Assembly (NCBI GenBank): GCA_902599315.1
Contig: CACKEY010000005.1
Location: forward strand, 1-64,000
DNA length: 64,000 nucleotides
Direction of reading: 5' to 3'
Source of the DNA: an uncultured SAR86 cluster bacterium
Lineage (GTDB): Bacteria > Pseudomonadota > Gammaproteobacteria > Magnimaribacterales > D2472
The position numbers were made by a program, and so were the translations under genes. Below are positions 1-64,000 of this stretch, piece after piece; the stretch's first letter is position 1, and the number at the start of each line of letters is the position of its first letter. Below the pieces are notes generated by a model. It ran no database searches. It was not told the DNA's origin and was given only the letters and a program-made list of their open reading frames with translations.

Positions 1-19
1 GCTGATTGAGAGAAATATA

Positions 20-1003
20 TTGTTTACAGAGCCGCCAACAGACCTTAATAATTACCTAGTTTCCAACACCTACTTAGAATACGCAGCATTTCTTTTATCT
101 GATATTGAATATTTTATGTCGTATACAGATATTCCTACCAAAGCTTCTAAATTTTCACAGATCGAAAAACGTTTTCAAGAAATTCAAAATTTAATTCTTA
201 AAAGTAGAGATCATTATCTCTCAAGTAACACCGCTTTTCATAAACCCTTTAAATTACATTTTGAATATTTAAATTGGTTTTATGATGTGACTATTAAAGA
301 GTTTAATGAAACTTTTAAGATACAAGACGAATCTGGAGCATTTGAGCAAGATATGTTGGATGTAATTAAAACATCAATTAAATTTTATGATGCATTTCAG
401 GCTCACTTGCCAATGAACCACAATGAATTTTTTCTCTACGAATCAGCTAAATTTTCTTCTTTAGCATTTACAGATTGCTTCACAGCAGGGGATAACATTC
501 TTTCAGGTGATACTAAGCTTAGTATGGAGTTCACTGAATCAGCTTTGGACATGCTAGAAAGAGCCTATCAAGCAGTTGATAAAGATTCATATAGACGCCA
601 GGAGTATGATGCATTAACCATCACATTGAATCCTCGTTCCCAAAAGCAATTTTCCTTCCAGCATTATCAAGACTTACATAAAATATATATAGCAAGTTGT
701 TATCAGGAGAATGTTTTAATGAAGCAGTTATTTTTAGTTTCTTCATTAAACATGGATGAGTCTACTCCAGAGGAAACACTCGACAAAATAGGTGAGACCA
801 TAGAATTAATTTCTGAAAAAATGCCTGATTTTGTTGCCACTCGCAATGAATCAGCTCTTTTAATGACAAACTCTAAGTTAATAACATCCGGTCAAGAGAT
901 TGATGGTTTAGAGATGTTATTCCCGCCAAAGGAATTTTCAACCATCCTAAAATCAAATTCATATAACTATTTAAATAACTTGCCCGTAAAGGTTAATCAT
1001 TGA
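20..1003 (+). CDS. Hypothetical protein, possibly 5'-truncated by window edge
   Basis: I do not recognise this 327-residue protein. It reads as a soluble, mainly helical, acidic protein with no signal peptide or membrane segment. The frame is open to the left edge (from base 2), so the real start may lie outside the window. TTG at 20 is the only near-start candidate in view, with a weak purine run (GAGAGA) about six bases before it; the first in-frame ATG is about 32 codons later. Its TGA overlaps the ATG of the following OGFr-domain gene (TGATG), so the two are probably translationally coupled. It heads a four-gene run of unknown role. Confidence 0.75.
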   Translation: MFTEPPTDLNNYLVSNTYLEYAAFLLSDIEYFMSYTDIPTKASKFSQIEKRFQEIQNLILKSRDHYLSSNTAFHKPFKLHFEYLNWFYDVTIKEFNETFKIQDESGAFEQDMLDVIKTSIKFYDAFQAHLPMNHNEFFLYESAKFSSLAFTDCFTAGDNILSGDTKLSMEFTESALDMLERAYQAVDKDSYRRQEYDALTITLNPRSQKQFSFQHYQDLHKIYIASCYQENVLMKQLFLVSSLNMDESTPEETLDKIGETIELISEKMPDFVATRNESALLMTNSKLITSGQEIDGLEMLFPPKEFSTILKSNSYNYLNNLPVKVNH

Positions 1004-1482
1004 TGGACATTTATAAGTTTTTGAAGGGTCTAGAGCCAGACGACAAAGGAAGACTGATCCACCAGATATGGGATTTCTCAGATACTGAAATTGAGGGAAC
1101 TCATGACTTTATTCAAAGGATATTTCCATTAAATGAACCAAGTACCATGAGCTTAAACAAATTTTATGTAGAAGATTCTGCATTGATTGAAAGGATACGT
1201 ATGGATCAAATAATTACGAATAATTTTATAGCTTCGAAGAATTTTTTTTTAGGATTTCTATCACGTAATGATCAATGGCAGCGTTACTATAATCACAATC
1301 AATTACGCATTACCAGAATTATCAAATCTCTTTTGTTGTTTGTTTCTAGAGATGAAGCAGAATCCTTTTATCAATATGTCTTATCTCTGATAAATTTTAA
1401 TGCATCAATCCCTAGTAAGGCATATGAGCATTGGGATCATGCTCTGGGTTTCATCAATCATCTCAAGCAAGGGCACAAATAG
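1003..1482 (+). CDS. Opioid growth factor receptor (OGFr)-domain protein
   Basis: This 159-residue protein resembles bacterial members of the OGFr N-terminal conserved region. The hallmarks are visible: a near N-terminal F-L-K-G, then HDFIQRIFPLNEPS (about residues 36-49, the family's H-[DS]-[YF]-IQW-LFPL-EPS block), and NHNQLRITRIIKSL (about 97-110). The C-terminal part carries the usual A-x-x-x-W-x-x-A. The biochemical role of bacterial OGFr proteins is unknown to me. The ATG at 1003 overlaps the TGA of the upstream gene and is preferred to a TTG one codon earlier. The next gene follows after 2 bases, so this sits mid-operon. Confidence 0.75.
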   Translation: MDIYKFLKGLEPDDKGRLIHQIWDFSDTEIEGTHDFIQRIFPLNEPSTMSLNKFYVEDSALIERIRMDQIITNNFIASKNFFLGFLSRNDQWQRYYNHNQLRITRIIKSLLLFVSRDEAESFYQYVLSLINFNASIPSKAYEHWDHALGFINHLKQGHK

Positions 1483-1484
1483 TT

Positions 1485-1865
1485 ATGCAAATCTACCAAC
1501 TGGAATTTAAAAAAAAACAGCAAGTTCAATTGGATCTATTTCCAACATACATGCCAAAAGATTTAATCGAAGAATATAAATTACAACTAAAGGCATATAA
1601 AAGAATTCAAAGAAGGCTTTATCGCATGCATCATAATTTAGTAGAAATGAACCAAGAACCTGATCTCAATCTACTAGATGAAAATGGGCTGGTAAATCTT
1701 GATGTTTATCGAATTGAGAAGCAATGGAAGCATTTAAAAAAACGTGTTAAAGACACTCTAATTTATCTTAATAAAGACAAAAAATTGTTGGATGAGTGGT
1801 TTGGAGCTTTTGCAAAGTTGTTAGATCTAAAAAATAAGAAATATAATCCAATGGGATATCATTAA
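1485..1865 (+). CDS. Hypothetical helical basic protein
   Basis: An unrecognised protein of 126 residues, lysine-rich and predicted by eye to be helical or coiled-coil (repeated K/L/Y/R patterns in residues 25-60 and 80-115). It has no signal peptide and no cysteine cluster. A longer frame begins with TTG at 1431 inside the OGFr gene, but the ATG at 1485, two bases after the OGFr stop, gives normal operon spacing and a better N-terminus. Function unknown; its only clue is tight linkage to the OGFr-domain gene and the following Tat-like membrane protein. Confidence 0.6.
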   Translation: MQIYQLEFKKKQQVQLDLFPTYMPKDLIEEYKLQLKAYKRIQRRLYRMHHNLVEMNQEPDLNLLDENGLVNLDVYRIEKQWKHLKKRVKDTLIYLNKDKKLLDEWFGAFAKLLDLKNKKYNPMGYH

Positions 1866-1868
1866 ATT

Positions 1869-2153
1869 ATGAAAAGAAGATATTTTATTCAAAGCACTGG
1901 GATTGTTGCCTCAACTGCTGTGATAGTTCCCTCGGCTATCTTTGCAGCAGATGCAGCCATTGAGTCTATTACTAAACACTCAAATGAATTTATTGAGTTC
2001 ACATCTGAAACTGCCAGTAAGCTAAATGATTACGCTTTAGGAGGCATTTTACCCTCATTAATACCCTTGATGTTGTTTGCTTATACCCATGAGCTAATCT
2101 ATGTGATGTTGTTTCTTTTTTTGCTTATTAGTTCTGGAATAGTCATTTTTTAA
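1869..2153 (+). CDS. Small Tat-signal-like membrane protein
   Basis: This 94-residue protein starts with a twin-arginine-like leader: KRRYFIQ, then a mildly hydrophobic stretch with an A-rich end (PSAIFAADA, about residues 22-30). A strongly hydrophobic C-terminal segment (about 64-94) looks like one or two membrane passes. It begins three bases after the preceding stop, so it is probably the last gene of the OGFr run, and a hairpin terminator lies downstream at 2240-2268. The RR leader combined with a C-terminal anchor suggests an inner-membrane-tethered periplasmic peptide. No family is recognised, and the Tat call is inference. Confidence 0.55.
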   Translation: MKRRYFIQSTGIVASTAVIVPSAIFAADAAIESITKHSNEFIEFTSETASKLNDYALGGILPSLIPLMLFAYTHELIYVMLFLFLLISSGIVIF

Positions 2154-2239
2154 ACCTTGAATTTCAGTAAAAAATCACCACATAAATAAGTGTAGCTATA
2201 GAAATAACTTCCCTATTTCTTTTCCCCTGCATACATCTA

Positions 2240-2268
2240 TTACACCTAATTCTGGGTGTAAATTTTTT
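2240..2268 (+). terminator. Probable intrinsic terminator
   Basis: A 7-bp stem (TTACACC/GGTGTAA) with an 8-base loop is followed after one base by six Ts. It lies about 87 bases after the Tat-like gene and only 10 bases before the next ATG, so it may end the upstream operon or act as a leader structure for the next gene. The 2154-2239 stretch before it shows nothing else. Confidence 0.5.
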
Positions 2269-2278
2269 GGAGAAAAAT

Positions 2279-2581
2279 ATGCAAGTATTTAAATGCGAGT
2301 ATGAACTTCCACAAGGAAAAATTAACCACAATGTTCACGTTGACTGGGATGAAAAAGGTAACCTTCATTTTACTGAGCATGATCTTGGAGACGGCGTGAA
2401 AGAGTTTTGGGGAACCGATGAATATGAATATTTCATGATGATTCATCAAAAACATGTAGCAAAGTTCATCCTTTGTTGCTTTTGGAAGGGCTTTACCTTT
2501 GAGGAAAGGTTTACAGTTGCTGAATTAAGGAATTTATGTGACGAATACAATATTGAATATTCATCTGATAATTGGCTATAA
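2279..2581 (+). CDS. Hypothetical small acidic protein
   Basis: A 100-residue protein of unknown family, rich in acidic and aromatic residues (several HDLGDG and EYEYF-type stretches), with no leader peptide. The ATG at 2279 is chosen over an upstream TTG (2267) because GGAG sits six bases before it. It is probably monocistronic: a hairpin terminator precedes it and a convergent gene follows 16 bases after its stop. No function can be proposed. Confidence 0.55.
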   Translation: MQVFKCEYELPQGKINHNVHVDWDEKGNLHFTEHDLGDGVKEFWGTDEYEYFMMIHQKHVAKFILCCFWKGFTFEERFTVAELRNLCDEYNIEYSSDNWL

Positions 2582-2597
2582 AATTAGAAAAACTAAA

Positions 2598-2957
2598 TTA
2601 TTTTTTAACCCTCTTAAAATACACAATACCGCTTATTCTTTCCTCAGAATATGTGTATTCAATGGATTGGCTATATCTCCATTTGTAAAGCTTTAAAATG
2701 TTTGGGGGTAGCTTATCTTTTTCTAAGACTCTTTTGATGTGCCATTTAAAATCATGCCAATTTTTTAACTCATTTTTAGAAACTTTTCCCACACCATAAG
2801 CACTCCTTTGTTGTTTAAATTTAAGTTTGTTCTCCTTTGAGAACTCGAAATACCAACCATGAGAACCTCCACCTAAGAATGTAATGCCATAATCTCCAGT
2901 GCTATATTCACGCATGGATACCAAGTTATTTATCTTAGTGTATTTGCAGTCTTTCAT
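2598..2957 (-). CDS. Hypothetical protein
   Basis: A 119-residue basic protein of unknown function. The start at 2957 (MKDCKY) is supported by an unusually good ribosome binding site, AAAGGAGG, five bases before the ATG. The longer frame up to 2990 lacks such a site. Lys/Tyr-rich, with a central glycine patch (FLGGGSHGWYFEF, about residues 27-39). Upstream on the same strand lies a GC-rich hairpin (2995-3020), so its mRNA leader may be structured. No family recognised. Confidence 0.55.
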   Translation of the reverse strand: MKDCKYTKINNLVSMREYSTGDYGITFLGGGSHGWYFEFSKENKLKFKQQRSAYGVGKVSKNELKNWHDFKWHIKRVLEKDKLPPNILKLYKWRYSQSIEYTYSEERISGIVYFKRVKK

Positions 2958-2994
2958 TTTTCCTCCTTTAGTTGCTGAAAGCCATATCATTTTT

Positions 2995-3020
2995 CCACCT
3001 TGCCAGAGAGGGCAGGTTGG
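2995..3020 (-). promoter_or_regulatory. GC-rich hairpin in leader of hypothetical gene
   Basis: CCACCTTGCC at 2995-3004 and GGCAGGTTGG at 3011-3020 form a 10-bp stem with one mismatch, one G-U and a 6-base loop. This is conspicuous in such AT-rich DNA. It lies 37 bases before the start of the minus-strand hypothetical gene and has no T-tract on that strand, so a leader or mRNA structure is more likely than a terminator. The rest of 2991-3129 shows no gene. Confidence 0.35.
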
Positions 3021-3132
3021 AGAGGAATTTAATCCTGCTCTTGATATCCGTATATTTTACATTTTTTGTCTATAAAAAAGTAGGTATTTTTTAGATGCAT
3101 AATGCTAATATTGAATTAAACAAGGAGAAATG

Positions 3133-3618
3133 ATGAAAAATTTATTTATGGTTAATGCACTTATGTTTGGTTTTATACAGGCTATTGATGCCGCTCCCTC
3201 AAAGGCTGAGGCTGAAGTTGCGATTGCTTTTGAAAAGTATTTTGATGCAAGGGCGAATCAGAATTGGGATACTGTAGCAGCCATGGAAAGTGCCACTGGA
3301 ACATATAATTCAAATTCAGATGGAAGCTTTCATAAAGCATTATCAAAAACAACTGCTGCTCAATGGAAAGCCAGTGGTCAGGCGGGCGCTCTAAACATCT
3401 ACTACCCAGAGTTTGCTGAACTTTCAGATGACGTTGTCTATGTTAGATTTTATTATGAAGGCATAGCTATAAATGGTTCCAAATCAAGTGACTATAGAAC
3501 AAAGGTTACACAGAATTGGATAAAGGAGAATGGTAAATGGGTTGTTAAAACTCAGCACTATTCACCAGCACAGTTCGGCGGAGTGCATATAACTGTTGCT
3601 TCAGATTTTGAGGAATAA
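3133..3618 (+). CDS. Secreted NTF2/SnoaL-like protein (hypothetical)
   Basis: This 161-residue protein has an N-terminal signal peptide (about residues 1-20, ending near IDAAPSK). The rest has the size and pattern of a single NTF2-like alpha+beta barrel: an early helix (A-F-E-K-Y-F-D-A-R-A-N-Q-N-W-D), then alternating strands ending with WIKENGKWVVKTQHYS. Such domains bind small hydrophobic molecules or act as lyases/isomerases; no catalytic set can be assigned. AAGGAG lies five bases before the ATG at 3133, favouring it over the ATG at 3130. Probably periplasmic. It ends in the shared terminator at 3633-3657. Confidence 0.65.
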   Translation: MKNLFMVNALMFGFIQAIDAAPSKAEAEVAIAFEKYFDARANQNWDTVAAMESATGTYNSNSDGSFHKALSKTTAAQWKASGQAGALNIYYPEFAELSDDVVYVRFYYEGIAINGSKSSDYRTKVTQNWIKENGKWVVKTQHYSPAQFGGVHITVASDFEE

Positions 3619-3632
3619 ATAAGTCTAAAAAT

Positions 3633-3657
3633 TGGCCTTAAGCATCCCTTAAGGCCA
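3633..3657 (-). terminator. Bidirectional intrinsic terminator
   Basis: A perfect 10-bp inverted repeat (TGGCCTTAAG/CTTAAGGCCA) with a 5-base loop lies between two convergent genes. On the minus strand it is followed by a T-rich tract, so it most clearly ends the P450/thioesterase operon; it can also serve the plus-strand gene ending at 3618. Confidence 0.75.
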
Positions 3658-3665
3658 CAAGTTTG

Positions 3666-4100
3666 TTATTTAGTAGGATAGGTCTTATGTAAGGCTGTAA
3701 ATCTTGAGAAGCAAACACGCTTATCGTTATCATCGGAAATATCAATATTCCAAACCGATGTTGATCCACCAACATGGACTGGAACTGCCTTGGCATAAAC
3801 ATATCCATCAGTAGGAGAGGAGATATGATTTGCGTTAATTTCAATGCCAACAGGATACTTTTTTGTACCATCCATCGTTAATGCCGCAGCAATACTGCCA
3901 ACACTTTCAGCTAGCACACAAGAGGCCCCACCATGAAGAATTCCATAAGGTTGCTTAGTTTTTTCTGTGACTGGCATCTTTGCAATAATAAAATCATTGC
4001 CAACTTCAATTACTTCAATGTCTAGGTGTTTGTCCATTTTTACGGATGAATCTTTAAAGTTTTCAATCGATATAGGTTGGAACCAAATACTTTTAGTCAT
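3666..4100 (-). CDS. Hotdog-fold thioesterase (PaaI/YdiI-like)
   Basis: A 144-residue acyl-CoA thioesterase of the PaaI/YdiI hotdog family. The signature QPYGILHGGASCVLAESVGS is at about residues 50-69, with HGG at 56-58 and the expected catalytic Glu at 65. The strand pattern ending in V-F-S-R-F-T-A-L is normal. It hydrolyses small acyl- or aryl-CoA thioesters in the cytoplasm; the substrate is not readable. It lies 12 bases after the P450 gene, so it is probably co-transcribed with the P450 and M16 peptidase genes, which hints at release of CoA from an oxidised substrate. Confidence 0.88.
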   Translation of the reverse strand: MTKSIWFQPISIENFKDSSVKMDKHLDIEVIEVGNDFIIAKMPVTEKTKQPYGILHGGASCVLAESVGSIAAALTMDGTKKYPVGIEINANHISSPTDGYVYAKAVPVHVGGSTSVWNIDISDDNDKRVCFSRFTALHKTYPTK

Positions 4101-4112
4101 GATTTGTCTGAA

Positions 4113-5465
4113 TTAAAATTTTACTGGCATTTCTTGAATTGCATGAACAAAGTTATTGGGCGCTACTTTCCAATTTCCACTCATACGAATGTTTGGAAAA
4201 CGCGATAATATTTGTTTGTATGACTCTTCTAATTGCATCAAAGCAACCGGCTTACCAACGCAAGTGTGCCTGCCAATGCCAAATGCAAGATGCTTATCTG
4301 CATTTTCACGCTCGATGTCAAATTTATCAGGATTGGTAAACACTGATGGATCTCGATTTGCTGCTCCATACCACATAACAATCTTCTCACCAGGACCCAT
4401 TAATTGTCCTCCAAGCTCCGTTTCACAGGTTGTTGTTCTGCGCATATGAATTACTGGAGAAACCATGCGAATGCATTCTTGAAGAAAATTAGGCATTAAT
4501 TCAGGATTTTCTATGAGTTTTTGCTTTTGATCAGGATTTTCAGTTAAGAGCTTGATCGCACCACTGAGAGTGTTTCTAGTGGTATCGTTTCCTGCAAAAA
4601 TAATTAATAACCATGAACCATCTAAGAATTCTGGGCTTAGTTTTTGGCCTTCCAACTCAGCATTCGCAATAGCAGAAAGCAAATCGTCTGATGGATTTTT
4701 TCGTTTAGAGTTTAAAATATCTCTACCATATTCAAACATCTCATCTACCATCCCATTGAACATATCAATCATGTCAGTATTGACTGGTTCATTTGAAACT
4801 TCACCATCCATTTCTTTTTTTAATTGCTCAACTTGAATGTATTGTGCTAATTCTAAGAATTCCATCCAGGTCACTAGCTTCTGCCTATCAGACTCAGGAA
4901 TACCTAAAATTTCAGATAATGTAAATATCGGTAGCTGTTGAGAAAAAGCAGTCACAAAATTGCAATCTTCTTGAGTATTAATAGCATCTAACAAGGAGCT
5001 AACTTTTGCTTTTACTTTGATGCGAAGATTAGCAACATAATCAGGCTTAAAAAAGGGCATATGCTCTCGCCTAAGATTAATATGTAAGTCGCCATCAAGA
5101 TTGAGCATGTGATCAATTGCAGATCGCCACAGCTTAGGATGCCTGCGATCCTCGTTTCCTAAAGTTATAAGAGTTCCTGTCCCAGCTTGAGATGAAAATG
5201 TTTTGGGATCAGAGGAAACCTTTAATATATCTTCATACCTAGTCAGCGACCAAAACACGGGCTCTGGATCATTTAAAAAAGGCGGATGAAGGAAAATCGG
5301 TGCCTGTTCTCGTAATTCCTTAAATTGGCTAAATGGTTGTCCGTTTGTAAAAACGTCTAAATCAGTAAAGTTAATGCTAGATCCAATATCATAGATAGGG
5401 GGATATGCATTCGAGCTAAATGTTTTCTTAGCAAGATCCTTGCTAATGGATATTGGTTCACCCAT
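4113..5465 (-). CDS. Cytochrome P450
   Basis: A full-length, soluble class I-type bacterial P450 of 450 residues with no membrane anchor. It shows the I-helix oxygen-binding motif AGNDTT (291-296), the K-helix ExxR (E330-R333) and the haem-binding loop FGIGRHTCVG with the thiolate Cys at 402. By look it is closest to the CYP124/125/142-type enzymes that hydroxylate sterol side chains or methyl-branched lipids; that subfamily assignment is inference. It needs a ferredoxin and reductase, which are not next to it. The ATG overlaps the preceding gene's TAA (TAATG), so it is coupled to the M16 peptidase gene. Confidence 0.93.
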   Translation of the reverse strand: MGEPISISKDLAKKTFSSNAYPPIYDIGSSINFTDLDVFTNGQPFSQFKELREQAPIFLHPPFLNDPEPVFWSLTRYEDILKVSSDPKTFSSQAGTGTLITLGNEDRRHPKLWRSAIDHMLNLDGDLHINLRREHMPFFKPDYVANLRIKVKAKVSSLLDAINTQEDCNFVTAFSQQLPIFTLSEILGIPESDRQKLVTWMEFLELAQYIQVEQLKKEMDGEVSNEPVNTDMIDMFNGMVDEMFEYGRDILNSKRKNPSDDLLSAIANAELEGQKLSPEFLDGSWLLIIFAGNDTTRNTLSGAIKLLTENPDQKQKLIENPELMPNFLQECIRMVSPVIHMRRTTTCETELGGQLMGPGEKIVMWYGAANRDPSVFTNPDKFDIERENADKHLAFGIGRHTCVGKPVALMQLEESYKQILSRFPNIRMSGNWKVAPNNFVHAIQEMPVKF

Positions 5466-8185
5466 TAATCTAATATCTCCATTTCACCTAAATTTAACTT
5501 TCTAATAGGCTCCTCAATTTTGTCTAGATCACCAACAATTAGCCACGTCCATTGATCGGGTTTAATATACTTTTGTGCCATAGCTTTTACATCCTCTAAA
5601 GTTGGTTCATCGTAAAGCGCAGGCAGCTGATTTAGATAATCCAAGTCTCGATCATAAGTTACTATATTCGAAACTCCTGCCCTTAAAGAGCCGAGTGTTT
5701 CAAATAAACCAGGTAATCTGAGTATTTTTGATGCTTTGCCTTTTGCTAATTCGTCCTCAGTGGTAGGAGATGAGGACAAATATGCGTCATATTCATTAAT
5801 TATTTCAGTAATTGATTCAGATGTTTTGTCAGTTTGAACGGGAGCTGTAATTAGCATTGATCTTTGACCTTTTGCGTCCCCCAATCGAGTTCTAACTCCA
5901 TATGACCAACTTTTATCCTCTCTAAGATTCATATTAAGCCTTGAAGTAAAGCTTCCACCAATTGCATAGTTCATATAATCAATTTTAAATTCTTCCGGTG
6001 TCGCTGACGGAGGTAAAAGCTGACCTGCAACAATATAGGATTGCTCGGCATTAGGTTTATTAATTAGATATACTTTTCTTTTTTCTGGCAATGCTACAGT
6101 GGGTAAATTTTTCAATTCAGTGTCTGATTCAGCCTTCCATTTTCCAAATTTAGATTCAAGTAATTTCACAATTTCATTTAAGGAGATGTCACCTGCAACA
6201 GTAAAAGTTAGATGATTTGGATTTAAAGCAAGTTTATGAATTTCAGACAATTTTTTGTTATCAATACTCTCAATTGTTTGAGTCGGCCCAGATCCAATTC
6301 TTAGCTTTCCATAGGGATGATCTTTGCCATATAAAAGATTACCTATATTTCTAAAGGCAATGGAGCTTGGCTGAAACTCAGCCCTTTTAAGCGCAGCAAG
6401 TGTTTGATTTTTAATTCTTGCAATCTCAGTTTCAGGAAATGTAGGAAACATTATTGCCTCTCTTGCAAGGTCTAAAGTCTCATCAAGATTTAATTTAAGA
6501 GAAGAGATGGATACATAAGATGTATCTAAATCCGAACCAAATCCCATGTTTGCACCCAATGAATCTAAAACTTCATCAAACTCTAATGAGGAGTATTTCT
6601 TTGTGCCCTCATTAAGCATGTCCATCATAAAGTTGGTGTATCCAATTTGATCAGCATCTTCTTGCGCATATCCAAAATCAAATTGAATGTTAATTTCTAC
6701 CAATGGTATATTTTTGCGCTCAGCCAAGACAACCTTTGCACCATTAGATAGTTCTGCAGTTTGCAAAGATGGAAATTTAAATGAAATTTTTTCAGTAGGA
6801 TAGGGAATGCCCTCGGACCTATCTATAGTTGATTCATTAGTGGCTAATTTTTCACTTGGTAAAATAGAAAGAACGTAGGGAGTATCATCGATCCACTTTA
6901 TAAAAGTTGATTTAATTTTAGCAGGAGTGCTCTCATCGATATATCTTGCATTATCAATGTAGCAACCTGGATTTCCTGTGTAGGTTTGACAAGTAGCTAG
7001 AAGATCAGATTTTCCACCAAAACCTCCAATTCGTTGAGCGCCTCTGATAAAACTTGCCAATGTCTTAGTTTTTTCGGCTTCAAGTAACTTTTTGTTCGGA
7101 CCTTTTTGTATGAATGTTTGTAAAACGGCATCCACTTCTTTTTCTACCATCTTTGGATCTTGGCCTGAAACAACATCAACAACAACAATAAACATTCCGG
7201 CAATTTCCCTGTCGTAATAAAAAGCGGAAACACTAGTCGCGATTTGTTTTTCATATACTAGCTTTTTGAAAAGAGGAGAATTTTTTCCACCGACCAACAC
7301 GCTTGATGCCAAGTCAAAATGAGCTGCTGCCTCAGTATCTCTTGGAGGTACATTCCAAGCTTTGTATATTCTTGCTTGAGGAACGTTATCATACATAATG
7401 TCACGTTTTTCTTCACTTCTTTTTGCTATCCAAACATCAGGTTTGACCAAAGGTGGTCCAGCAGGTATGTCTCCAAAGTATTTCTTCACTTTCTCTCTTG
7501 CAGTCTCTAAATCTATATCTCCAGCGAGAGCAAGCACCGCATTATTTGGACCATAGTAGGTTTTAAACCATTCTTGGACATCTTCAAGGGATGCAGCATC
7601 TAAATCCTCCATTGATCCTATTGTTGTCCATGAGTAGGGATGACCTTTTGGAAAAGCAGCTTCTGAAATTCTAGTGAATGCTTTCCCATATGGTTGATTT
7701 TCACCTTGGCGCTTTTCATTTTGAACTACGCCTCTTTGTTCATCGAGCTTTTCTTGATCAACAACACCAAGCAAATGACCCATTCGATCAGATTCCATCC
7801 ACAATGCTAAGTCTACGGCATTAGTTGGAACATTCTGAAAATAGTTAGTTCTATCAGAATTAGTAGTTCCATTTTGATCGGTTGAACCTATTTTTTCGAA
7901 TGGCTCAAAGTATTCACTATTATAATTCTCAGTTCCATTGAACATAAGATGTTCAAAGAGATGAGCAAATCCAGTTTTTCCAACCTTTTCATTTTTCGAT
8001 CCTACGTGATACCAAACATTAACCGCAACCATTGGCACTTTTCGGTCTTCGTGAACAACAACAGTGAGTCCATTATCTAAGGTAAATGATTCATAATTAA
8101 TTTCTGGCAAGTCATTCAATAAAGAGGCATGAGTGTTTGCAATAAATATAAAGCTAGCAGTTAAGGCTTTGATTAATTTTTTCAT
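5465..8185 (-). CDS. M16-family zinc peptidase, two-unit (pitrilysin-like)
   Basis: A 906-residue protein with a signal peptide (about 1-20, ending THA). The inverted zinc motif HLFEH is at 75-79 in the first M16 unit, and a second, inactive M16 half follows, as in periplasmic pitrilysin/PqqL-like peptidases. It likely degrades peptides in the periplasm; the substrate is unknown. It starts a minus-strand operon with the P450 and thioesterase, with a divergent M28 peptidase gene 59 bases away, so both secreted peptidases share a promoter region. Full-length, no damage seen. Confidence 0.9.
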   Translation of the reverse strand: MKKLIKALTASFIFIANTHASLLNDLPEINYESFTLDNGLTVVVHEDRKVPMVAVNVWYHVGSKNEKVGKTGFAHLFEHLMFNGTENYNSEYFEPFEKIGSTDQNGTTNSDRTNYFQNVPTNAVDLALWMESDRMGHLLGVVDQEKLDEQRGVVQNEKRQGENQPYGKAFTRISEAAFPKGHPYSWTTIGSMEDLDAASLEDVQEWFKTYYGPNNAVLALAGDIDLETAREKVKKYFGDIPAGPPLVKPDVWIAKRSEEKRDIMYDNVPQARIYKAWNVPPRDTEAAAHFDLASSVLVGGKNSPLFKKLVYEKQIATSVSAFYYDREIAGMFIVVVDVVSGQDPKMVEKEVDAVLQTFIQKGPNKKLLEAEKTKTLASFIRGAQRIGGFGGKSDLLATCQTYTGNPGCYIDNARYIDESTPAKIKSTFIKWIDDTPYVLSILPSEKLATNESTIDRSEGIPYPTEKISFKFPSLQTAELSNGAKVVLAERKNIPLVEINIQFDFGYAQEDADQIGYTNFMMDMLNEGTKKYSSLEFDEVLDSLGANMGFGSDLDTSYVSISSLKLNLDETLDLAREAIMFPTFPETEIARIKNQTLAALKRAEFQPSSIAFRNIGNLLYGKDHPYGKLRIGSGPTQTIESIDNKKLSEIHKLALNPNHLTFTVAGDISLNEIVKLLESKFGKWKAESDTELKNLPTVALPEKRKVYLINKPNAEQSYIVAGQLLPPSATPEEFKIDYMNYAIGGSFTSRLNMNLREDKSWSYGVRTRLGDAKGQRSMLITAPVQTDKTSESITEIINEYDAYLSSSPTTEDELAKGKASKILRLPGLFETLGSLRAGVSNIVTYDRDLDYLNQLPALYDEPTLEDVKAMAQKYIKPDQWTWLIVGDLDKIEEPIRKLNLGEMEILD

Positions 8186-8244
8186 AAGTATCTATCCCAT
8201 AAATTTGGAAATATATTTTATACTTTACTTATCTGAATATACAC

Positions 8245-9900
8245 ATGGGCATGAAAATTAATAAGAATCATTTATTTCTTTTACTATCAGTATCTTTGGT
8301 TCTTTTTTCAAGTTGCTCAAATTCATTGAGTGACACCACTGATGGAAGATTAAGGTACTGGATTTCAACGCTTGCATCTGACGAATTTGAAGGCAGAGCA
8401 CCAGGAACAGAGGGCGGGAAACTTACTAAAAATTTTATTTCTAAAACTTTTCAGGATTTAAGTCTTGATCCATTGAATGGAGAGTATCTCCATAAAGTTC
8501 CCGCTTCAGAAATAACTTTAAAAGATTCTTCATACTTAACATTATCTTTCCGTGGTAATGATAGAAAAATGATCACAGGTCGAGAAGTCGTTTTTTGGAC
8601 AAAACAGGCTAGAGAATACAGAAAAATAAGAGACAGTGAAGTTGTCTTTGTTGGTTATGGAATCGTTGCTCCTGAATATAACTGGAATGATTATGAGGGT
8701 ATTGATGTCAGAGGTAAAACAGTTGTCATACTTGTAAATGATCCTGGCTTTGCAACTGGAAAATTAAGACTTTTTAATGGTAGATCAATGACTTATTACG
8801 GAAGATGGACATATAAATTTGAAGAAGCTGCTCGTCAGGGAGCTGCTGCTGCGATAATTGTTCATGAGGAAGAACCGGCTGCATATCCCTGGTCAGTGGT
8901 TGAAAATAGTTGGCAGGGACCACAGTTAGATTTACAGCGTGAAGATTTAGGCGCTGATAGAGCAATCCTTGAGGCCTGGATAAGAGACATTACTCTTGAT
9001 GAGGTGCTAAATTTTACTGGGTTTAATTATCAATCTCTTAAAGAAATAGCTTTGGAAAAAACTTTTTCAGCTTTTCCATTAAGAGGGCTAACTTTAAGCT
9101 CAGAAATACATAATAGAGTTAGATATTTTCAATCTCATAATGTTGCCGCAATTAAAAGAGGCTCCAAGAGACCAGATGAATATATATTATTCATGGCCCA
9201 TTGGGATCATATTGGTATTATGAATGGATTGCCACCCGGCGCTGATAATATTGCAAATGGGGCTGTCGATAACGCAACAGGAGTGGCAGCTGTTATGGAA
9301 TTTGCTAAAAGGTTCTCTGAAACAAAGACAGATAGATCAATTATGTTTTTAGCTCTTACTCTAGAGGAGTCTGGATTATTAGGTTCTGAATACTTTGCAA
9401 AATATCCCCCAGTAGAATTATCAAATGTTGTTGCTGGTTTTAATTATGACGCTGTTTTACCAACAGGGCTTACCAAAGACATGGTAGTTATTGGTTACGG
9501 AGCATCAGAATTAGAGGATCTTTTGGAAAAAGAATTAGATAAAACTGGAAGGTACATCAATCCAGATCCAAACCCTGAAAAAGGATTTTTTTATAGATCC
9601 GATCATATAAGTTTTGCAAAAAGAGGGGTTCCAGTCCTTTACTCCGGTGGAGGCTTTGATCTAGCCAATGGTGGAAAAGAGGCTGGCTATTTATTCATTC
9701 AACAATATCAAACGGATGCTTATCATGGTGTTGCTGACGAATATGATAATTCATGGAATTTAGACGGATTAAATCAAACGATTGATGTAATTTTTAACAT
9801 TAGCAATGAACTAGCAAATAGTTCACAATGGCCAAACTGGTATGAAGACAATGAATTTAAATCAATCAGAGATCTATCACGCAATTTGAATGAGGGTTAA
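8245..9900 (+). CDS. M28-family metallopeptidase, lipoprotein
   Basis: A 551-residue exported peptidase. The N-terminus has a lysine-containing n-region, a hydrophobic core and a lipobox-like LFSSC with Cys 24. An M28 catalytic core follows: HWDHIGI, the DNATG metal-ligand motif, EESGLLGSEYF (general-base Glu pair) and YRSDHISFAKRGVP. Residues in the middle resemble an inserted PA-type domain (about 100-260). It probably releases N-terminal amino acids or dipeptides at the membrane. A second ATG at 8251 is also possible; the ribosome site is weak for both. Its TAA overlaps the start of the BVMO gene. Confidence 0.87.
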   Translation: MGMKINKNHLFLLLSVSLVLFSSCSNSLSDTTDGRLRYWISTLASDEFEGRAPGTEGGKLTKNFISKTFQDLSLDPLNGEYLHKVPASEITLKDSSYLTLSFRGNDRKMITGREVVFWTKQAREYRKIRDSEVVFVGYGIVAPEYNWNDYEGIDVRGKTVVILVNDPGFATGKLRLFNGRSMTYYGRWTYKFEEAARQGAAAAIIVHEEEPAAYPWSVVENSWQGPQLDLQREDLGADRAILEAWIRDITLDEVLNFTGFNYQSLKEIALEKTFSAFPLRGLTLSSEIHNRVRYFQSHNVAAIKRGSKRPDEYILFMAHWDHIGIMNGLPPGADNIANGAVDNATGVAAVMEFAKRFSETKTDRSIMFLALTLEESGLLGSEYFAKYPPVELSNVVAGFNYDAVLPTGLTKDMVVIGYGASELEDLLEKELDKTGRYINPDPNPEKGFFYRSDHISFAKRGVPVLYSGGGFDLANGGKEAGYLFIQQYQTDAYHGVADEYDNSWNLDGLNQTIDVIFNISNELANSSQWPNWYEDNEFKSIRDLSRNLNEG

Positions 9901-11348
9901 TGATGCATAAGGATATTATTGTAGTTGGAGCGGGTATTTCTGGTATTGCTGCTGGATATAATCTTCAAAAAAGCTGCCCAAATAAATCATTTGCCATATT
10001 AGAGGGTAGGAGCTCATTGGGAGGTACCTGGGACCTTTTTAAGTATCCTGGAGTTCGTTCAGACTCTGATATGCATACGCTTGGATTTCGTTTTAAACCA
10101 TGGATACACAAAAAGTCTATTGCAGATGGACCGTCTATTCTTGAATATTTAAACGAGACCGTTGATGAATTTAAGTTGAGAGAAAAAATTAGTTTTAATC
10201 AAAAAGTTATTTCATCTAATTGGTCTTCAGATAAATCTATTTGGGAATTAAAAGTTCTAAGTAATGGGAATGAGACACATATGACGTGCAATTTTCTCTT
10301 TTTATGTGGTGGTTATTACAGTTATGACAAACCTTTCATGCCGAAATTTCTAAATCAAGAAGAATTTCAGGGCAAATTAATTCATCCGCAATTTTGGGAC
10401 GAGTCCATGGATTATTCAAATAAAAAAGTAATAGTTATAGGTAGTGGAGCCACTGCAATTACATTGGTCCCTGCAATAGCTCAAAAAGCTGAACACGTTA
10501 CCATGCTGCAACGCTCACCAAGTTATGTTGTTTCTGGTCCTGGAGAAGATTCATGGAGCCACTTTTTAAATAAAATTTTACCCATTCGTTTAAGCTACTT
10601 TTTAATTAGATGGAAAAATATATTACGAACAAGCTTAGGATTTTACTTATCAAGAAAATATCCCAATTGGGTAAAAAAACGATTGATTGATCGCGTAAGA
10701 GATGAACTTGGCCAAGATTTTGATGTCGAGAAACATTTTACTCCAAGATATAATCCTTGGGATCAACGAATGTGCCTTGTTCCTGATAGCGATCTTTTTA
10801 ACTCAATAAGAAATAAAAAAGCTTCGGTTGTAACCGATGTAATTAAATCCTTTACGAAAGAAGGTATTTTGGTTGAATCCGGCGAGCACATTGAGGCAGA
10901 TATTGTTATTTCTGCCACAGGTATTGAGCTAAATATACTTAATGATATTAGAGTATCTGTAAATGATGAAAAGGTAGTACCTAACAATAAGCTTTCTTAT
11001 AAAGGAATGATGTTGAGTGGTGTTCCTAATCTTGCTTTTACATTCGGTTATGTAAATGCTTCATGGACATTAAGGGCAGATTTAACATGTGAGTACGTGT
11101 GCCGATTGCTTAATCAAATGGACAAACAGAATGTTTCGGTATGTTTGCCAAAAGAAGATTCACGAGCAACTGTTGATGATGAATACATAGATTTTACCTC
11201 TGGTTATGTCCAGAGAGCTTTGGATATATTGCCAAAACAAGGAATAAAAGCGCCTTGGAGAAATTATCAAAATTATTTGAAAGATATTTTTTTAGTACGA
11301 TTATTCTCTATTAAAGATTCGACATTAAAATTTTATAATAATAAGTAA
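9900..11348 (+). CDS. Baeyer-Villiger flavin monooxygenase (EthA-like)
   Basis: A 482-residue FAD/NADPH monooxygenase. It carries the FAD dinucleotide motif GAGISG (10-15), GGTWD (41-45) and the Baeyer-Villiger fingerprint F-x-G-x-x-x-H-x-x-x-W, exact at F156/G158/H162/W166. A second Rossmann motif for NADPH, GSGATA, follows at about 182. Length and motifs match the EthA/AlmA-type group, which inserts oxygen into ketones to give esters or lactones. Substrate unknown; in this neighbourhood a terpenoid or steroid ketone is plausible (inference). The ATG overlaps the TAA of the M28 gene. Confidence 0.9.
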   Translation: MMHKDIIVVGAGISGIAAGYNLQKSCPNKSFAILEGRSSLGGTWDLFKYPGVRSDSDMHTLGFRFKPWIHKKSIADGPSILEYLNETVDEFKLREKISFNQKVISSNWSSDKSIWELKVLSNGNETHMTCNFLFLCGGYYSYDKPFMPKFLNQEEFQGKLIHPQFWDESMDYSNKKVIVIGSGATAITLVPAIAQKAEHVTMLQRSPSYVVSGPGEDSWSHFLNKILPIRLSYFLIRWKNILRTSLGFYLSRKYPNWVKKRLIDRVRDELGQDFDVEKHFTPRYNPWDQRMCLVPDSDLFNSIRNKKASVVTDVIKSFTKEGILVESGEHIEADIVISATGIELNILNDIRVSVNDEKVVPNNKLSYKGMMLSGVPNLAFTFGYVNASWTLRADLTCEYVCRLLNQMDKQNVSVCLPKEDSRATVDDEYIDFTSGYVQRALDILPKQGIKAPWRNYQNYLKDIFLVRLFSIKDSTLKFYNNK

Positions 11349-11352
11349 AACT

Positions 11353-11429
11353 TGGCGCACCCGGAGAGATTCGAACTCCCGACCCCTTGGTTCGTAGCCA
11401 AGTACTCTATCCAGCTGAGCTACGGGCGC
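11353..11429 (-). tRNA. tRNA-Arg (anticodon ACG)
   Basis: A 77-base tRNA with encoded CCA. The acceptor stem GCGCCCG/CGGGTGC (one G-U) closes, with discriminator G. The D-arm, the anticodon arm TTGGCTACGAACCAA with anticodon ACG, and the T-loop GTTCGAATC are all present. ACG would be modified to ICG by TadA to read CGU/CGC/CGA. It is transcribed against the BVMO gene, whose stop lies 4 bases away. Confidence 0.97.
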
Positions 11430-11437
11430 GTGTTTTC

Positions 11438-11443
11438 ATTATA
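11438..11443 (-). promoter_or_regulatory. Probable -10 box of tRNA-Arg promoter
   Basis: A perfect TATAAT on the minus strand ends 8 bases before the tRNA 5' end, the spacing expected for a sigma-70 promoter. The -35 region is poorly conserved (AT-rich, with a long A run in the spacer). Confidence 0.55.
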
Positions 11444-11536
11444 CTTTAGAAATTTTTTTTTATATCCATAAGTTTCTTTACCGGCTTGTAAAAAAACCTT
11501 ATATTAAAGCAATAAAAATACACATATTGTTAACAA

Positions 11537-12004
11537 GTGACTTTCGAGAATATTATCCTAATTTTGCAGACTGTCGGTCCATTTACAGTGTTGGTAACAG
11601 TATATTTTCTTGTTACCGAATTGAAAGAGCAAAACAGAGTTGCAAGAGCAAATGCTAGGCAAAATATTGCTGATTCCCATCAAAAAGTTGCATTAGCCGG
11701 AATGAAACCAATTCTTGTTGATACTAAATTAAAGCTTAGAAATAATGAAGAACTTACAAAAGAAGAGAATGCAGTTTATTTAACGTATTTTAGTGTGATG
11801 CTGCGGGCAAGAGAGAATCAATTTTATCAATTTAAAATTGGTATGCTTGATGAAGATGAATGGAACGCAATGTTAATTTCATTTAAAACTCTATTCAAAG
11901 AACCAAAACATCTAGAGATTTGGGAATTTATAAAAATTACATTTGCTGAGGACTTCGTTGAATTAGTTGATGAGCAAATCAAACAAAGTAAATTATACGG
12001 ATAA
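11537..12004 (+). CDS. Hypothetical membrane-anchored protein
   Basis: A 155-residue protein with one N-terminal membrane segment (about 5-27), a charged helix (ELKEQNRVARANARQN) and a helical cytoplasmic domain. The family is not recognised. It starts with GTG and a weak ribosome site; no in-frame ATG precedes the membrane segment. It lies 5 bases before an EAL-domain gene and begins what looks like a c-di-GMP signalling operon, so a membrane-proximal regulatory role is possible (inference from context only). Confidence 0.6.
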   Translation: MTFENIILILQTVGPFTVLVTVYFLVTELKEQNRVARANARQNIADSHQKVALAGMKPILVDTKLKLRNNEELTKEENAVYLTYFSVMLRARENQFYQFKIGMLDEDEWNAMLISFKTLFKEPKHLEIWEFIKITFAEDFVELVDEQIKQSKLYG

Positions 12005-12009
12005 TATAA

Positions 12010-13104
12010 ATGCATTCTGATCAAGAGCTTAATTATCTGACAAAGTCTCTTCAACATCATCCAAGTCCATATATTATTTATGAGCTTGATGGTTCAATTG
12101 CTTGGGCAAATATTGCAGCTAATTATATTTTTAACCTTAATACACTAAATGAATTAGCTGTCATAAAAATAGATGAAAAAATTACTAATAATTTTGGCGA
12201 CTTAGATTCAATTGCGCTTTATTACGATACTCCAATAGAAATTTCACTTAGAGATATAAACTTTTTCATGAGAACCAGAGTTCACATGATTCCTGTTGAT
12301 ATTTCAAGCGGCATTATGTTAATTGAGTTGTTATGCTCTTCCAGATCTGGACTTGACGCATTAAGAAAAACAATCGATTGTATTGAACATCAAAGAATTG
12401 AACTGGCCTATCAAAAACAAGTAAACCTTCAAACAAATGAAGTTACTGGAATAGAGGCTTTACTGAGACTGCAAGATGGAGAGGGTGGATATTTGCCGAA
12501 TGATCGAATTATTCCTCAGATAGAGGGAGAAAGTTTATTTTCTCTTGTTGTATTAGAGTCATTAGTTCAATTAGAAAAATTCTTTGCCATTAAAGATGAA
12601 ATTGGATTTAAGGACGCTACCGTTTATTTAAATGTTTCCGCTCATACTATTATGCATCCAGAGTTTTGTGCGATTTTTACAGATTTTGTTGAAAAGCATA
12701 AACTTGCTCCTAATCAATTTGGTCTTGAAGTTACTGAGACAGCTGAGCTTGCAGATATTAATGTAGCATCTGATTCTCTTAACATATTAAAGAAAAAAGG
12801 AATTAAAATTGCTCTAGATGATTTTGGAGCTGGCTACGCATCTTTAAAATATGTTAGAGATCTACCAATTGACGTTGTTAAGCTAGATAAACATTTTACT
12901 TTCAATGTTTCAGATCCTTCGACTGCAAGATTAATAAGTTTCGTTTCAGAAGTTTGCGAAGATCTTCAATTAGAAATGATTGGCGAGGGTATAGAGACTG
13001 AAGAAGACAAAAAAATGATGATTGATCTTGGATGTAAGATTGGACAAGGATATTTAATGCATCGACCTAATTTTCTGGATTCATTTAAGAGGAAAGATAA
13101 ATAA
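12010..13104 (+). CDS. PAS-EAL cyclic-di-GMP phosphodiesterase
   Basis: A 364-residue cytoplasmic protein. The first about 110 residues look like a PAS-type sensor (PSPYIIYELDGSIAWAN), followed by an EAL domain. Catalytic signatures are intact: EALLR (ExLxR), the substrate Asn in YLNVSAHT, LEVTET, the metal-binding DDFGAGYASL, the Lys in VVKLDKHF, and GEGIET (loop 6/EGVE equivalent). It is therefore probably an active phosphodiesterase that hydrolyses c-di-GMP to pGpG. It is followed within 2 bases by a GGDEF protein, so synthesis and breakdown are encoded together. Confidence 0.9.
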   Translation: MHSDQELNYLTKSLQHHPSPYIIYELDGSIAWANIAANYIFNLNTLNELAVIKIDEKITNNFGDLDSIALYYDTPIEISLRDINFFMRTRVHMIPVDISSGIMLIELLCSSRSGLDALRKTIDCIEHQRIELAYQKQVNLQTNEVTGIEALLRLQDGEGGYLPNDRIIPQIEGESLFSLVVLESLVQLEKFFAIKDEIGFKDATVYLNVSAHTIMHPEFCAIFTDFVEKHKLAPNQFGLEVTETAELADINVASDSLNILKKKGIKIALDDFGAGYASLKYVRDLPIDVVKLDKHFTFNVSDPSTARLISFVSEVCEDLQLEMIGEGIETEEDKKMMIDLGCKIGQGYLMHRPNFLDSFKRKDK

Positions 13105-13106
13105 TA

Positions 13107-14591
13107 ATGGATAAACTTACCCCGAAAGAAACATCTAAAGGCGCAGAAGAAATTGTCTTAACTCAAATCAAGCAAGACTTCATAACGCCTGCAAATGCAA
13201 TATTTGATTATGTAGATATGGTTGAAAAAATTCTTACTGATGCTGATCTTGAGTCTGAGGATGAAATTGAGCAAATTAAGTCTTCATGTTCAAAGTTAAT
13301 TGATCAGTACGAGGTTGCTTTTGTTCAAAATACTGGCATAAATGCTGATTCATCTAAAAAATCTGCTGAGGAGTACTCCGAGCTTCGTCATAATCTTAGA
13401 ACTCCACTAAATGCAATCATTGGCTATAGTGAAATATTGATGGAGGACTATGAAGATGAATTAGAAGAGGGGACCTTAGAGGATTTCCAACAAATAATTA
13501 ATCTTGCCAGAGAAACTGAAACTGCTATTGAAAATTTTGTGGATTATATCCGAGGTGAATCTATTGATCCTAAAGATGATAATTCATCTAATCAGCTTGA
13601 GTCAGCTGAGGCGCTCTTTAAGTCATTAGGTGATATTGAATATTCAATAACACTGGGAGATGAAATTAAAGACTCAGACATTCTAATAGTTGATGATAAT
13701 GTAACAAACTGTGAAGTTTTGCAAAGAAGACTATCAATGCAGGGACTTACTTGTCGAACCGCTTACGATGGAAATACTGCTATTACTGAAGTATTTAATA
13801 AAACTCCAGATCTTATTTTGCTTGATGTAATTTTACCAGACATTAACGGTTTGGAATTATTAAAAACTTTTAGAAAAGAACATAATGCAGAATCGCTACC
13901 TGTAATAATGGTTTCTGCTTTTAATGATGTAGATAGTATCTCTAAGTGTATTCAATTAGGTGCGCAAGATTACCTTCCTAAACCCATCAACGGGACAATC
14001 TTATTGGCAAAAGTAGTTGCTGCCTTGGAAAGGAAGTTTTGGCGAGAGCGTGAAAAAGAATTAGTAGATAAGTTGCATATTCAGGCAACCACAGATCAAC
14101 TTACAGGCATATATAACAGGAGAGTAATTTTTGAAGCATTGGATGAAGCTATGGAAAACTCTAAGCAATCCAAGGATCGTCAATTTGCCACTATAATGTT
14201 TGATATAGATTTTTTTAAACAGGTCAATGACAATTATGGTCATGCTGGAGGCGATGCAGTTTTAGTATCATTTGCACAATTACTCCAAACAGAGATTTCC
14301 TCTCCAAATATTGTTGGCAGAATAGGTGGAGAAGAGTTTTTGGCAATTCTTTACCTAAGTCCTGATGAAGCTAAAGAATTTTGTGTTAAATTAATACATA
14401 AAATTAATAACAATCTTGTTGATTTTGAAGGTACTGAAATAAAAATTAGTTCAAGTGGAGGAGTTGCATTTTCAACTGAAACAGAAACTTCAGCAGATCT
14501 GACTAACAAAGCCGATGAAAGGCTTTATGAGGCAAAGAAAAATGGCAGAAATAGATTTACATTACATGATAGCGAGCTAGTAGGAGAATAA
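13107..14591 (+). CDS. DHp-REC-GGDEF diguanylate cyclase lacking a kinase domain
   Basis: A 494-residue protein. Residues 91-150 form a HisKA-type dimerisation/phosphotransfer hairpin with H95 (RHNLRTPLNAIIGYSEIL), but no HATPase domain follows. An earlier segment (about 23-40, TPANAIFDYVDMV) looks like a second, His-less copy. A REC domain (about 190-310; D196/D197, phospho-acceptor D240, K292) and a GGDEF domain (about 325-485; active site GGEEF 407-411) complete it. No RxxD inhibitory site is seen before GGEEF. It likely makes c-di-GMP under phosphorylation control, receiving or relaying phosphate from another kinase. Confidence 0.9.
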   Translation: MDKLTPKETSKGAEEIVLTQIKQDFITPANAIFDYVDMVEKILTDADLESEDEIEQIKSSCSKLIDQYEVAFVQNTGINADSSKKSAEEYSELRHNLRTPLNAIIGYSEILMEDYEDELEEGTLEDFQQIINLARETETAIENFVDYIRGESIDPKDDNSSNQLESAEALFKSLGDIEYSITLGDEIKDSDILIVDDNVTNCEVLQRRLSMQGLTCRTAYDGNTAITEVFNKTPDLILLDVILPDINGLELLKTFRKEHNAESLPVIMVSAFNDVDSISKCIQLGAQDYLPKPINGTILLAKVVAALERKFWREREKELVDKLHIQATTDQLTGIYNRRVIFEALDEAMENSKQSKDRQFATIMFDIDFFKQVNDNYGHAGGDAVLVSFAQLLQTEISSPNIVGRIGGEEFLAILYLSPDEAKEFCVKLIHKINNNLVDFEGTEIKISSSGGVAFSTETETSADLTNKADERLYEAKKNGRNRFTLHDSELVGE

Positions 14592-14596
14592 AAACA

Positions 14597-14959
14597 ATGG
14601 CTAAATTACTCTACATCGAAGATAACGAAATGAATCGCGATATGTTGTCTAGGCGACTTTCTAGGCGGGGTTATGAAATTATTATGGCTTTTGATGGTCA
14701 GGCTGGTCTTGATATGATGAGAAGTGAATCTCCTGATCTTGTTCTGATGGATATGGGATTGCCTGTACTTGATGGATGGGAAGCAACAATTCAAGCTAAA
14801 GCTGATGATTCAATAAGTTCAATCCCAATTATTGCTTTAACTGCACATGCACTAGAATCGGATAAACAGAAAGCTTTAGAGTGTGGAGCAGATGATTTTG
14901 ATACAAAGCCTGTTGATTTTAAAAGGTTACTCGGAAAAATTGAGTCATTGATTGGTTAA
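14597..14959 (+). CDS. Single-domain response regulator (DivK/CheY-like)
   Basis: A lone receiver domain of 120 residues. The acidic pocket is I-E-D-N (E8/D9), the phospho-acceptor is D52 (LMDMGLP), the switch Thr is T82 and the conserved Lys is K104 (TKP). With no output domain, it acts by protein contact, as DivK-type regulators do, often with hybrid kinases. It is 5 bases after the DHp-REC-GGDEF gene and converges on the hybrid kinase gene with a 3-base gap. A phosphorelay linking these three is the natural reading (inference). Confidence 0.9.
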   Translation: MAKLLYIEDNEMNRDMLSRRLSRRGYEIIMAFDGQAGLDMMRSESPDLVLMDMGLPVLDGWEATIQAKADDSISSIPIIALTAHALESDKQKALECGADDFDTKPVDFKRLLGKIESLIG

Positions 14960-14962
14960 TTA

Positions 14963-17941
14963 TTAATTTGTCACAATTCCTTGAATCATCTTTGAAAGGT
15001 TTTCCATTGAGACATCATCTTTTTTAACCAATCCCACAACTCTTTCTTTTAAAAGATCCTCCTGAACTTCGGTTAAATCTTTTCCTGAAAATACTAATAC
15101 TGGAGCTCTTTTGTCTTCATGAACATTTTTAATATAATTATCTAGAAATTCAAACCCATCCATTCTAGGCATTTCTAAATCAAGAATAATCAATGACGGC
15201 TCATCTTTAGTCCTTTCAAGACCTTCTTTACCATCTCTTGCATCAATAGGTCTGTATCCAGCATCCTTTAGAAGTCTTGAAAGCAATTCTCTAACATCTT
15301 TATCATCATCTATCACTAGAACCTTATGATCTTGAGTTTCGTTCCCAAGGACTCTTTTTACGGTATTAATAAAGTGAGTCCTATCAATGGGTTTTGTTAA
15401 GTAATCATTTGCACCAAGTGAAGAAGCAAGATTAGATTGATTTAATTGGCTTATCATAATTACTGGAATACTTTTTAAGTCTTGATCTGTTTTACATTCC
15501 TTAAGTAAAGACCATCCATCTCTTCCTGGCATCAAAACATCAAGCAAAATTAATTTTGGCTTAACTTCACGAATTAACTCCATTCCTTTTTCGCTATTTG
15601 TAGCACCAAGTAAAGTAAGATTAAGCTTTGAAATTGTTCGTTTAATTAGATCATGCATTGCAACATCATCATCTACCAATACAACAAGATTATCTTGATC
15701 ATCCAGATTTATAACATTTGCATCAACCTCATCCTCACTATATTCAGGACATTCTCTTGGAACTGACATCGTAAAAGTAGATCCAACTCCTTCTTCACTA
15801 GTTACGACAACGTCACCACCCATCATCTCTGCAAATTTCTTTGAGATTGGAAGACCTAATCCAGTTCCGCCATAATTTGCCGATGTAGAACGCTCCGCCT
15901 GAGTGTATTCCTCAAAGACTTTAGCAACTCCTTCAGGACTCATGCCTGCACCTGTATCAATTACAGCAAAATCAATAAACTCTTCATCATCAATCATTCT
16001 CGATTTTACATCTAGAGTCACAGTTCCATTTTTTGTAAATTTAAATCCATTACTTAAAAAATTTGTTATACATTGTCTTAGTTTTGTTTCATCTTGAGAC
16101 ATAGATCCCATAGCACCATCAAGATTAATTACAAACCCATTATCATTTTTGGCTGCAAGAGGTTCAGAAACATCTTTAATAGTTTGGATCATATTTTCTA
16201 TTTCAAAACTGGTAACAAATAACTCCATTTTTCCAGCCTCAATTTTTGAAAGATCTAAAATATTATTGATTAAAGATAAAAGATGCGTTCCCGAAGATGT
16301 AATTTTTTTTAAATCAGGTAATAAATCGTCATAGCCTAAATCTTCACAATCCTCATAAAGCATTTCTCCATATCCAAGAATAGCATTCAGGGGAGTCCTT
16401 AATTCGTGACTCATATTTGCAAAGAATTTTGTTTTTTGATCGCTTGCATCTCTAGCTTCATCTCTTGCTGACTCCATTTCACTCGTCCTTGCATCAATCA
16501 AACCATTAACTTCATCTGACATCCTAGAAAAAGCAACTAGCATTAATTCAACGGATGCCTCTTCGCTCGAGTTTCTGTCAGAGCTATCTGCAAGCTCATT
16601 CATTTTTTTGATGTCATTTAAAATAAGTGTTCTTGCGCTTCCATCGAGTTGATCAGCAAGAGCTGTCATTTTTTCGATAATGACTTCATCTCGCTCATGT
16701 CTTCTTTTGGCTTGTTCTTCTCTAATTGATTCCATTTCAATTAGATGAGACTTATAAGTTCCTAATGCAGCAGACAATTGCCCAACCTCATCAGTCTCAG
16801 AAGCAAGAATCCCTTTCCTCACAGGCATCTCTTGTGTGTGATCGCCCTTGGTTAGACCTTCAAGCACTTCAATGGCCTTTGTTATACCACCAAATGTTCT
16901 TGTAGTAATGAAAGCTATTAATGAAATTATGAATATCACAAATGATATTGCAGCAATATATGTAAGATTTAATACATTCGCAGCTCTCAATATATTTTCT
17001 CTTTCGTCCTTAAAGACAAAAAGTTGCGCCTCATCCGCTGACAAAAATGTGCTAAGGGGCAGAAGGGTCACTGAGGTTCCTAATTCTGTATCTTTTTCAG
17101 AATGACGCGAACCATGAATTGCTTTAAATGCTGATGCTTTGTCGGTTAACTTATTAAAATTTTCAATATCAAAAAGATCATCTTCAGTATCTCCAAATTG
17201 CTGATAATAATCATTAAGTGAGATCAGATTCGAATCAGTGCTAATAGCTGTTCTGACTTCAAACTCATCTTCAAATACTTCTAATCCTTTTCTAATATCA
17301 ACACCAAGAGCTATAACAGCCAAAGTTTCTCCTTCAACTTTAATAGGGAAACTTAATGCCTGATTTAAAGTAGATGCTTGATCCTCATTTTTGTCTTTAA
17401 TTTTAACTATTGATTGCCTTGGTCTTGTCGATGCATCTGTAAGAAAGGAATCAAGATAACTAAAAAAATCAGGACGAGCTGCAGGAGAGCAGGGATCAAC
17501 TCCTAATAAATCAAGCGCGCTACCACAATATATTCTTTCTCCTGACGGAAAATAAGCCATAACATAACTTAAATTTCCATAATCTAATTCTTCTTCAAAA
17601 AAAAGTTCAATTAAATATTGGGCATCTCCAATTCTATCAGCGCTAATAGTATCGAGGAGTGGATTGATAAATATATTGCTTGAAGCAACTTCATCTAAAA
17701 AAATTTCTGAATCAGGCTCCCAAAAAGAAGCATTTTCTCCTGTAACTGGTAACCACTTTGACATGACATCAAAAGATTTGTTGTAGGTTTGATACCATGC
17801 AGACTCATACAAGGTAAGCAATGACTCGTTCGATGAATTTTCTTGGATATTTTCTCTATAGCCAAAGGAAAATATAAATATGGCTGCAACAAGCACATTA
17901 CCTATAACCCCAAATAGCAGCAACTGGAGTCTTATTGGCAT
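14963..17941 (-). CDS. Hybrid sensor histidine kinase with two receiver domains
   Basis: A 992-residue inner-membrane kinase. TM1 is at about 7-27, a periplasmic sensor region at about 28-325, TM2 at about 326-346, HAMP at about 347-400, and then a coiled linker. In the HisKA domain H512 sits in SHELRTPLNA. The HATPase has its N-box at N627, G1 DTGAGM (662-667) and G2 GGTGLGL (691-697). REC1 has phospho-acceptor D801 and K850; REC2 has D921 and K973. The periplasmic part has two cysteines (139 and 151) that could pair. It converges on the c-di-GMP/REC operon; the signal is unknown. Confidence 0.92.
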   Translation of the reverse strand: MPIRLQLLLFGVIGNVLVAAIFIFSFGYRENIQENSSNESLLTLYESAWYQTYNKSFDVMSKWLPVTGENASFWEPDSEIFLDEVASSNIFINPLLDTISADRIGDAQYLIELFFEEELDYGNLSYVMAYFPSGERIYCGSALDLLGVDPCSPAARPDFFSYLDSFLTDASTRPRQSIVKIKDKNEDQASTLNQALSFPIKVEGETLAVIALGVDIRKGLEVFEDEFEVRTAISTDSNLISLNDYYQQFGDTEDDLFDIENFNKLTDKASAFKAIHGSRHSEKDTELGTSVTLLPLSTFLSADEAQLFVFKDERENILRAANVLNLTYIAAISFVIFIISLIAFITTRTFGGITKAIEVLEGLTKGDHTQEMPVRKGILASETDEVGQLSAALGTYKSHLIEMESIREEQAKRRHERDEVIIEKMTALADQLDGSARTLILNDIKKMNELADSSDRNSSEEASVELMLVAFSRMSDEVNGLIDARTSEMESARDEARDASDQKTKFFANMSHELRTPLNAILGYGEMLYEDCEDLGYDDLLPDLKKITSSGTHLLSLINNILDLSKIEAGKMELFVTSFEIENMIQTIKDVSEPLAAKNDNGFVINLDGAMGSMSQDETKLRQCITNFLSNGFKFTKNGTVTLDVKSRMIDDEEFIDFAVIDTGAGMSPEGVAKVFEEYTQAERSTSANYGGTGLGLPISKKFAEMMGGDVVVTSEEGVGSTFTMSVPRECPEYSEDEVDANVINLDDQDNLVVLVDDDVAMHDLIKRTISKLNLTLLGATNSEKGMELIREVKPKLILLDVLMPGRDGWSLLKECKTDQDLKSIPVIMISQLNQSNLASSLGANDYLTKPIDRTHFINTVKRVLGNETQDHKVLVIDDDKDVRELLSRLLKDAGYRPIDARDGKEGLERTKDEPSLIILDLEMPRMDGFEFLDNYIKNVHEDKRAPVLVFSGKDLTEVQEDLLKERVVGLVKKDDVSMENLSKMIQGIVTN

Positions 17942-17972
17942 GGATATTCTCTAACTATATAAAAATTTTAAA

Positions 17973-18347
17973 TTAATTAGCGAGTTTAAATGTGAGACTA
18001 ATCTGAACATTATTAACTTTCACAGATGTTCCATTATATGTAGGTGGTTGATATAAAAATTTTCTTACAGCTTTAATAGATGCTCTATCAAAAACACCAG
18101 CAGGACTACTCTCAACAACATAAGGATCTAACACAGAACCATCTGTATCGACATCAAACTCAAGTTTTACACTGCCTTCAATACCAAGTCTGATAGCTCT
18201 TCTTGGATATTCGGCAGCAGGACTTGATACTCGAAAAACTTCAATTTCAGTTCCTTCTTCTCCAACATAACCTACATCACCTGCAAAAGATGGCATAGAA
18301 ATTAATAATGCAAAAACAAACAAAACGGGTGTAATAAACGATTTCAT
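17973..18347 (-). CDS. Periplasmic TonB C-terminal-domain protein
   Basis: A 124-residue protein with a cleavable-looking signal peptide (about 1-22, ending SFA) followed almost directly by a TonB C-terminal domain (about 40-122; YPRRAIRLGIEGSVKLEF and the FDRASIKAV helix are typical). Unlike TonB proper, it has no Pro-rich spacer or membrane anchor, so it is probably a free periplasmic protein rather than an ExbBD-driven energy transducer. It lies just upstream of the hybrid kinase on the same strand (31-base gap), so they may be co-expressed, possibly as an accessory or sensor partner (inference). Confidence 0.82.
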   Translation of the reverse strand: MKSFITPVLFVFALLISMPSFAGDVGYVGEEGTEIEVFRVSSPAAEYPRRAIRLGIEGSVKLEFDVDTDGSVLDPYVVESSPAGVFDRASIKAVRKFLYQPPTYNGTSVKVNNVQISLTFKLAN

Positions 18348-18359
18348 ATCAATTAAATG

Positions 18360-18369
18360 TTAACGTTAA
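18360..18369. promoter_or_regulatory. Palindrome in divergent promoter region
   Basis: A perfect 10-base palindrome, TTAACGTTAA, sits 12 bases before the TonB-like gene and about 120 bases before the divergent CBS gene. It could be a repressor site, but it is AT-rich and short enough to be chance. Confidence 0.2.
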
Positions 18370-18487
18370 AAATACAAGTAGTAATCATACATACTTTAAA
18401 TAAGGCTTATGATACCAAGAAATTAGATAGGGTGTTAATATCTTTTATATATTTATCATAATGTAAACGTAAAGTTAAAACTTAAAT

Positions 18488-18889
18488 ATGAAAAAAGTTA
18501 AAGATCATTTGAACGCTCAAAGATATTGGGATATCTTCACTATTCCAGAAAATTCTGATTTATTTAATGCTGCATCTCTTATGAATAAGAATAAAATAGG
18601 CGCTTTGATGATTTCTAAAACCGGATCAGAAGAAAATTTATGTAAGTCCTCTGTTCTGGGAATATTGACTGAACGAGATCTTGTATATGCTTTATCAGGT
18701 GGTGAAAAAAATCTTGGCTCAAAGACTGTTAAAGATATTATGACAAAAAAACTTATTTATACGTGCCCAGAAACATCTAATTCCGAAGCTAAAAAACTTA
18801 TGCTTGATAATCAGATAAGACACTTGCCTGTTTTTTCAGGCGAACAACTCGTTGGCATTATCTCTATGAGAGATGTTTTTAAAGTCTAG
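18488..18889 (+). CDS. CBS-domain pair protein
   Basis: A 133-residue protein made of two CBS motifs (about 15-70 and 78-133), each with the typical G-x-L/I-[ST]-x-R-D end: GILTERDL and GIISMRDV. Stand-alone CBS pairs bind adenosine nucleotides and sense energy state. It lies 16 bases before a transporter gene, so regulation of that transporter or of another partner is possible, but no target can be read from sequence. Confidence 0.88.
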   Translation: MKKVKDHLNAQRYWDIFTIPENSDLFNAASLMNKNKIGALMISKTGSEENLCKSSVLGILTERDLVYALSGGEKNLGSKTVKDIMTKKLIYTCPETSNSEAKKLMLDNQIRHLPVFSGEQLVGIISMRDVFKV

Positions 18890-18905
18890 AAGTTAATATA
18901 CAAAC

Positions 18906-20255
18906 ATGAATTTATATCAACGGCTGTCATATACAGCATTGAATTTTCCTACCTCAGCGGCTGGGATGCCTATTTTTATATTTGTTTTGCCTTTTTACGC
19001 AGATGATCTTGGATTGGGCCTATCTTTAGTTGGGATTATTTTCTTTTTAGGAAGATTTACCGATATTCTAACCGATCCTGTCATGGGATTATTGATTGAT
19101 AAATTTCCATCAAGCTGGGGCAAGCATAAGCATTGGATTTTTCTTTCTGCGCCTATTTTCATGTTTGCAACTTTTTTAATTTTTTTACCTCAAACATCCT
19201 CGCCATCATGGATTTATTTTTTTATTGGATTATTTTTACTTTACTTAGCGTTTACATTATCTACCATTACTCAGCTGTCGTGGGCAACATTTTTAGCGCC
19301 TGATTATGATGATCGAACAAGACTTTTGACTTTAAGAGAGTTTATGGCTCTGCTTGGTATGTTCTCAGTAATTGCAATCCCTGCCATTGTTGAAATAAAT
19401 GATCCGTCTTTGCAAGCAAAAGTGAATGCAATTGGAATTTTTGTATTATTTTGCATTCCATTAATTACAATGAATTCTTTGTGGAGTACACCTGATTCAT
19501 TTTCATTTCAAGACCAGGAAAAATCTGAAAACTCATTTAAAAATTTTATCGCCTTATTTTCTAATAAGATATTAATTAGAATTGTCATAGCAGCAGTTTT
19601 AATCGCGTTTTGTATGAGTTTGAATGGAGCATTGTATTTAATTTGGATGGAGGTAGTAATTGAGCTGCCAGAATATTCTTCAAGATTAATGTTAATTTAC
19701 TATGTTGTAAGTGTATTTGGATTGCTGATATGGAGACATTTAAGCTTAAAAACATCTAAACATTTTGCAGCTGGAATTTCATGCATATACGCAATAATTA
19801 TATTATCTATTGGCTTCATTGGTTATTGGTATATAAAAGATCTAACTACTTTTCAAAAGTTAATTGGAGTGGGAACATTTATAGTTTTATATGGATTTTC
19901 TTTTTCAGGACCACTCCCACTGATTAATGCTATGACTGCAGATATTTCAGATAAATTAAGTTTTGAAGTTGGAGAGAATATTTCTGGAACAGTTTTTTCA
20001 TTCCTTACAACACTGACAAAAATTGGTTTTGCATTGGCTGCTGTGGTTCCTTATTTAATCTTAGAGCTTTATTGGGGTTTTGATATTAGTCTCGGTGTAT
20101 CCAATACTGAATCATCAAAGATGGCAATTTATTATATTTATACATTTGTTCCAATAATTAGCTATTCTATTGCATCATATCTTTTGTTTACTCATTCACT
20201 GGGAAGGGAAGATCATAAAAAAATTAAATCTAAACTAAATAACAATGCCTTATAA
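18906..20255 (+). CDS. GPH/MelB-type MFS transporter
   Basis: A 449-residue inner-membrane protein with about 12 hydrophobic segments. The MFS_2 hallmark [18 protein letters not shown] (about residues 48-65) is characteristic of glycoside-pentoside-hexuronide:cation symporters, which carry sugars, glycosides or related solutes with Na+ or H+. No sugar catabolic genes are nearby, so the substrate is open. It follows the CBS gene by 16 bases, and its last codons overlap the rubredoxin gene by 11 bases. Confidence 0.85.
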
Positions 20256-20415
20256 AAAATACGAATGCATCATCTGTGGATACATCTATGACGAGGAACT
20301 TGGTGATCCAGACGATGGTTTAGCTCCTGGAACAAGGTGGGAAGATATTCCAGATGAATGGGTCTGCCCAGATTGTGGCGTCAGCAAGTTTGATTTTGAA
20401 TTAGTAGAAGACTAG
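20245..20415 (+). CDS. Rubredoxin
   Basis: A complete 56-residue rubredoxin. Two C-x-x-C knuckles, C8/C11 (CIICG) and C41/C44 (CPDCG), bind one iron; the family pattern G-[YF]-x-Y-[DE]...GD...PGT-x-[WF]-x-D-[IL]-P-x-[DE]-W-x-CP-x-C is fully present. It transfers single electrons in the cytoplasm, for example to alkane-type or other monooxygenases. Its ATG overlaps the end of the transporter gene by 11 bases, so it is translated with it. It faces the Rieske oxygenase gene, which could use or share such an electron carrier (inference). Confidence 0.95.
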
Positions 20416-20432
20416 CGCTAAATATAAAACTC

Positions 20433-21431
20433 TTATTTATCGATATTTGTAGTTTTAATTGATTTTGAATCATTATCATCAGCATAAAATGTTGCAAAAT
20501 GTTTTCTAAATTTAGCAATTGGCCCATCTGAATCACAGAGCACAGGCTTAGATGCATATTTTTTATTTTCCCAAACGGGAATATCTTCTTTTACCTGTTT
20601 GTTGATATCTGCAATTATTGCCGCACCAACTCCACCAGTTGGAACTTCACCATTTACTTTTTTTTGAAGAAATGAAAATCTAGTTATAACCTCTTCGTTT
20701 TCAGTAGGTGTGGTCGAGCCCAGTAAAAGTGTATCGCAGATACCTTCGAATCTTGTAAAGTTATCTCCAGGACCATTGGAAGCTCCTGATATCTTGCCTT
20801 TAACAGTCCCTTTCGGAGTAATCATGTCAGCTTTTTGATAAAAAAATCTTTTTTGATCTTCGTAAGTTACTTCAAATTCTGGATATGAAGCAACTCCATG
20901 AACATACATAAAGTGAGCTGCATCAACCGCATTTTCAGCCATATCTTGAATATGGCATTTAATTCTATATTCAAACTTTTCGAAATCATCGCCCCATTCA
21001 GGATCAGTAATCTCTGGATAGGTTTCGACTTCATAGTGGGGCTCGTCTCCATGCGGGTGATACCAAGCATAAATTAAATTATTGCGTTCAACTGTTGGAT
21101 AAGTAAATATTTTTGTATCTTTTGCCCTAGGAGGAATATTTTTTGCATAAGGGATTTCTCCAATTTTACCATCTGTTTTCCATCTCCATGCATGAAATGG
21201 ACATTCTATACACTCTCCGTTGACAATACCTCCATGACCTAAATGAGCTCCCAGGTGAGGGCAGTATGCATCCAACATGCTTACTTCACCTGATTCAGTT
21301 CTGAATAAAACTTGATCTTGAGCAAAGTAACGAACTGCTTTTACATCACCAACTTTCAGTTCGTCTGAGTAATCAACAACATACCATCCAAATGGTATCT
21401 GTAACATTGAGTATCTACTTTTTTCTGTCAT
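20433..21431 (-). CDS. Rieske non-haem iron oxygenase (KshA-like)
   Basis: A 332-residue oxygenase subunit. The Rieske [2Fe-2S] ligands are C57/H59 (CPHLG) and C77/H80 (CPFH). The mononuclear iron site is NxxDxxHxxxxH, with N167, D170, H173 and H178. The C-terminal segment (PVWENKKY...PVLCDSDGPI) matches the 3-ketosteroid 9-alpha-hydroxylase KshA / cholesterol 7-desaturase type, so a steroid or similar polycyclic ring is a likely substrate (family knowledge plus inference). It needs a reductase (KshB-like) not found in the window. It is last in a minus-strand cluster with an amidohydrolase and SDR. Confidence 0.9.
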   Translation of the reverse strand: MTEKSRYSMLQIPFGWYVVDYSDELKVGDVKAVRYFAQDQVLFRTESGEVSMLDAYCPHLGAHLGHGGIVNGECIECPFHAWRWKTDGKIGEIPYAKNIPPRAKDTKIFTYPTVERNNLIYAWYHPHGDEPHYEVETYPEITDPEWGDDFEKFEYRIKCHIQDMAENAVDAAHFMYVHGVASYPEFEVTYEDQKRFFYQKADMITPKGTVKGKISGASNGPGDNFTRFEGICDTLLLGSTTPTENEEVITRFSFLQKKVNGEVPTGGVGAAIIADINKQVKEDIPVWENKKYASKPVLCDSDGPIAKFRKHFATFYADDNDSKSIKTTNIDK

Positions 21432-21456
21432 GATTTGTGGTAATTTATTAAGTTAA

Positions 21457-22329
21457 TTATATCTTTAATTTAAGCACTCTTTTAGCATTTTCTCCCAAAA
21501 AAAGTGGCCATATTTCATCATTAAAAGGGACATTGTCCATTTCAGTAAAAATTTTATCTAAAGATAGCCCCATAGGGAAATATCCTGCATACATAATTTT
21601 ATTTTTTCCACGAGTGTTAGCAAAATCTATAATGTCCTTAGGATAATGTTTTGGTGAAAAAGCGCTCGTTGAATAATATAAATTTGGGTATTTAAGCATC
21701 AGTTTACATGCCAGGGCTGTCCAAGGTTCAGCTCCATGTCTCATAATGAATTTTAGTTCTGGAAAATACCAACATACCTCATCAATTAACTCAACTTTCT
21801 GAGGAGCCATTGGAATTCTTGGACCAGGAACTCCTACACAGCAAAAAAAAGGGATATCCAGTTCAATACACATCTCATATATGGGATACCATTTTTGATC
21901 ATTGATAGCGATTTGAGGATACATTCCAGATGGAAAAGCACTTACCGCTTTAATTCCATAAGTCTCATAATGTCTTTTAATATTTTCAGCCTCGTTTTCA
22001 ATATTTGGATTTACAGGCAGATCGAAAAAAAATCTATCTGTATGATTTTTCGCAGCTTCAATTTTTACTTCAGATTTTTCATGGAATCCAATCATGGCTT
22101 GATTGATATGATATTTATCCATTTGTTCTATTGTATATTGAATAAAGTCATCGTGAGAGCCAGTTTCAGGTATATCCTTAAACATGTATTGAGCTGGCAT
22201 CTTAAACATAGATTTAGATTCCTCATCTCGAAGAAGAGGTTCCATAAACTTATACCAATCTGATCTATCTTCTTGTTCAGGAATTCCAAGCATAAGATCA
22301 ATGGTGTGAATATCTTTATTAATTGCCAT
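21457..22329 (-). CDS. Amidohydrolase-2 family TIM-barrel protein
   Basis: A 290-residue protein of the amidohydrolase_2 / ACMSD-like family, recognised by the C-terminal G-x-N-A-x-R-[VL]-L (GENAKRVLKL), the RHGAEPW strand-5 region and the general barrel pattern. The usual N-terminal H-x-H metal pair is absent: the segment reads IHTIDLMLGIP. It may therefore bind metal differently or act as a hydratase/decarboxylase variant. It lies 25 bases before the Rieske gene and is probably co-transcribed with it. Confidence 0.75.
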   Translation of the reverse strand: MAINKDIHTIDLMLGIPEQEDRSDWYKFMEPLLRDEESKSMFKMPAQYMFKDIPETGSHDDFIQYTIEQMDKYHINQAMIGFHEKSEVKIEAAKNHTDRFFFDLPVNPNIENEAENIKRHYETYGIKAVSAFPSGMYPQIAINDQKWYPIYEMCIELDIPFFCCVGVPGPRIPMAPQKVELIDEVCWYFPELKFIMRHGAEPWTALACKLMLKYPNLYYSTSAFSPKHYPKDIIDFANTRGKNKIMYAGYFPMGLSLDKIFTEMDNVPFNDEIWPLFLGENAKRVLKLKI

Positions 22330-22418
22330 ATTTAAATTTTAAACAATTATTACTAATAAATTGGTTATTAAGAAAAAAGTATAGAATAATTATTTTTAAG
22401 CTTGACGAAAAAGAATTA

Positions 22419-22434
22419 CTTGATACTCATCAAG
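22419..22434 (-). terminator. Weak terminator-like hairpin
   Basis: CTTGAT/ATCAAG with a 4-base loop sits at the stop of the SDR gene, and on the minus strand a T-rich stretch follows. The stem is only 6 bp. It may reduce read-through into the 100-base gap before the amidohydrolase gene; otherwise 22330-22429 shows nothing. Confidence 0.3.
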
Positions 22435-23206
22435 ACATAAATTCTCCACCATTTACATCTAGATTTGCTCCAGTAATGACTTTTGCAAGATCAGAAATTA
22501 AAAATAATGCAGCATTTGCACAGTCACTATCATCGGGAATTATTCCTAGAGGAATATCTTTTGTAACTCCGTTAATTACATCACTTGGTTCAACACCCAT
22601 TGATTCTGCAGTAAAATTTACATACATTTCAACTGGAGGACCCCACATCCAGCCCATGTATACTGAATTGACTCTAATTCCTTTTGGGCCCAACTCTTTT
22701 GCAAGAATTTTTGTTGCTGTTGATAGAGCGCCTTTTGATGCAGCATAGCCTCCTTGAGTTGGTAAAGGTTTTTTTGTAATTAAGCTATTGATCATTACAA
22801 TTGCACCTTTCTTATTTGGAACCATCTCTTTTACCGCTGCCATTGTTAAATTCATGGTTCCAAAAAAGTTTGTATTCATGGTTTCATGCCAGTCATCAAA
22901 ATCAGAATCTTCAATTTCCTTAAAGTCACCTGCTCGGTATGCGCTATTGATTAATCCGTCTAGTTTTCCAAATTTTTTAATGGTTTCATTAACTAAATTT
23001 TCACAATCTTTTTTATCTGTGATATCACATGGTATTGCAATGACATCTGATTTTTCTCCTATTTCTTCTTTAAGTTTATTCAATAATTCAGTTGATCTTG
23101 CAGCAATTGCTATTTTTGCACCTTCTCTTGCTGCACCATAAGCAAGTTCTTGGCCCAAGCCAGGTCCAATACCCGAAACTATTACAACTTTATCTTTTAA
23201 TAACAT
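22430..23206 (-). CDS. SDR family oxidoreductase
   Basis: A 258-residue short-chain dehydrogenase. The cofactor-binding glycine motif is varied (GIGPGLG near residue 12), followed by AARS (NADP-preferring Arg). The usual NNAG motif reads INSAYRAG; the catalytic Ser lies in the MINS region and YAASK supplies Tyr/Lys. The C-terminus TGANLDVNGG is standard. Substrate unknown; the family includes hydroxysteroid and beta-hydroxyacyl dehydrogenases. It is 9 bases after the sulfotransferase gene on the same strand. Confidence 0.9.
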   Translation of the reverse strand: MLLKDKVVIVSGIGPGLGQELAYGAAREGAKIAIAARSTELLNKLKEEIGEKSDVIAIPCDITDKKDCENLVNETIKKFGKLDGLINSAYRAGDFKEIEDSDFDDWHETMNTNFFGTMNLTMAAVKEMVPNKKGAIVMINSLITKKPLPTQGGYAASKGALSTATKILAKELGPKGIRVNSVYMGWMWGPPVEMYVNFTAESMGVEPSDVINGVTKDIPLGIIPDDSDCANAALFLISDLAKVITGANLDVNGGEFMS

Positions 23207-23215
23207 TTTAACTTC

Positions 23216-24355
23216 CTATTTTATATATTGATTTATGTATTCATTAAAATTTTCACTTATAAAAGAATCATCTAGATTGAATTCTTTAAGTGAATATTGA
23301 TGAGCACCCATTTCATGTTGATTCTCTTCTTTCCATGCTTTCATTGCGTTTTCTGCCTGATGTGTAAAGTCCTCTCCTATGAAGTCATAAACCTCTGTCA
23401 TTTCCGAAATTGGATCCATAATCATTTTATTAAATTCTAAATCGAGAAAATTTTCTTTATTTAATCTGCTTATTTTCATACAGTGATTTAGTACTTTGGC
23501 TAGCTTATTTGCCCAATGATGACCAATTTCTTCTTTATCGTATGAGTTTGAAATCGGTTCAAATAAATTTGCACACATTGAGCAAAATGAAGGCACAGTT
23601 TTATATGGATCTCTATGCGTCTGAATTACTTTTGAGTCAGGAAATACATTCAGTAATTTATCAATAAAACCCAAATGGTGAGGTGACTTAAGAACCCATC
23701 TTTTGTTTTCTCTGCCTGGATTTTGCCACTGAAGGTATTGAAGCATTTTTTTTAATTGTACATAAGCATGAATATGATCCTGAGATTCAACCCAATGAGA
23801 ATAGGCTGGTAGTCGCATGAATGATTCTGGCACCGTGCTAAAAAATGTATGCTCCAGTAATAAAATTTCTTCATCGGCTCCTTTGTAGTCCCATGGATGA
23901 ATTGTCAATGCATCAGGAGAAGCTTGCATAACAGCTTCAACTTCAGCTTTACCCATTTCCATTCTATCCACGGGGTTTCCTCTTTGTTCATTTTCAAGCA
24001 TTGCTGGATATCTTCCTTCCCACCAAAGCATCGCAGTATGATTTGGATCAGAGGCAAGAAGTCTATGAGTCATAGTGCTCCCTGTCCTTGGAAGACCAAC
24101 AATCACAACTGGCGACTTAATTTCCTCATTTAAAATTTCTGGATTTTCAATAAATGCACTTTCAATTCTTAGGATATTAGCTAATATTCCAATCAGTCTG
24201 TGTTTTTGCGCCTCAAAACCAACTTCATTCAAATCAGCTTCTTTATTTATTGAATTGATAAGTGTTATAAAACCTTCCACAAATAATGGATTGCCGAAAT
24301 TTTCTAAACCAGTTTGATTTTTAGCTTCATTTATAATTTCTAGTTCATTAAGCAT
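23216..24355 (-). CDS. Sulfotransferase family protein
   Basis: A 379-residue protein with the PAPS 5'-phosphosulfate loop GLPRTGSTMTHRLL (about residues 84-97) and the 3'-phosphate motif VIQTHRDPYKTVPSFCS (about 240-256). The length fits the bacterial Sulfotransfer_3 group. It may transfer sulfate to an alcohol such as a sterol, or be a paralogue of different use; no PAPS synthesis gene is nearby. It overlaps the DUF1214 gene by one base, a pairing that suggests a shared pathway. Confidence 0.87.
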   Translation of the reverse strand: MLNELEIINEAKNQTGLENFGNPLFVEGFITLINSINKEADLNEVGFEAQKHRLIGILANILRIESAFIENPEILNEEIKSPVVIVGLPRTGSTMTHRLLASDPNHTAMLWWEGRYPAMLENEQRGNPVDRMEMGKAEVEAVMQASPDALTIHPWDYKGADEEILLLEHTFFSTVPESFMRLPAYSHWVESQDHIHAYVQLKKMLQYLQWQNPGRENKRWVLKSPHHLGFIDKLLNVFPDSKVIQTHRDPYKTVPSFCSMCANLFEPISNSYDKEEIGHHWANKLAKVLNHCMKISRLNKENFLDLEFNKMIMDPISEMTEVYDFIGEDFTHQAENAMKAWKEENQHEMGAHQYSLKEFNLDDSFISENFNEYINQYIK

Positions 24356-25437
24356 TAGTTTATCTCGATAGATTCAATTTTTTTTATTTTAACCTCTGGG
24401 ATGGGGTTATTGGTTGAACCAATCCATCTCAAAAGCATTGCACCATTATTTCTACCTTCCGTAATAAGGTTATTTTTTATATTAATAGGAGAATGGCTGA
24501 TGGTTATAATTATTGAGTTGTCATCTTCAAGAGAAGCAGATGAATCATTAATATGAATTGGATAATGTCTGTAATCTAGAGATTCCATCCAGTAATTCTC
24601 TAATTGAAAATTCCAATACTCACATTCTGGAATATCTGTGATAATTTGTAAGCATTCATCTTCATTGAACTCATAATATCCATGCAAATAACAAATTTTA
24701 GGGTCTCCGCCAGCTGCTTGAAAAAAGCTTTGATCACCAAGAGGAAGAGAATTTTTATGATTAAGTTTAAATTCATTTACCCACTTTAAAAATGTGGATG
24801 CCGTTCCACTGACAAAAGCCAAGGTTTGATTAAGCTGATTTTCCAGTTTTTCTGTTGTTAAAAGTTCAGGGATTGGCTTGGAGTCTAGATTTTTGATATT
24901 AATTTTTGCATGAGTTTGTTTAATTCTGTTTTTGTAGGTTTGACGCACTATAAGCATGTTCGCACTTTCGGGCATAGGTAAATAATTTTTAGAAGTCTCA
25001 GCACCTCCAAGATAGAGAATAAAATCTCCAGAATTTTCTATCTCCATATCTCTCATATCAATTTCACCTAAAGAGATCATAGTCCCATCTTCACTGTACC
25101 TATTTTCTTTGATTCCAAAACTTAAATAATCTAATTCACCAATATTTCCATATATTTTATATGCCTGCTCACCATCAATGTTTGCATTTAAATAAATATT
25201 ATCTGGATTATCAGCACCTATTTTTGCTGTTTCATGAGAAAGATTATAAAAAGATGGCGAGGTTAGATTTGAATGCTCTAAATTCATCTCTAATGCCAAG
25301 CGCATCAATCTTAGTAAATATCTATATCCTTCAGCTTGATCAATTTCACTGAGCGATGATTCTGATTCAATGATAGACCCAACATCTTTTAAGTTATCAC
25401 AAAAAGCATCCCATTTTTGTTTGAATAAATCTGCCAT
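24355..25437 (-). CDS. DUF1214-domain protein
   Basis: A 360-residue cytoplasmic protein. The C-terminal part with WNFQLENYWMESLDY (about 273-287), then H-I-N-D and an I-I-I-T-I-S-H run, resembles the DUF1214 domain often found beside sulfotransferases, SDRs and P450s in actinobacteria and marine proteobacteria. Function is not established. It is the first gene of the minus-strand cluster running to 20433 and is divergent from the APH-like kinase gene (66-base gap). Confidence 0.7.
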   Translation of the reverse strand: MADLFKQKWDAFCDNLKDVGSIIESESSLSEIDQAEGYRYLLRLMRLALEMNLEHSNLTSPSFYNLSHETAKIGADNPDNIYLNANIDGEQAYKIYGNIGELDYLSFGIKENRYSEDGTMISLGEIDMRDMEIENSGDFILYLGGAETSKNYLPMPESANMLIVRQTYKNRIKQTHAKINIKNLDSKPIPELLTTEKLENQLNQTLAFVSGTASTFLKWVNEFKLNHKNSLPLGDQSFFQAAGGDPKICYLHGYYEFNEDECLQIITDIPECEYWNFQLENYWMESLDYRHYPIHINDSSASLEDDNSIIITISHSPINIKNNLITEGRNNGAMLLRWIGSTNNPIPEVKIKKIESIEIN

Positions 25438-25473
25438 ATTTTTTCTTTGTAATTAATTAAATTTATATTATGG

Positions 25474-25488
25474 TTGATGTTTAATCAA
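25474..25488. promoter_or_regulatory. Inverted repeat between divergent catabolic genes
   Basis: TTGAT-5 bases-ATCAA lies in the 66-base gap between the divergent DUF1214 and phosphotransferase genes. Its position suggests a shared operator, such as for a TetR-type repressor, but no regulator gene is in the window and the half-sites are short. Confidence 0.3.
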
Positions 25489-25503
25489 TGAATAATAAAT
25501 AGA

Positions 25504-26574
25504 ATGCCAAAACCACAAGAAAGAAATTTAGAGGAAACAAAGATTACATTTACAAGATGGCTTGAATCTAAATTAACCGATGTAAATAATCTAAATGTTG
25601 AGTTATTAGGTGGCCCGGAGAATACAGGATTTTCAAATGAAACATTAAGCTTTAATGTGGCATATGAATTAGGAGATAAACAAATTAAAACTGGCATGGT
25701 TCTCAGGTTTTATCCAGAAGGATTTTTTGTTTTTCCTGATTACGATATTCATAAACAATATCTCATTATGCAAAAGTTATCCGATCATGACATCAAAGTC
25801 CCAAATGTTCTTTGGTATGAATCAAGCGATGATATTTTTGGCACATCATTTTATGTGATGGAAATGGCTAAAGGTGATGCGCCTTCTGATAATCCTCCAT
25901 TCCATCAAGAAGGCTGGGTTGCAGATTCATCAGAAGAGGTTAGAGAGAATATTTGGTGGGGATGGGTTGAGCAAATGGCCAAAATTCATCAAGTAGACAT
26001 TACAGGTGGTGATTTTGAATTTCTTAATAGACCAAAGCTCGCAGAGAATTATCTTGATCAAGAATTAAATTATTATTTTAATTTTCATGAATGGGCTATG
26101 GAAGGCGAAGCTCATCCAGTTGCTGACAAAGCTCGAGAGTGGTTAAAAGCAAATAAACCCTCTCCTAATCAAGCTTCGATACTGTGGGGAGATTGCAGGT
26201 GTGCAAATATTATGTATACCCCTGATGGAGACGTGTCTGCAGTTTTAGATTGGGAAATGGCTGCTCTAGGCGATCCTTGTATTGATCTTGCTTGGGGGAT
26301 AGCTATAGATGATTGTAATTCAAAAGGAGTTCATGTTGATCGCTTAAGTGGTTTTCCTGGCCCGGTTGCAACGATAGCTAAATGGGAGGCTTTAACAGGT
26401 TTTAGTGCAAATAATTTTGATTATTATTATATTTTGGCTCTATACAAATTCACCGTGATAATGGTTAAAGTCGTCCGTAAATTGGAGCACTATGAAATGA
26501 TGCCACTAGGTATGAACGCGCACATAAACAATCACGTAACACCAATGCTTGAAGCAAAACTAAAGGAACTCTAA
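25504..26574 (+). CDS. APH-like phosphotransferase (ACAD10-type)
   Basis: A 356-residue kinase-fold protein. The catalytic loop reads WGDCRCANIMY (aminoglycoside phosphotransferase style, H replaced by W-G-D-x-R-x-x-N) and the metal motif is LDWEMAALGDPCIDLAW. Bacterial members near acyl-CoA enzymes phosphorylate hydroxyacyl-CoA intermediates, as in ACAD10/11 systems, so a catabolic rather than an antibiotic role is likely. Its stop overlaps the next ATG (aldehyde dehydrogenase) by one base. Confidence 0.85.
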   Translation: MPKPQERNLEETKITFTRWLESKLTDVNNLNVELLGGPENTGFSNETLSFNVAYELGDKQIKTGMVLRFYPEGFFVFPDYDIHKQYLIMQKLSDHDIKVPNVLWYESSDDIFGTSFYVMEMAKGDAPSDNPPFHQEGWVADSSEEVRENIWWGWVEQMAKIHQVDITGGDFEFLNRPKLAENYLDQELNYYFNFHEWAMEGEAHPVADKAREWLKANKPSPNQASILWGDCRCANIMYTPDGDVSAVLDWEMAALGDPCIDLAWGIAIDDCNSKGVHVDRLSGFPGPVATIAKWEALTGFSANNFDYYYILALYKFTVIMVKVVRKLEHYEMMPLGMNAHINNHVTPMLEAKLKEL

Positions 26575-28100
26575 TGGCTATTTTTTCTATTTCAAAATCT
26601 GAAACTGGGCAAAAATTATTAACCTTACAAAGTCCAGTTGACCTATCTCATATCGATACCTATGAATGTACATCCTCTGAAGATATTTCAAAAATAATGA
26701 CGCAGGCAAAAATTGCACAAAGTGAATGGAAAAAAACATCACTTAAAGAGCGAGTTGAATTGATGCATAAGGTTGCTGATATTGTGATTCAGCAACAAGA
26801 CAGAATCATGGAAGTAGTTATGAGGGAAACAGGCAAACCTCAACAGGAGGCTATGGCAATGGAAGTGTTTTCTGCCGTTGATTCATTGGTTTTTTATGCA
26901 AAAAGAGCTAAAAAATGGTTATCTGACAAGAAAATTAAGATGCATGGGCCTATGCAGTTCTTAAAGAAAACTATTGTAACCTACAAGCCAAGAGGGGTAG
27001 TTGCTGTTATTACTCCTTGGAATGGACCATTCATCTTATCAATTAACCCTGTGATTCAGGCTGTTTTATGCGGTAATAGTGTTGTTGTAAAACCTTCTGA
27101 AGTAACGCCCATGTCAGGAGCTTTGGTTGAGGAGATATTTGCATTGGCAGAAGCTCCAGTGCATTTAGTTCAAACTGTAATTGGAGATGGCGAAACAGGC
27201 GCAGAACTAATTGATCATGGCCCTGATAAAGTGTCTTTTACTGGCAGTGTTGCTACAGGAAAGAAAATAGCTACCAAATGTGGGGAGATGCTAATTCCTT
27301 ATAGCCTGGAATTGGGTGGCAAAGATGCAATGATTGTTTGCTCTGATGCTGATGTCAAGGATGCAGCCAGTGGTGCTGTTGTAGGTTCTTGTATGAATGC
27401 TGGTCAATATTGTTGTGGCACAGAAAGAATTTATGTAATGGATGATATTTACGATGAGTTTGTAGGCGAAGTTGTTTCTATTACGAAGACACTAATTCAA
27501 TCAAATGATTGTAAGGGTGATGTCGGCCCAACTTTTTGGGATAAACAAATAGAAATAATTGAGGATCATGTAAAAGATGCAATAGATAAGGGAGCGAAAG
27601 TTCTGGTTGGAGGAAAGCGTAATCCAAATTTTGAAGGGCTATATTTTGAACCAACGGTTTTGACCGAGGTAACTCATGAAATGAAGATAATGAAGGATGA
27701 AACTTTTGGACCTATCATTTCAATAATGAAAGTTAGCTCTGAAGAAGAAGCTTTAATGCTAGCCAATCAATCTCATTATGGATTGAATGGGAATGTTTGG
27801 ACCAAAGATTTAATTAAAGGAAAAAAATTAGCTCAATCTATTGAAACAGGAGCATGCTCTGTAAACGATATGGCAATGAGCTATGGCGTTAATGAAGTTC
27901 CTTTTGGAGGTGTTAAAGAAAGTGGCCTAGGAGTAGTTAATGGAGAGGAGGGCTTACTAGCGTATGCTCATGCCATGCCAATTATCATTGGAAAGAAATC
28001 AGCATCTGCATATCCTTATACAGATAAATCTTTTGAGCAACTAAAAGGCGCACTCAAGATTTTCTGGGGAAACAGATTAGTTAGAAAATTATTTGGCTAA
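26574..28100 (+). CDS. NAD(P)-dependent aldehyde dehydrogenase
   Basis: A 508-residue member of the ALDH superfamily, class not resolved. The substrate/cofactor motif TPWNGPF holds the conserved Asn, LELGGKDAMIV the general-base Glu, and NAGQYCCG the nucleophile Cys (first Cys after GQY). The glycine motif FTGSVATGKK binds the cofactor. The C-terminal stretch after about 465 is longer than usual and contains an amphipathic K-R end. It oxidises an aldehyde to the acid. It is translationally coupled to the APH-like kinase gene and converges with the next SDR gene (4-base gap). Confidence 0.93.
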   Translation: MAIFSISKSETGQKLLTLQSPVDLSHIDTYECTSSEDISKIMTQAKIAQSEWKKTSLKERVELMHKVADIVIQQQDRIMEVVMRETGKPQQEAMAMEVFSAVDSLVFYAKRAKKWLSDKKIKMHGPMQFLKKTIVTYKPRGVVAVITPWNGPFILSINPVIQAVLCGNSVVVKPSEVTPMSGALVEEIFALAEAPVHLVQTVIGDGETGAELIDHGPDKVSFTGSVATGKKIATKCGEMLIPYSLELGGKDAMIVCSDADVKDAASGAVVGSCMNAGQYCCGTERIYVMDDIYDEFVGEVVSITKTLIQSNDCKGDVGPTFWDKQIEIIEDHVKDAIDKGAKVLVGGKRNPNFEGLYFEPTVLTEVTHEMKIMKDETFGPIISIMKVSSEEEALMLANQSHYGLNGNVWTKDLIKGKKLAQSIETGACSVNDMAMSYGVNEVPFGGVKESGLGVVNGEEGLLAYAHAMPIIIGKKSASAYPYTDKSFEQLKGALKIFWGNRLVRKLFG

Positions 28101-28104
28101 TAAT

Positions 28105-28869
28105 TTATTTCGGTTTTGCAACTTCAAGGTAGGTTGGCTTTTCGCCGCCTCCATGAACATCTAAAGATGCTCCTGTTACCCATTCTGAAAGATTTGATGC
28201 AAAGAACAAGCAGGCATTTGCAACATCAGATGGTTTACCCATTCTTTTCATTGGAATGGTTTTAGCAATTTTATTCATTTCTTTTTTGCTGCCGTAATGA
28301 ACCAATGAATTTTCAGTCTCAATATAGCCAACGACTATACTATTTACTTTTATTTTTGGAGCCCATTCAACTGCTAAAGTTTTTGTTAGATTTACAAGTC
28401 CTCCCTTTGCTGCGCCATAAGCAGCACTTCCAGGGGTTGGTCTATTAGCTGTAACGCTTGAAATATTTATTATGTTAGAGACAGTTTTTTGTTTCATCAT
28501 AATTTTTGCAAATCTTTGGCTCACATTTAATGGAGCAGTCAAATTTAAATCAATTATGGCTTCATGAAATCTGTTTGACGCTGAAAGGGCTTTTACTAAG
28601 GGAGCACCTCCAGCATTATTAATTAATACATCGACTGATTTTGTCTTGGTTTTAATATTTTTGACTGCAGCGTCTATAGAATTTATATCTCTGATATCAC
28701 ATTCTACAAAAATAGCTTTATTTCCTTTAGCCATTATCAATTTTTTAGGTTTTTGTCTCGCAAGAATAAAAACCTCTGCATCATGCCTTAAAAAGGTTTT
28801 AGTTATTTCAGCACCAATACCTCTGGTTCCCCCAGTCACTACTATTGATTTATTTTTAAGATTTATCAT
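28105..28869 (-). CDS. SDR family oxidoreductase
   Basis: A 254-residue short-chain dehydrogenase: TGGTRGIG (about 12-19), NNAG at about 88, catalytic Ser in INISSVTA, YGAAK, and the TGASLDVHGG end. The frame is open 40 codons further (to 28989), but that extension is AT-rich, unlike an SDR, and would cover the divergent npdG promoter, so the ATG at 28869 is chosen. Substrate unknown; a 3-oxoacyl or hydroxysteroid type is plausible. It is divergent from the F420 operon. Confidence 0.88.
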   Translation of the reverse strand: MINLKNKSIVVTGGTRGIGAEITKTFLRHDAEVFILARQKPKKLIMAKGNKAIFVECDIRDINSIDAAVKNIKTKTKSVDVLINNAGGAPLVKALSASNRFHEAIIDLNLTAPLNVSQRFAKIMMKQKTVSNIINISSVTANRPTPGSAAYGAAKGGLVNLTKTLAVEWAPKIKVNSIVVGYIETENSLVHYGSKKEMNKIAKTIPMKRMGKPSDVANACLFFASNLSEWVTGASLDVHGGGEKPTYLEVAKPK

Positions 28870-28968
28870 TCTTAACTTATTTAATTTAACGTAATTATAA
28901 ATTATGAACTGATAAGTAAAATTAACAAATTTTTCTTTTTTATCAGCAATGACTTGTAAATTAGTTTG

Positions 28969-28974
28969 TATAAT
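28969..28974 (+). promoter_or_regulatory. Candidate -10 box of the F420 operon
   Basis: A perfect TATAAT lies 29 bases before the npdG start, with AGGAGA at 28992-28997 as a good ribosome site. The -35 is not clear (TGACTT is too close). Region 28870-29003 holds nothing else. Confidence 0.4.
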
Positions 28975-29003
28975 AGTTTTCAAAAACAATTAGGAGAATT
29001 TCA

Positions 29004-29636
29004 ATGAAAATAGCTATTCTTGGCGGAACTGGCTCACTTGGTAAGGGTCTGGCTTCAAGATGGATAAAAGCTGGTCACGATGTATTAATAGGAAGCCGTG
29101 ACCTAGAAAAAGCTCAAGAATCTGCAAAGGGGCTAAATTTATTTAATTCTTCGGGAATGTTAAACGAAGAAGCTGCAAAATCGTGTGAGCTCGCATGTTT
29201 AACCGTTCCATTTGCCCACCAAGAAAATACTCTAAAAAGTATAGGTAACGCATTAGATAATAAAATAATGATAGATGCTACAGTTCCTTTAATGCCTCCA
29301 AAGGTAATGCGTGTTCAATTACCACAGGAGGGCTCTGCGGCTTTAAAAGCTCAATCGATTCTTGGTGAAAAAACAATTGTAGTTTCTGCATTTCAAAATA
29401 TTTCTGCTGAATTATTGCAAACGGATGCTGACATTGAATGTGATGTACTAGTAGCCGGTGATTTTATTGATGCTCGAAGCACCGTAATATCTCTTGCAGA
29501 GGATGCTGGTTTAACCGCATGGCATGCTGGACCATTATGTAATTCTGCAGCTGCAGAGGCATTAACCTCAATTTTAATTGCAATAAATAAGAAACATTCG
29601 CTTGCACACTCCGGTATAAAAATTACCGGACATTAA
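29004..29636 (+). CDS. npdG: NADPH-dependent F420 reductase
   Basis: A 210-residue Rossmann protein of the Fno/NpdG family. It begins with ILGGTGSLGKGLASRW and GSRDLEKA (nucleotide binding, Arg typical for NADPH), has a middle LTVPFAHQ, and ends with the family's HAGPL-N-S-A-A-A-E-A-L-T-S and the K-H-S-x-x-H-[SA]-GI-x-ITG. It moves hydride between NADPH and F420, making F420H2 available. It is the first gene of the F420 operon, with the cofE reading frame opening directly after it, so cofactor making and reduction are co-expressed. Confidence 0.92.
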   Translation: MKIAILGGTGSLGKGLASRWIKAGHDVLIGSRDLEKAQESAKGLNLFNSSGMLNEEAAKSCELACLTVPFAHQENTLKSIGNALDNKIMIDATVPLMPPKVMRVQLPQEGSAALKAQSILGEKTIVVSAFQNISAELLQTDADIECDVLVAGDFIDARSTVISLAEDAGLTAWHAGPLCNSAAAEALTSILIAINKKHSLAHSGIKITGH

Positions 29637-29650
29637 ACACTGGATAAATT

Positions 29651-30412
29651 ATTAAATCTATAAATCTCAAAGCGCTAGAGACTATCCCGCTGATTCAGCC
29701 TGGAGATAATTTATCTCAATTGATCATAGACTCTCTTAAAAAAGAATCAATTAAAATTAATGATGGCGATGTCTTTGCAGTGGCTCAAAAAATTATTTCA
29801 AAATCAGAAGACAGATACTTAGATATATCTGATATTTCCCCCTCAAAAGAAGCTATAGAATTATCTAAAAAACTTGCAAAAGAACCAAATTTTATTCAGG
29901 CAATATTAAACGAATCAAAAAAAGTTGTCAGATATAGGATGGGAGTATTAATTGTAGAACACAAGCTTGGTTTTATTCATGCCAATGCAGGTATTGATAG
30001 ATCAAATATTGATCAAGAAAAAGACATTGTATTATTGTTGCCGGAAGATCCGGATCTATCTGCTAAAAAACTATCTGAATCTTTATCCAAGCACTTGAAA
30101 AAAAATATATCAGTAATTATTACAGATACCATGGGAAGACCATTTAGAAATGGAATAGTTGGCTTTACGATCGGAAGTCATAATATTGAATGCCTTATTG
30201 ACGAAAGAGGTAATAAAGATCTTTACGGCAATACGCTTAAATTTACTCAAATTGCAATTGCTGATGAATTAGCCGCTGCATCATCTTTGTTGATGGGTCA
30301 AGCCGCACAAAAAAAACCAGTTGTGCTAATTAGCGGTTATAAATTTATTGAAAGTAATGTCTCAAACGCAAAAACATTAATTCGCTCAGAGGAAGAAGAT
30401 TTATTTAGATGA
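29651..30412 (+). CDS. cofE: F420-0:gamma-glutamyl ligase, probable ATT start
   Basis: CofE adds glutamates to F420-0 using GTP. This copy (253 residues) is a stand-alone CofE with no FbiB nitroreductase half. Family blocks are clear: IPLIQPGDNL near the N-terminus, DGDVFAVAQKIISKSE, ITDTMGRPFRNGIVGFTIG and LYGNTLKFTQIAIADELA. The first usual start (TTG 29720) would delete IPLIQPGD. Upstream, in frame after a stop at 29645, only ATT codons (29648 and 29651) can serve, with GGA six bases before 29651. So an ATT start or a sequence error is implied. It overlaps cofD by 4 bases. Confidence 0.88.
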   Translation: MKSINLKALETIPLIQPGDNLSQLIIDSLKKESIKINDGDVFAVAQKIISKSEDRYLDISDISPSKEAIELSKKLAKEPNFIQAILNESKKVVRYRMGVLIVEHKLGFIHANAGIDRSNIDQEKDIVLLLPEDPDLSAKKLSESLSKHLKKNISVIITDTMGRPFRNGIVGFTIGSHNIECLIDERGNKDLYGNTLKFTQIAIADELAAASSLLMGQAAQKKPVVLISGYKFIESNVSNAKTLIRSEEEDLFR

Positions 30413-31338
30413 AAAATTATCTTTTACTTTGTGGAGGAGTTGGCGGAGCCAAGCTTGCATTAGGCTTTAAAAACATATTACCTGAAGAAAATTTAGCTAT
30501 TGTTGTAAATACTGGAGATGATTTTACGCATCTTAATCTAAAGATTTGTCCAGACCTAGATACCGTTATGTATACCCTTGCTGGTGAGTCAGATGTTTCA
30601 AAAGGTTGGGGTAGAAAAAATGAAACATGGAATATGCTTTCAGCCTTAGCTGATATGGATGGTGAAACTTGGTTTCAACTTGGCGACAAAGATTTAGCAA
30701 CTCATATTCAAAGGACAAGATTAATAAAATCAGGCAATTCTCTTTCAGAGGCAACAATGAAACTATGCCATTCTTTTAATTTGCCTCAATTTATTTTTCC
30801 AATGAGTGATGAGCCGGTTGAAACATATATCCAGACTGAAAATAGGCTTTTATCTTTTCAAGAATATTTTGTAAAACTTAAATGCGAACCCCCGGTTACT
30901 GATTTTGTTTTTAAAGGTCTTGATAAAGCTAAATTTAATAAAGATATAGACCTATTGTCATTCGATGAAATTATCATTTGTCCATCAAATCCATATGTAA
31001 GTATCAATCCCATGTTGCAACTTTCAAGTCTCCAAGACCATCTTAGAAAATTTCCAGAAAAAGTTACTGTAATAAGTCCAATTGTAAATTCAAAATCTCT
31101 CAAAGGACCAACAGCAAAAATGATGTTAGAACTTGGTCATGAGATAAGCGTGAATACAATCGGGGAATTTTATAAAAATTACTCTCATAGAATTTTTATC
31201 GATGCTGCTGATAAAGAAAATTCTGACTTTCTCACAGCAGTAGGTTACGAAGTTCATTGTAGTAATTTAGTTATGAATAACACACTTTCTAAAAATAAAC
31301 TCGCAGATAACATAATAAAAGTTCTTGAAGGAAGATAA
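30409..31338 (+). CDS. cofD: 2-phospho-L-lactate transferase (F420 pathway)
   Basis: A 309-residue CofD. N-terminal GGVGGAK (9-15) and VNTGDDF...CPDLDTVMYTLAG are diagnostic. It joins the phospholactyl-type group from the CofC product to FO, giving F420-0 or dehydro-F420-0. Which C3 acid is used (phosphoenolpyruvate, 2-phospholactate or 3-phosphoglycerate) cannot be told here. It overlaps cofE by 4 bases and abuts cofC, so it is tightly coupled. Confidence 0.95.
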   Translation: MKNYLLLCGGVGGAKLALGFKNILPEENLAIVVNTGDDFTHLNLKICPDLDTVMYTLAGESDVSKGWGRKNETWNMLSALADMDGETWFQLGDKDLATHIQRTRLIKSGNSLSEATMKLCHSFNLPQFIFPMSDEPVETYIQTENRLLSFQEYFVKLKCEPPVTDFVFKGLDKAKFNKDIDLLSFDEIIICPSNPYVSINPMLQLSSLQDHLRKFPEKVTVISPIVNSKSLKGPTAKMMLELGHEISVNTIGEFYKNYSHRIFIDAADKENSDFLTAVGYEVHCSNLVMNNTLSKNKLADNIIKVLEGR

Positions 31339-31914
31339 ATGGCAATTTCTGCATTTATACCAATAAAAAATTTTGAGATTTCTAAAGAAAGACTATCTAA
31401 TATTCTTAGCTCATCTGAAAGATCTAACCTTGCCGAGAGAATGGCTCGTCATACTGTAAAGACTTTAGTTGACTCAGATATATGCGAGTCTATTTTCATT
31501 GTCACTAATGATAAGGAATTGATGTTTGATGAAGCTAAATCTTTTTATACAAGCTCACCTTTAAATAATGCCCTTAACGAAGCTATTAGATCTCACAATA
31601 AAAATGAAATTATTTTAATCATGCATGCTGACTTACCAAGAATTAATGAATTAGACCTTCATTTACTAAAGAATAAGTTCTCAAATCAAAAAGTAAGCAT
31701 TGTTTCAGATCTTCTTAAAAACGGAACAAATTGCTTAATGTATGAAGCATCACAAAATTTTGAGCTAAAATTTGGATTAAATAGCTATAATCTTTTTACA
31801 GAAGAATTTAAGAAAAATAACATTAGCTTTCAAGACATAAACTTAAGCACGCTGCAAGATGATCTTGACTCAGAGGAAGATTACTTCAAACTTGTGAAAC
31901 ATATTAATGGTTAA
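31339..31914 (+). CDS. cofC: Phospholactate/PEP guanylyltransferase (F420 pathway)
   Basis: A 191-residue nucleotidyltransferase: IPIKNFEISKERLSNILSS at the start, MHADLPRI for the metal site, GTNCLMY, and LQDDLDSEEDY at the C-terminus, all typical of CofC/FbiD. It activates the C3 phospho-acid with GTP for CofD. It begins directly at the end of cofD and overlaps fbiC by 8 bases. Confidence 0.93.
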   Translation: MAISAFIPIKNFEISKERLSNILSSSERSNLAERMARHTVKTLVDSDICESIFIVTNDKELMFDEAKSFYTSSPLNNALNEAIRSHNKNEIILIMHADLPRINELDLHLLKNKFSNQKVSIVSDLLKNGTNCLMYEASQNFELKFGLNSYNLFTEEFKKNNISFQDINLSTLQDDLDSEEDYFKLVKHING

Positions 31915-34333
31915 TAAATTGAAAATTCAAGAACAATCTAACTTATCTCTTAAAAAGATAATTCAACATGAAAATATTAAATTTTCTGAATTAAAAGCTT
32001 TGAGTAATGTTTGTTTGTCAGAATCACTGATTGAGGCTGCATTTAATAAAAAAAAATATTATTTTCAAGATACCCTTACTTATTCACCTAAAGTCTTTAT
32101 ACCATTAACATTTTTGTGTAGAGATGTTTGTCATTACTGCACATTTGCTAAAACACCAAAAAAAGTAGAATCTCCATACCTATCAATTCAAGAAGTCGTT
32201 TCTATTGCAAAAGAGGGTGAGAGTAGGGGTTGTTATGAGGCATTATTCACTTTAGGAGATAAGCCAGAGCTGAGATATAAAGCTGCACGCGATTGGTTAA
32301 AAATTAATGGTTTTAAAACAACAAATGAATACCTGGGTGCTTGTGCAGATGCTGTTTTAAATGAAACTTCCCTTATTCCTCATTTGAATTCAGGGTGTCT
32401 TACATCAGAAGAAATTTCTAAATTAAAGCCACTAAGTGGCTCAATGGGATTAATGGTTGAATCACTGTCTTCAAAGCTCACTGAAAAAGGCCAGCCTCAT
32501 TATGGATCTCCTGACAAAGAACCAGAATTTAGAATGAAGACACTAATAGAAGCCGGTAAACAAAAAATTCCATTTACAACGGGAATTTTAATAGGAATTG
32601 GTGAGACACGTTTAGATAGACTCGAATCTCTTTATGAAATTTCTAAACTGCACAAGCAATACAATCATATTCAAGAAGTCATTGTTCAAAACTTCAAACC
32701 GAAGCCAAATACATTAATGGCAAATTCTCCTGAGCCTTCATTCGATGAGTTAATTTGGACAATTGCTATGGCAAGGTTAATTTTACCTGGTGATATTAGT
32801 GTGCAGGTTCCACCAAATCTAAACGTTGAACATATTAAAAAATTAACCGTATCTGGTATCAATGATTTTGGAGGAATTTCTCCAGTAACTAAGGACTATG
32901 TAAATCCAGAGGCTCCCTGGCCAGAAATAGAAAAGCTTGGTAAATTAGCTTTACATTCTAATCAGTCACTGGTTGCCCGAACAACACTTTATCCTAAGTA
33001 TTTTGCAAATCTTAATGAGTTCTCATCACCCTCGATAGCCTCTAAATTACTTAATATTACTGATGCAAGATCATTAATTAGATCTGATAATTGGAAATCT
33101 GGAGTAAGTTATCATATTCCACTGTATTCAAAGTATACCTGTAATACTAACATTCAAAAGACCATTCAAGAGGTTGAATTAAATCCTTCTATAGATAATT
33201 TACAAAGGTTATTAGAGTCAAATGATAAAGATTTTCAATATATCGTTGATTATGCAAATAACAAGAAATTTGAAACTTTTGGGAAGGATGTAAGCTTTGT
33301 GGTAAATAGAAATATCAACTATACAAATATATGCTCTTACAAGTGTAACTTTTGTGCTTTTTCAAAAGGAAGAGGGCACGATGATCTAAGGGGTCAGCCG
33401 TACAATATTTCTCATGCTGAGATAGTAAGAAGAACAAAAGAAGCTATTGATAGAGGCGCAACCGAAGTATGCTTACAAGGCGGTATTCATCCAAAATATA
33501 CCGGCCGAACTTATATTGAAATAGTTAAATCTATAAGATCAGTTTCTAGTTCTGTCCATATCCATGCATTTTCTCCGCTTGAAATAGATCATGGCAGAAA
33601 GACATTAAATATTTCTTCTAAAGAATTTCTACAAGAGTTAAAAAATGTTGGCCTAAATTCTCTTCCAGGAACTGCAGCTGAAATTTTGCATGATGATATT
33701 AGGTCAAAAATATGTCCAGATAAACTGACTACATCTCAATGGATTGAAATTATCAAGACTGCTCATAACGTTGGATTACCCTCAACATCTACAATGATGT
33801 TTGGTCATGTTGAGAATATGTCTCACGTTGCTCATCATCTGCTTAAATTAAATAACCTTCAATTAGAAACCAATGGAATAACAGAGTTTGTTCCTCTGCC
33901 TTTTGTGGCTGATGAAGCCCCTATTTATAGAAAGGGTCTTGCAAGACCCGGACCTACCTTTAAAGAATCCATTTTAGTCCATTCTGTTGCAAGAATTCTT
34001 TTCAATGACAAAATCAATAACATTCAGGGCTCTTGGGTAAAAATGGGCCTTCCAGGATTAAAGTTTCTTTTAACTGCAGGAATTAATGACATTGGAGGAG
34101 TGCTCATGAATGAATCAATAACAAGATCTGCTGGTGCCGCTTTTGGTCAAGAATTATTTTTAGAGGATGTTCTTAAAATTACTGATGAGCTAGACCTTAA
34201 TTTAATCCAGCGCAACACTTTATATCATTCCATGCCTAATAGAATTAAAGATTTGATAGAACTTCAATCAATTCCTTTGCTTCCAATAAATAATGATTAT
34301 CATAAACCTAAAAAAATAATTAATTCACTATGA
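31907..34333 (+). CDS. fbiC: FO synthase, fused CofG-CofH
   Basis: An 808-residue bifunctional radical-SAM enzyme that makes the deazaflavin FO from tyrosine and 5-amino-6-ribitylaminouracil. The N-terminal CofG half has the cluster C71/C75/C78 (CRDVCHYC); the C-terminal CofH half has C476/C480/C483 (CSYKCNFC), followed by AFSKGRGHDD. The fusion is the actinobacterial FbiC layout, though slightly shorter. Both halves look intact. It overlaps cofC by 8 bases and the DUF1295 gene by 4, inside one operon. Confidence 0.96.
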   Translation: MVNKLKIQEQSNLSLKKIIQHENIKFSELKALSNVCLSESLIEAAFNKKKYYFQDTLTYSPKVFIPLTFLCRDVCHYCTFAKTPKKVESPYLSIQEVVSIAKEGESRGCYEALFTLGDKPELRYKAARDWLKINGFKTTNEYLGACADAVLNETSLIPHLNSGCLTSEEISKLKPLSGSMGLMVESLSSKLTEKGQPHYGSPDKEPEFRMKTLIEAGKQKIPFTTGILIGIGETRLDRLESLYEISKLHKQYNHIQEVIVQNFKPKPNTLMANSPEPSFDELIWTIAMARLILPGDISVQVPPNLNVEHIKKLTVSGINDFGGISPVTKDYVNPEAPWPEIEKLGKLALHSNQSLVARTTLYPKYFANLNEFSSPSIASKLLNITDARSLIRSDNWKSGVSYHIPLYSKYTCNTNIQKTIQEVELNPSIDNLQRLLESNDKDFQYIVDYANNKKFETFGKDVSFVVNRNINYTNICSYKCNFCAFSKGRGHDDLRGQPYNISHAEIVRRTKEAIDRGATEVCLQGGIHPKYTGRTYIEIVKSIRSVSSSVHIHAFSPLEIDHGRKTLNISSKEFLQELKNVGLNSLPGTAAEILHDDIRSKICPDKLTTSQWIEIIKTAHNVGLPSTSTMMFGHVENMSHVAHHLLKLNNLQLETNGITEFVPLPFVADEAPIYRKGLARPGPTFKESILVHSVARILFNDKINNIQGSWVKMGLPGLKFLLTAGINDIGGVLMNESITRSAGAAFGQELFLEDVLKITDELDLNLIQRNTLYHSMPNRIKDLIELQSIPLLPINNDYHKPKKIINSL

Positions 34334-35208
34334 AGACAAAACTATTACATCTGTCAGTGATAACGCTAGGATACGTTGCTTGTATATACTCAATGCAACT
34401 TACTTGGGAACTTTCATCCAATTTTTCATTACCTCTTAAAGTATTTATATGTCATGTTGAAGCTACGGTCTTTATTTATTTTTTGAGCGTCATATTTAAT
34501 AACTCAAGTTGGTATGATGCTTTTTGGTCAGTTATTCCTGTTGTACTTGCTGTAATATGCTGGTCTGATCTTGCGGCTGCTGGAAATACTCAGAGAGCAT
34601 TGTTAATGCACGCCTGTTTACTTTTTTGGGCTATTCGTCTTACTTATAATTGGATGAGATCATGGGATGGATTTTCACATGAAGATTGGCGTTATGTAAT
34701 GATGAAAGCAAAAACTAAAAATAAATTTGAATATTTTATTGTTGATTTTGGGTCTATCCATCTCATACCAACAATATGCGTCTATTTAGCACTGCTTCCA
34801 ATGATATTTGCACTTGCTTATCCAGGCAATGGCTTAAATATGCTTGATATTGTTGCTGCCTTACTATCTGTAATTGCAGTAATAATACAAATTATTTCTG
34901 ATCAACAAATGTATAACTTCAGAAATAACATGACCGAGTCAAAAACTATGCAGACTGGCTTATGGTTTTATTCAAGACACCCTAATTATTTCGGTGAAAT
35001 ACTTTTTTGGTTTAGTTTGTTTGTGTTTGCGATAGCTTCAAGTATGTCGTTTGCATGGCTTTTGATCGGCTGTATTGTGATGTATGCTCTTATAGCAATT
35101 GCATCTGTGTCAATGATGGATAAAAGATCATTAAATAGACGAGCAGATTTTAAAGATTATATGGAATCTACTCCTGCGATCTTTATTAACTTTTTTAAAA
35201 AAAGCTAA
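34330..35208 (+). CDS. DUF1295 steroid 5-alpha-reductase-like membrane protein
   Basis: A 292-residue protein with about seven hydrophobic segments. The C-terminal domain has the DUF1295 / steroid 5-alpha reductase / ICMT-like signature: AIRLTYNW, WDGFSHEDWRY, then TGLWFYSRHPNYFGEILFW (about 216-234), where RHPNY binds the cofactor. Related proteins reduce enone double bonds in steroids or lipids; the exact role is unknown. Its start overlaps the fbiC stop by 4 bases, so it is made together with F420 enzymes, and the M20 gene follows in 3 bases. Confidence 0.87.
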   Translation: MKTKLLHLSVITLGYVACIYSMQLTWELSSNFSLPLKVFICHVEATVFIYFLSVIFNNSSWYDAFWSVIPVVLAVICWSDLAAAGNTQRALLMHACLLFWAIRLTYNWMRSWDGFSHEDWRYVMMKAKTKNKFEYFIVDFGSIHLIPTICVYLALLPMIFALAYPGNGLNMLDIVAALLSVIAVIIQIISDQQMYNFRNNMTESKTMQTGLWFYSRHPNYFGEILFWFSLFVFAIASSMSFAWLLIGCIVMYALIAIASVSMMDKRSLNRRADFKDYMESTPAIFINFFKKS

Positions 35209-35211
35209 CCC

Positions 35212-36510
35212 ATGAAAAAACTATTTTTATATTCAATCTTTTTGATGACCTGTGAAACAATATCTGCAGAAGATTTGAGAAATCAATTAGCTCTTGATAT
35301 TCCTGGGGTTATGACAAAAGTGACTGATTGGAGACATCATTTTCATGAATTCCCTGAACTTTCAAATAGAGAATATAAAACTCAGGAATCTATTGCTGAG
35401 GCATTAATTGAAATGGGATTAGAGCCAAATCTTAACTATGGAATTACTGGAGTCACTGCTTTTATAAGAGGTCAAAATGCTGGACCATTAATTGCACTAA
35501 GAGCTGATATAGATGGATTGCCTGTTACAGAAAAACTTAATTTACCATTTTCGTCAAAAGTTAAAACAACCTATCAAGGCAATGAAGTCGGTGTAATGCA
35601 TGCTTGTGGTCATGATGCTCACATTGCAGTTTTACTTGGTGTTGCTAGTTTTCTATCTCAAAATACTGACAAATTAAATGGCGATATTTTATTAATTTTT
35701 CAACCAGCAGAAGAGGGTGCGCCAGAGGGAGAGGAAGGTGGCGCAGAATTGATGTTAAAGCAAGGCCTTTTTGATGCTGAAAAACCCGATGCTATTTTTG
35801 GAATGCATGTAGCTAATTTTAAAAATGGTCAAATTTGGACCAAACCTGGTCCAATTATGGCTTCAGCAGAAGCATTTAGAATTACAGTCCAAGGCAGACA
35901 AACACACGGTTCGCGCCCATGGAGTGGAGTTGATCCAATTATTGCTGCGTCTGATATTGCTACAACATTGCAAACAATTGTGAGCAGAAGATTAAATCTT
36001 TTGGATAGCCAGGCTGTGGTAACTGTAGGAATTATGAAAGCCGGGACAAGAAATAACATCATACCCTCGACTGCAATGTTGGAGGGAACTATTAGAACAT
36101 TCAAAGACTCTTATGCAGATCAAATCAGAGATGAAATCAAGCTTATAGCTGAGAAAGTAGCAGAGGCTCATCATGCTTCTGCTGAGGTTGAGTTTAAGGT
36201 TTATGGGGGATATCCAGTTACAGTCAATGATGAAGATCTTGTAAGAAATTTCTCACCATCTTTGATGGAAGCTGCAAATGGAGATTTTTTTGAGGCAAGA
36301 GTTCCAAGAACAGGAGCAGAAGATTTCTCTTTTTATGCACAACAAGTGCCTGGATTATTTTTTTTCTTAGGCGTTAATGCTCCCGGTGTTGAAGATAGTC
36401 CTACTAATCACTCTCCATTTTTTTATGTTGATGATTCTGCCCTAACTAACGGCGTGAAAGCATTTGTAAATTTAGTGGAAGACTTTTCTGTTAAGTTTAA
36501 TTCTAATTAA
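35212..36510 (+). CDS. Exported M20D amidohydrolase (hippurate hydrolase-like)
   Basis: A 432-residue peptidase of the M20D group with an N-terminal signal peptide (about 1-19, ending SAE). Metal and catalytic residues are seen in HACGHDAH, PAEEG, GMHV and TNHSPFF. It hydrolyses an N-acyl amino acid or similar amide in the periplasm. It is last on the plus strand of the F420 operon, but whether it belongs to the same function is unclear. Its stop overlaps a small minus-strand frame by 8 bases. Confidence 0.9.
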   Translation: MKKLFLYSIFLMTCETISAEDLRNQLALDIPGVMTKVTDWRHHFHEFPELSNREYKTQESIAEALIEMGLEPNLNYGITGVTAFIRGQNAGPLIALRADIDGLPVTEKLNLPFSSKVKTTYQGNEVGVMHACGHDAHIAVLLGVASFLSQNTDKLNGDILLIFQPAEEGAPEGEEGGAELMLKQGLFDAEKPDAIFGMHVANFKNGQIWTKPGPIMASAEAFRITVQGRQTHGSRPWSGVDPIIAASDIATTLQTIVSRRLNLLDSQAVVTVGIMKAGTRNNIIPSTAMLEGTIRTFKDSYADQIRDEIKLIAEKVAEAHHASAEVEFKVYGGYPVTVNDEDLVRNFSPSLMEAANGDFFEARVPRTGAEDFSFYAQQVPGLFFFLGVNAPGVEDSPTNHSPFFYVDDSALTNGVKAFVNLVEDFSVKFNSN

Positions 36511-36685
36511 ATACCTGAATTACTAACGTCATAATTATGACAAACATGAAGATAAGAATTATTGGGAATTTACCCAACCACATAGATATTTTCTTCGGTA
36601 AAATTATTAATAGCGCTATTGCAACAGATATTATTCCTAGACTATATATAAAGCTTTTAAGATCAAAAAAAAGATCTTCTAGCAT
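36503..36685 (-). CDS. Possible small membrane protein
   Basis: A 60-residue frame with two hydrophobic segments (about 14-30 and 38-58) and a K-K-x-S-x-W-x-G-K turn. It fills the gap between the convergent M20D gene and the NMO-like gene, 9 bases after the latter on the same strand, which supports a real gene. No clear ribosome site is adjacent; GAGGAG lies about 14 bases away. No family is recognised. Confidence 0.4.
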   Translation of the reverse strand: MLEDLFFDLKSFIYSLGIISVAIALLIILPKKISMWLGKFPIILIFMFVIIMTLVIQVFN

Positions 36686-36694
36686 TTAAACAAA

Positions 36695-37825
36695 TTACTC
36701 CTCTGGAAGAAGAGAATTTAAACGATCTAGTGAATCAAGATACTCATTAATAATTCTATAGACAACGTCTTTAACAGATTCTATTTGCTTAACCTGGCCG
36801 ATGACTTGACCAGCTGCATTAAACGAAACTTCTTGAGTATTTCCTGATCCTGCATACATTGATGTTCTTCGCATTGCATCAAAGGTGATCATGCCTTGAA
36901 GTGGCATTGGTAAAGGATCAGGATTGTCAGGATTTTCCCATGCCTCAGTCCATTTATTTTTTAACATTCTTGCAGGCTTTCCTGTCCACGCTTTGCTTCG
37001 AATAGTATCTTCACTTGATGCATTTAAATACGAATCTTTTTGAGCTGGCTGCGCTGCAGCTTCCTCTACTGCAAGCCATAAAGAACCACACCATACCCCT
37101 TGAGCACCCATAGACATTGCTGCTGCCATTTGTCTTCCATTACCAACTCCTCCTGCAGCTAGAACAGGTAATTCACCGACCGCATCAATAATTTGAGGCC
37201 ATAAGACAATACTGCCTATCTCTCCTGTATGACCACCACCTTCACCACCTTGAGCAATAATGAAGTCCAGTCCTGCGTCTTTATGAGCAACTGCTTGTTT
37301 AATTTTTCCACACAATGCACCAATAAGAACACCCTTGTCTTGAATTTTTTTTATCATGTCTTGGGGTGGAGTTCCTAAAGCATTTGCAATTAATTTGACG
37401 TTAGGATGTTTCAAAGCTTCATCAATTTGAGGTTCGGCAGTTGCTTCAGTCCATCCAAGTAAGCCGCCTTTTGGACCATTAGTTTCTGGGGCTTCAGGCA
37501 CACCATTTTCTGATAATAATTTGTCTACAAATTCTCGATGAGCATCAGGCACCATTTTTTGCAAAGACTCCAATAATTGTTCCGGGTCTTTTTCATCCAT
37601 ACCCTCGTATTTTTGGGGTATAACTGTGTCTACACCATATGGATAATCGCCTATTTTTTCATCGATCCAATCAAGCTCTTCCTTTAATTGCTCAGGAGAG
37701 TAACCAACAGCTCCTAAGACTCCAATCCCTCCAGCTTTACTCACTGCAACAACAACATCCCTGCAATGCGTAAACGCGAAAATTGGATATTCGATACCTA
37801 GTTTTTTACATATATCAGTTTTCAT
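36695..37825 (-). CDS. Nitronate monooxygenase-family flavoprotein
   Basis: A 376-residue FMN TIM-barrel protein of the NMO/2-nitropropane dioxygenase family: GGIGVLGAVG near the start, AQGGEGGGHTGEIG (about 192-205, with the conserved His), and AAGGVGNGRQMAAAMSMGAQGV for phosphate binding. Many members have roles other than nitronate oxidation; the mycobacterial relative IpdC acts in steroid catabolism, which suits the divergent KstD-like gene next door (inference). The start at 37825 is the conserved MKTDICKKLGIEYPI beginning. Confidence 0.88.
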   Translation of the reverse strand: MKTDICKKLGIEYPIFAFTHCRDVVVAVSKAGGIGVLGAVGYSPEQLKEELDWIDEKIGDYPYGVDTVIPQKYEGMDEKDPEQLLESLQKMVPDAHREFVDKLLSENGVPEAPETNGPKGGLLGWTEATAEPQIDEALKHPNVKLIANALGTPPQDMIKKIQDKGVLIGALCGKIKQAVAHKDAGLDFIIAQGGEGGGHTGEIGSIVLWPQIIDAVGELPVLAAGGVGNGRQMAAAMSMGAQGVWCGSLWLAVEEAAAQPAQKDSYLNASSEDTIRSKAWTGKPARMLKNKWTEAWENPDNPDPLPMPLQGMITFDAMRRTSMYAGSGNTQEVSFNAAGQVIGQVKQIESVKDVVYRIINEYLDSLDRLNSLLPEE

Positions 37826-37975
37826 TTCGATCCATAGTATTATTAATATTAGATTATAGACATTTATAAAAAGTTTGTGACCATTAAAGAGTTAAATTTC
37901 TTATTAGATTTTTTTTAAAATATACTACTACTTACAGCGAATTAGTTACAATTTACTATTAAACTTATAGATATT

Positions 37976-39685
37976 ATGAAATGGGATTATGAATTTGATG
38001 TTGTTGTAGTTGGCTCTGGAAATGGAGCCCTAACTTCAGCCATTTGCAGTCATGATGGTGGCGCAAAAACACTTGTGATTGAAAAAAGCAATCAATACGG
38101 AGGCACATCTGCAACTTCTGGAGGCGGAGTTTGGATTCCAAATAATAGATATGCCAAAGCAGAGAATGTTGATGATTCAGATCAAGATGCACGAGACTAT
38201 ATCAATAGCGTCTCTCCTGAGGGCATGATTAAAGATGAGCTTATTGAAACTTATATTTCAGAAGGACCAAAAATGATTGATTATCTTCATGAAAATTCTC
38301 AAGTAAAATATAGAAACTTATCTCATTATCCAGATTACTTTCCTGACAATCCTGGAGGAAAGGAGGGCAACAGATCAATGGAGCCTGAACCCATCAATGG
38401 AACAATATTAGGAACTGATTTAGGTAAGCTAAGGGAGCAGCATCCACAAACAGCTTTTACCATGGGACCAATTAATATGAATTTTACTCAGGTAGAGGGT
38501 CAATTACTTTTAGGAGCTTTGCCTGGTTGGAAAACACTTTTTGCCAAGCTATTTACGAAATATATCCTTGATTTACCCATGAGACTGAAATGGGGTTGGA
38601 AAGATAGAAGGCTGACAATGGGCAATGCAGGAATAGCAAGATTAGTATTATCTTTAAGAGATAGAAATGTAGATATCTGGACTGAGACTTCAATGACAGA
38701 TTTAATAGATGAAAATGGTTCAGTGATTGGCATCAAAGCTTCAAGAAATAATTCCGAAATTAATATCAAAGCCACAAAGGGGGTAATTTTAGCTTCTGGT
38801 GGATTTGAAAAAGATCAAGAGCTCAGGGATAAGTATTTACCTCAACCTTCTAAAACTGAATGGAGTGCTGCAAATACATACAACACTGGCGATGCATTGA
38901 AAGCTGCTTTAAGACTTGGAGCAGATACTCATCAAATGGATACAGGATGGTGGTCAACGGTCATGAAGGTCCCTGGTCAAGATAAAGGTTGGTTATCAAT
39001 GGTTGATAAATCAATGCCGGGTAATTTTACAGTCAATAAGAATGGCGAAAGATTTTCAAATGAATCTCAAAATTATGTAAGTTTTGTAAATGACATGTTT
39101 GAAAAATATGCTGAAGGAAATCCATGTGCGCCATGCTACATGATTTTTGATAGCACCTTTAGAAAGAATCGTCCATGCGGTCCTCTTCTTCAGAGCTCTA
39201 TGCAACCTGACTCTGCTGTCCCAAAAGAATGGTGGACCCCATCATTTCTTTCTAAAGGTGAAACTTTAGAAGAGCTGGCTGAAGTTGCTGGAATTGACAT
39301 AGAGGGTCTTTTATCAACGCAAGCTAAAGTAAATGAATATGCCAAATCTGGAAAAGATCTAGATCTTCAAAGAGGCGACACAGCATATGATAGATATTAC
39401 GGTGATCCATCTGTCACACCAAATCCATGTCTAGCACCATTAGAAAAGGGTCCTTTTTATTGTATGGTTCTATATCCAGGAGAGATGGGTACTGCTGGAG
39501 GCTTAGTTATTGACACTCACGCCAGAGTCCTCAACAAAGAAGGAAAGGTTATACCTGGACTTTATGCCTGTGGCAATTGCTCTACAGCCTTGCTGCCAAC
39601 TTATCCTGGTCCAGGATCAACTCTTGGCCCTGCTATGACATTTGGATATTTAGCTGCAAAAGATATAACTGGTTCAAATTTTTAA
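37976..39685 (+). CDS. 3-ketosteroid delta-1-dehydrogenase-like flavoprotein
   Basis: A 569-residue FAD enzyme of the KstD / fumarate-reductase flavoprotein superfamily. The FAD motif GSGNGA is at 13-18, YGGTSATSGGGVWIPNN is the family's second motif, and the C-terminal TYPGPGSTLGPAMTFGYLAA holds the Tyr543...Gly547 pair that matches the Tyr/Gly catalytic pair of KstD. A further candidate Tyr lies in SQNYVSF. It probably makes a 1,2 (or similar) double bond in a 3-keto-steroid-like ring. It starts a plus-strand run with an SDR and two NTF2-like proteins. Confidence 0.9.
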   Translation: MKWDYEFDVVVVGSGNGALTSAICSHDGGAKTLVIEKSNQYGGTSATSGGGVWIPNNRYAKAENVDDSDQDARDYINSVSPEGMIKDELIETYISEGPKMIDYLHENSQVKYRNLSHYPDYFPDNPGGKEGNRSMEPEPINGTILGTDLGKLREQHPQTAFTMGPINMNFTQVEGQLLLGALPGWKTLFAKLFTKYILDLPMRLKWGWKDRRLTMGNAGIARLVLSLRDRNVDIWTETSMTDLIDENGSVIGIKASRNNSEINIKATKGVILASGGFEKDQELRDKYLPQPSKTEWSAANTYNTGDALKAALRLGADTHQMDTGWWSTVMKVPGQDKGWLSMVDKSMPGNFTVNKNGERFSNESQNYVSFVNDMFEKYAEGNPCAPCYMIFDSTFRKNRPCGPLLQSSMQPDSAVPKEWWTPSFLSKGETLEELAEVAGIDIEGLLSTQAKVNEYAKSGKDLDLQRGDTAYDRYYGDPSVTPNPCLAPLEKGPFYCMVLYPGEMGTAGGLVIDTHARVLNKEGKVIPGLYACGNCSTALLPTYPGPGSTLGPAMTFGYLAAKDITGSNF

Positions 39686-39688
39686 TAG

Positions 39689-40441
39689 ATGGACTTCTCT
39701 AATAAAACTGCACTAATAACTGGGGCAGGTCAGGGGGTTGGAGAGGGAATTGCAATGGCTCTAGCCTCATATGGTGCTAATGTTAGTTTGATTGGCAGAA
39801 CTTTATCTAAAGTTCAACGTGTTGCAGATGAGATAAATGACAACGGAGGATCAGCTACAGCAATTCAATGTGATGTAAAAGATAAAACTTCAATCAATAA
39901 TTCAATATCATCAACAGTTTCACATTTTAAATCTTTAAATATATTGATTAATAATGCTCAAGAGGTACCACTAGGAAATTTACTAAATGTTTCTGATGAA
40001 TCATTTATTGATGGATGGAATTCTGGCCCTCTTGCTACCCTAAGATTTATGAAAGAATGCTATCCACACCTTAAAGGAGATGGAAAGATTATAAATCTAG
40101 CTAGCTCTTCAGCACTGAGACCCGATTCAGCTTCTTATGGAGCATATGCAGCTGTTAAGGAGGCCATTCGATCATTATCAAGAGCTGCAGCAGTAGAGTG
40201 GGGATCAGATAATATTTTAGTTAACTGCATTATGCCACTTGCAAAATCTTCTGGAATGGAATGGTGGATGAATGAAAATCCTGATGAGGCTAATGAATTT
40301 TTGAAAACCATCCCAATTGGTAAAGTCGGTGATTGTAAAGATGATATTGGTGAAGCAGTTTGTCACTTATTGTCTGACGGAATGAATTACATAACAGGAT
40401 CAACTATTATGATTGATGGTGGTCAAGCATACCTGAGATAA
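39689..40441 (+). CDS. SDR family oxidoreductase
   Basis: A 250-residue short-chain dehydrogenase with TGAGQGVG (11-18), NNAQ in place of NNAG (88-91), SSSA, Y153/K157 (YAAVK) and a GSTIMIDGGQ C-terminus. It sits 3 bases after the KstD-like gene, so a hydroxysteroid/ketosteroid dehydrogenase role is likely but unproven. Confidence 0.9.
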   Translation: MDFSNKTALITGAGQGVGEGIAMALASYGANVSLIGRTLSKVQRVADEINDNGGSATAIQCDVKDKTSINNSISSTVSHFKSLNILINNAQEVPLGNLLNVSDESFIDGWNSGPLATLRFMKECYPHLKGDGKIINLASSSALRPDSASYGAYAAVKEAIRSLSRAAAVEWGSDNILVNCIMPLAKSSGMEWWMNENPDEANEFLKTIPIGKVGDCKDDIGEAVCHLLSDGMNYITGSTIMIDGGQAYLR

Positions 40442-40448
40442 TACCAAG

Positions 40449-40934
40449 ATGGATAAATTACAAAAATTAATTGATATTGAAGAAATTAAAAATCTTAAAC
40501 ATAGATATTTTAGAGCTATTGATATGGCAGATTTTGATTTGTTGGATCATGTTTTCGCAGATAATATTTCAATTGATTATCGGGGTGGAACATATAGATG
40601 GGAGTCAAAAGGAAAAGACACAATTAAAGAAAGCCTTAAACAAGCTTTTCATAATCAAGCTGCATCAATGCACACCGCTCATCATCCAGAGATAAAAATT
40701 CTTTCTGAGACAGAAGCGACAGGAAAATGGTATTTGCAGGATATTTTCTATAATTTTGATATGGACAGCGTTACACAAGGAACTGCATTGTATGAGGATA
40801 AATATATTAAGTTAGAAAATAATTGGTTAATACTTCATTCCGAATATGATCGAATATGGGAATGCGTATCACCAATAAATCCTGAGGATAAATTTACAAC
40901 AATCATGTTAAAAGAAAAAGGAATTCAAAAATAG
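40449..40934 (+). CDS. SnoaL/BaiE-like dehydratase
   Basis: A 161-residue NTF2-fold protein. The start EEIKNLKHRYFRAIDMADFDLLDHVFADN and the HTAHHPEI block (75-82) are typical of the SnoaL_4 group that includes bile-acid 7-alpha-dehydratase BaiE; Y20, H79 and D98 are candidates for its Tyr/His/Asp set. It probably removes water from, or isomerises, a cyclic substrate. It is in the KstD-SDR-KSI run, which supports a ring-modifying role. Confidence 0.85.
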   Translation: MDKLQKLIDIEEIKNLKHRYFRAIDMADFDLLDHVFADNISIDYRGGTYRWESKGKDTIKESLKQAFHNQAASMHTAHHPEIKILSETEATGKWYLQDIFYNFDMDSVTQGTALYEDKYIKLENNWLILHSEYDRIWECVSPINPEDKFTTIMLKEKGIQK

Positions 40935-40943
40935 GAATTAAAA

Positions 40944-41372
40944 ATGAAAGAAAAAGTTCAATCTGCTCTTGATAATTATGTGCTTGCATATACAAATAAT
41001 GACAAATCTTTATTTAGAAGTTTGTGGGATGATCAGGCAATATTTGAAGACCCAGTAGGGGCTGATCCCTGTATTGGAATAGAAGCTATTTGTAAATTTT
41101 GGGATTTTGGTCATGCTAGCGGTATGGAAATAACACCTAAAAATGTTGAAACTGTTGTTTGCTCTAATGAGGGTATCTTAAAAGCAACTATGGAAGTTAG
41201 GAATACCAATGAAAATACCGGAATGGATATTTCAATTGTTGATCATTTTGTTATCAACAAAGAGGGCAAGATTACAAGTGGAAGAGCATTCTGGGATGAG
41301 TCATCAATCTCTAACCCTTCCGATTTAAATTCATTTGACATTAATGTTGATGAATTTAAAGACAGAGGGTAG
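40944..41372 (+). CDS. Ketosteroid isomerase-like protein
   Basis: A 142-residue NTF2-fold protein closely resembling delta-5-3-ketosteroid isomerase. The segment FEDPVGADPCIGIEAICKFW matches the KSI segment carrying the base, with D36, and VDHFVINKEGKI matches the segment carrying the oxyanion-hole Asp, D100; Y12 fits the other hydrogen-bonding residue. All three catalytic residues are thus present. It would shift a C5-C6 double bond to C4-C5 in a 3-keto steroid, the step before KstD. pdxJ follows after 14 bases. Confidence 0.88.
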   Translation: MKEKVQSALDNYVLAYTNNDKSLFRSLWDDQAIFEDPVGADPCIGIEAICKFWDFGHASGMEITPKNVETVVCSNEGILKATMEVRNTNENTGMDISIVDHFVINKEGKITSGRAFWDESSISNPSDLNSFDINVDEFKDRG

Positions 41373-41386
41373 ATATTTCATCGCTG

Positions 41387-42142
41387 ATGAAACTTAGCGT
41401 TAATTTAAATAAGATTGCACTTCTCAGAAACTCTCGTGGCAATAACGTTCCATCGTTACAAGAATATGCTAATTTGGCTATTAGGCTTGGAGTAGATGGT
41501 TTAACTCTCCACCCAAGACCTGACCATCGTCATGCCACTTCTGATGATGCATTAGAGGTTTCAAAAATTTGTAAAGATAATAATCTTGAGTTCAATTTAG
41601 AGGGCAATCCTTTTTCTTTGCCAGAGAAAGATTTTCTTGGTTTCAAACAATTATGCAATTTAGCTCAACCACATCAAATAACTCTAGTGCCTGATAGTCT
41701 TGACCAAGTGACCTCTGATCATGGATGGCAACCTGGCTACTTAGATAATAAATTAAGTGAATTTGTAAAAGAAAATAAATCTTCTAATTCGAGAATGAGT
41801 TTATTTATAGATGCTAATCCTAAGTCAGTTGAGTACGCTGCTAATATAGGTTTTGATAGAGTTGAAATTTATACAGGGCCATTTGCTTATTATTTAGAGT
41901 CAAATAACATGGATAAACTCAATCAAGTGAAAAAAAATATAACTGATTGTATTGCAACCGCAAATGATCATGATATGGGAGTTAATGCTGGCCATGATCT
42001 AAATCTAGTTAATCTCCCTCAATTAAAAGAATGCGGTATTATTGATGAAGTTTCTATTGGCCATGCAATTATGACGGATGCGTTGAAATTTGGCTTTAGC
42101 GATACCATAATGAAATATATCAAATTGATAAGGAATCACTAA
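41387..42142 (+). CDS. pdxJ: Pyridoxine 5'-phosphate synthase
   Basis: A 251-residue PdxJ, a TIM-barrel enzyme that condenses 1-deoxyxylulose 5-phosphate with aminoacetone 3-phosphate to form pyridoxine phosphate. Hallmarks: SVNLNKIALLRNSRG (start), LTLHPRPDHRH, FNLEGNP, RVEIYTGPFA and GVNAGHDLNLVNL. Length is normal. It overlaps grxD by 1 base. A vitamin B6 gene after the steroid-type module suggests simple read-through rather than shared function. Confidence 0.95.
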   Translation: MKLSVNLNKIALLRNSRGNNVPSLQEYANLAIRLGVDGLTLHPRPDHRHATSDDALEVSKICKDNNLEFNLEGNPFSLPEKDFLGFKQLCNLAQPHQITLVPDSLDQVTSDHGWQPGYLDNKLSEFVKENKSSNSRMSLFIDANPKSVEYAANIGFDRVEIYTGPFAYYLESNNMDKLNQVKKNITDCIATANDHDMGVNAGHDLNLVNLPQLKECGIIDEVSIGHAIMTDALKFGFSDTIMKYIKLIRNH

Positions 42143-42456
42143 TGTCTATAGAAGAAAAAATTAAAGAGCAAATAAAAGAGAATAAAATTTTACTATATAT
42201 GAAAGGATCGCCATATGAACCAAAATGCGGATTCTCAGCAAAAACCGTTCAAGCATTGATTGATTGTGGAGCAGAATTTTCCTATGTTGACATTTTAGAT
42301 AATCAAGATATCAGACAAACGTTGCCATCTATATCTGATTGGCCAACATTCCCTCAACTTTTTGTAAAAGGGGAATTAATTGGTGGTTGCGATATAGTTA
42401 CTGAAATGCATGAAGAAGGAGAGCTACAAGCAATTATTAAAGAGGCAGCTTCCTAA
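42142..42456 (+). CDS. grxD: Monothiol glutaredoxin (Grx4-type)
   Basis: A 104-residue monothiol glutaredoxin with active site CGFS (C30 region), WPTFPQLFVKGELIGGCDI and the GG glutathione-binding turn. It carries [2Fe-2S] clusters with glutathione and BolA. Its ATG overlaps the pdxJ stop. It converges with the ferritin-like gene (3-base gap). Confidence 0.94.
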   Translation: MSIEEKIKEQIKENKILLYMKGSPYEPKCGFSAKTVQALIDCGAEFSYVDILDNQDIRQTLPSISDWPTFPQLFVKGELIGGCDIVTEMHEEGELQAIIKEAAS

Positions 42457-42459
42457 AAC

Positions 42460-42894
42460 TTACCCGAAGTCCTTTAGCATCGCCTTTAACTCAAGGCTAT
42501 GTTGTTCCTCTTCTCCAATCATACTTCTTGCATATTCTTCTAGATATACAGATGCGTCTTCAACAGTTGATAAGAGTTTTTTATATAAACTCAACGCATG
42601 AAGTTCATGTTCCATGCCTTCTTCTAAAATATCCTTTATTGAATGTCTATGTGTTTCAACAATTTTGGCAACTTTAAGACTTGGGTGTCCATCTAGACCG
42701 ACCAATAGCTCACCAGCTTGTTGGGCATGAACCATTGATTCTGTTGCTTGTTCTTTAAGAAATGTAACGATAGGGATCCTATAAGGCCCGCTTACCATCA
42801 ATGAAGAGTGCGTATAGCGAACTACACCGGCTAATTCGTACTCCATGATTTCATTTAAAATATCGCATACTTCTTTAGTTTTTAATTCTTTCAT
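42460..42894 (-). CDS. Ferritin-like protein (bacterioferritin-type)
   Basis: A 144-residue four-helix protein. Di-iron ligand candidates are E18/E20 in IMEYELAG, E51 with H55 (ATESMVHAQQAGE), E94 (HELHAL) and E127/H130 (GEEEQHSLEL). Length and pattern fit the bacterioferritin/ferritin family; a haem-binding Met cannot be assigned. It stores or oxidises iron. A strong Fur-like box lies 79 bases upstream, consistent with iron control. Confidence 0.85.
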   Translation of the reverse strand: MKELKTKEVCDILNEIMEYELAGVVRYTHSSLMVSGPYRIPIVTFLKEQATESMVHAQQAGELLVGLDGHPSLKVAKIVETHRHSIKDILEEGMEHELHALSLYKKLLSTVEDASVYLEEYARSMIGEEEQHSLELKAMLKDFG

Positions 42895-42973
42895 AATTTT
42901 TATTTGTATTTAAAAACATAAAATATATTATTTTTTGCATAATATGTAAAGTATTGATTTAAGGTATTTTTTT

Positions 42974-42986
42974 AATGATAATCATT
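42974..42986. promoter_or_regulatory. Fur box
   Basis: AATGATAATCATT, a near-perfect palindrome, matches the 19-base Fur consensus at 15 of 19 positions when extended (42971-42989). It lies between the ferritin-like gene (minus) and the MBL-fold gene (plus), so iron-dependent control of one or both is expected. Confidence 0.75.
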
Positions 42987-43027
42987 CTTACTCTAGTATT
43001 AATTCTCATTTATGAAATCATAGAAAC

Positions 43028-43753
43028 ATGCAAATAATTAGAGGCGATGATTATCAATCATGGGTTTATGCACATGATGATGATTTAATAGTTGTTGATC
43101 CGTGGCTAACAAATAAACAGGTTTTTCCGGGATTGAACTGGTTATTACATCGCAGCGCTTTGCAGGAGTCATACTTAGTAAAAAATAATTTAATAAATAA
43201 AGTGACTCATATAATTATTACTGCTCATTTTTCTGATCACTTAGACTTAGATTCTTTAAATCAATTTGATAAAGACATTCACATATTCACCACTCATGAA
43301 GCGTCAAAAGTTTTAATTAAAAATGGATTTAATAATGTAACTATAGTTAAAATTAACCAATCTTATGAGTTAGGATCATTAAGATTACGAATCTATCAAG
43401 CGGGGAAACCTTATCATTCGACCACATTTGCTTATTCATTAGAGGATGAAAATGCCAAGGTATTTCATGAATCTCATATGTTCAATAAAAACTTAGTAAT
43501 TGAAGATATCGACGCTTGCATTATGACAATTGATAAGGTTAAGGTTTTTGGAATCGTTCAAGTTTCTATGGATATAGAACAAGCAAAATCTGCACAATTA
43601 GCATTAAATGCAAAATACTTTATACCAACAGGAATTGCTCCAAGCAGAACAAAAGGTCTTATAAGCTATATTCTAAGTATTAAGGAGTTTGATTCAGGGA
43701 ATGATTTATTGCCTGCAGTATGCAGACAGGTTGGCGATACTCTTAGTATTTAA
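43028..43753 (+). CDS. MBL-fold metallo-hydrolase-like protein
   Basis: A 241-residue protein of the metallo-beta-lactamase fold (UlaG-like look). The first metal motif reads TAHFSDHLD: the usual H-x-H-x-D-H has Ser in place of the second His. Further possible ligands are H in YHSTT and HESHM. It starts just after the Fur box. Substrate unknown; iron-linked expression is inferred from the box. Its stop overlaps the rnt stop on the other strand by 4 bases. Confidence 0.72.
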   Translation: MQIIRGDDYQSWVYAHDDDLIVVDPWLTNKQVFPGLNWLLHRSALQESYLVKNNLINKVTHIIITAHFSDHLDLDSLNQFDKDIHIFTTHEASKVLIKNGFNNVTIVKINQSYELGSLRLRIYQAGKPYHSTTFAYSLEDENAKVFHESHMFNKNLVIEDIDACIMTIDKVKVFGIVQVSMDIEQAKSAQLALNAKYFIPTGIAPSRTKGLISYILSIKEFDSGNDLLPAVCRQVGDTLSI

Positions 43754-44346
43754 TTTTTAATGAAACTATCATAATCATTAATAATTTTACAGAAGACTTG
43801 AGCTGTGACTTCGGCATCATATGCAGCACTATGAGCTTCATCATTGTCGTAAGATATATCCAATTCTTTGCATACCCTTGCAAGAACAGTTTGCTTGGTA
43901 GCTAACACACCTAAACTTACAGTATCTATTAATGAAAAGGGATGGAAGGGAGATTTCTTAATATTATTCCTACGACATGCCTCAAGAAGAAAACTATGAT
44001 CAAAAAAGGCATTATGACCTACTAAAATTGCTCTTGAGCATTCATATTTTGATTTTTGTTTATTTATTATTTTAAAGGATTCTTTGAGAGCATGCTCCTC
44101 CTCCACAGCTAATCTTAATGGATGATTTAAATCTAATCGAAGAAATTCTAATGCTTCCTTATCTACCTCAAGTCCCTCAAAAGGTTTAATGTGATATCTA
44201 TACGAATCGCCTAATATTAATTTAGAATCGTCTTCATCAATTAATTGAATTGCTATTTCTAAAATTGCATTTCTTGTAAAATTAAAACCGCCAGTTTCAA
44301 GATCAACAATAACAGGAAGAAATTTTCTAAATCTATCTTTTAACAT
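43750..44346 (-). CDS. rnt: Ribonuclease T
   Basis: A 198-residue DEDDh exonuclease. D15/E17 are in VDLETGGF, then GHNAFFDHSFL, and H/D in AHSAAYDAEVTAQVF. The length and the basic residues that recognise CC at tRNA 3' ends fit RNase T, which trims tRNA and other stable RNAs. Oligoribonuclease or polymerase epsilon subunit are less likely on motif spacing. Confidence 0.93.
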   Translation of the reverse strand: MLKDRFRKFLPVIVDLETGGFNFTRNAILEIAIQLIDEDDSKLILGDSYRYHIKPFEGLEVDKEALEFLRLDLNHPLRLAVEEEHALKESFKIINKQKSKYECSRAILVGHNAFFDHSFLLEACRRNNIKKSPFHPFSLIDTVSLGVLATKQTVLARVCKELDISYDNDEAHSAAYDAEVTAQVFCKIINDYDSFIKN

Positions 44347-44396
44347 TTAAGCCCCTTATTATGCTCATATAATATAAACGATAATCTCATATAAAT

Positions 44397-45416
44397 ATGA
44401 TTTTTAGAGACATAACTGACACAAAGTTTAAAGGTATTGAAATATCTTCTTATCATGAGTTTGATCACGAGAAAGTTTATTATTACGAAGATGATAATAC
44501 TGGCATTAAGTCTCTTGTAGCTATTCACGATTCCTCAAAAGGCCCAGCAATTGGTGGGTGTAGATTCAAGGAATATGATTCATTTGAGCAAGGTTTAAAT
44601 GATGTATTGCGTTTGTCTCGAGGTATGACTCATAAAAACAATGTTGCTCAAATTCCATTTGGTGGTGGCAAAGCTATTATTTTTCAAGAATCTCATAAAT
44701 CAGATCGTCTATTAAGATCTTATGCTAATTTCTTAAACCTCTTAGAGGGTCAATACATATCTGCCGAAGACATAGGTATTTCACTGGAGGATATAAGATT
44801 CATTAAAAAATATACTGAATTTGTTTTTGATAATATTGATCCTGGACCATATACAGCAAAAGGTATTTATTATGTAATAAAGGAAGCAATTGATTTTTGT
44901 TTTTCACAGCCATTAATTGACAAAAAAATTTCTATTCAAGGAGCTGGAAGTGTAGGGATGCATCTTGCAGAGCATCTAGCCAATGATGGAGCTAATGTTT
45001 TTATTTCGGATATTGATAAATCTAAACTTGAAAACATCGATAACCCTAACATTAATCCTATTGATGATGCATTTTCACTTGAATGTGATGTATTTTCTCC
45101 TTGCGCATTAGGAGCTATATTCAATGAGTCATCTATTAAAAGTTTAAATTGTAAAATTATCGCTGGCGGTGCAAACAATCAACTCCAAGATTTGTCTATA
45201 GCTAATGCCCTTCATAACAGGGACATAATATACATACCTGATATTTTAATAAACTCGGGGGGAGCTATAGGTTTGACTAAAGACTTAATGAAAAGGAATG
45301 AAGTTGAGACTGAATCAGATTTAATGAATATTGCTTACAGGGTTAGAGAAGCCTTGACTGAATCTCAAGAAAAATCAATTAATCTTCAAGATACAATTAG
45401 AGAACTAATTATATAA
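44397..45416 (+). CDS. Leucine dehydrogenase-like amino acid dehydrogenase
   Basis: A 339-residue member of the Glu/Leu/Phe/Val dehydrogenase family: GPAIGGCRF (substrate carboxylate), RGMTHKNNVAQIPFGGGKAII with the catalytic Lys residues, and the NAD motif GAGSVGMHLAEHL (about 183-195). It oxidatively deaminates a branched-chain or aromatic amino acid. It is divergent from rnt by 50 bases and convergent with the FNR gene, with only one base between stops. Confidence 0.9.
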   Translation: MIFRDITDTKFKGIEISSYHEFDHEKVYYYEDDNTGIKSLVAIHDSSKGPAIGGCRFKEYDSFEQGLNDVLRLSRGMTHKNNVAQIPFGGGKAIIFQESHKSDRLLRSYANFLNLLEGQYISAEDIGISLEDIRFIKKYTEFVFDNIDPGPYTAKGIYYVIKEAIDFCFSQPLIDKKISIQGAGSVGMHLAEHLANDGANVFISDIDKSKLENIDNPNINPIDDAFSLECDVFSPCALGAIFNESSIKSLNCKIIAGGANNQLQDLSIANALHNRDIIYIPDILINSGGAIGLTKDLMKRNEVETESDLMNIAYRVREALTESQEKSINLQDTIRELII

Positions 45417-45417
45417 A

Positions 45418-46461
45418 TTATTCAGCAACCCCTAACTTTCTTTGTAATTTAGTATTCGAGGTTGTGTATCCAAATGGCACCCTTTCTCCTGGAAAAATCC
45501 TTTGATAGGCCTTTTGGACTGCTAAGGTAGTTTCATGAAATCCACATAAAATTAAATCTAGTTTGCCTGGATAATCATTGATATCTCCAACGGCAAAAAT
45601 TCCATCTCTGTTTGTTTCAAAGTTTTCAGTATTAACAGATATTTTTTTTGATTCGAGTTCTAACTCCCACTCAAGGATAGGACCTAATTTTTTATTTAAT
45701 CCAAATAGAAACAATAATTCATCTGCTTCATGAGTTACAGATTCTTTGGTGTCAAAGTTTTTTAAAATAACTCCATTTACCTTATCATCACCTTTTATTT
45801 CTTCAATTTGATAAGGCGTTAGAAGATTAACCTCACCAGATTTCACAAGTTCTCTCATTTGAGCCTCAGTATGTTGAGCTCCTCTAAACTGATCTCTTCT
45901 ATGTATTAGATTTACAGACTTAGCTGTTTTAGCTAATTCAACTGTCCAATCTAATGCTGAATCGCCACCACCAAAAATAAATAAGTTTTTATCTTTATAT
46001 TGATCTATAGATTTAACAGCATAGCTCACACCGTTGCCTAGAAATTTGTCAGGATCCTCTATATTGGGAGGTCTTCTTGGCTCAAATGAACCAGCCCCAG
46101 CTGCAATGAATATATTTTTTGTAGTGCATTCAACTCCTTCATTAGTTCTCACCAACCAAGTCGATATATCATTTAATGAAGACACTGACTCAATCGATTC
46201 AACCCTTTGAGAAAGATGAAGATCATATTCAAAAGGTTTAATTTGCTCTATCAAAGCATCTACATGCTCTTGCGCTGTTTGGGCTGGAACTCCTGGTATA
46301 TCGTATATAGGCTTTTCTGGATAGAGTTCGGAGCATTGCCCACCAACTTTGTCTAAATTATCAATCAGGGTACATTTTAGTCCTAAAAGACCAGCCTCAA
46401 AAACAGTAAATAATCCTACTGGACCTGCACCAATTACTAAAATATCTGTTTCAATTTTCAT
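45418..46461 (-). CDS. Ferredoxin/flavodoxin-NADP+ reductase, TrxR-like type
   Basis: A 347-residue flavoprotein. The FAD motif GAGPVG (11-16), [18 protein letters not shown] and the NADPH motif GGGDSALDW (about 168-176) are those of the thioredoxin-reductase-like FNR2 (YumC) family, which lacks the redox CxxC. It supplies electrons from NADPH to ferredoxin, and could support the P450 or Rieske enzymes in this genome (inference). Its start overlaps the metG stop by 4 bases. Confidence 0.92.
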
Positions 46462-48425
46462 TTAATTTTCTGCCCTGGTTGTGCTCCTGAATCAGGAGAT
46501 AATACAAATATGCCGCCTTCAGAATCGCTGGCTGCAAGAATCATGCCTTCAGAAATACCAAATTTCATTTTTCTTGGAGCTAGGTTGTATACCATTACCA
46601 CTAATTTATCTATCAAATCAGAAGGCTCATATACAGATTTTATACCAGCAAAGACATTTTTTGTTCCTAAATCTCCAAGATCAAGCTTTATTGCTAGTAG
46701 TTTATCTGCGCCTTCAACATGAGAAGCCTCCTCAATCCTAGCAACTCTTAAATCAACCTTCATAAAGTCATCAATCTGAATAATATTATTTTCTTCTTCT
46801 TTCATTATTTTTTCCTGTTTATAGAAATCCTTTATATTAATCGGCTCGACTCTGGAGATAATTGGTTTAAAGTCATCAATCTCCCAATCAATCATTTTAT
46901 CCTCAAGATTATTAATGCCAAAGCTATTAATTTTTAACATCTTAAGCATTTGACAACATAAATTTGGCATTATCGGAGCGAGCAATATACAAAGATTTTT
47001 AAATACGTTTAATGCAGTTGATGCTATAACTATCGCGTCTTTTTGATCTATTTTCCAAGGCGTATTTTCATTAATAAACTTGTTTGTATTATCAGCTATC
47101 TGCATGATGAGTTTTACTGCTTTGGAAAACTCTTTATTTTCGTAATGATCAAGAATTTTATCCATATCTTTCATACAGGCTGATAGATATTCTTCATTAA
47201 CTGATTTGGATAGACGATTGTTATTTTTTGAAATGAATGGAGCAGAGCGACTAAAAATATTTGAAAATTTTCCAACTAAATCAGAGTTTATTTTTTGAGC
47301 TAGATCCTCTAAATTTAAATCAAGATCTTCAATTTTTGAATTAAGTTTACTAGCGAAATAATATCTTAATAATTCTGGGTCGCATACTTCAGCAAATTGA
47401 TCTGCTGTGATAAATGTCCCCTTTGATTTAGACATCTTCTCTCCATTAACACTTACAAAGCCATGAACATGAATACTATTAGGAAGTTTATAATTTGAAT
47501 TATCTAAAAGAGCTGGCCAAAATAAACCATGAAAATAGGTAATATCCTTACCTATAAAATGATGAATCTCATATTCTGAATTTTTGCCCCATAACTTATC
47601 AATACTTAAATTATTTTTTTTTGCCCAATTTTTTGCTGATGCTATATATCCGATTGGAGCATCAACCCATACATAAAAATATTTATCAGATTCATCTGGA
47701 ATTTTAAAACCAAAGTACGGAGCATCACGAGAAATATCCCAACTCCTTAAATCGCCTTCAAGCCATTCTGAGAGCTTGCCAACAACTGAATTCTGAATAG
47801 AAGCAGTTTTTAAAAACTTTTTAAGATTAGATTTAGATTTTTTAAGATCAAAGAAAATATGTTCTGAAATTTTTGTACGTGGCGTGCTGCCAGTTAGCGA
47901 CGATTTTGGATTAATTAGTTCTGTAGCAGAATACGTAGCTCCACATGAATCACAACCATCTCCATATTGATCCTTGGCACCACATTTTGGACATTCACCA
48001 ATGACATATCTATCTGCAAGAAACATCTTCTTTTCATCATCAAAGCATTGTTCGATATCTTCCTTGTAAATTAATCCCGCATCTTTTGCAGCAAGATAAA
48101 TTTCCGAGACTAAGCCTTCGTTCTCACTTGAATGAGTAGAGTGATAATTTGTATATTTAATTCCAAATTTTTCTAAAGAATTCATATGATCCTTTTTCAT
48201 TTGATCTATGAAATCAATTGGTCTTATTTGCATTTCGTCTGCTTTCATCATGATAGGGGCACCATGTGCATCATCAGCACAAAAGCTTAGAACTTCATGA
48301 TTGGAGTTGCGCATAAATCTAGTCCAAATATCGGTTTGGATATGCTCTAAAATATGCCCGATATGAATTTCACCATTTGCATAGGGCAATGCATTTGTAA
48401 CGATAATTTTTCTTTTTTTATTAAT
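46458..48425 (-). CDS. metG: Methionyl-tRNA synthetase, probable ATT start
   Basis: A 655-residue class I synthetase. IHIGH is the HIGH motif; a four-Cys zinc knuckle (CPKCGA...CDSCGA), GEKMSKSKG, the anticodon-binding region and a C-terminal EMAP-II-type tRNA-binding domain ([12 protein letters not shown]) follow. The first usual start, TTG at 48389, falls inside the conserved [10 protein letters not shown] and would remove the first beta strand. Upstream, in frame to a TAG at 48437, there is no ATG, GTG or TTG; ATT at 48425, eight bases after an AGG, gives [18 protein letters not shown] non-standard start or a sequence error is implied. Confidence 0.93.
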
Positions 48426-48480
48426 TTTTAGGACCTAATTTATCTTTTAATCGAGTATTATAAGTCAAAACATTATATCA

Positions 48481-49197
48481 ATGGGTATCAAGCAAATAAT
48501 TGCTATTGCATCAGCAAAAGGTGGTGTAGGCAAGTCTACTATATGTGCAAATCTTGCTTTGCAATTTTCCAGAGACTATAAAGTTGGAATATTAGATGCA
48601 GACATCTATGGTCCAAATCAGCAAATTATATTCAATGTTGCAAATCAAAAACCAATAGTTAAAACCATTGGTGAAAAAAAGATATTTTTACCAATTGAAG
48701 TTGATAATATTTTGTTGAACAGCATGGGATTAGTTATTGATTCAGCTAAAGCTGCCATGTGGCGGGGGCCAATGTTAAGTAAAGCAATTAAACAACTAAA
48801 GAATTCGACTCAATGGGGAAATCTCGACTACTTGTTTGTTGATATGCCCCCTGGTACCGGAGATGCATATTTAACTGTTGCTTCTGACATAGAACTTGAT
48901 TACGCAATACTGATAACCACAATGAGCAAGCTTGCAGTTCACGATACTAAAAAGTCAAAAACTATGTTTGATAGACTAAAAATTCCTGTGTTAGGAATCA
49001 TAGATAATATGTCATATTCAATTTGTCCAAACACTCATGAGCACATAAATGATTTTATGTTGGTCAATCTGGAGCAAGAAATTGGCTGCGATCTCTTAGG
49101 TTCTATTCCTAGGCATAAAGATTTAACAGATTTTAATTCAAGTAAAAAAAATAATTTGCTTGAACCAATTTATAATAAATTGAAGAAATTATCATGA
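48481..49197 (+). CDS. Mrp/ApbC-type P-loop Fe-S carrier ATPase
   Basis: A 238-residue MinD-like ATPase: deviant Walker A SAKGGVGKSTICANLA (12-27), DADIYGPNQ and VDMPPGTGDA are Mrp hallmarks. It lacks the N-terminal DUF59 domain of longer Mrp. The C-terminal C-x-x-C used to hold a [4Fe-4S] cluster reads NMSYSICPNTHEH: only the first Cys remains. It may work with another scaffold or have lost cluster transfer. mlaA overlaps its end by 4 bases. Confidence 0.88.
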   Translation: MGIKQIIAIASAKGGVGKSTICANLALQFSRDYKVGILDADIYGPNQQIIFNVANQKPIVKTIGEKKIFLPIEVDNILLNSMGLVIDSAKAAMWRGPMLSKAIKQLKNSTQWGNLDYLFVDMPPGTGDAYLTVASDIELDYAILITTMSKLAVHDTKKSKTMFDRLKIPVLGIIDNMSYSICPNTHEHINDFMLVNLEQEIGCDLLGSIPRHKDLTDFNSSKKNNLLEPIYNKLKKLS

Positions 49198-49901
49198 ACT
49201 TTCAAAGATTTTTATATTTTTCAGTCGCGTTGGTTTTTTTTAGTTTGAATATTTCAGCAACTCAAGATCCATTCGAGGATTTAAATCGGAAGATTTGGGC
49301 TTTTAATGAATCTTTGGATGATAACTTTGCCAAACCAACAGCAGAAATTTATACAAACATAACACCTGATTTTATTGAAATCGGAATAACAAATTTCTTT
49401 AGAAACATTAATGAGCTTGATAATACTGCAAATCAGTTACTGCAAGGCAAACCAATGTATGCAATGAACGATTTTGCACGTTTCGTTATTAATACTTCGG
49501 TTGGAGTATTGGGTTTTATTGATGTGGCATCAAAAATGGGCTTAGAGAGACACGATGAGGATTTTGGCCAAACATTGGGATCTTGGGGAGTTAGTAAAGG
49601 ACCGTTTTTAATGATACCCCTTTATGGACCATCTACACCTAGAAGCCTTGCAGGGAGAAGTGTTAGCTCTGTCTTATCAGGTACTTTTGCCATTGAAGAA
49701 ACAGATGTCAGAATAGGGGTCACGGCCCTTGATGCATTAGAAACTAGGGCTAGGTATTTAGAAGTGGAAACACTGATTGTAGGTGATCGATACTCGTTTA
49801 TAAGAGACTCTTACATGCAATATTTAGATTTTGAGTCTAGCGATGGAGAGGATCAATCAGATGATTTTGTTGATGATATGGATGATTTTTTATTAGATTG
49901 A
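49194..49901 (+). CDS. mlaA: MlaA/VacJ-family protein without lipobox
   Basis: A 235-residue MlaA homologue, the outer-membrane part of the Mla phospholipid retrieval system. Typical blocks: DPFEDLNRKIWAFNE, FFRNINELDNTANQLLQGK, DFARFVINTSVGVLGFIDVA and GQTLGSWGVSKGPFLMIPLYGPS. The N-terminus (about 1-22) is a signal peptide, but the protein has no Cys at all, so it cannot be a lipoprotein as in E. coli. The acidic tail (ESSDGEDQSDD) is unusual. Confidence 0.9.
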   Translation: MNFQRFLYFSVALVFFSLNISATQDPFEDLNRKIWAFNESLDDNFAKPTAEIYTNITPDFIEIGITNFFRNINELDNTANQLLQGKPMYAMNDFARFVINTSVGVLGFIDVASKMGLERHDEDFGQTLGSWGVSKGPFLMIPLYGPSTPRSLAGRSVSSVLSGTFAIEETDVRIGVTALDALETRARYLEVETLIVGDRYSFIRDSYMQYLDFESSDGEDQSDDFVDDMDDFLLD

Positions 49902-49903
49902 AC

Positions 49904-50866
49904 TCAAACCATAGAAATTAATTCATCTTTTGTAATCTCTAAATTTTTTTCTTGGATAGTTTTAAGAATCAGTGTTCTAAATGATTTAGCATTCTTTAAT
50001 CCTCTATTTAAACCAAAAATGTGCTTTAGTGTCCTTGAATATGGCTGACCTTTATTAGCTTGAGCTAAGCAGTAATCTAGATATTGACTAAGGATCATTT
50101 TTCTATCCTTTCCCATGTCAGAATCATTGAATATCCTAGAATCAACATTGCTTACAATCATTGGATTGTCATATGGGCTTCTACCAAGCATAACTCCGTC
50201 AACTTTTTTTAAATGCTGAATCGACTCATCGACATCTTTAATTCCTCCATTTATTACAATTTCAAGTTCAGGAAATTCATTAACAAGCTGATAAACATTT
50301 TCATATTTTAAAGGAGGAATCTGCCTATTTTGTCTTGGTGTTAAGCCCTTTAAGATTGCAACTCTTGCATGAACTATTAGTGTTTTAAGTTTTGGATTTA
50401 TAATTTTTGAAACAAAATTATTTAAAAAATCAATATCGTCTTTCTCATTCACTCCGATTCTGCATTTTACTGATATTGGAATTGATACAACTTCTTGCAT
50501 TGCTTTTATACAATCATTTACAAGTTCTGGATCTTCCATAAGGCACGCTCCAAAGGAACCTTTTTGCACTCTCTCAGATGGGCAACCAACATTTAAATTT
50601 ATTTCATCATAACCAAGATTTGAGCAGATTTTTGCACATTCAGCTAAATCACATGGATCAGAGCCGCCTAATTGCACTGCAACTGGATGTTCAATTTCAC
50701 TATTAAAGTTCAATTGGTCAAAACATTTACCATGAATAATAGCTCCAGTTGTAACCATTTCTGTATAAAGAAAGGATCTTTTTGTAATTAATCTAAATAA
50801 ATATCGATCATGTATGTCGGTGCATTGCATCATTGGAGCAATGCAAAACCTATGATTTGATGACAT
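49904..50866 (-). CDS. dusA: tRNA-dihydrouridine synthase A
   Basis: A 320-residue FMN enzyme: FCIAPMMQCTDIHDR (start), YTEMVTTGA, HPVAVQLGGSDP, LNVGCPSERVQKGSFGACLM (catalytic Cys) and GVMLGRSPYDNP are DusA features. It reduces U20/U20a in tRNA. Complete. It lies 4 bases after nhaB on the same strand and converges with mlaA (2-base gap). Confidence 0.94.
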   Translation of the reverse strand: MSSNHRFCIAPMMQCTDIHDRYLFRLITKRSFLYTEMVTTGAIIHGKCFDQLNFNSEIEHPVAVQLGGSDPCDLAECAKICSNLGYDEINLNVGCPSERVQKGSFGACLMEDPELVNDCIKAMQEVVSIPISVKCRIGVNEKDDIDFLNNFVSKIINPKLKTLIVHARVAILKGLTPRQNRQIPPLKYENVYQLVNEFPELEIVINGGIKDVDESIQHLKKVDGVMLGRSPYDNPMIVSNVDSRIFNDSDMGKDRKMILSQYLDYCLAQANKGQPYSRTLKHIFGLNRGLKNAKSFRTLILKTIQEKNLEITKDELISMV

Positions 50867-50870
50867 TAAC

Positions 50871-52382
50871 TTATAAGAAAGTAATAACTGCTATAAACCC
50901 AACAATACTAAGCACAATGGTGTAAGGCAAAGCCATTATTACCATTCTCATATAAGAGAGATTGATAAGTGGTGCCAATGAAGACGTCAGTAGAAACAAA
51001 AATGCAGCTTGCCCATTAGGTGTTGCAATACTAGGAATATTTGTTCCAGTATTAATTGCAATTGCTAATTTATCAAATTGAGCTCGAGAGATAATATTCA
51101 TATCTAATGCATCTTTAATTTCATTTATGTAAATCGTAGCAACAAATACGTTATCGCTGATAGCTGAAAGTACTCCATTTGCTACAAAGAAAATTGGCGC
51201 TTGACTACTAGTTTCTTGCGCTAAGACATAAGAAATTATTGGCGTGAATAATTCTTGATCAGCTATAACACTAACAACTCCAAAAAATACAACTAATAAT
51301 GCTGTAAAAGGGAGCGCTTCTTTAAAAGCATCACCTAGATCATGCTCGTGTGTAATTCCTTTAAATGAAGTTAATAGTATTATCACCCCTAAACCAATAA
51401 TTCCAACCGCAGCTAAGTGAAGAGCAAGCGCTATGATTAAAAATATACCAACCAACATTTCTACATATAATTCCATGTTGGATAACTCGGTTCTTTGAGA
51501 AATTTCATAATCGTTATAATCATGAAATATATTTTTAATCTTTTCTGGTAGTTGGTTTCCAAAACCACATAAATGTAGCTTTTCAATTCCATAACAAGTG
51601 ATCATTCCTGCTATAAATACAGGAACTGTTATTGGAGACATCTTGACCATAAATTCAATGAATTCCCAGCCAGCAACGTTTGCAATCAATAAATTTTGTG
51701 GCTCGCCAACAATAGTACATACTCCTCCCAAAGCAGTTCCAACAACACCATGCATAATCAGGTCTCTCAAAAAAGCTTTAAAATTTTCTAAATCTTCTAT
51801 TCCAGTTGATGACAACAAAGAGTTGTCGTAATAATCGTGTTCACCAGATGAAAACTCTTTTCCTGCGCTAGCAAGGTGAAAGATTCTATAAAAACCTACA
51901 GCAACAGCAATTAAAACTGCTGTTACAGTTAAAGCATCTAGAAAAGCTGATAAAAAAGCTGATACAAAACAAAACATCAAAGAAAGCTTTATCTTTGATT
52001 GAATTGTAAGAAGTAATTTTGTAAAAATCGTCAGCATCAAATTTTTCATAAAGTAGATGCCAGCTACCATAAAAACTAATAATAAAATTACTTCAAGATT
52101 ATGTTCAATTTCATATAACAATGTGTAAGGAGTAGTTAGTCCTAAAAAAAGTGCTTGAATTGTAATTAACCCGCCCGGTTGAAGTGGGTAACACTTAAGC
52201 GCTAGAGCAAGCGTGAAAATGAATTCTAATAGAATCATCCAGCCCACTATGAACGTTGCTTTTATTCCTAAAGAACTCAATACAAATAAAGTAATAGGAT
52301 TAATTATTAAAAAAGCTATGATGGTATTCTTATACCAATCAGGCGAGTCACCTAGGAACATTTTGTATAAATTATTAACCAT
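50871..52382 (-). CDS. nhaB: Na+/H+ antiporter NhaB
   Basis: A 503-residue inner-membrane protein with about 12 segments. [21 protein letters not shown] at the start, the [19 protein letters not shown] region and [20 protein letters not shown] are NhaB signatures. It exports Na+ in exchange for H+, as expected in a marine organism. The start is only 18 bases from the divergent nudC start; a second Met (M8) is a possible start. Confidence 0.94.
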
Positions 52383-52400
52383 CTTTAAAATCCTTAATAT

Positions 52401-53228
52401 ATGGAATTAATTAGAACACTTCATAAACAAATAAATGAAGATGCTAATCTTATTATATTTTGTGAAAACAAAATTTTATATGATCAGAAAGAAAATTCTT
52501 TTATTTTTAAATTAAATGATTTAAATTCAAAATTAGTAAATGGTCCTTATCTAGCGATAGCAGAATCAAAAGGGCATTATTTTTATTCATTAGATATTAG
52601 CTCAAGTGAAGAAATTTTGGGGATTTTTATGGACCCTGAAACAACTAACTTTATTGATTTGATCAACATAATAGCTTTCCTTGATTCTAAAAATTTTTTA
52701 TTAGCTTCAAGAGCTTCAATATTAAATAATTGGAACTTAAATAATTCCTTTTGCAGTTATTGTGGAAAAATTAACAAATTTGATCTCAAGGAGGGAGCTT
52801 TTAGATGTGATTGTAAAAAATTATTGAACTATCCTATAATTTCGCCTTGCATCATAACGTTAATCCATAATGATGAAAGAATTTTGCTAGGCAGAAGCAA
52901 ATTTTTTCCACCTAATATGTATAGTACCTTAGCAGGTTTTATTGAAGCTGGGGAAAACGCAGAGCAAGCACTAAAAAGAGAAGTAGCTGAGGAAGTTAAT
53001 ATCAAGGTTTCCTCTATTGAGTATCATTCCTCTCAATCATGGCCATTTCCATCTCAACTAATGCTGGGCTATAAATGTAAATATAAAAGCGGAGAAATCA
53101 TTCTTAATGATAATGAATTAGAGGATGCTAAATGGTTCAATATTAGCGATTTACCTAATATCCCACCTAAGACTTCAATTTCTGGAAAACTTATTCACTC
53201 TTATATCGAGGATCATTTAAAGCTCTAG
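52401..53228 (+). CDS. nudC: NADH pyrophosphatase / RNA decapping hydrolase
   Basis: A 275-residue Nudix enzyme. The zinc ribbon is CSYC ... CDCK, the Nudix box [21 protein letters not shown], followed by the NudC-specific [14 protein letters not shown]. It cleaves NAD(H) or NAD caps on RNA. The 3' end overlaps the rne 3' end by 38 bases on the other strand, which is long even for this compact region. Confidence 0.94.
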
Positions 53229-55251
53229 TTGGCTTAATAGATGTCTTAGGAGCTGGTGATGGTATAGAAGCTGAAAGTAATGACGTGGATGGATCTGGTG
53301 CTGAAGGAGCAGAAGATTTCTTATCTAATTTATTTCCATCAATCTCCTTAGTATTAATATTGTCTTTCTTAGGTTTTTCATGATCATTAATATTTTGCTG
53401 TGATTTCTTTGGAGGTATTACTATTGGTTTTGAAGGTTTTTTATTACTTCCTTGTTTTTGATTTAGATTTTTGCCTTTTGCTCGATTGGGATTAGATCTA
53501 GAATTTCTATTATTCTGATTATTTTGATTTCTATTTTTATTATTTTTGGATTGACCTTTTTTGAACTTTCTTGATTTTTGATTTTTATTAATCTTTTTCT
53601 TTTTAGGCTTATAACTGCCAAAGAAAATAGATAGGGTAAGAATAGACTTGATAAAAGCAAAAAATCCATTTTTAGTTTTTGGCATTCGAGGAGGGACAGA
53701 TACTTTGACTAATGGCTTTAGAGGTCTTTTAGATGAATTAGAATCTCGCCAATCCATTGACGGTTCTGGACTATCTGGAGTCATGTCATATGAAAATGAT
53801 TTTTTACCAGCGGCAGCTTTAACTCTCGCTACTTTGTAATAAGGTCTAGATTTATATGGATCAGCAATTATCAAGATATCTACTTGATAGGTATTTTCAA
53901 TAGCAATGATATCTCTTCTTTTTTCATTTAATAAATAACTTGAAACATCTGCTGGAACGTAAACATGTATTTCACCAGTATTCTCTTTTGCAGCATCTTC
54001 ACTGATTATTCTCAGTATTGATTGACCTAGAGAGCGTGTTCCTCGGACTTGAACATGTTGAATATCATAAGTTTCTTCTAAAGATGGTCTCAGCCTTTGT
54101 CTTGATAGCTCTAATAGACCAAATCTTGATATACCAGCAATCTGAATTCTTGCTCTATCGGCTTGAACAGCTGATCTGAATATATTTTCAACTTTTTGTT
54201 GATGTTTCTCATCTTGCATATCAATAAAATCAATAACTATCAAGCCACCTAAATCTCTTAGTCTTAATTGTCTTGCAACCTCCTTAGCCGCCTCCATATT
54301 TGTTGCAAAAGCTGTTGACTCTATATCTTTTCCCTTTGTCGAACGTGCTGAATTCACATCAATAGATACCATAGCCTCAGTAGGATCTATAACAATAGAT
54401 CCACCAGATGGTAAAGATATTTCTCGTTGAAAAGCTAATTCAATTTGACTTTCTATTTGATATCTATTGAACAATGGTATTTCTTCATTGTAATAAATAA
54501 CTTTTTCTGCATGATCCGGTATAACTGATTTTGCAAAATCTAAGGCTTCGGCATGCACTGACTTATCGTCGATAAGAATTTCTTGTATATCATCTCTAAA
54601 ATAATCTCTGAATACTCTCAAAATTAACTTATCATCCTTGTAAATTAAGCTTGGGCTTGGTGCATCAGCAACAGAAGACTTAATTTGCTCCCACAAATTC
54701 ATTAAATAGTCTAAATCCCATTTTAACTCTTCAGTAGATCTTCCAAGTCCCGCTGTTCTGACAATAACACTCATACCATCAGGGATTTGCAAAGCATTTA
54801 AAGCATTTTTAATCTCATCTCTTTCTTCGCCTGAGATTCTTCTAGAGACACCCCCAGATTTTTCAGAATTTGGGATCAAAACTATAAATCGTCCTGCAAG
54901 TGAAATTTGGTTTGATAGAGCTGCGCCTTTAGTGCCCCTTTCTTCTTTTAAAACTTGTATAAGAATCTCATCACCTTCTTTGAGAGTGCATTTTCTTTTT
55001 CCTTCAGAGTCTTTTTCAAAAAACTCATTTGATAATTCTTTTAATGGAAGGAATCCATGTCTTTCACTTCCAAAATTAACAAAAGCAGCATCTAGGCTTG
55101 TTTCAACTCTAGAAACACTAGCTTTAAATATGCTGCCTTTATATAGCGATTGATTGTTAAATTCATTGTCAAGGTCAAAGAGTTTTGCTCCGTCAACTAA
55201 TGCAACACGCAGTTCATCTGAATATGAACAATTAATTAGAATTCTTTTCAT
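53191..55251 (-). CDS. rne: Ribonuclease E/G-family endonuclease
   Basis: A 686-residue RNase E. The S1 domain (about 35-125), the 5'-sensor/RNase H-like part, and the DNase I-like domain with IDVNSARSTKGKD and GGLIVIDFIDM are intact. The zinc-link C-P-x-C seen in E. coli is missing: the segment reads HVQVRGTRSLG (about 396-406). The C-terminal about 170 residues are Lys/Asn/Ser-rich and disordered, shorter than the E. coli scaffold. The gene has a structured 5' leader. Confidence 0.93.
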   Translation of the reverse strand: MKRILINCSYSDELRVALVDGAKLFDLDNEFNNQSLYKGSIFKASVSRVETSLDAAFVNFGSERHGFLPLKELSNEFFEKDSEGKRKCTLKEGDEILIQVLKEERGTKGAALSNQISLAGRFIVLIPNSEKSGGVSRRISGEERDEIKNALNALQIPDGMSVIVRTAGLGRSTEELKWDLDYLMNLWEQIKSSVADAPSPSLIYKDDKLILRVFRDYFRDDIQEILIDDKSVHAEALDFAKSVIPDHAEKVIYYNEEIPLFNRYQIESQIELAFQREISLPSGGSIVIDPTEAMVSIDVNSARSTKGKDIESTAFATNMEAAKEVARQLRLRDLGGLIVIDFIDMQDEKHQQKVENIFRSAVQADRARIQIAGISRFGLLELSRQRLRPSLEETYDIQHVQVRGTRSLGQSILRIISEDAAKENTGEIHVYVPADVSSYLLNEKRRDIIAIENTYQVDILIIADPYKSRPYYKVARVKAAAGKKSFSYDMTPDSPEPSMDWRDSNSSKRPLKPLVKVSVPPRMPKTKNGFFAFIKSILTLSIFFGSYKPKKKKINKNQKSRKFKKGQSKNNKNRNQNNQNNRNSRSNPNRAKGKNLNQKQGSNKKPSKPIVIPPKKSQQNINDHEKPKKDNINTKEIDGNKLDKKSSAPSAPDPSTSLLSASIPSPAPKTSIKPTRALNDPRYKSE

Positions 55252-55515
55252 TTTTTTTCTCCGATACAGAGAAAGCGAATAGCGCTAATGCTTATTGAGT
55301 TATCAGAGTCTTATCCCGTGGAGCTCTTTAAACTGGCTTCACCTATGTTTGTGAAGATTTTAAAACTTGTCTTATTCTTCAAGCACCCTTGTGCTTTGCT
55401 AACTTTCTCTAAGCTGCCTTACAGCTATTTAAATTAATATTTAATGATTCTTTTCAATAAATTTTCACTAGTAACTTTTTGTATATAAACTAGTACTTTT
55501 CGATATTCTACATCA
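55252..55515 (-). promoter_or_regulatory. Structured rne 5' leader / divergent rluC promoter
   Basis: The 264 bases between rne and rluC contain three separate stem-loops readable on the rne strand: CTTCAC/GTGAAG (55337-55356), AAGCAC/GTGCTT (55381-55396) and AGCTG/CAGCT (55412-55426). Long hairpin-rich leaders let RNase E control its own mRNA in known gammaproteobacteria, so the same is likely. No gene is seen here. Confidence 0.55.
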
Positions 55516-56457
55516 ATGAGTGATAAAAACCTAAAAATTGGCAATGATCATGTTGGAAGACGCATTGATAACTTTCTAATAAACTTTTTTAGGGATTTAC
55601 CTAAATCAAAAATATACAGCATGCTAAGAAAAGGGGAGATTAGAGTAAATTCTGGTCGGATTAAACCTTTATATAAGTTAAAGATCAATGATGAAATAAG
55701 AATACCACCATATTTAATTGATTTTAAAAATAAAGAACCTAGTATAAAGATTCCACACTCTAGAATTCAAGAATTTATAAAATCAATTATTTATCAAAAT
55801 GATGACTATATTTTAGTTAATAAAGATTCTGAACTAAGTGTTCATTCTGGAACAAAAAATCAATTTGGTCTCATAGATATTGCCAGAGCTAATTTTCCAT
55901 TACTAGATATTGATCTTTGTCATCGAATTGATAAATCTACTTCTGGATGTGTTTTGATTGCAAAAAATAAATTATTTTTAAGACATTTTAATAAACAGCT
56001 TAAGTCTAATAAAGTAGAGAAAAAGTATGAAGCTATTTTATTTGGCGTTCTCGATAAAGATGTAATGGTAAAATCAAAAATTGATACTTCGACAAAAGAG
56101 CATAATCATAAAGTTTCCGAATCAAAGGATGGTAAGGAAGCAATATCAACGTTTAAAATTTTAAAAAAATTTACATCATTTACTTATGTTGAGGTTCATA
56201 TAAGTACTGGCAGAATGCATCAGATTAGGGTTCAGAGCTCAAATCTCAACCACCCAATAGTAAATGATAAAAAATATGGTTTATTTGATTTAAATAAATT
56301 TATATTCTCCAAGACATCAATTAGTCGTCTTGCTCTGCATGCTGCGTCAATTTCCTTTAAAGATATAAATAATCAAGTTGTTTGCTATGAAGCGCCAAAA
56401 AACAATGAATTTGATATACTGCTCAACGAAGTAAGTGATTTAACTATTAAATCTTAA
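55516..56457 (+). CDS. rluC: 23S rRNA pseudouridine synthase RluC-like
   Basis: A 313-residue RluA-family enzyme: an N-terminal S4 domain (about 12-70, GRRIDNFL and MLRKGEIRVNSGR) and a catalytic domain with HRIDKSTSGCVLIAK, where the Asp of R-I-D is the nucleophile. RluC modifies U955, U2504 and U2580 in 23S rRNA. Divergent placement from rne is the classic gammaproteobacterial arrangement and supports RluC over RluA/D. Confidence 0.93.
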   Translation: MSDKNLKIGNDHVGRRIDNFLINFFRDLPKSKIYSMLRKGEIRVNSGRIKPLYKLKINDEIRIPPYLIDFKNKEPSIKIPHSRIQEFIKSIIYQNDDYILVNKDSELSVHSGTKNQFGLIDIARANFPLLDIDLCHRIDKSTSGCVLIAKNKLFLRHFNKQLKSNKVEKKYEAILFGVLDKDVMVKSKIDTSTKEHNHKVSESKDGKEAISTFKILKKFTSFTYVEVHISTGRMHQIRVQSSNLNHPIVNDKKYGLFDLNKFIFSKTSISRLALHAASISFKDINNQVVCYEAPKNNEFDILLNEVSDLTIKS

Positions 56458-56491
56458 TTTAATCTGATAGGATGCTTTTTTTTTAAATATT

Positions 56492-56704
56492 ATGGCAGTA
56501 CAAAAAAGTAAAAAGACTAGATCAAAACGTGGAATGATTCGTTCCCATGATCATCTTAAAAATCTTACATTATCTACTGATCCTGTTTCTGGGGAGAGAC
56601 ATCTTCGCCATCAAATGACCGCAGACGGTTTTTATAAGGGCAGACTTATCAAAGATTTAAGGAAACCAGTTAAAGAAGAAGAGGATAACTCAACCCAAGA
56701 CTAA
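56492..56704 (+). CDS. rpmF: Ribosomal protein L32
   Basis: A 70-residue L32: [20 protein letters not shown] start, [18 protein letters not shown] middle, and an acidic tail a little longer than usual. It belongs to the 50S subunit. The usual plsX and fabH, which often follow rpmF, are absent; fabD begins 2 bases later. Confidence 0.95.
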
Positions 56705-56706
56705 GA

Positions 56707-57645
56707 ATGTCTTTTTCAGCTTTTTTAGCGTTTCCTGGTCAAGGTTCCCAACATCAATCTATGCTGTCTAAAGGTGGCATTTTAGATCTTGCTCTTTCAA
56801 GTGAATATTCTCATGCTGTGGAGTGCTGCAGTGATTTAATATCTCATGATGTTTTTAAATTAATTGAGGAGGGACCTGAAGAATTAATAAATAGGACCTC
56901 TATCACTCAGCCTATATTGATCCTTTGTTCATATCTCCATTTCAACAAGTTAGTTAATACGGTTGATATAACGCCAACATATATCGCTGGCCATTCTTTA
57001 GGTGAATATTCAGCTTTGGTCGCAGCTAATTCAATTTCAATTACTGAGGCTTTAAAATTGGTAAGAAAAAGAGGAGAGTTAATGGAGTCAGCGCCCAATG
57101 GCTCCATGTCAGCAATAATGGGTCTTGATAATAATGTTATTGGTGAGATTTGCTTAATTGCATCTCATGGTGATAGTTCTCATGTACAGTGTGCAAATTT
57201 AAACTCTCCAAATCAAACCGTCATTTCTGGCCATGATGATGCAGTCGTAAGAGCTCAAGATCTTTGTATTGCAAAAGGTGCAAAACGTGCTATAAAACTG
57301 AAAGTTAGCATCGCATCTCACAGCAAGCTTATGTTATCCGCAGTAGACGAATTTCAAAAAACTCTTGAATCTGTAACATTTAAAATGCCAGACATACATA
57401 TTATCCATAATGTATCAGTGAATTCATCAACTTCTTCTGAAGATATTCCGTCTTTACTCGTTTCGCAATTGCACTCACCTGTGAGATGGGTAGAAACATG
57501 TAATTTTATCTCTAAATTGAATATACCAATAATTGAATGCGGTCCTGGAAAAGTTTTGTCAGGTTTATTTAAAGGAAATAAACTTGAAAACTATTTTTCT
57601 GTAACCGATGAAGAATTTTATGAGAAAATTAATAATTATGGATAA
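56707..57645 (+). CDS. fabD: Malonyl-CoA:ACP transacylase
   Basis: A 312-residue FabD: FPGQGSQHQSM at the start, GHSLGEYSALVAA with the nucleophile Ser, the catalytic His in IASHSKLM, and ECGPGKVLSGL at the end. It transfers malonyl to ACP for fatty-acid elongation. fabG overlaps its end by 8 bases. Confidence 0.95.
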   Translation: MSFSAFLAFPGQGSQHQSMLSKGGILDLALSSEYSHAVECCSDLISHDVFKLIEEGPEELINRTSITQPILILCSYLHFNKLVNTVDITPTYIAGHSLGEYSALVAANSISITEALKLVRKRGELMESAPNGSMSAIMGLDNNVIGEICLIASHGDSSHVQCANLNSPNQTVISGHDDAVVRAQDLCIAKGAKRAIKLKVSIASHSKLMLSAVDEFQKTLESVTFKMPDIHIIHNVSVNSSTSSEDIPSLLVSQLHSPVRWVETCNFISKLNIPIIECGPGKVLSGLFKGNKLENYFSVTDEEFYEKINNYG

Positions 57646-58360
57646 AAAAATAGTCTTTATTACTGGAATTTCTAGAGGTATCGGATTGGAGATAGCTAAA
57701 TGCTTCGTGAATGACGATTATTTTGTTATAGGGACATCTAGATCAGCATTTAGAATTAATGATGAATTAAACTCTAAAAATTGCATTCATTTTATAATGG
57801 ATGTTACAGATAGAAAACAGATTTCATCTTGTTTCGATGAGCTTAAAAAAATTAATAAGATTCCAAATGTTTTAATTAATAATGCTGGGATAACCAAGGA
57901 TCAACTCTTCTTAAGAATGAAAGAGGATGACTGGGATGATGTCATTAATTCTAATCTCACGAGTGTGTTTAATATTACTAAATTATTCATTAAATCAATG
58001 GTAAAGGATCGTTATGGAAAAATAATTAATATATCGAGTGTTGCTGGGCTGATGGGTAATCCTGGTCAGGTAAATTATTCCGCGAGCAAGGCTGGCCTTG
58101 GAGGCTTTACTAGAGCTTTAGCTAAAGAGGTTGCTGCAAGAAATATTACAGTTAACTGCATAGCTCCTGGTTTCATTAAAACCGATATGACTAATCATTT
58201 TAAAGATGAAGAATTAGAAAATATCTTAAATCAAATCCCTGCAAATAAAATGGGTAATCCTCAACAAATAGCTGATTTAGCATTGTTTCTAGCCTCTTCA
58301 AAAGGAAATTATATTACTGGTCAGACTATTTCTGTTGATGGTGGCCTTTACATGACCTGA
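57638..58360 (+). CDS. fabG: 3-oxoacyl-ACP reductase
   Basis: A 240-residue SDR: TGISRGIG, NNAGITKDQLFLRMKEDDW (FabG-specific), SSVAGLMGNPGQVNYSASKAG with Ser/Tyr/Lys, and TGQTISVDGGLYM. The ATG at 57638 overlaps the fabD stop and is preferred to a TTG-started longer frame at 57608. It reduces 3-oxoacyl-ACP with NADPH. It sits in the fab cluster before acpP. Confidence 0.95.
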   Translation: MDKKIVFITGISRGIGLEIAKCFVNDDYFVIGTSRSAFRINDELNSKNCIHFIMDVTDRKQISSCFDELKKINKIPNVLINNAGITKDQLFLRMKEDDWDDVINSNLTSVFNITKLFIKSMVKDRYGKIINISSVAGLMGNPGQVNYSASKAGLGGFTRALAKEVAARNITVNCIAPGFIKTDMTNHFKDEELENILNQIPANKMGNPQQIADLALFLASSKGNYITGQTISVDGGLYMT

Positions 58361-58422
58361 TGATTTTATTTGTTTTTGTTAAAATTGTTGTAAAATAGAA
58401 TTCAATTAATGGAGGATGCCCT

Positions 58423-58653
58423 GTGAGTATCGAAGAAAGAGTAAGAAAAATTGTTTGTGAGCAACTTGGCGTTGGCGATGATGAGGTGAATAATGATTCT
58501 TCATTTGTAGATGATTTAGGAGCTGATTCATTAGACACGGTGGAACTAGTGATGGCTCTTGAGGAAGAGTTTGAACTTGAAATTGCTGACGAAGAGGCAG
58601 AAAAGATTTCAACTGTTCAAGAAGCTGTAAACTACATAAACTCAAACAGCTAA
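58423..58653 (+). CDS. acpP: Acyl carrier protein
   Basis: A 76-residue ACP with the phosphopantetheine Ser in GADSLD (S36) and the normal acidic helices. It starts with GTG, seven bases after GGAGG. A TAAAAT -10-like box at 58391-58396 suggests its own promoter, as is common for acpP. A hairpin with a T9 run follows. Confidence 0.96.
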
Positions 58654-58663
58654 ATTTTTTTTT
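58623..58663 (+). terminator. Possible attenuator between acpP and fabF
   Basis: AGCTGT/ACAGCT (58623-58651) pairs across a 17-base loop and is followed after AAA by nine Ts. It may end part of the acpP transcripts to give more ACP than FabF. The long loop makes it a weak candidate. Confidence 0.3.
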
Positions 58664-58664
58664 C

Positions 58665-59897
58665 ATGAAGCAACTACACAGAAGGGTTGTAGTTACAGGC
58701 TTGGGTGTATTATCACCAATTGGTAATACTTTGTCAGAAGCCTGGGATTCTTGCATAAACGGAGTATCAGGCATCTCAAAAATAGAGATTGACTTAAAAG
58801 ATAATCCTGTAAAAGTTGGTGGTCGCCTAAAAAATTTTAATCCTGAAGATTTTCTTGACTCTAAAGAAATTAGAAGAACTGATCCATTTATTCAATACGG
58901 AATGATTGCTGCTGATCAATCTATAAACCACTCAGGAATTCTTGATTCTAAGATAGACTTGTCAAAAGTTGGTATTAATTTTGGAGCTGGTATTGGAGGT
59001 ATAGATACAATAGAAAAAAATAAATCTTTATTGGAAGAAAGAGGTTATAAGAAAGTTTCTCCCTTCTTTGTGCCAGGATCAATTGTTAATATGATTTCTG
59101 GTTTAATTTCTATAAAGCATGGTTTTATGGGCCCAAACACTTCAGTTGTTACAGCATGCTCAACTGGCAATCATTGTATTGGAACAGCCGCAAGATCTAT
59201 TGCATACGGTGAAGCTGATGTAATGATTGCTGGAGGTGCTGAAATGGCTTCAACGCCTTTATCAATAGCAGGATTTACTGCGGCTAGAGCACTTTCTATG
59301 AATTCTGATCCTGAAACTGCAAGCAGGCCATGGCATAAAGATAGAGATGGATTCGTGTTATCCGATGGAGCTGGTTCACTGGTACTTGAAGATTTTGATC
59401 ATGCAAAAGCAAGAGGTGCAAAAATATATGCAGAGGTGATAGGATTCGGAACTAGTTCTGATGCTCATCATATGACAGCTCCTCCTGAAGATGGAAGAGG
59501 AGCAGCACTATCAATGACAAATGCAGTAAATGATGCTGAGATTCACCCATCTGAAATTGATTATATCAATGCACATGGGACCTCTACACCTTTGGGTGAT
59601 GTTGCCGAAACAACTGCTCTTAAAAAAGTGTTTGGTGATAACGTTCCACAAATTAGTTCAACCAAGTCAATGACCGGACATACTCTTGGTGCAGCGGGCG
59701 CAATAGAATCAATATTTTGTATTCAAGCCATAAATCACGGAATCATTCCTCCCACAATCAATCTAGATAAACCAGATCCATTGTGCGATTTAAATTATAC
59801 TCCCTTGGTATCTGTTGAAAAAAACGTTAGAGTTGCTATGAATAACTCATTTGGATTCGGAGGAACTAACTCTACACTTGTCTTCAAACAAATCTAA
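58665..59897 (+). CDS. fabF: 3-oxoacyl-ACP synthase II
   Basis: A 410-residue KAS II: VVVTGLGVLSPIG start, the nucleophile Cys in VVTACSTGNHCIG, His in NAHGTSTPLGD and STKSMTGHTLGAAG, and the FGFGGTNS end. It condenses malonyl-ACP with acyl-ACP. No Shine-Dalgarno precedes the ATG (only a T run), so it may rely on re-initiation after acpP. Confidence 0.95.
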   Translation: MKQLHRRVVVTGLGVLSPIGNTLSEAWDSCINGVSGISKIEIDLKDNPVKVGGRLKNFNPEDFLDSKEIRRTDPFIQYGMIAADQSINHSGILDSKIDLSKVGINFGAGIGGIDTIEKNKSLLEERGYKKVSPFFVPGSIVNMISGLISIKHGFMGPNTSVVTACSTGNHCIGTAARSIAYGEADVMIAGGAEMASTPLSIAGFTAARALSMNSDPETASRPWHKDRDGFVLSDGAGSLVLEDFDHAKARGAKIYAEVIGFGTSSDAHHMTAPPEDGRGAALSMTNAVNDAEIHPSEIDYINAHGTSTPLGDVAETTALKKVFGDNVPQISSTKSMTGHTLGAAGAIESIFCIQAINHGIIPPTINLDKPDPLCDLNYTPLVSVEKNVRVAMNNSFGFGGTNSTLVFKQI

Positions 59898-60843
59898 ATT
59901 TTTTATATCTATAATTACTATATTCACTTTAGTAATAAGCTTACTTGGAACCTCTGAATCATATTCTCAACTGAGAGTTGATGATAGATTAGAATTTTAC
60001 AACGTAAGCAAAGGCGATTCATTCAATTCAATTTTTGATGACTTTTATTTGCACCCAATTCAAAAAATATTTTTAAAAATCTACTTAAAAAAAAATAAAC
60101 TTCAAGTTGCTCAAGCTGGTCATTATTATCTAAAAAATAAATCTTGGAAGGAATTTCTGAATTCAGTATCCAACGGAGATGTTGTCATATTTAAATTTGA
60201 AATCCCCTCAGGAAAAAATCTCTATGAGGTTAAAAAAATTATTTCTGAATCAAATTTTAAAAATGATTGTAAAAATTTTGATTGCTTAGACAATCGGTTT
60301 AATTTTGTAGAGGGCACATTAAAACCAGAAACTTATTTTTATAAGCACTCATCATCCTTGGCTAGCATTTTACAAAAATCTCAGACTGAGTTTTTTCAAA
60401 TAGCTTCAAATTTGTGGGGTAATAAAAACCCACAATCACCAATTAAAAATTTATCAGATGCAATAATACTTGCTTCAATTGTTGAAAAGGAAGCTGGTAA
60501 TAATGATGAGAAGCCAATTATTGCTGGAGTATTTTTACATAGAATGTCCATTGGTATGAAGTTACAGGCAGATCCAACAATAATTTATGGTTTATTGCCA
60601 AATTTTAATGGTGATATCACAAAAGCAAATTTAAGAGATAAAAACAATCCATACAACACATATCAAATATCTGGCTTACCTCCAACTCCAATATCTACTG
60701 TTAGTAAATCTTCTTTAGAGGCAGTAATATTGGGTATGAAAAATGATTATTTGTACTTTGTCGCTAAAGGAGATGGAACTCATAAATTCTCTAAGACTTA
60801 TCAAGAGCATCTTGATGCTGTTAACAGATATCAACTTAATTAA
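59878..60843 (+). CDS. mltG: Endolytic murein transglycosylase MltG
   Basis: An MltG/YceG of about 321 residues. One N-terminal membrane segment, then EGTLKPETYFY, ILASIVEKEAG (catalytic Glu), MKLQADPTIIYGL, YNTYQISGLPPTPI and YFVAKGDGTHKFS. It cuts new glycan strands at the inner membrane. No ATG precedes the membrane segment; TTG at 59878 is chosen, with TTG at 59851 also possible. Both lie inside the end of fabF (20- to 47-base overlap). pabC, often between them, is missing. Confidence 0.9.
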   Translation: MSSNKSKFFISIITIFTLVISLLGTSESYSQLRVDDRLEFYNVSKGDSFNSIFDDFYLHPIQKIFLKIYLKKNKLQVAQAGHYYLKNKSWKEFLNSVSNGDVVIFKFEIPSGKNLYEVKKIISESNFKNDCKNFDCLDNRFNFVEGTLKPETYFYKHSSSLASILQKSQTEFFQIASNLWGNKNPQSPIKNLSDAIILASIVEKEAGNNDEKPIIAGVFLHRMSIGMKLQADPTIIYGLLPNFNGDITKANLRDKNNPYNTYQISGLPPTPISTVSKSSLEAVILGMKNDYLYFVAKGDGTHKFSKTYQEHLDAVNRYQLN

Positions 60844-60846
60844 ATT

Positions 60847-61446
60847 ATGAAATTAATATCATTTGAAGGAATTGAGGGTGTTGGTAAGTCTACGCAAATT
60901 ACTTTAATTCAAGAGTGGTTAAAAACAAAAGGTCTTAGCTCAAAACTAATTAGAGAGCCAGGGTCAACTGAGTTTGGAGAAAAAATAAGAGATTTATTAT
61001 TATCAAATGATTCTGATATTTCAGCTCATACTGAGTTGTTATTAATGTTTGCTGCTAGAGCAGAGATGGTCAATGAGCATATGATTAACTCAAAAGAAGA
61101 CATTATTCTCTGCGACAGATACTTTCATGCATCAATTGCTTATCAAGGTTATGGAAGAAAGCTATCACTTGAACTAATTGAGAATTTAATTCAGAACATA
61201 AATTGTCCAATTCCAGACTTAACAATAATATATGATCTTGATGTAAGACTTGGCTTTAAACGAAAAGCTAATGATGATATCGATAGAATTGAATCTGCTG
61301 GAGAAAATTTCTTTGAAGATGTAAGAAAAGGTTATCAGCAAATAGCTAAGGATAGGGAGGAGGTTGTAATATTAGATGCATCACTGTCCATAGATGTGTT
61401 GAATCAGCAAACTAAAGAATTGATCAAGCCTTTAATTTTAAAATGA
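60847..61446 (+). CDS. tmk: Thymidylate kinase
   Basis: A 199-residue dTMP kinase: P-loop FEGIEGVGKSTQ, REPGSTEFGEKIRDLLL, CDRYFHASIAYQGYGR and the lid Arg region RIESAGENFFEDVRKGY. It makes dTDP. It is 3 bases after mltG and overlaps holB by 4. Confidence 0.95.
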   Translation: MKLISFEGIEGVGKSTQITLIQEWLKTKGLSSKLIREPGSTEFGEKIRDLLLSNDSDISAHTELLLMFAARAEMVNEHMINSKEDIILCDRYFHASIAYQGYGRKLSLELIENLIQNINCPIPDLTIIYDLDVRLGFKRKANDDIDRIESAGENFFEDVRKGYQQIAKDREEVVILDASLSIDVLNQQTKELIKPLILK

Positions 61447-62435
61447 ATTTAAAAAAATTTCCTTGGTTAACTGAAGTAGTAACAGCATATAAAAATCTTA
61501 ATTTTCCTTCATCTATAATTATCGAAGGTGAATCGGGCCTTGCTAAAAATCACCTTGCTAATTTTTTTGCACAGAAACTATTATGCTCTGATGATTTAGC
61601 GCCTTGTGGTGTATGTAATTCATGTAACTATTTTTTAGCTAGCACACATCCAGATTTTTGTTTTCTCTCAGCTGACTCATGCTCAAGCATATTGCATTCT
61701 TATTCAAAAGCTAAAAAAGACTCAATGAATTCAAAAAAAATTGAAGGCGTCAGAGCCTTAAATGAATTCGTTGCTATGACCCACTCAGTTTCAAATCATA
61801 GAGTGGCTATAATTTTTGATGCTCATAATATGAATATTAATTCTCAAAACGCACTTCTAAAAACTTTAGAGGAATTGCCTGAGAATAAGCATATATTTTT
61901 AGTTTCAAATAAACGTAAATATTTCTTACCAACCATATATAGTCGGTCAAACATTATTACAATAAACAATCCCAAATCAGACATCCTTGATCAATGGATA
62001 GCAGACAAAGGATATATTGATTATTCAACTATAGATTTCGCTCCAGACTCAACACCATTAGAAATTGAGAGACTTATTAATAATGATATGGTTGGACAAT
62101 ATAAAGAAATTTCTCAAAATTTAAATTCTTATTGTTTAGGTGAAATAACCACGCCTGATTTAATAAAATTTTATAAAGAAATTAATATCACTTTTGATGA
62201 AAAAATAAATTCTATTATTTTATTCCTAAAGACCTGTTTAGGAATTGAAAAAGATTTTTATAAAGCTCATCCAGCTATTACAGCCTTAGAGCAAAAAAAA
62301 CTGGATCCAATGTTACTAACAGACTTGATTGAACAGTTGGTCGAATATAAATACCAACTTATAAAAGTTCCATCCCTCAATGAACAGATTGGGCTAAATA
62401 GCTTTTTTCACAAAATAAAGAGTTTATTTACTTAA
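61443..62435 (+). CDS. holB: DNA polymerase III delta-prime subunit
   Basis: A 330-residue clamp-loader subunit: a degenerate P-loop (EGESGLAKNHLA), the four-Cys zinc motif CGVCNSC with an upstream Cys, and LLKTLEELPENKHIFLVSN (sensor region). Position after tmk is classic. Its stop overlaps the convergent SDR gene stop by 4 bases. Confidence 0.92.
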   Translation: MNLKKFPWLTEVVTAYKNLNFPSSIIIEGESGLAKNHLANFFAQKLLCSDDLAPCGVCNSCNYFLASTHPDFCFLSADSCSSILHSYSKAKKDSMNSKKIEGVRALNEFVAMTHSVSNHRVAIIFDAHNMNINSQNALLKTLEELPENKHIFLVSNKRKYFLPTIYSRSNIITINNPKSDILDQWIADKGYIDYSTIDFAPDSTPLEIERLINNDMVGQYKEISQNLNSYCLGEITTPDLIKFYKEINITFDEKINSIILFLKTCLGIEKDFYKAHPAITALEQKKLDPMLLTDLIEQLVEYKYQLIKVPSLNEQIGLNSFFHKIKSLFT

Positions 62436-63196
62436 GCAGTAGCACCACCATCGACAATGATTGTCTGACCATTAATATATTTCCCAGCATCAGAGGCAAG
62501 CATGATTGCTGCTCCCGCCACTTCGTCAGGTTCTCCAATCCTTCTCATGGGGTGAGTGCTTGTATAGTGATCATGAAGAGTTGGATTTTCCCAGAGGCCC
62601 TTAGCAAAGTCTGTTCTAATCAAACCAGGAGCTATGCTATTCGCTCTTATATTGTGTTGACCATATTCAACAGCCATATTTTTGACCATCTGAATATCTG
62701 CTGCTTTGCTAATATTATAGGTTCCAATGAGGTTACTACCTCGAGTTCCACCAATGCTGGAAATAATAATAATGACTCCATCTTTTCGTTCTATCATTTG
62801 TGGAGTAACTAAATTTGCTAATAGGTGATTTGCCTTAATGTTATTGTTGAGAACTTTATCAAACGCATCAGATGGTATGTCAGCCATTGAACCCATAAAA
62901 GGATTCGTTGCAGCATTACAAATCAAAACATCTATTTTACCTAAAAGTTTATTTGATTGATTTACAAGATTTTCAAGATCTGACTCAATAGCGATATTTC
63001 CAGCAATTGGAAATGCTAGCTCTGATCCTAAATGATCATTTATTTCCTTAGCTGTGGCCTTGCAAGCATCAATTTTTCTGCTAGAAATAATTACTTTTGC
63101 TCCATGTATTGCTGCATGAAATGCAATTGATTTACCAATTCCCCTAGATGATCCCGTAATTAAAAATGATTTATTTTTTAAATTAAATAATGACAT
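62432..63196 (-). CDS. SDR family oxidoreductase
   Basis: A 254-residue short-chain dehydrogenase with TGSSRGIG, CNAATNPFMG, the catalytic Ser in IISSIGG, YNISK and NGQTIIVDGGA. It resembles the DHRS4/carbonyl-reductase-like group (ATNPFMG and MRRIGEPDEVAG), which reduces ketones or retinoid-type substrates. It is divergent from grxC by 15 bases and not obviously linked to a pathway here. Confidence 0.9.
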   Translation of the reverse strand: MSLFNLKNKSFLITGSSRGIGKSIAFHAAIHGAKVIISSRKIDACKATAKEINDHLGSELAFPIAGNIAIESDLENLVNQSNKLLGKIDVLICNAATNPFMGSMADIPSDAFDKVLNNNIKANHLLANLVTPQMIERKDGVIIIISSIGGTRGSNLIGTYNISKAADIQMVKNMAVEYGQHNIRANSIAPGLIRTDFAKGLWENPTLHDHYTSTHPMRRIGEPDEVAGAAIMLASDAGKYINGQTIIVDGGATA

Positions 63197-63211
63197 TTGG
63201 CTTATAATCCC

Positions 63212-63445
63212 ATGATGTTAAAAAATGTAGAAATATATTCTAAATCAAATTGTGTCTTTTGTGATAAAGCTAAGTATTACTTTGATCAAAACGACATTCC
63301 TTACCAAGAATACAACGTTGAAATTCCTGAGACTTTTAAAATTCTTATGGAGCGAAATCCAAACGCTAGAACAATGCCCCAAATCTTTATTGACGATAAG
63401 CTAATTGGTGGCTATACAGACTTAATGGAATTTGTAAACGAGTAA
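63212..63445 (+). CDS. grxC: Glutaredoxin 3 family protein
   Basis: A 77-residue dithiol glutaredoxin: active site C-V-F-C, the cis-Pro region [19 protein letters not shown]. The ATG at 63212 (or 63215) is chosen; a TTG at 63197 would add five residues and lie one base from the divergent SDR start. It reduces disulfides and glutathione mixed disulfides. Confidence 0.92.
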
Positions 63446-63450
63446 TTTCT

Positions 63451-64000
63451 ATGGACGCCTTTAATAATTTTCTTATACTTTTAGATGGCAATTTAAGTGG
63501 CTCATGGTGGTTTCCAGCTCTATTAATAGGCACAGGTATATTTTTTACTTTTTATCTTGGTTTCCCTCAATTTAGATTTTTTGGAAATGGATGGAGGATA
63601 GTCTCCGGCAAGTATGATAAAAGTGAGTCAAAAGGAGAAACTTCACCTTTCGAAGCACTTACAACTGCAATGTCTGGCGCAGTGGGTACCGGAAATATTG
63701 GGGGTGTTGCTTTGGCAATTTGGACTGGCGGTCCAGCAGCGATATTCTGGATGTGGATCACAGCAATTTTTGGAATGACTACAAAATTTGTTGAAGTAAC
63801 GCTGGCTCATAAGTACAGAACAACTCTGTCAGACGGATCAATATCTGGCGGGCCAATGTACTACATTGAGCAGGGCCTCAATATGAAATGGGTTGCCATA
63901 TTATTTTCACTGCTGATGATGATTACTGCTATAGGTTCAGGCAATATGCCTCAAATTAATAACATTGCATTAGTTATGAATACAGAATTTGCTGTGCCAA
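63451..64000 (+). CDS. AgcS-type sodium:alanine symporter, cut by window edge
   Basis: The first 183 residues of an AGCS-family Na+/alanine (glycine) symporter. Visible signatures: the [19 protein letters not shown] block, then [27 protein letters not shown] and [11 protein letters not shown]. Several membrane segments are present. The ATG at 63451 is 5 bases after the grxC stop; the C-terminal part lies beyond 64000. Sodium-driven amino-acid uptake fits a marine cell with NhaB. Confidence 0.93.

Follow-up and report, generated by a model that had tools for sequence, protein, structure and literature searches.

Can a SAR86 bacterium make coenzyme F420? SAR86 are very common ocean bacteria, and the question is raised by one locus in one of their genomes, where a first-pass annotation had recognized what appeared to be a complete set of F420 genes. 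Our analysis took in the whole stretch of 64,000 nucleotides that holds it (the window) and the corresponding loci of relatives. The best explanation overall, to which we give a probability of roughly 0.85, is that one SAR86 lineage carries a working F420 operon, passed down vertically within its family for a long time. Two things are new: a conserved, apparently non-canonical start codon for cofE in one SAR86 family (f1) and the absence of fbiC from the incomplete assemblies of two F420-positive relatives. A literature search, with most subscription papers outside its scope, turned up no paper on F420 in SAR86. Where F420 comes up in the excerpts of PMC8067304, PMC9088280 and PMC6282201, the subject is hydrogenases or TM7 and not SAR86; the remaining papers naming both F420 and SAR86 are, going by their titles, about digesters. 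F420 chemistry in the surface ocean becomes something that can be tested.

The operon and its genome

All five genes, npdG, cofE, cofD, cofC and fbiC, lie on the forward strand in the order first claimed, and their identity is established: each exceeds a curated NCBIfam cut-off for an F420 family, with PRK models scored alongside. The operon's first gene, here and across SAR86 loci, is npdG (or fno; 29004..29636), which matches the NADPH-dependent F420 reductases (TIGR01915, 194.2 bits; cut-off 149.8). The gene for the F420-0:gamma-glutamyl ligase, cofE (29651..30412), encodes 253 amino acids if it begins at ATT 29651; it scores 269.2 with TIGR01916 (cut-off 180.65) and 267.7 with a second model, NF009809, slightly below the 274 cut-off. 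Then come cofD (30409..31338), of the 2-phospho-L-lactate transferases that take FO to F420-0 (TIGR01819, 276.6 bits; cut-off 257.45), and cofC (31339..31914), of the phospholactate/PEP guanylyltransferases (TIGR03552, 115.7 bits; cut-off 105). Last of the five is fbiC (31907..34333), a single 808-amino-acid reading frame for a fused FO synthase. Both radical SAM halves are present, CofG (TIGR03550, 486.0; cut-off 213.35) and CofH (TIGR03551, 493.8; cut-off 374.1), and the translation shows two CxxxCxxC motifs; against the whole-length CofGH model PRK09234 it scores 961.8, below the 1018 cut-off. The set by which bacterial F420 biosynthesis is recognized is thus all here: an FO synthase with both halves, equivalogs of CofC, CofD and CofE, and NpdG/Fno.

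The genes are as tightly packed as had been described, with cofE and cofD overlapping by 4 bases, cofD and cofC abutting, and cofC and fbiC overlapping by 8. Where the first-pass annotation fell short was in closing the operon at 34333. A gene for a DUF1295, steroid-dehydrogenase-like membrane protein (34330..35208, forward; PF06966 at 152 bits and PF02544 at 30.8, both above cut-off) overlaps fbiC by 4 bases, and after a gap of 3 bases an M20 family amidohydrolase or peptidase gene follows (35212..36510, forward; TIGR01891, 327.8 bits; cut-off 153.75), which is likely the operon's final gene. A scan for promoters and terminators was of no help: there are 22 promoter-like sites where shuffled sequence averages 34.5, and 8 terminator-like sites where it averages 4.0, of which the only one on the forward strand sits inside fbiC.

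The gammaproteobacterial setting is borne out. The source organism belongs to SAR86, since the loci that match it over FbiC, with identities reaching 98%, are SAR86 records; its genome is 89.8% complete. At 31–34%, the G+C content of the operon is similar to that of the neighbouring genes, in keeping with the earlier view that no recent acquisition took place. Three things had escaped the first pass: the abnormal start of cofE, the gene for the DUF1295 protein and a setting that looks steroid-catabolic.

Predicted assembly of F420

From the family memberships we infer a conventional division of labour. FbiC would make FO; CofC would activate 2-phospho-L-lactate or PEP, and probably not 3-phosphoglycerate; CofD would link the activated product to FO, giving F420-0; CofE would attach gamma-linked glutamates; and NpdG would pass hydride between NADPH and F420. 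The reading of CofC rests on its FGxxS motif. In the excerpts of PMC8764529, Ser162 marks the CofC proteins that use 3-phosphoglycerate, Mycetohabitans among them. All 36 aligned sequences, the window's included, have Gly at that position, the column being set by the published G163–S166 spacing without aligning the Mycetohabitans protein through it; with Gly in place of the diagnostic Ser, we rejected the 3PG-F420 type. Use of PEP would call for a dehydro-F420 reductase. Nitroreductases are found in 91 of 100 relatives regardless of F420, and so none could be singled out for the task.

A conserved neighbourhood

The operon keeps constant company. Upstream lie an APH-fold phosphotransferase gene (25504..26574, forward; PF01636), an aldehyde dehydrogenase gene (26574..28100, forward) and, divergent from npdG, an SDR oxidoreductase gene (28105..28989, reverse; NF005893, 336.3 bits; cut-off 255). 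From the APH gene to the end of the M20 gene at 36510, the block is syntenic in the f1 loci long enough to show it, with protein identities running from 99% down to about 35%, and the arrangement is therefore not due to chance. The SDR gene holds the same position in most SAR86 loci, L114 of family f2 included, and is absent from its place in L048. DUF1295 adjoins fbiC in f1 and in f2 (L007/L008), followed in f1 loci by M20. Close orthologs of the aldehyde dehydrogenase (E ≤ 1e-120) occur in 25 of the 60 genomes searched, our own among them, and only in F420-positive genera (g1, g8, g10 and g11), for which reason looking for an empty site by way of this gene proved fruitless.

Origin of the operon

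Suspicion had fallen on transfer, with actinobacteria as the best-known makers, and a phylogeny of the proteins was the check proposed. SAR86 forms one group for FbiC (support 100/99 in a tree of 50 sequences, left from 69 after 19 near-duplicates or long branches were dropped; SH-aLRT 94 for the split from the rest in a quick tree of all 69) and likewise in quick trees of CofE, CofD and NpdG (SH-aLRT 93, 96 and 97). An actinobacterial origin does not show. Of five Actinomycetota reference sequences, a set that leaves classical ones such as Mycobacterium outside the trees, four (L053, L080, L083, L087) group together deep among other sequences, away from SAR86, and the fifth (L094) falls within Novosphingobium; we rejected such a transfer on this sample.

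Nor is the layout mixed, as it had been called. CofE stands alone in 32 of 32 sequences from outside SAR86 with a readable end (231–258 codons from the aligned start), and beside a fused FbiC it is usual in the alpha- and gammaproteobacterial loci we fetched. Paracoccus, Oligotropha and Mycetohabitans are among the proteobacterial carriers named in the excerpts of PMC8498797 and PMC8764529, the former crediting Proteobacteria with the FbiC fusion. The order npdG-cofE-cofD-cofC-fbiC recurs in the proteobacterial operons L062, L067, L174 and L177, from which SAR86 differs by the downstream DUF1295 gene (with M20 in f1) and, in f1, by a probable cofE start of AUU, AUC or AUA. With the actinobacterial fbiA/fbiB/fbiC/fbiD system SAR86 has the fused FbiC in common; it differs in having no FbiB nitroreductase half, cofE carrying the F420_ligase domain only.

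How, then, did the genes come to be distributed as they are within SAR86? The distribution is patchy. Among the genomes sampled, families f3 and f4, the f1 genera g2–g7 and g9 and the f2 genera g14, g18 and g20 are F420-negative, and on an rpoB tree (a match was obtained in 28 of 30 genomes) F420 presence needs at least 3 changes. This would suit separate transfers into each carrying lineage, the f1 clade and f2, in place of one early acquisition followed by losses. We consider that doubtful: the SAR86 sequences stay together in all four protein trees, and f1 and f2 share their gene order, the SDR gene that diverges from npdG and the placing of DUF1295 beside fbiC; a block transfer between f1 and f2 is conceivable. 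The F420-positive f1 genera g1, g8 and g10 make up a single rpoB clade (100/99), and long vertical inheritance within the family is the reading we keep.

The start of cofE

At the beginning of its homology cofE has no canonical start. The first in-frame ATG, GTG or TTG is TTG 29720, 23 codons inside, and there a mechanical list of reading frames opens the gene. The likely start is ATT 29651, 14 bases past the end of npdG and preceded by a weak Shine-Dalgarno-like GGA (29642..29653 for the pair, forward). Each of the 27 distinct f1 sequences reads ATT, ATC or ATA at this codon, and L114, the single f2 sequence, reads ATG; L040, L115 and L120, their 5' ends cut by contig ends, were left out of the count. 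Only 6 third-base changes at the site occur on the tree, and with so few independent changes the third-base argument is weak alone. A loose criterion, which accepts any canonical codon between 15 before and 12 after the aligned start, is satisfied by 7 of 26 SAR86 sequences, through the ATG of L114 and six TTG codons that sit well before or inside the aligned start. Of 32 cofE genes from outside SAR86, 2 also showed no canonical start in the range inspected. A frameshift fusion of npdG with cofE was also considered for the window's lineage and rejected because a stop in the cofE frame, TAA 29645, lies between the npdG stop and the proposed start.

CofE might instead be made from a downstream canonical codon, the homology upstream being a relic. 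Besides TTG 29720, the g8 loci L046, L047, L048 and L093 offer an in-frame ATG within the P-M-I-x-P stretch, and in-frame TTG codons lie inside the gene in a few further loci. We find this improbable. These candidates differ in place from locus to locus, and TTG 29720 itself is TTA in L033 and L034. The CofE family profile aligns through the upstream stretch, as do the solved CofE proteins 2g9i and 2phn (from residue 9 of 29648–30409). Coding constraint on the N-terminus is established, the 15 codons after the proposed start having a pN/pS of 0.21 against 0.18 for the remaining gene, unlike the other frames.

Translation from the proposed upstream codon, AUU here, would probably be by re-initiation after npdG, and such a rare start should hold the level of CofE low. 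Kept across family-level divergence, AUU, AUC and AUA would let IF3-type discrimination, or coupling with npdG, act on cofE; a role as a throttle, for which the codon would be retained, is speculative. In E. coli, infC has an AUU start and encodes IF3, which regulates itself. SAR86 cofE would resemble it in that both the protein gene and its AUU-type initiation codon are conserved, and differs in having no known tie to IF3. If true, a clade-wide non-AUG start in a metabolic gene is a rare natural case for the study of start-codon discrimination.

Likely users of F420

What would F420 be for? Co-occurrence is clear: at least two luciferase-like oxidoreductases (LLMs) are present in 33 of 33 F420-positive relatives and in 4 of 67 F420-negative ones, a correlation limited by the few independent events behind it. 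LLMs can use FMN too. In the window's own genome five of six LLMs exceed NCBIfam cut-offs for F420-dependent subfamilies and probably use F420; the families TIGR03617 and TIGR03619, which take their names from mycobacterial proteins, are the likely users here as in the actinobacterial system. The sixth, below its family cut-off, lies in a run with an acetaldehyde dehydrogenase, a 4-hydroxy-2-oxovalerate aldolase, a Rieske protein and a KshA C-terminal domain. Unlike the actinobacterial system, this genome showed no FDOR: the PF01243 match is PdxH-like, and the PF04075 profile, matching no control either, carries no weight.

The neighbourhood looks steroid-catabolic. The window contains a gene for a CYP125-like P450 and, near the operon (37976..39685, forward), one for a 3-ketosteroid Delta1-dehydrogenase-like (KstD-like) flavoprotein whose best matches are the NCBIfam 3-oxosteroid 1-dehydrogenases (E 3e-160, yet 534.3 bits lies below the 788 cut-off); it is syntenic in g1 and g8 loci and was not found in the L043 stretch. 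The DUF1295 protein has a weak profile match to the steroid 5-alpha-reductase 7bw1 (E 0.005), and a fold search with its model (pLDDT 88.1) found nothing at E ≤ 0.001; that enzyme came in at E 0.4. We infer that F420H2 would be used by a few luciferase-like F420-dependent oxidoreductases whose genes lie elsewhere in the genome, that these most likely help to degrade steroids and related ring compounds, and that the DUF1295 membrane protein probably acts on those same substrates. SAR86 steroid-ring degraders, among them several from the Suzuki (D2472) family, carry kshA/kstD-type genes according to excerpts of PMC4810484 and PMC11582366, whose main texts contain "F420" 0 times. If true, F420-dependent reduction of recalcitrant ring compounds adds a cofactor that we have not found considered for SAR86, and its close co-occurrence with these oxidoreductases points to enzymes for testing.

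Possible loss of fbiC and the fate of FO

In two F420-positive relatives fbiC is absent from its usual place and from the remainder of their incomplete assemblies. From their gene content these are possible FO scavengers: such lineages, having no FO synthase, would keep the F420-completing genes and many F420-dependent oxidoreductases going on scavenged FO. If true, the loss makes FO exchange among plankton testable. That cofE is under a selected translational throttle across the SAR86 F420 clade and that FO is traded in the surface ocean is, taken jointly, a tentative proposal that we would sooner expect to fail than to hold.

Some photolyases use FO as their antenna, and the genome has two photolyase-family genes, one of them scanned as a 270-amino-acid piece that matched no family. 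That the pathway serves mainly to equip DNA photolyase with FO for light harvesting, leaving the F420 genes a secondary role, is nonetheless very improbable and was rejected, for the best-scoring model of the photolyase tested is the E. coli-type PRK10674 (469.6 bits, itself below the 506 cut-off) and the score with the 8-HDF type is far lower (328.8; cut-off 884.6), and the genes that lead from FO to F420 persist where fbiC is gone.

Operon identity and extent

The five genes for coenzyme F420, npdG (29004-29636), cofE (29651-30412), cofD, cofC and fbiC (ending at 34333), all score above the curated cut-offs of the NCBIfam F420 equivalogs, with each half of the fused fbiC above its own, with Pfam concurring wherever it has a family for the gene. 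Their junctions are tight and their base composition is that of the neighbouring genes, as the first-pass annotation had it. That annotation identified all five correctly but closed the operon too soon, at 34333: a DUF1295 gene overlaps fbiC by 4 bases and an M20 gene follows 3 bases later. Nor is the layout "mixed", as had been proposed, since a fused FbiC with a stand-alone CofE is the ordinary proteobacterial arrangement. The SAR86 operon is genuine, complete and long-kept, and it is new for this host group as far as searches of a partial literature reach. What sets it apart is the conserved, probably non-AUG start of cofE.

The FGxxS motif of CofC has Gly in all 36 aligned rows, the window included, at the position where CofC enzymes using 3-phosphoglycerate have Ser (PMC8764529). 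The expected substrate, judged from this residue, is therefore 2-phospholactate or phosphoenolpyruvate. Among the nitroreductases across the relatives, no candidate dehydro-F420 reductase could be singled out.

The start of cofE

CofE homology sets in before any ATG, GTG or TTG appears in frame. The window's cofE frame, bounded on its 5' side by the stop TAA 29645, runs ATT ATT AAA, and no canonical codon follows until TTG 29720, where two close relatives have TTA. We compared 28 distinct cofE 5' ends (27 plus that of genome G014), 27 of them from family f1. At the proposed start site, genus g1 has 12 ATT and 9 ATC, g8 four ATT and g10 two ATA; the one sequence from family f2, locus L114, has ATG. 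The codon lies exactly 16 codons 5' of a conserved PG in g1, L114 and a further locus, L139; the g8 codon is nearer by one and that of locus L138 farther by three, the placement in these cases being our choice.

In ten of 27 sequences the stretch from the npdG stop to PG contains neither ATG nor GTG nor TTG, whichever frame is read. In an interval reaching 15 codons ahead of the aligned start and 12 past it, a canonical start is found at the same loci in npdG (22/22), cofD (22/22), cofC (14/14), fbiC (22/23) and DUF1295 (23/23), and in only 7 of 26 cofE genes, namely the L114 ATG and six TTG codons well before or inside; outside SAR86, 30 of 32 cofE genes have one. In 20 g1 sequences the 15 codons past the proposed start site have a pN/pS of 0.21, against 0.18 for the remaining gene and 1.2 and 9.0 for the other two frames. 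In a cofE tree that omits the start region, the proposed start codon changes six times in total, the changes inside f1 being between T, C and A, and a switch between ATG and non-ATG is required once. Upstream sit partial Shine-Dalgarno-like motifs (AAGAGA, GGAG or GGA). From these sequence patterns we consider it likely, at about 0.85, that cofE initiates at a non-AUG codon. We can only guess that selection favours initiation that is low or regulated, and give this somewhat short of even odds.

In infC of the window's source genome (TIGR00168; L143 2444-2452) the first canonical codon is TTG at 2450; two codons 5' of this TTG stands an ATC in the same frame, closer to an AAGG. By the profile, the TTG start suffices.

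Distribution and origin

The window opens contig C5 of a genome that totals 1.44 Mb and is 89.8% complete, and SAR86 cluster records supply loci with up to 98% FbiC identity. Among 100 genomes, comprising this one and its relatives, CofH was detected at E<=1e-80 in 30 (above the family cut-off in 29) and CofD at E<=1e-10 in 31. The positive genera are g1, g8 and g10 of f1 and g11 and g17 of f2; neither protein was found in the sampled f3 and f4, the remaining f1 genera, or g14, g18 and g20 of f2. Of 369 genomes spread over the class, 15, ours included, carry CofH at E<=1e-80, so F420 is sporadic there.

The F420-positive f1 genera form a single clade in the rpoB tree (support 100/99). A 50-row FbiC tree puts SAR86 f1 and f2 on one side of a branch (100/99), a 69-row quick tree recovers the same branch (SH-aLRT 94), and quick trees of CofE (93), CofD (96) and NpdG (97) concur; in the FbiC trees the Actinomycetota rows fall elsewhere, among other rows. 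The two families also share a divergent SDR, the gene order and the fbiC-DUF1295 junction. The simplest reading is a single old acquisition in SAR86 followed by losses; it is possible that the block instead moved between f1 and f2 by transfer.

Two genomes appear to lack the FO synthase gene. In G014 (g1, 78% complete), npdG, cofE, cofD and cofC are followed by 56 bases and then DUF1295 and M20, with no fbiC at the syntenic place (L239 15183-15240), and the assembly yields no CofH beyond a stray match (E 7e-4). In G075 (g17, 93% complete; L243), the end of cofE, cofD and cofC stand on a contig that continues without fbiC, and its assembly gave no CofH. In the sister genome G093, fbiC does stand at that place, over two overlapping frames (L115 2650-2704), which may be a real frameshift or a sequencing or assembly error. 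A moved copy could be concealed in the missing parts of either genome. G014 and G075 keep 8 and 10 luciferase-like oxidoreductases (LLMs), and their lineages are candidate FO auxotrophs that, if the loss is real, would require external FO.

Likely users of F420

At least two LLM (PF00296) copies occur in 33 of 33 F420-positive genomes (CofH or CofD found) versus 4 of 67 negatives, an association that represents only about three independent events on the tree. Three of the four, G001 and G005 (g1) and G056 (g8), are incomplete (71-81%) members of positive genera; G099 (g20, 86%) is possibly a true exception. Eight further negatives have a single copy. An aldehyde dehydrogenase (26574-28100) has close orthologs, among 60 genomes, only in F420-positive genera and is thus a candidate partner of the system.

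Of the source genome's six LLMs, five exceed the cut-offs of F420-dependent subfamilies, two that of TIGR03617 and three that of TIGR03619. The remaining LLM falls below them and lies on contig C1 in a run (L149 5-3926) with acetaldehyde dehydrogenase. On one side it has 4-hydroxy-2-oxovalerate aldolase (TIGR03217, 587.8 bits) and on the other a Rieske protein and then a KshA C-terminal domain (193.7 bits), a pair whose Rieske and catalytic parts sit in separate ORFs. A KstD-like flavoprotein gene, under its equivalog cut-off, lies downstream of the operon in the window; it is present in both g1 and g8 loci and was not found in the L043 stretch. A P450 (4113-5465, minus strand) has CYP125, of the sterol C26-oxygenase family, as its best PDB match (E 3.7e-81).

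SAR86 is among the steroid degraders listed in PMC4810484 and PMC11582366, neither of which mentions F420 in its main text. The latter reports kshA/kstD solely from several Suzuki genomes; with the KshA-type protein here, this hints that f1 may be the D2472, or "Suzuki", family. Given the steroid-type neighbourhood and the co-occurrence with LLMs, F420 most likely feeds the catabolism of steroids or similar rings.

Elsewhere in the window, a SAM-I/IV riboswitch aptamer (2958-3052, minus strand; 74.1 bits, gathering score 41.1) is overlapped by an ORF at 2598-2990.
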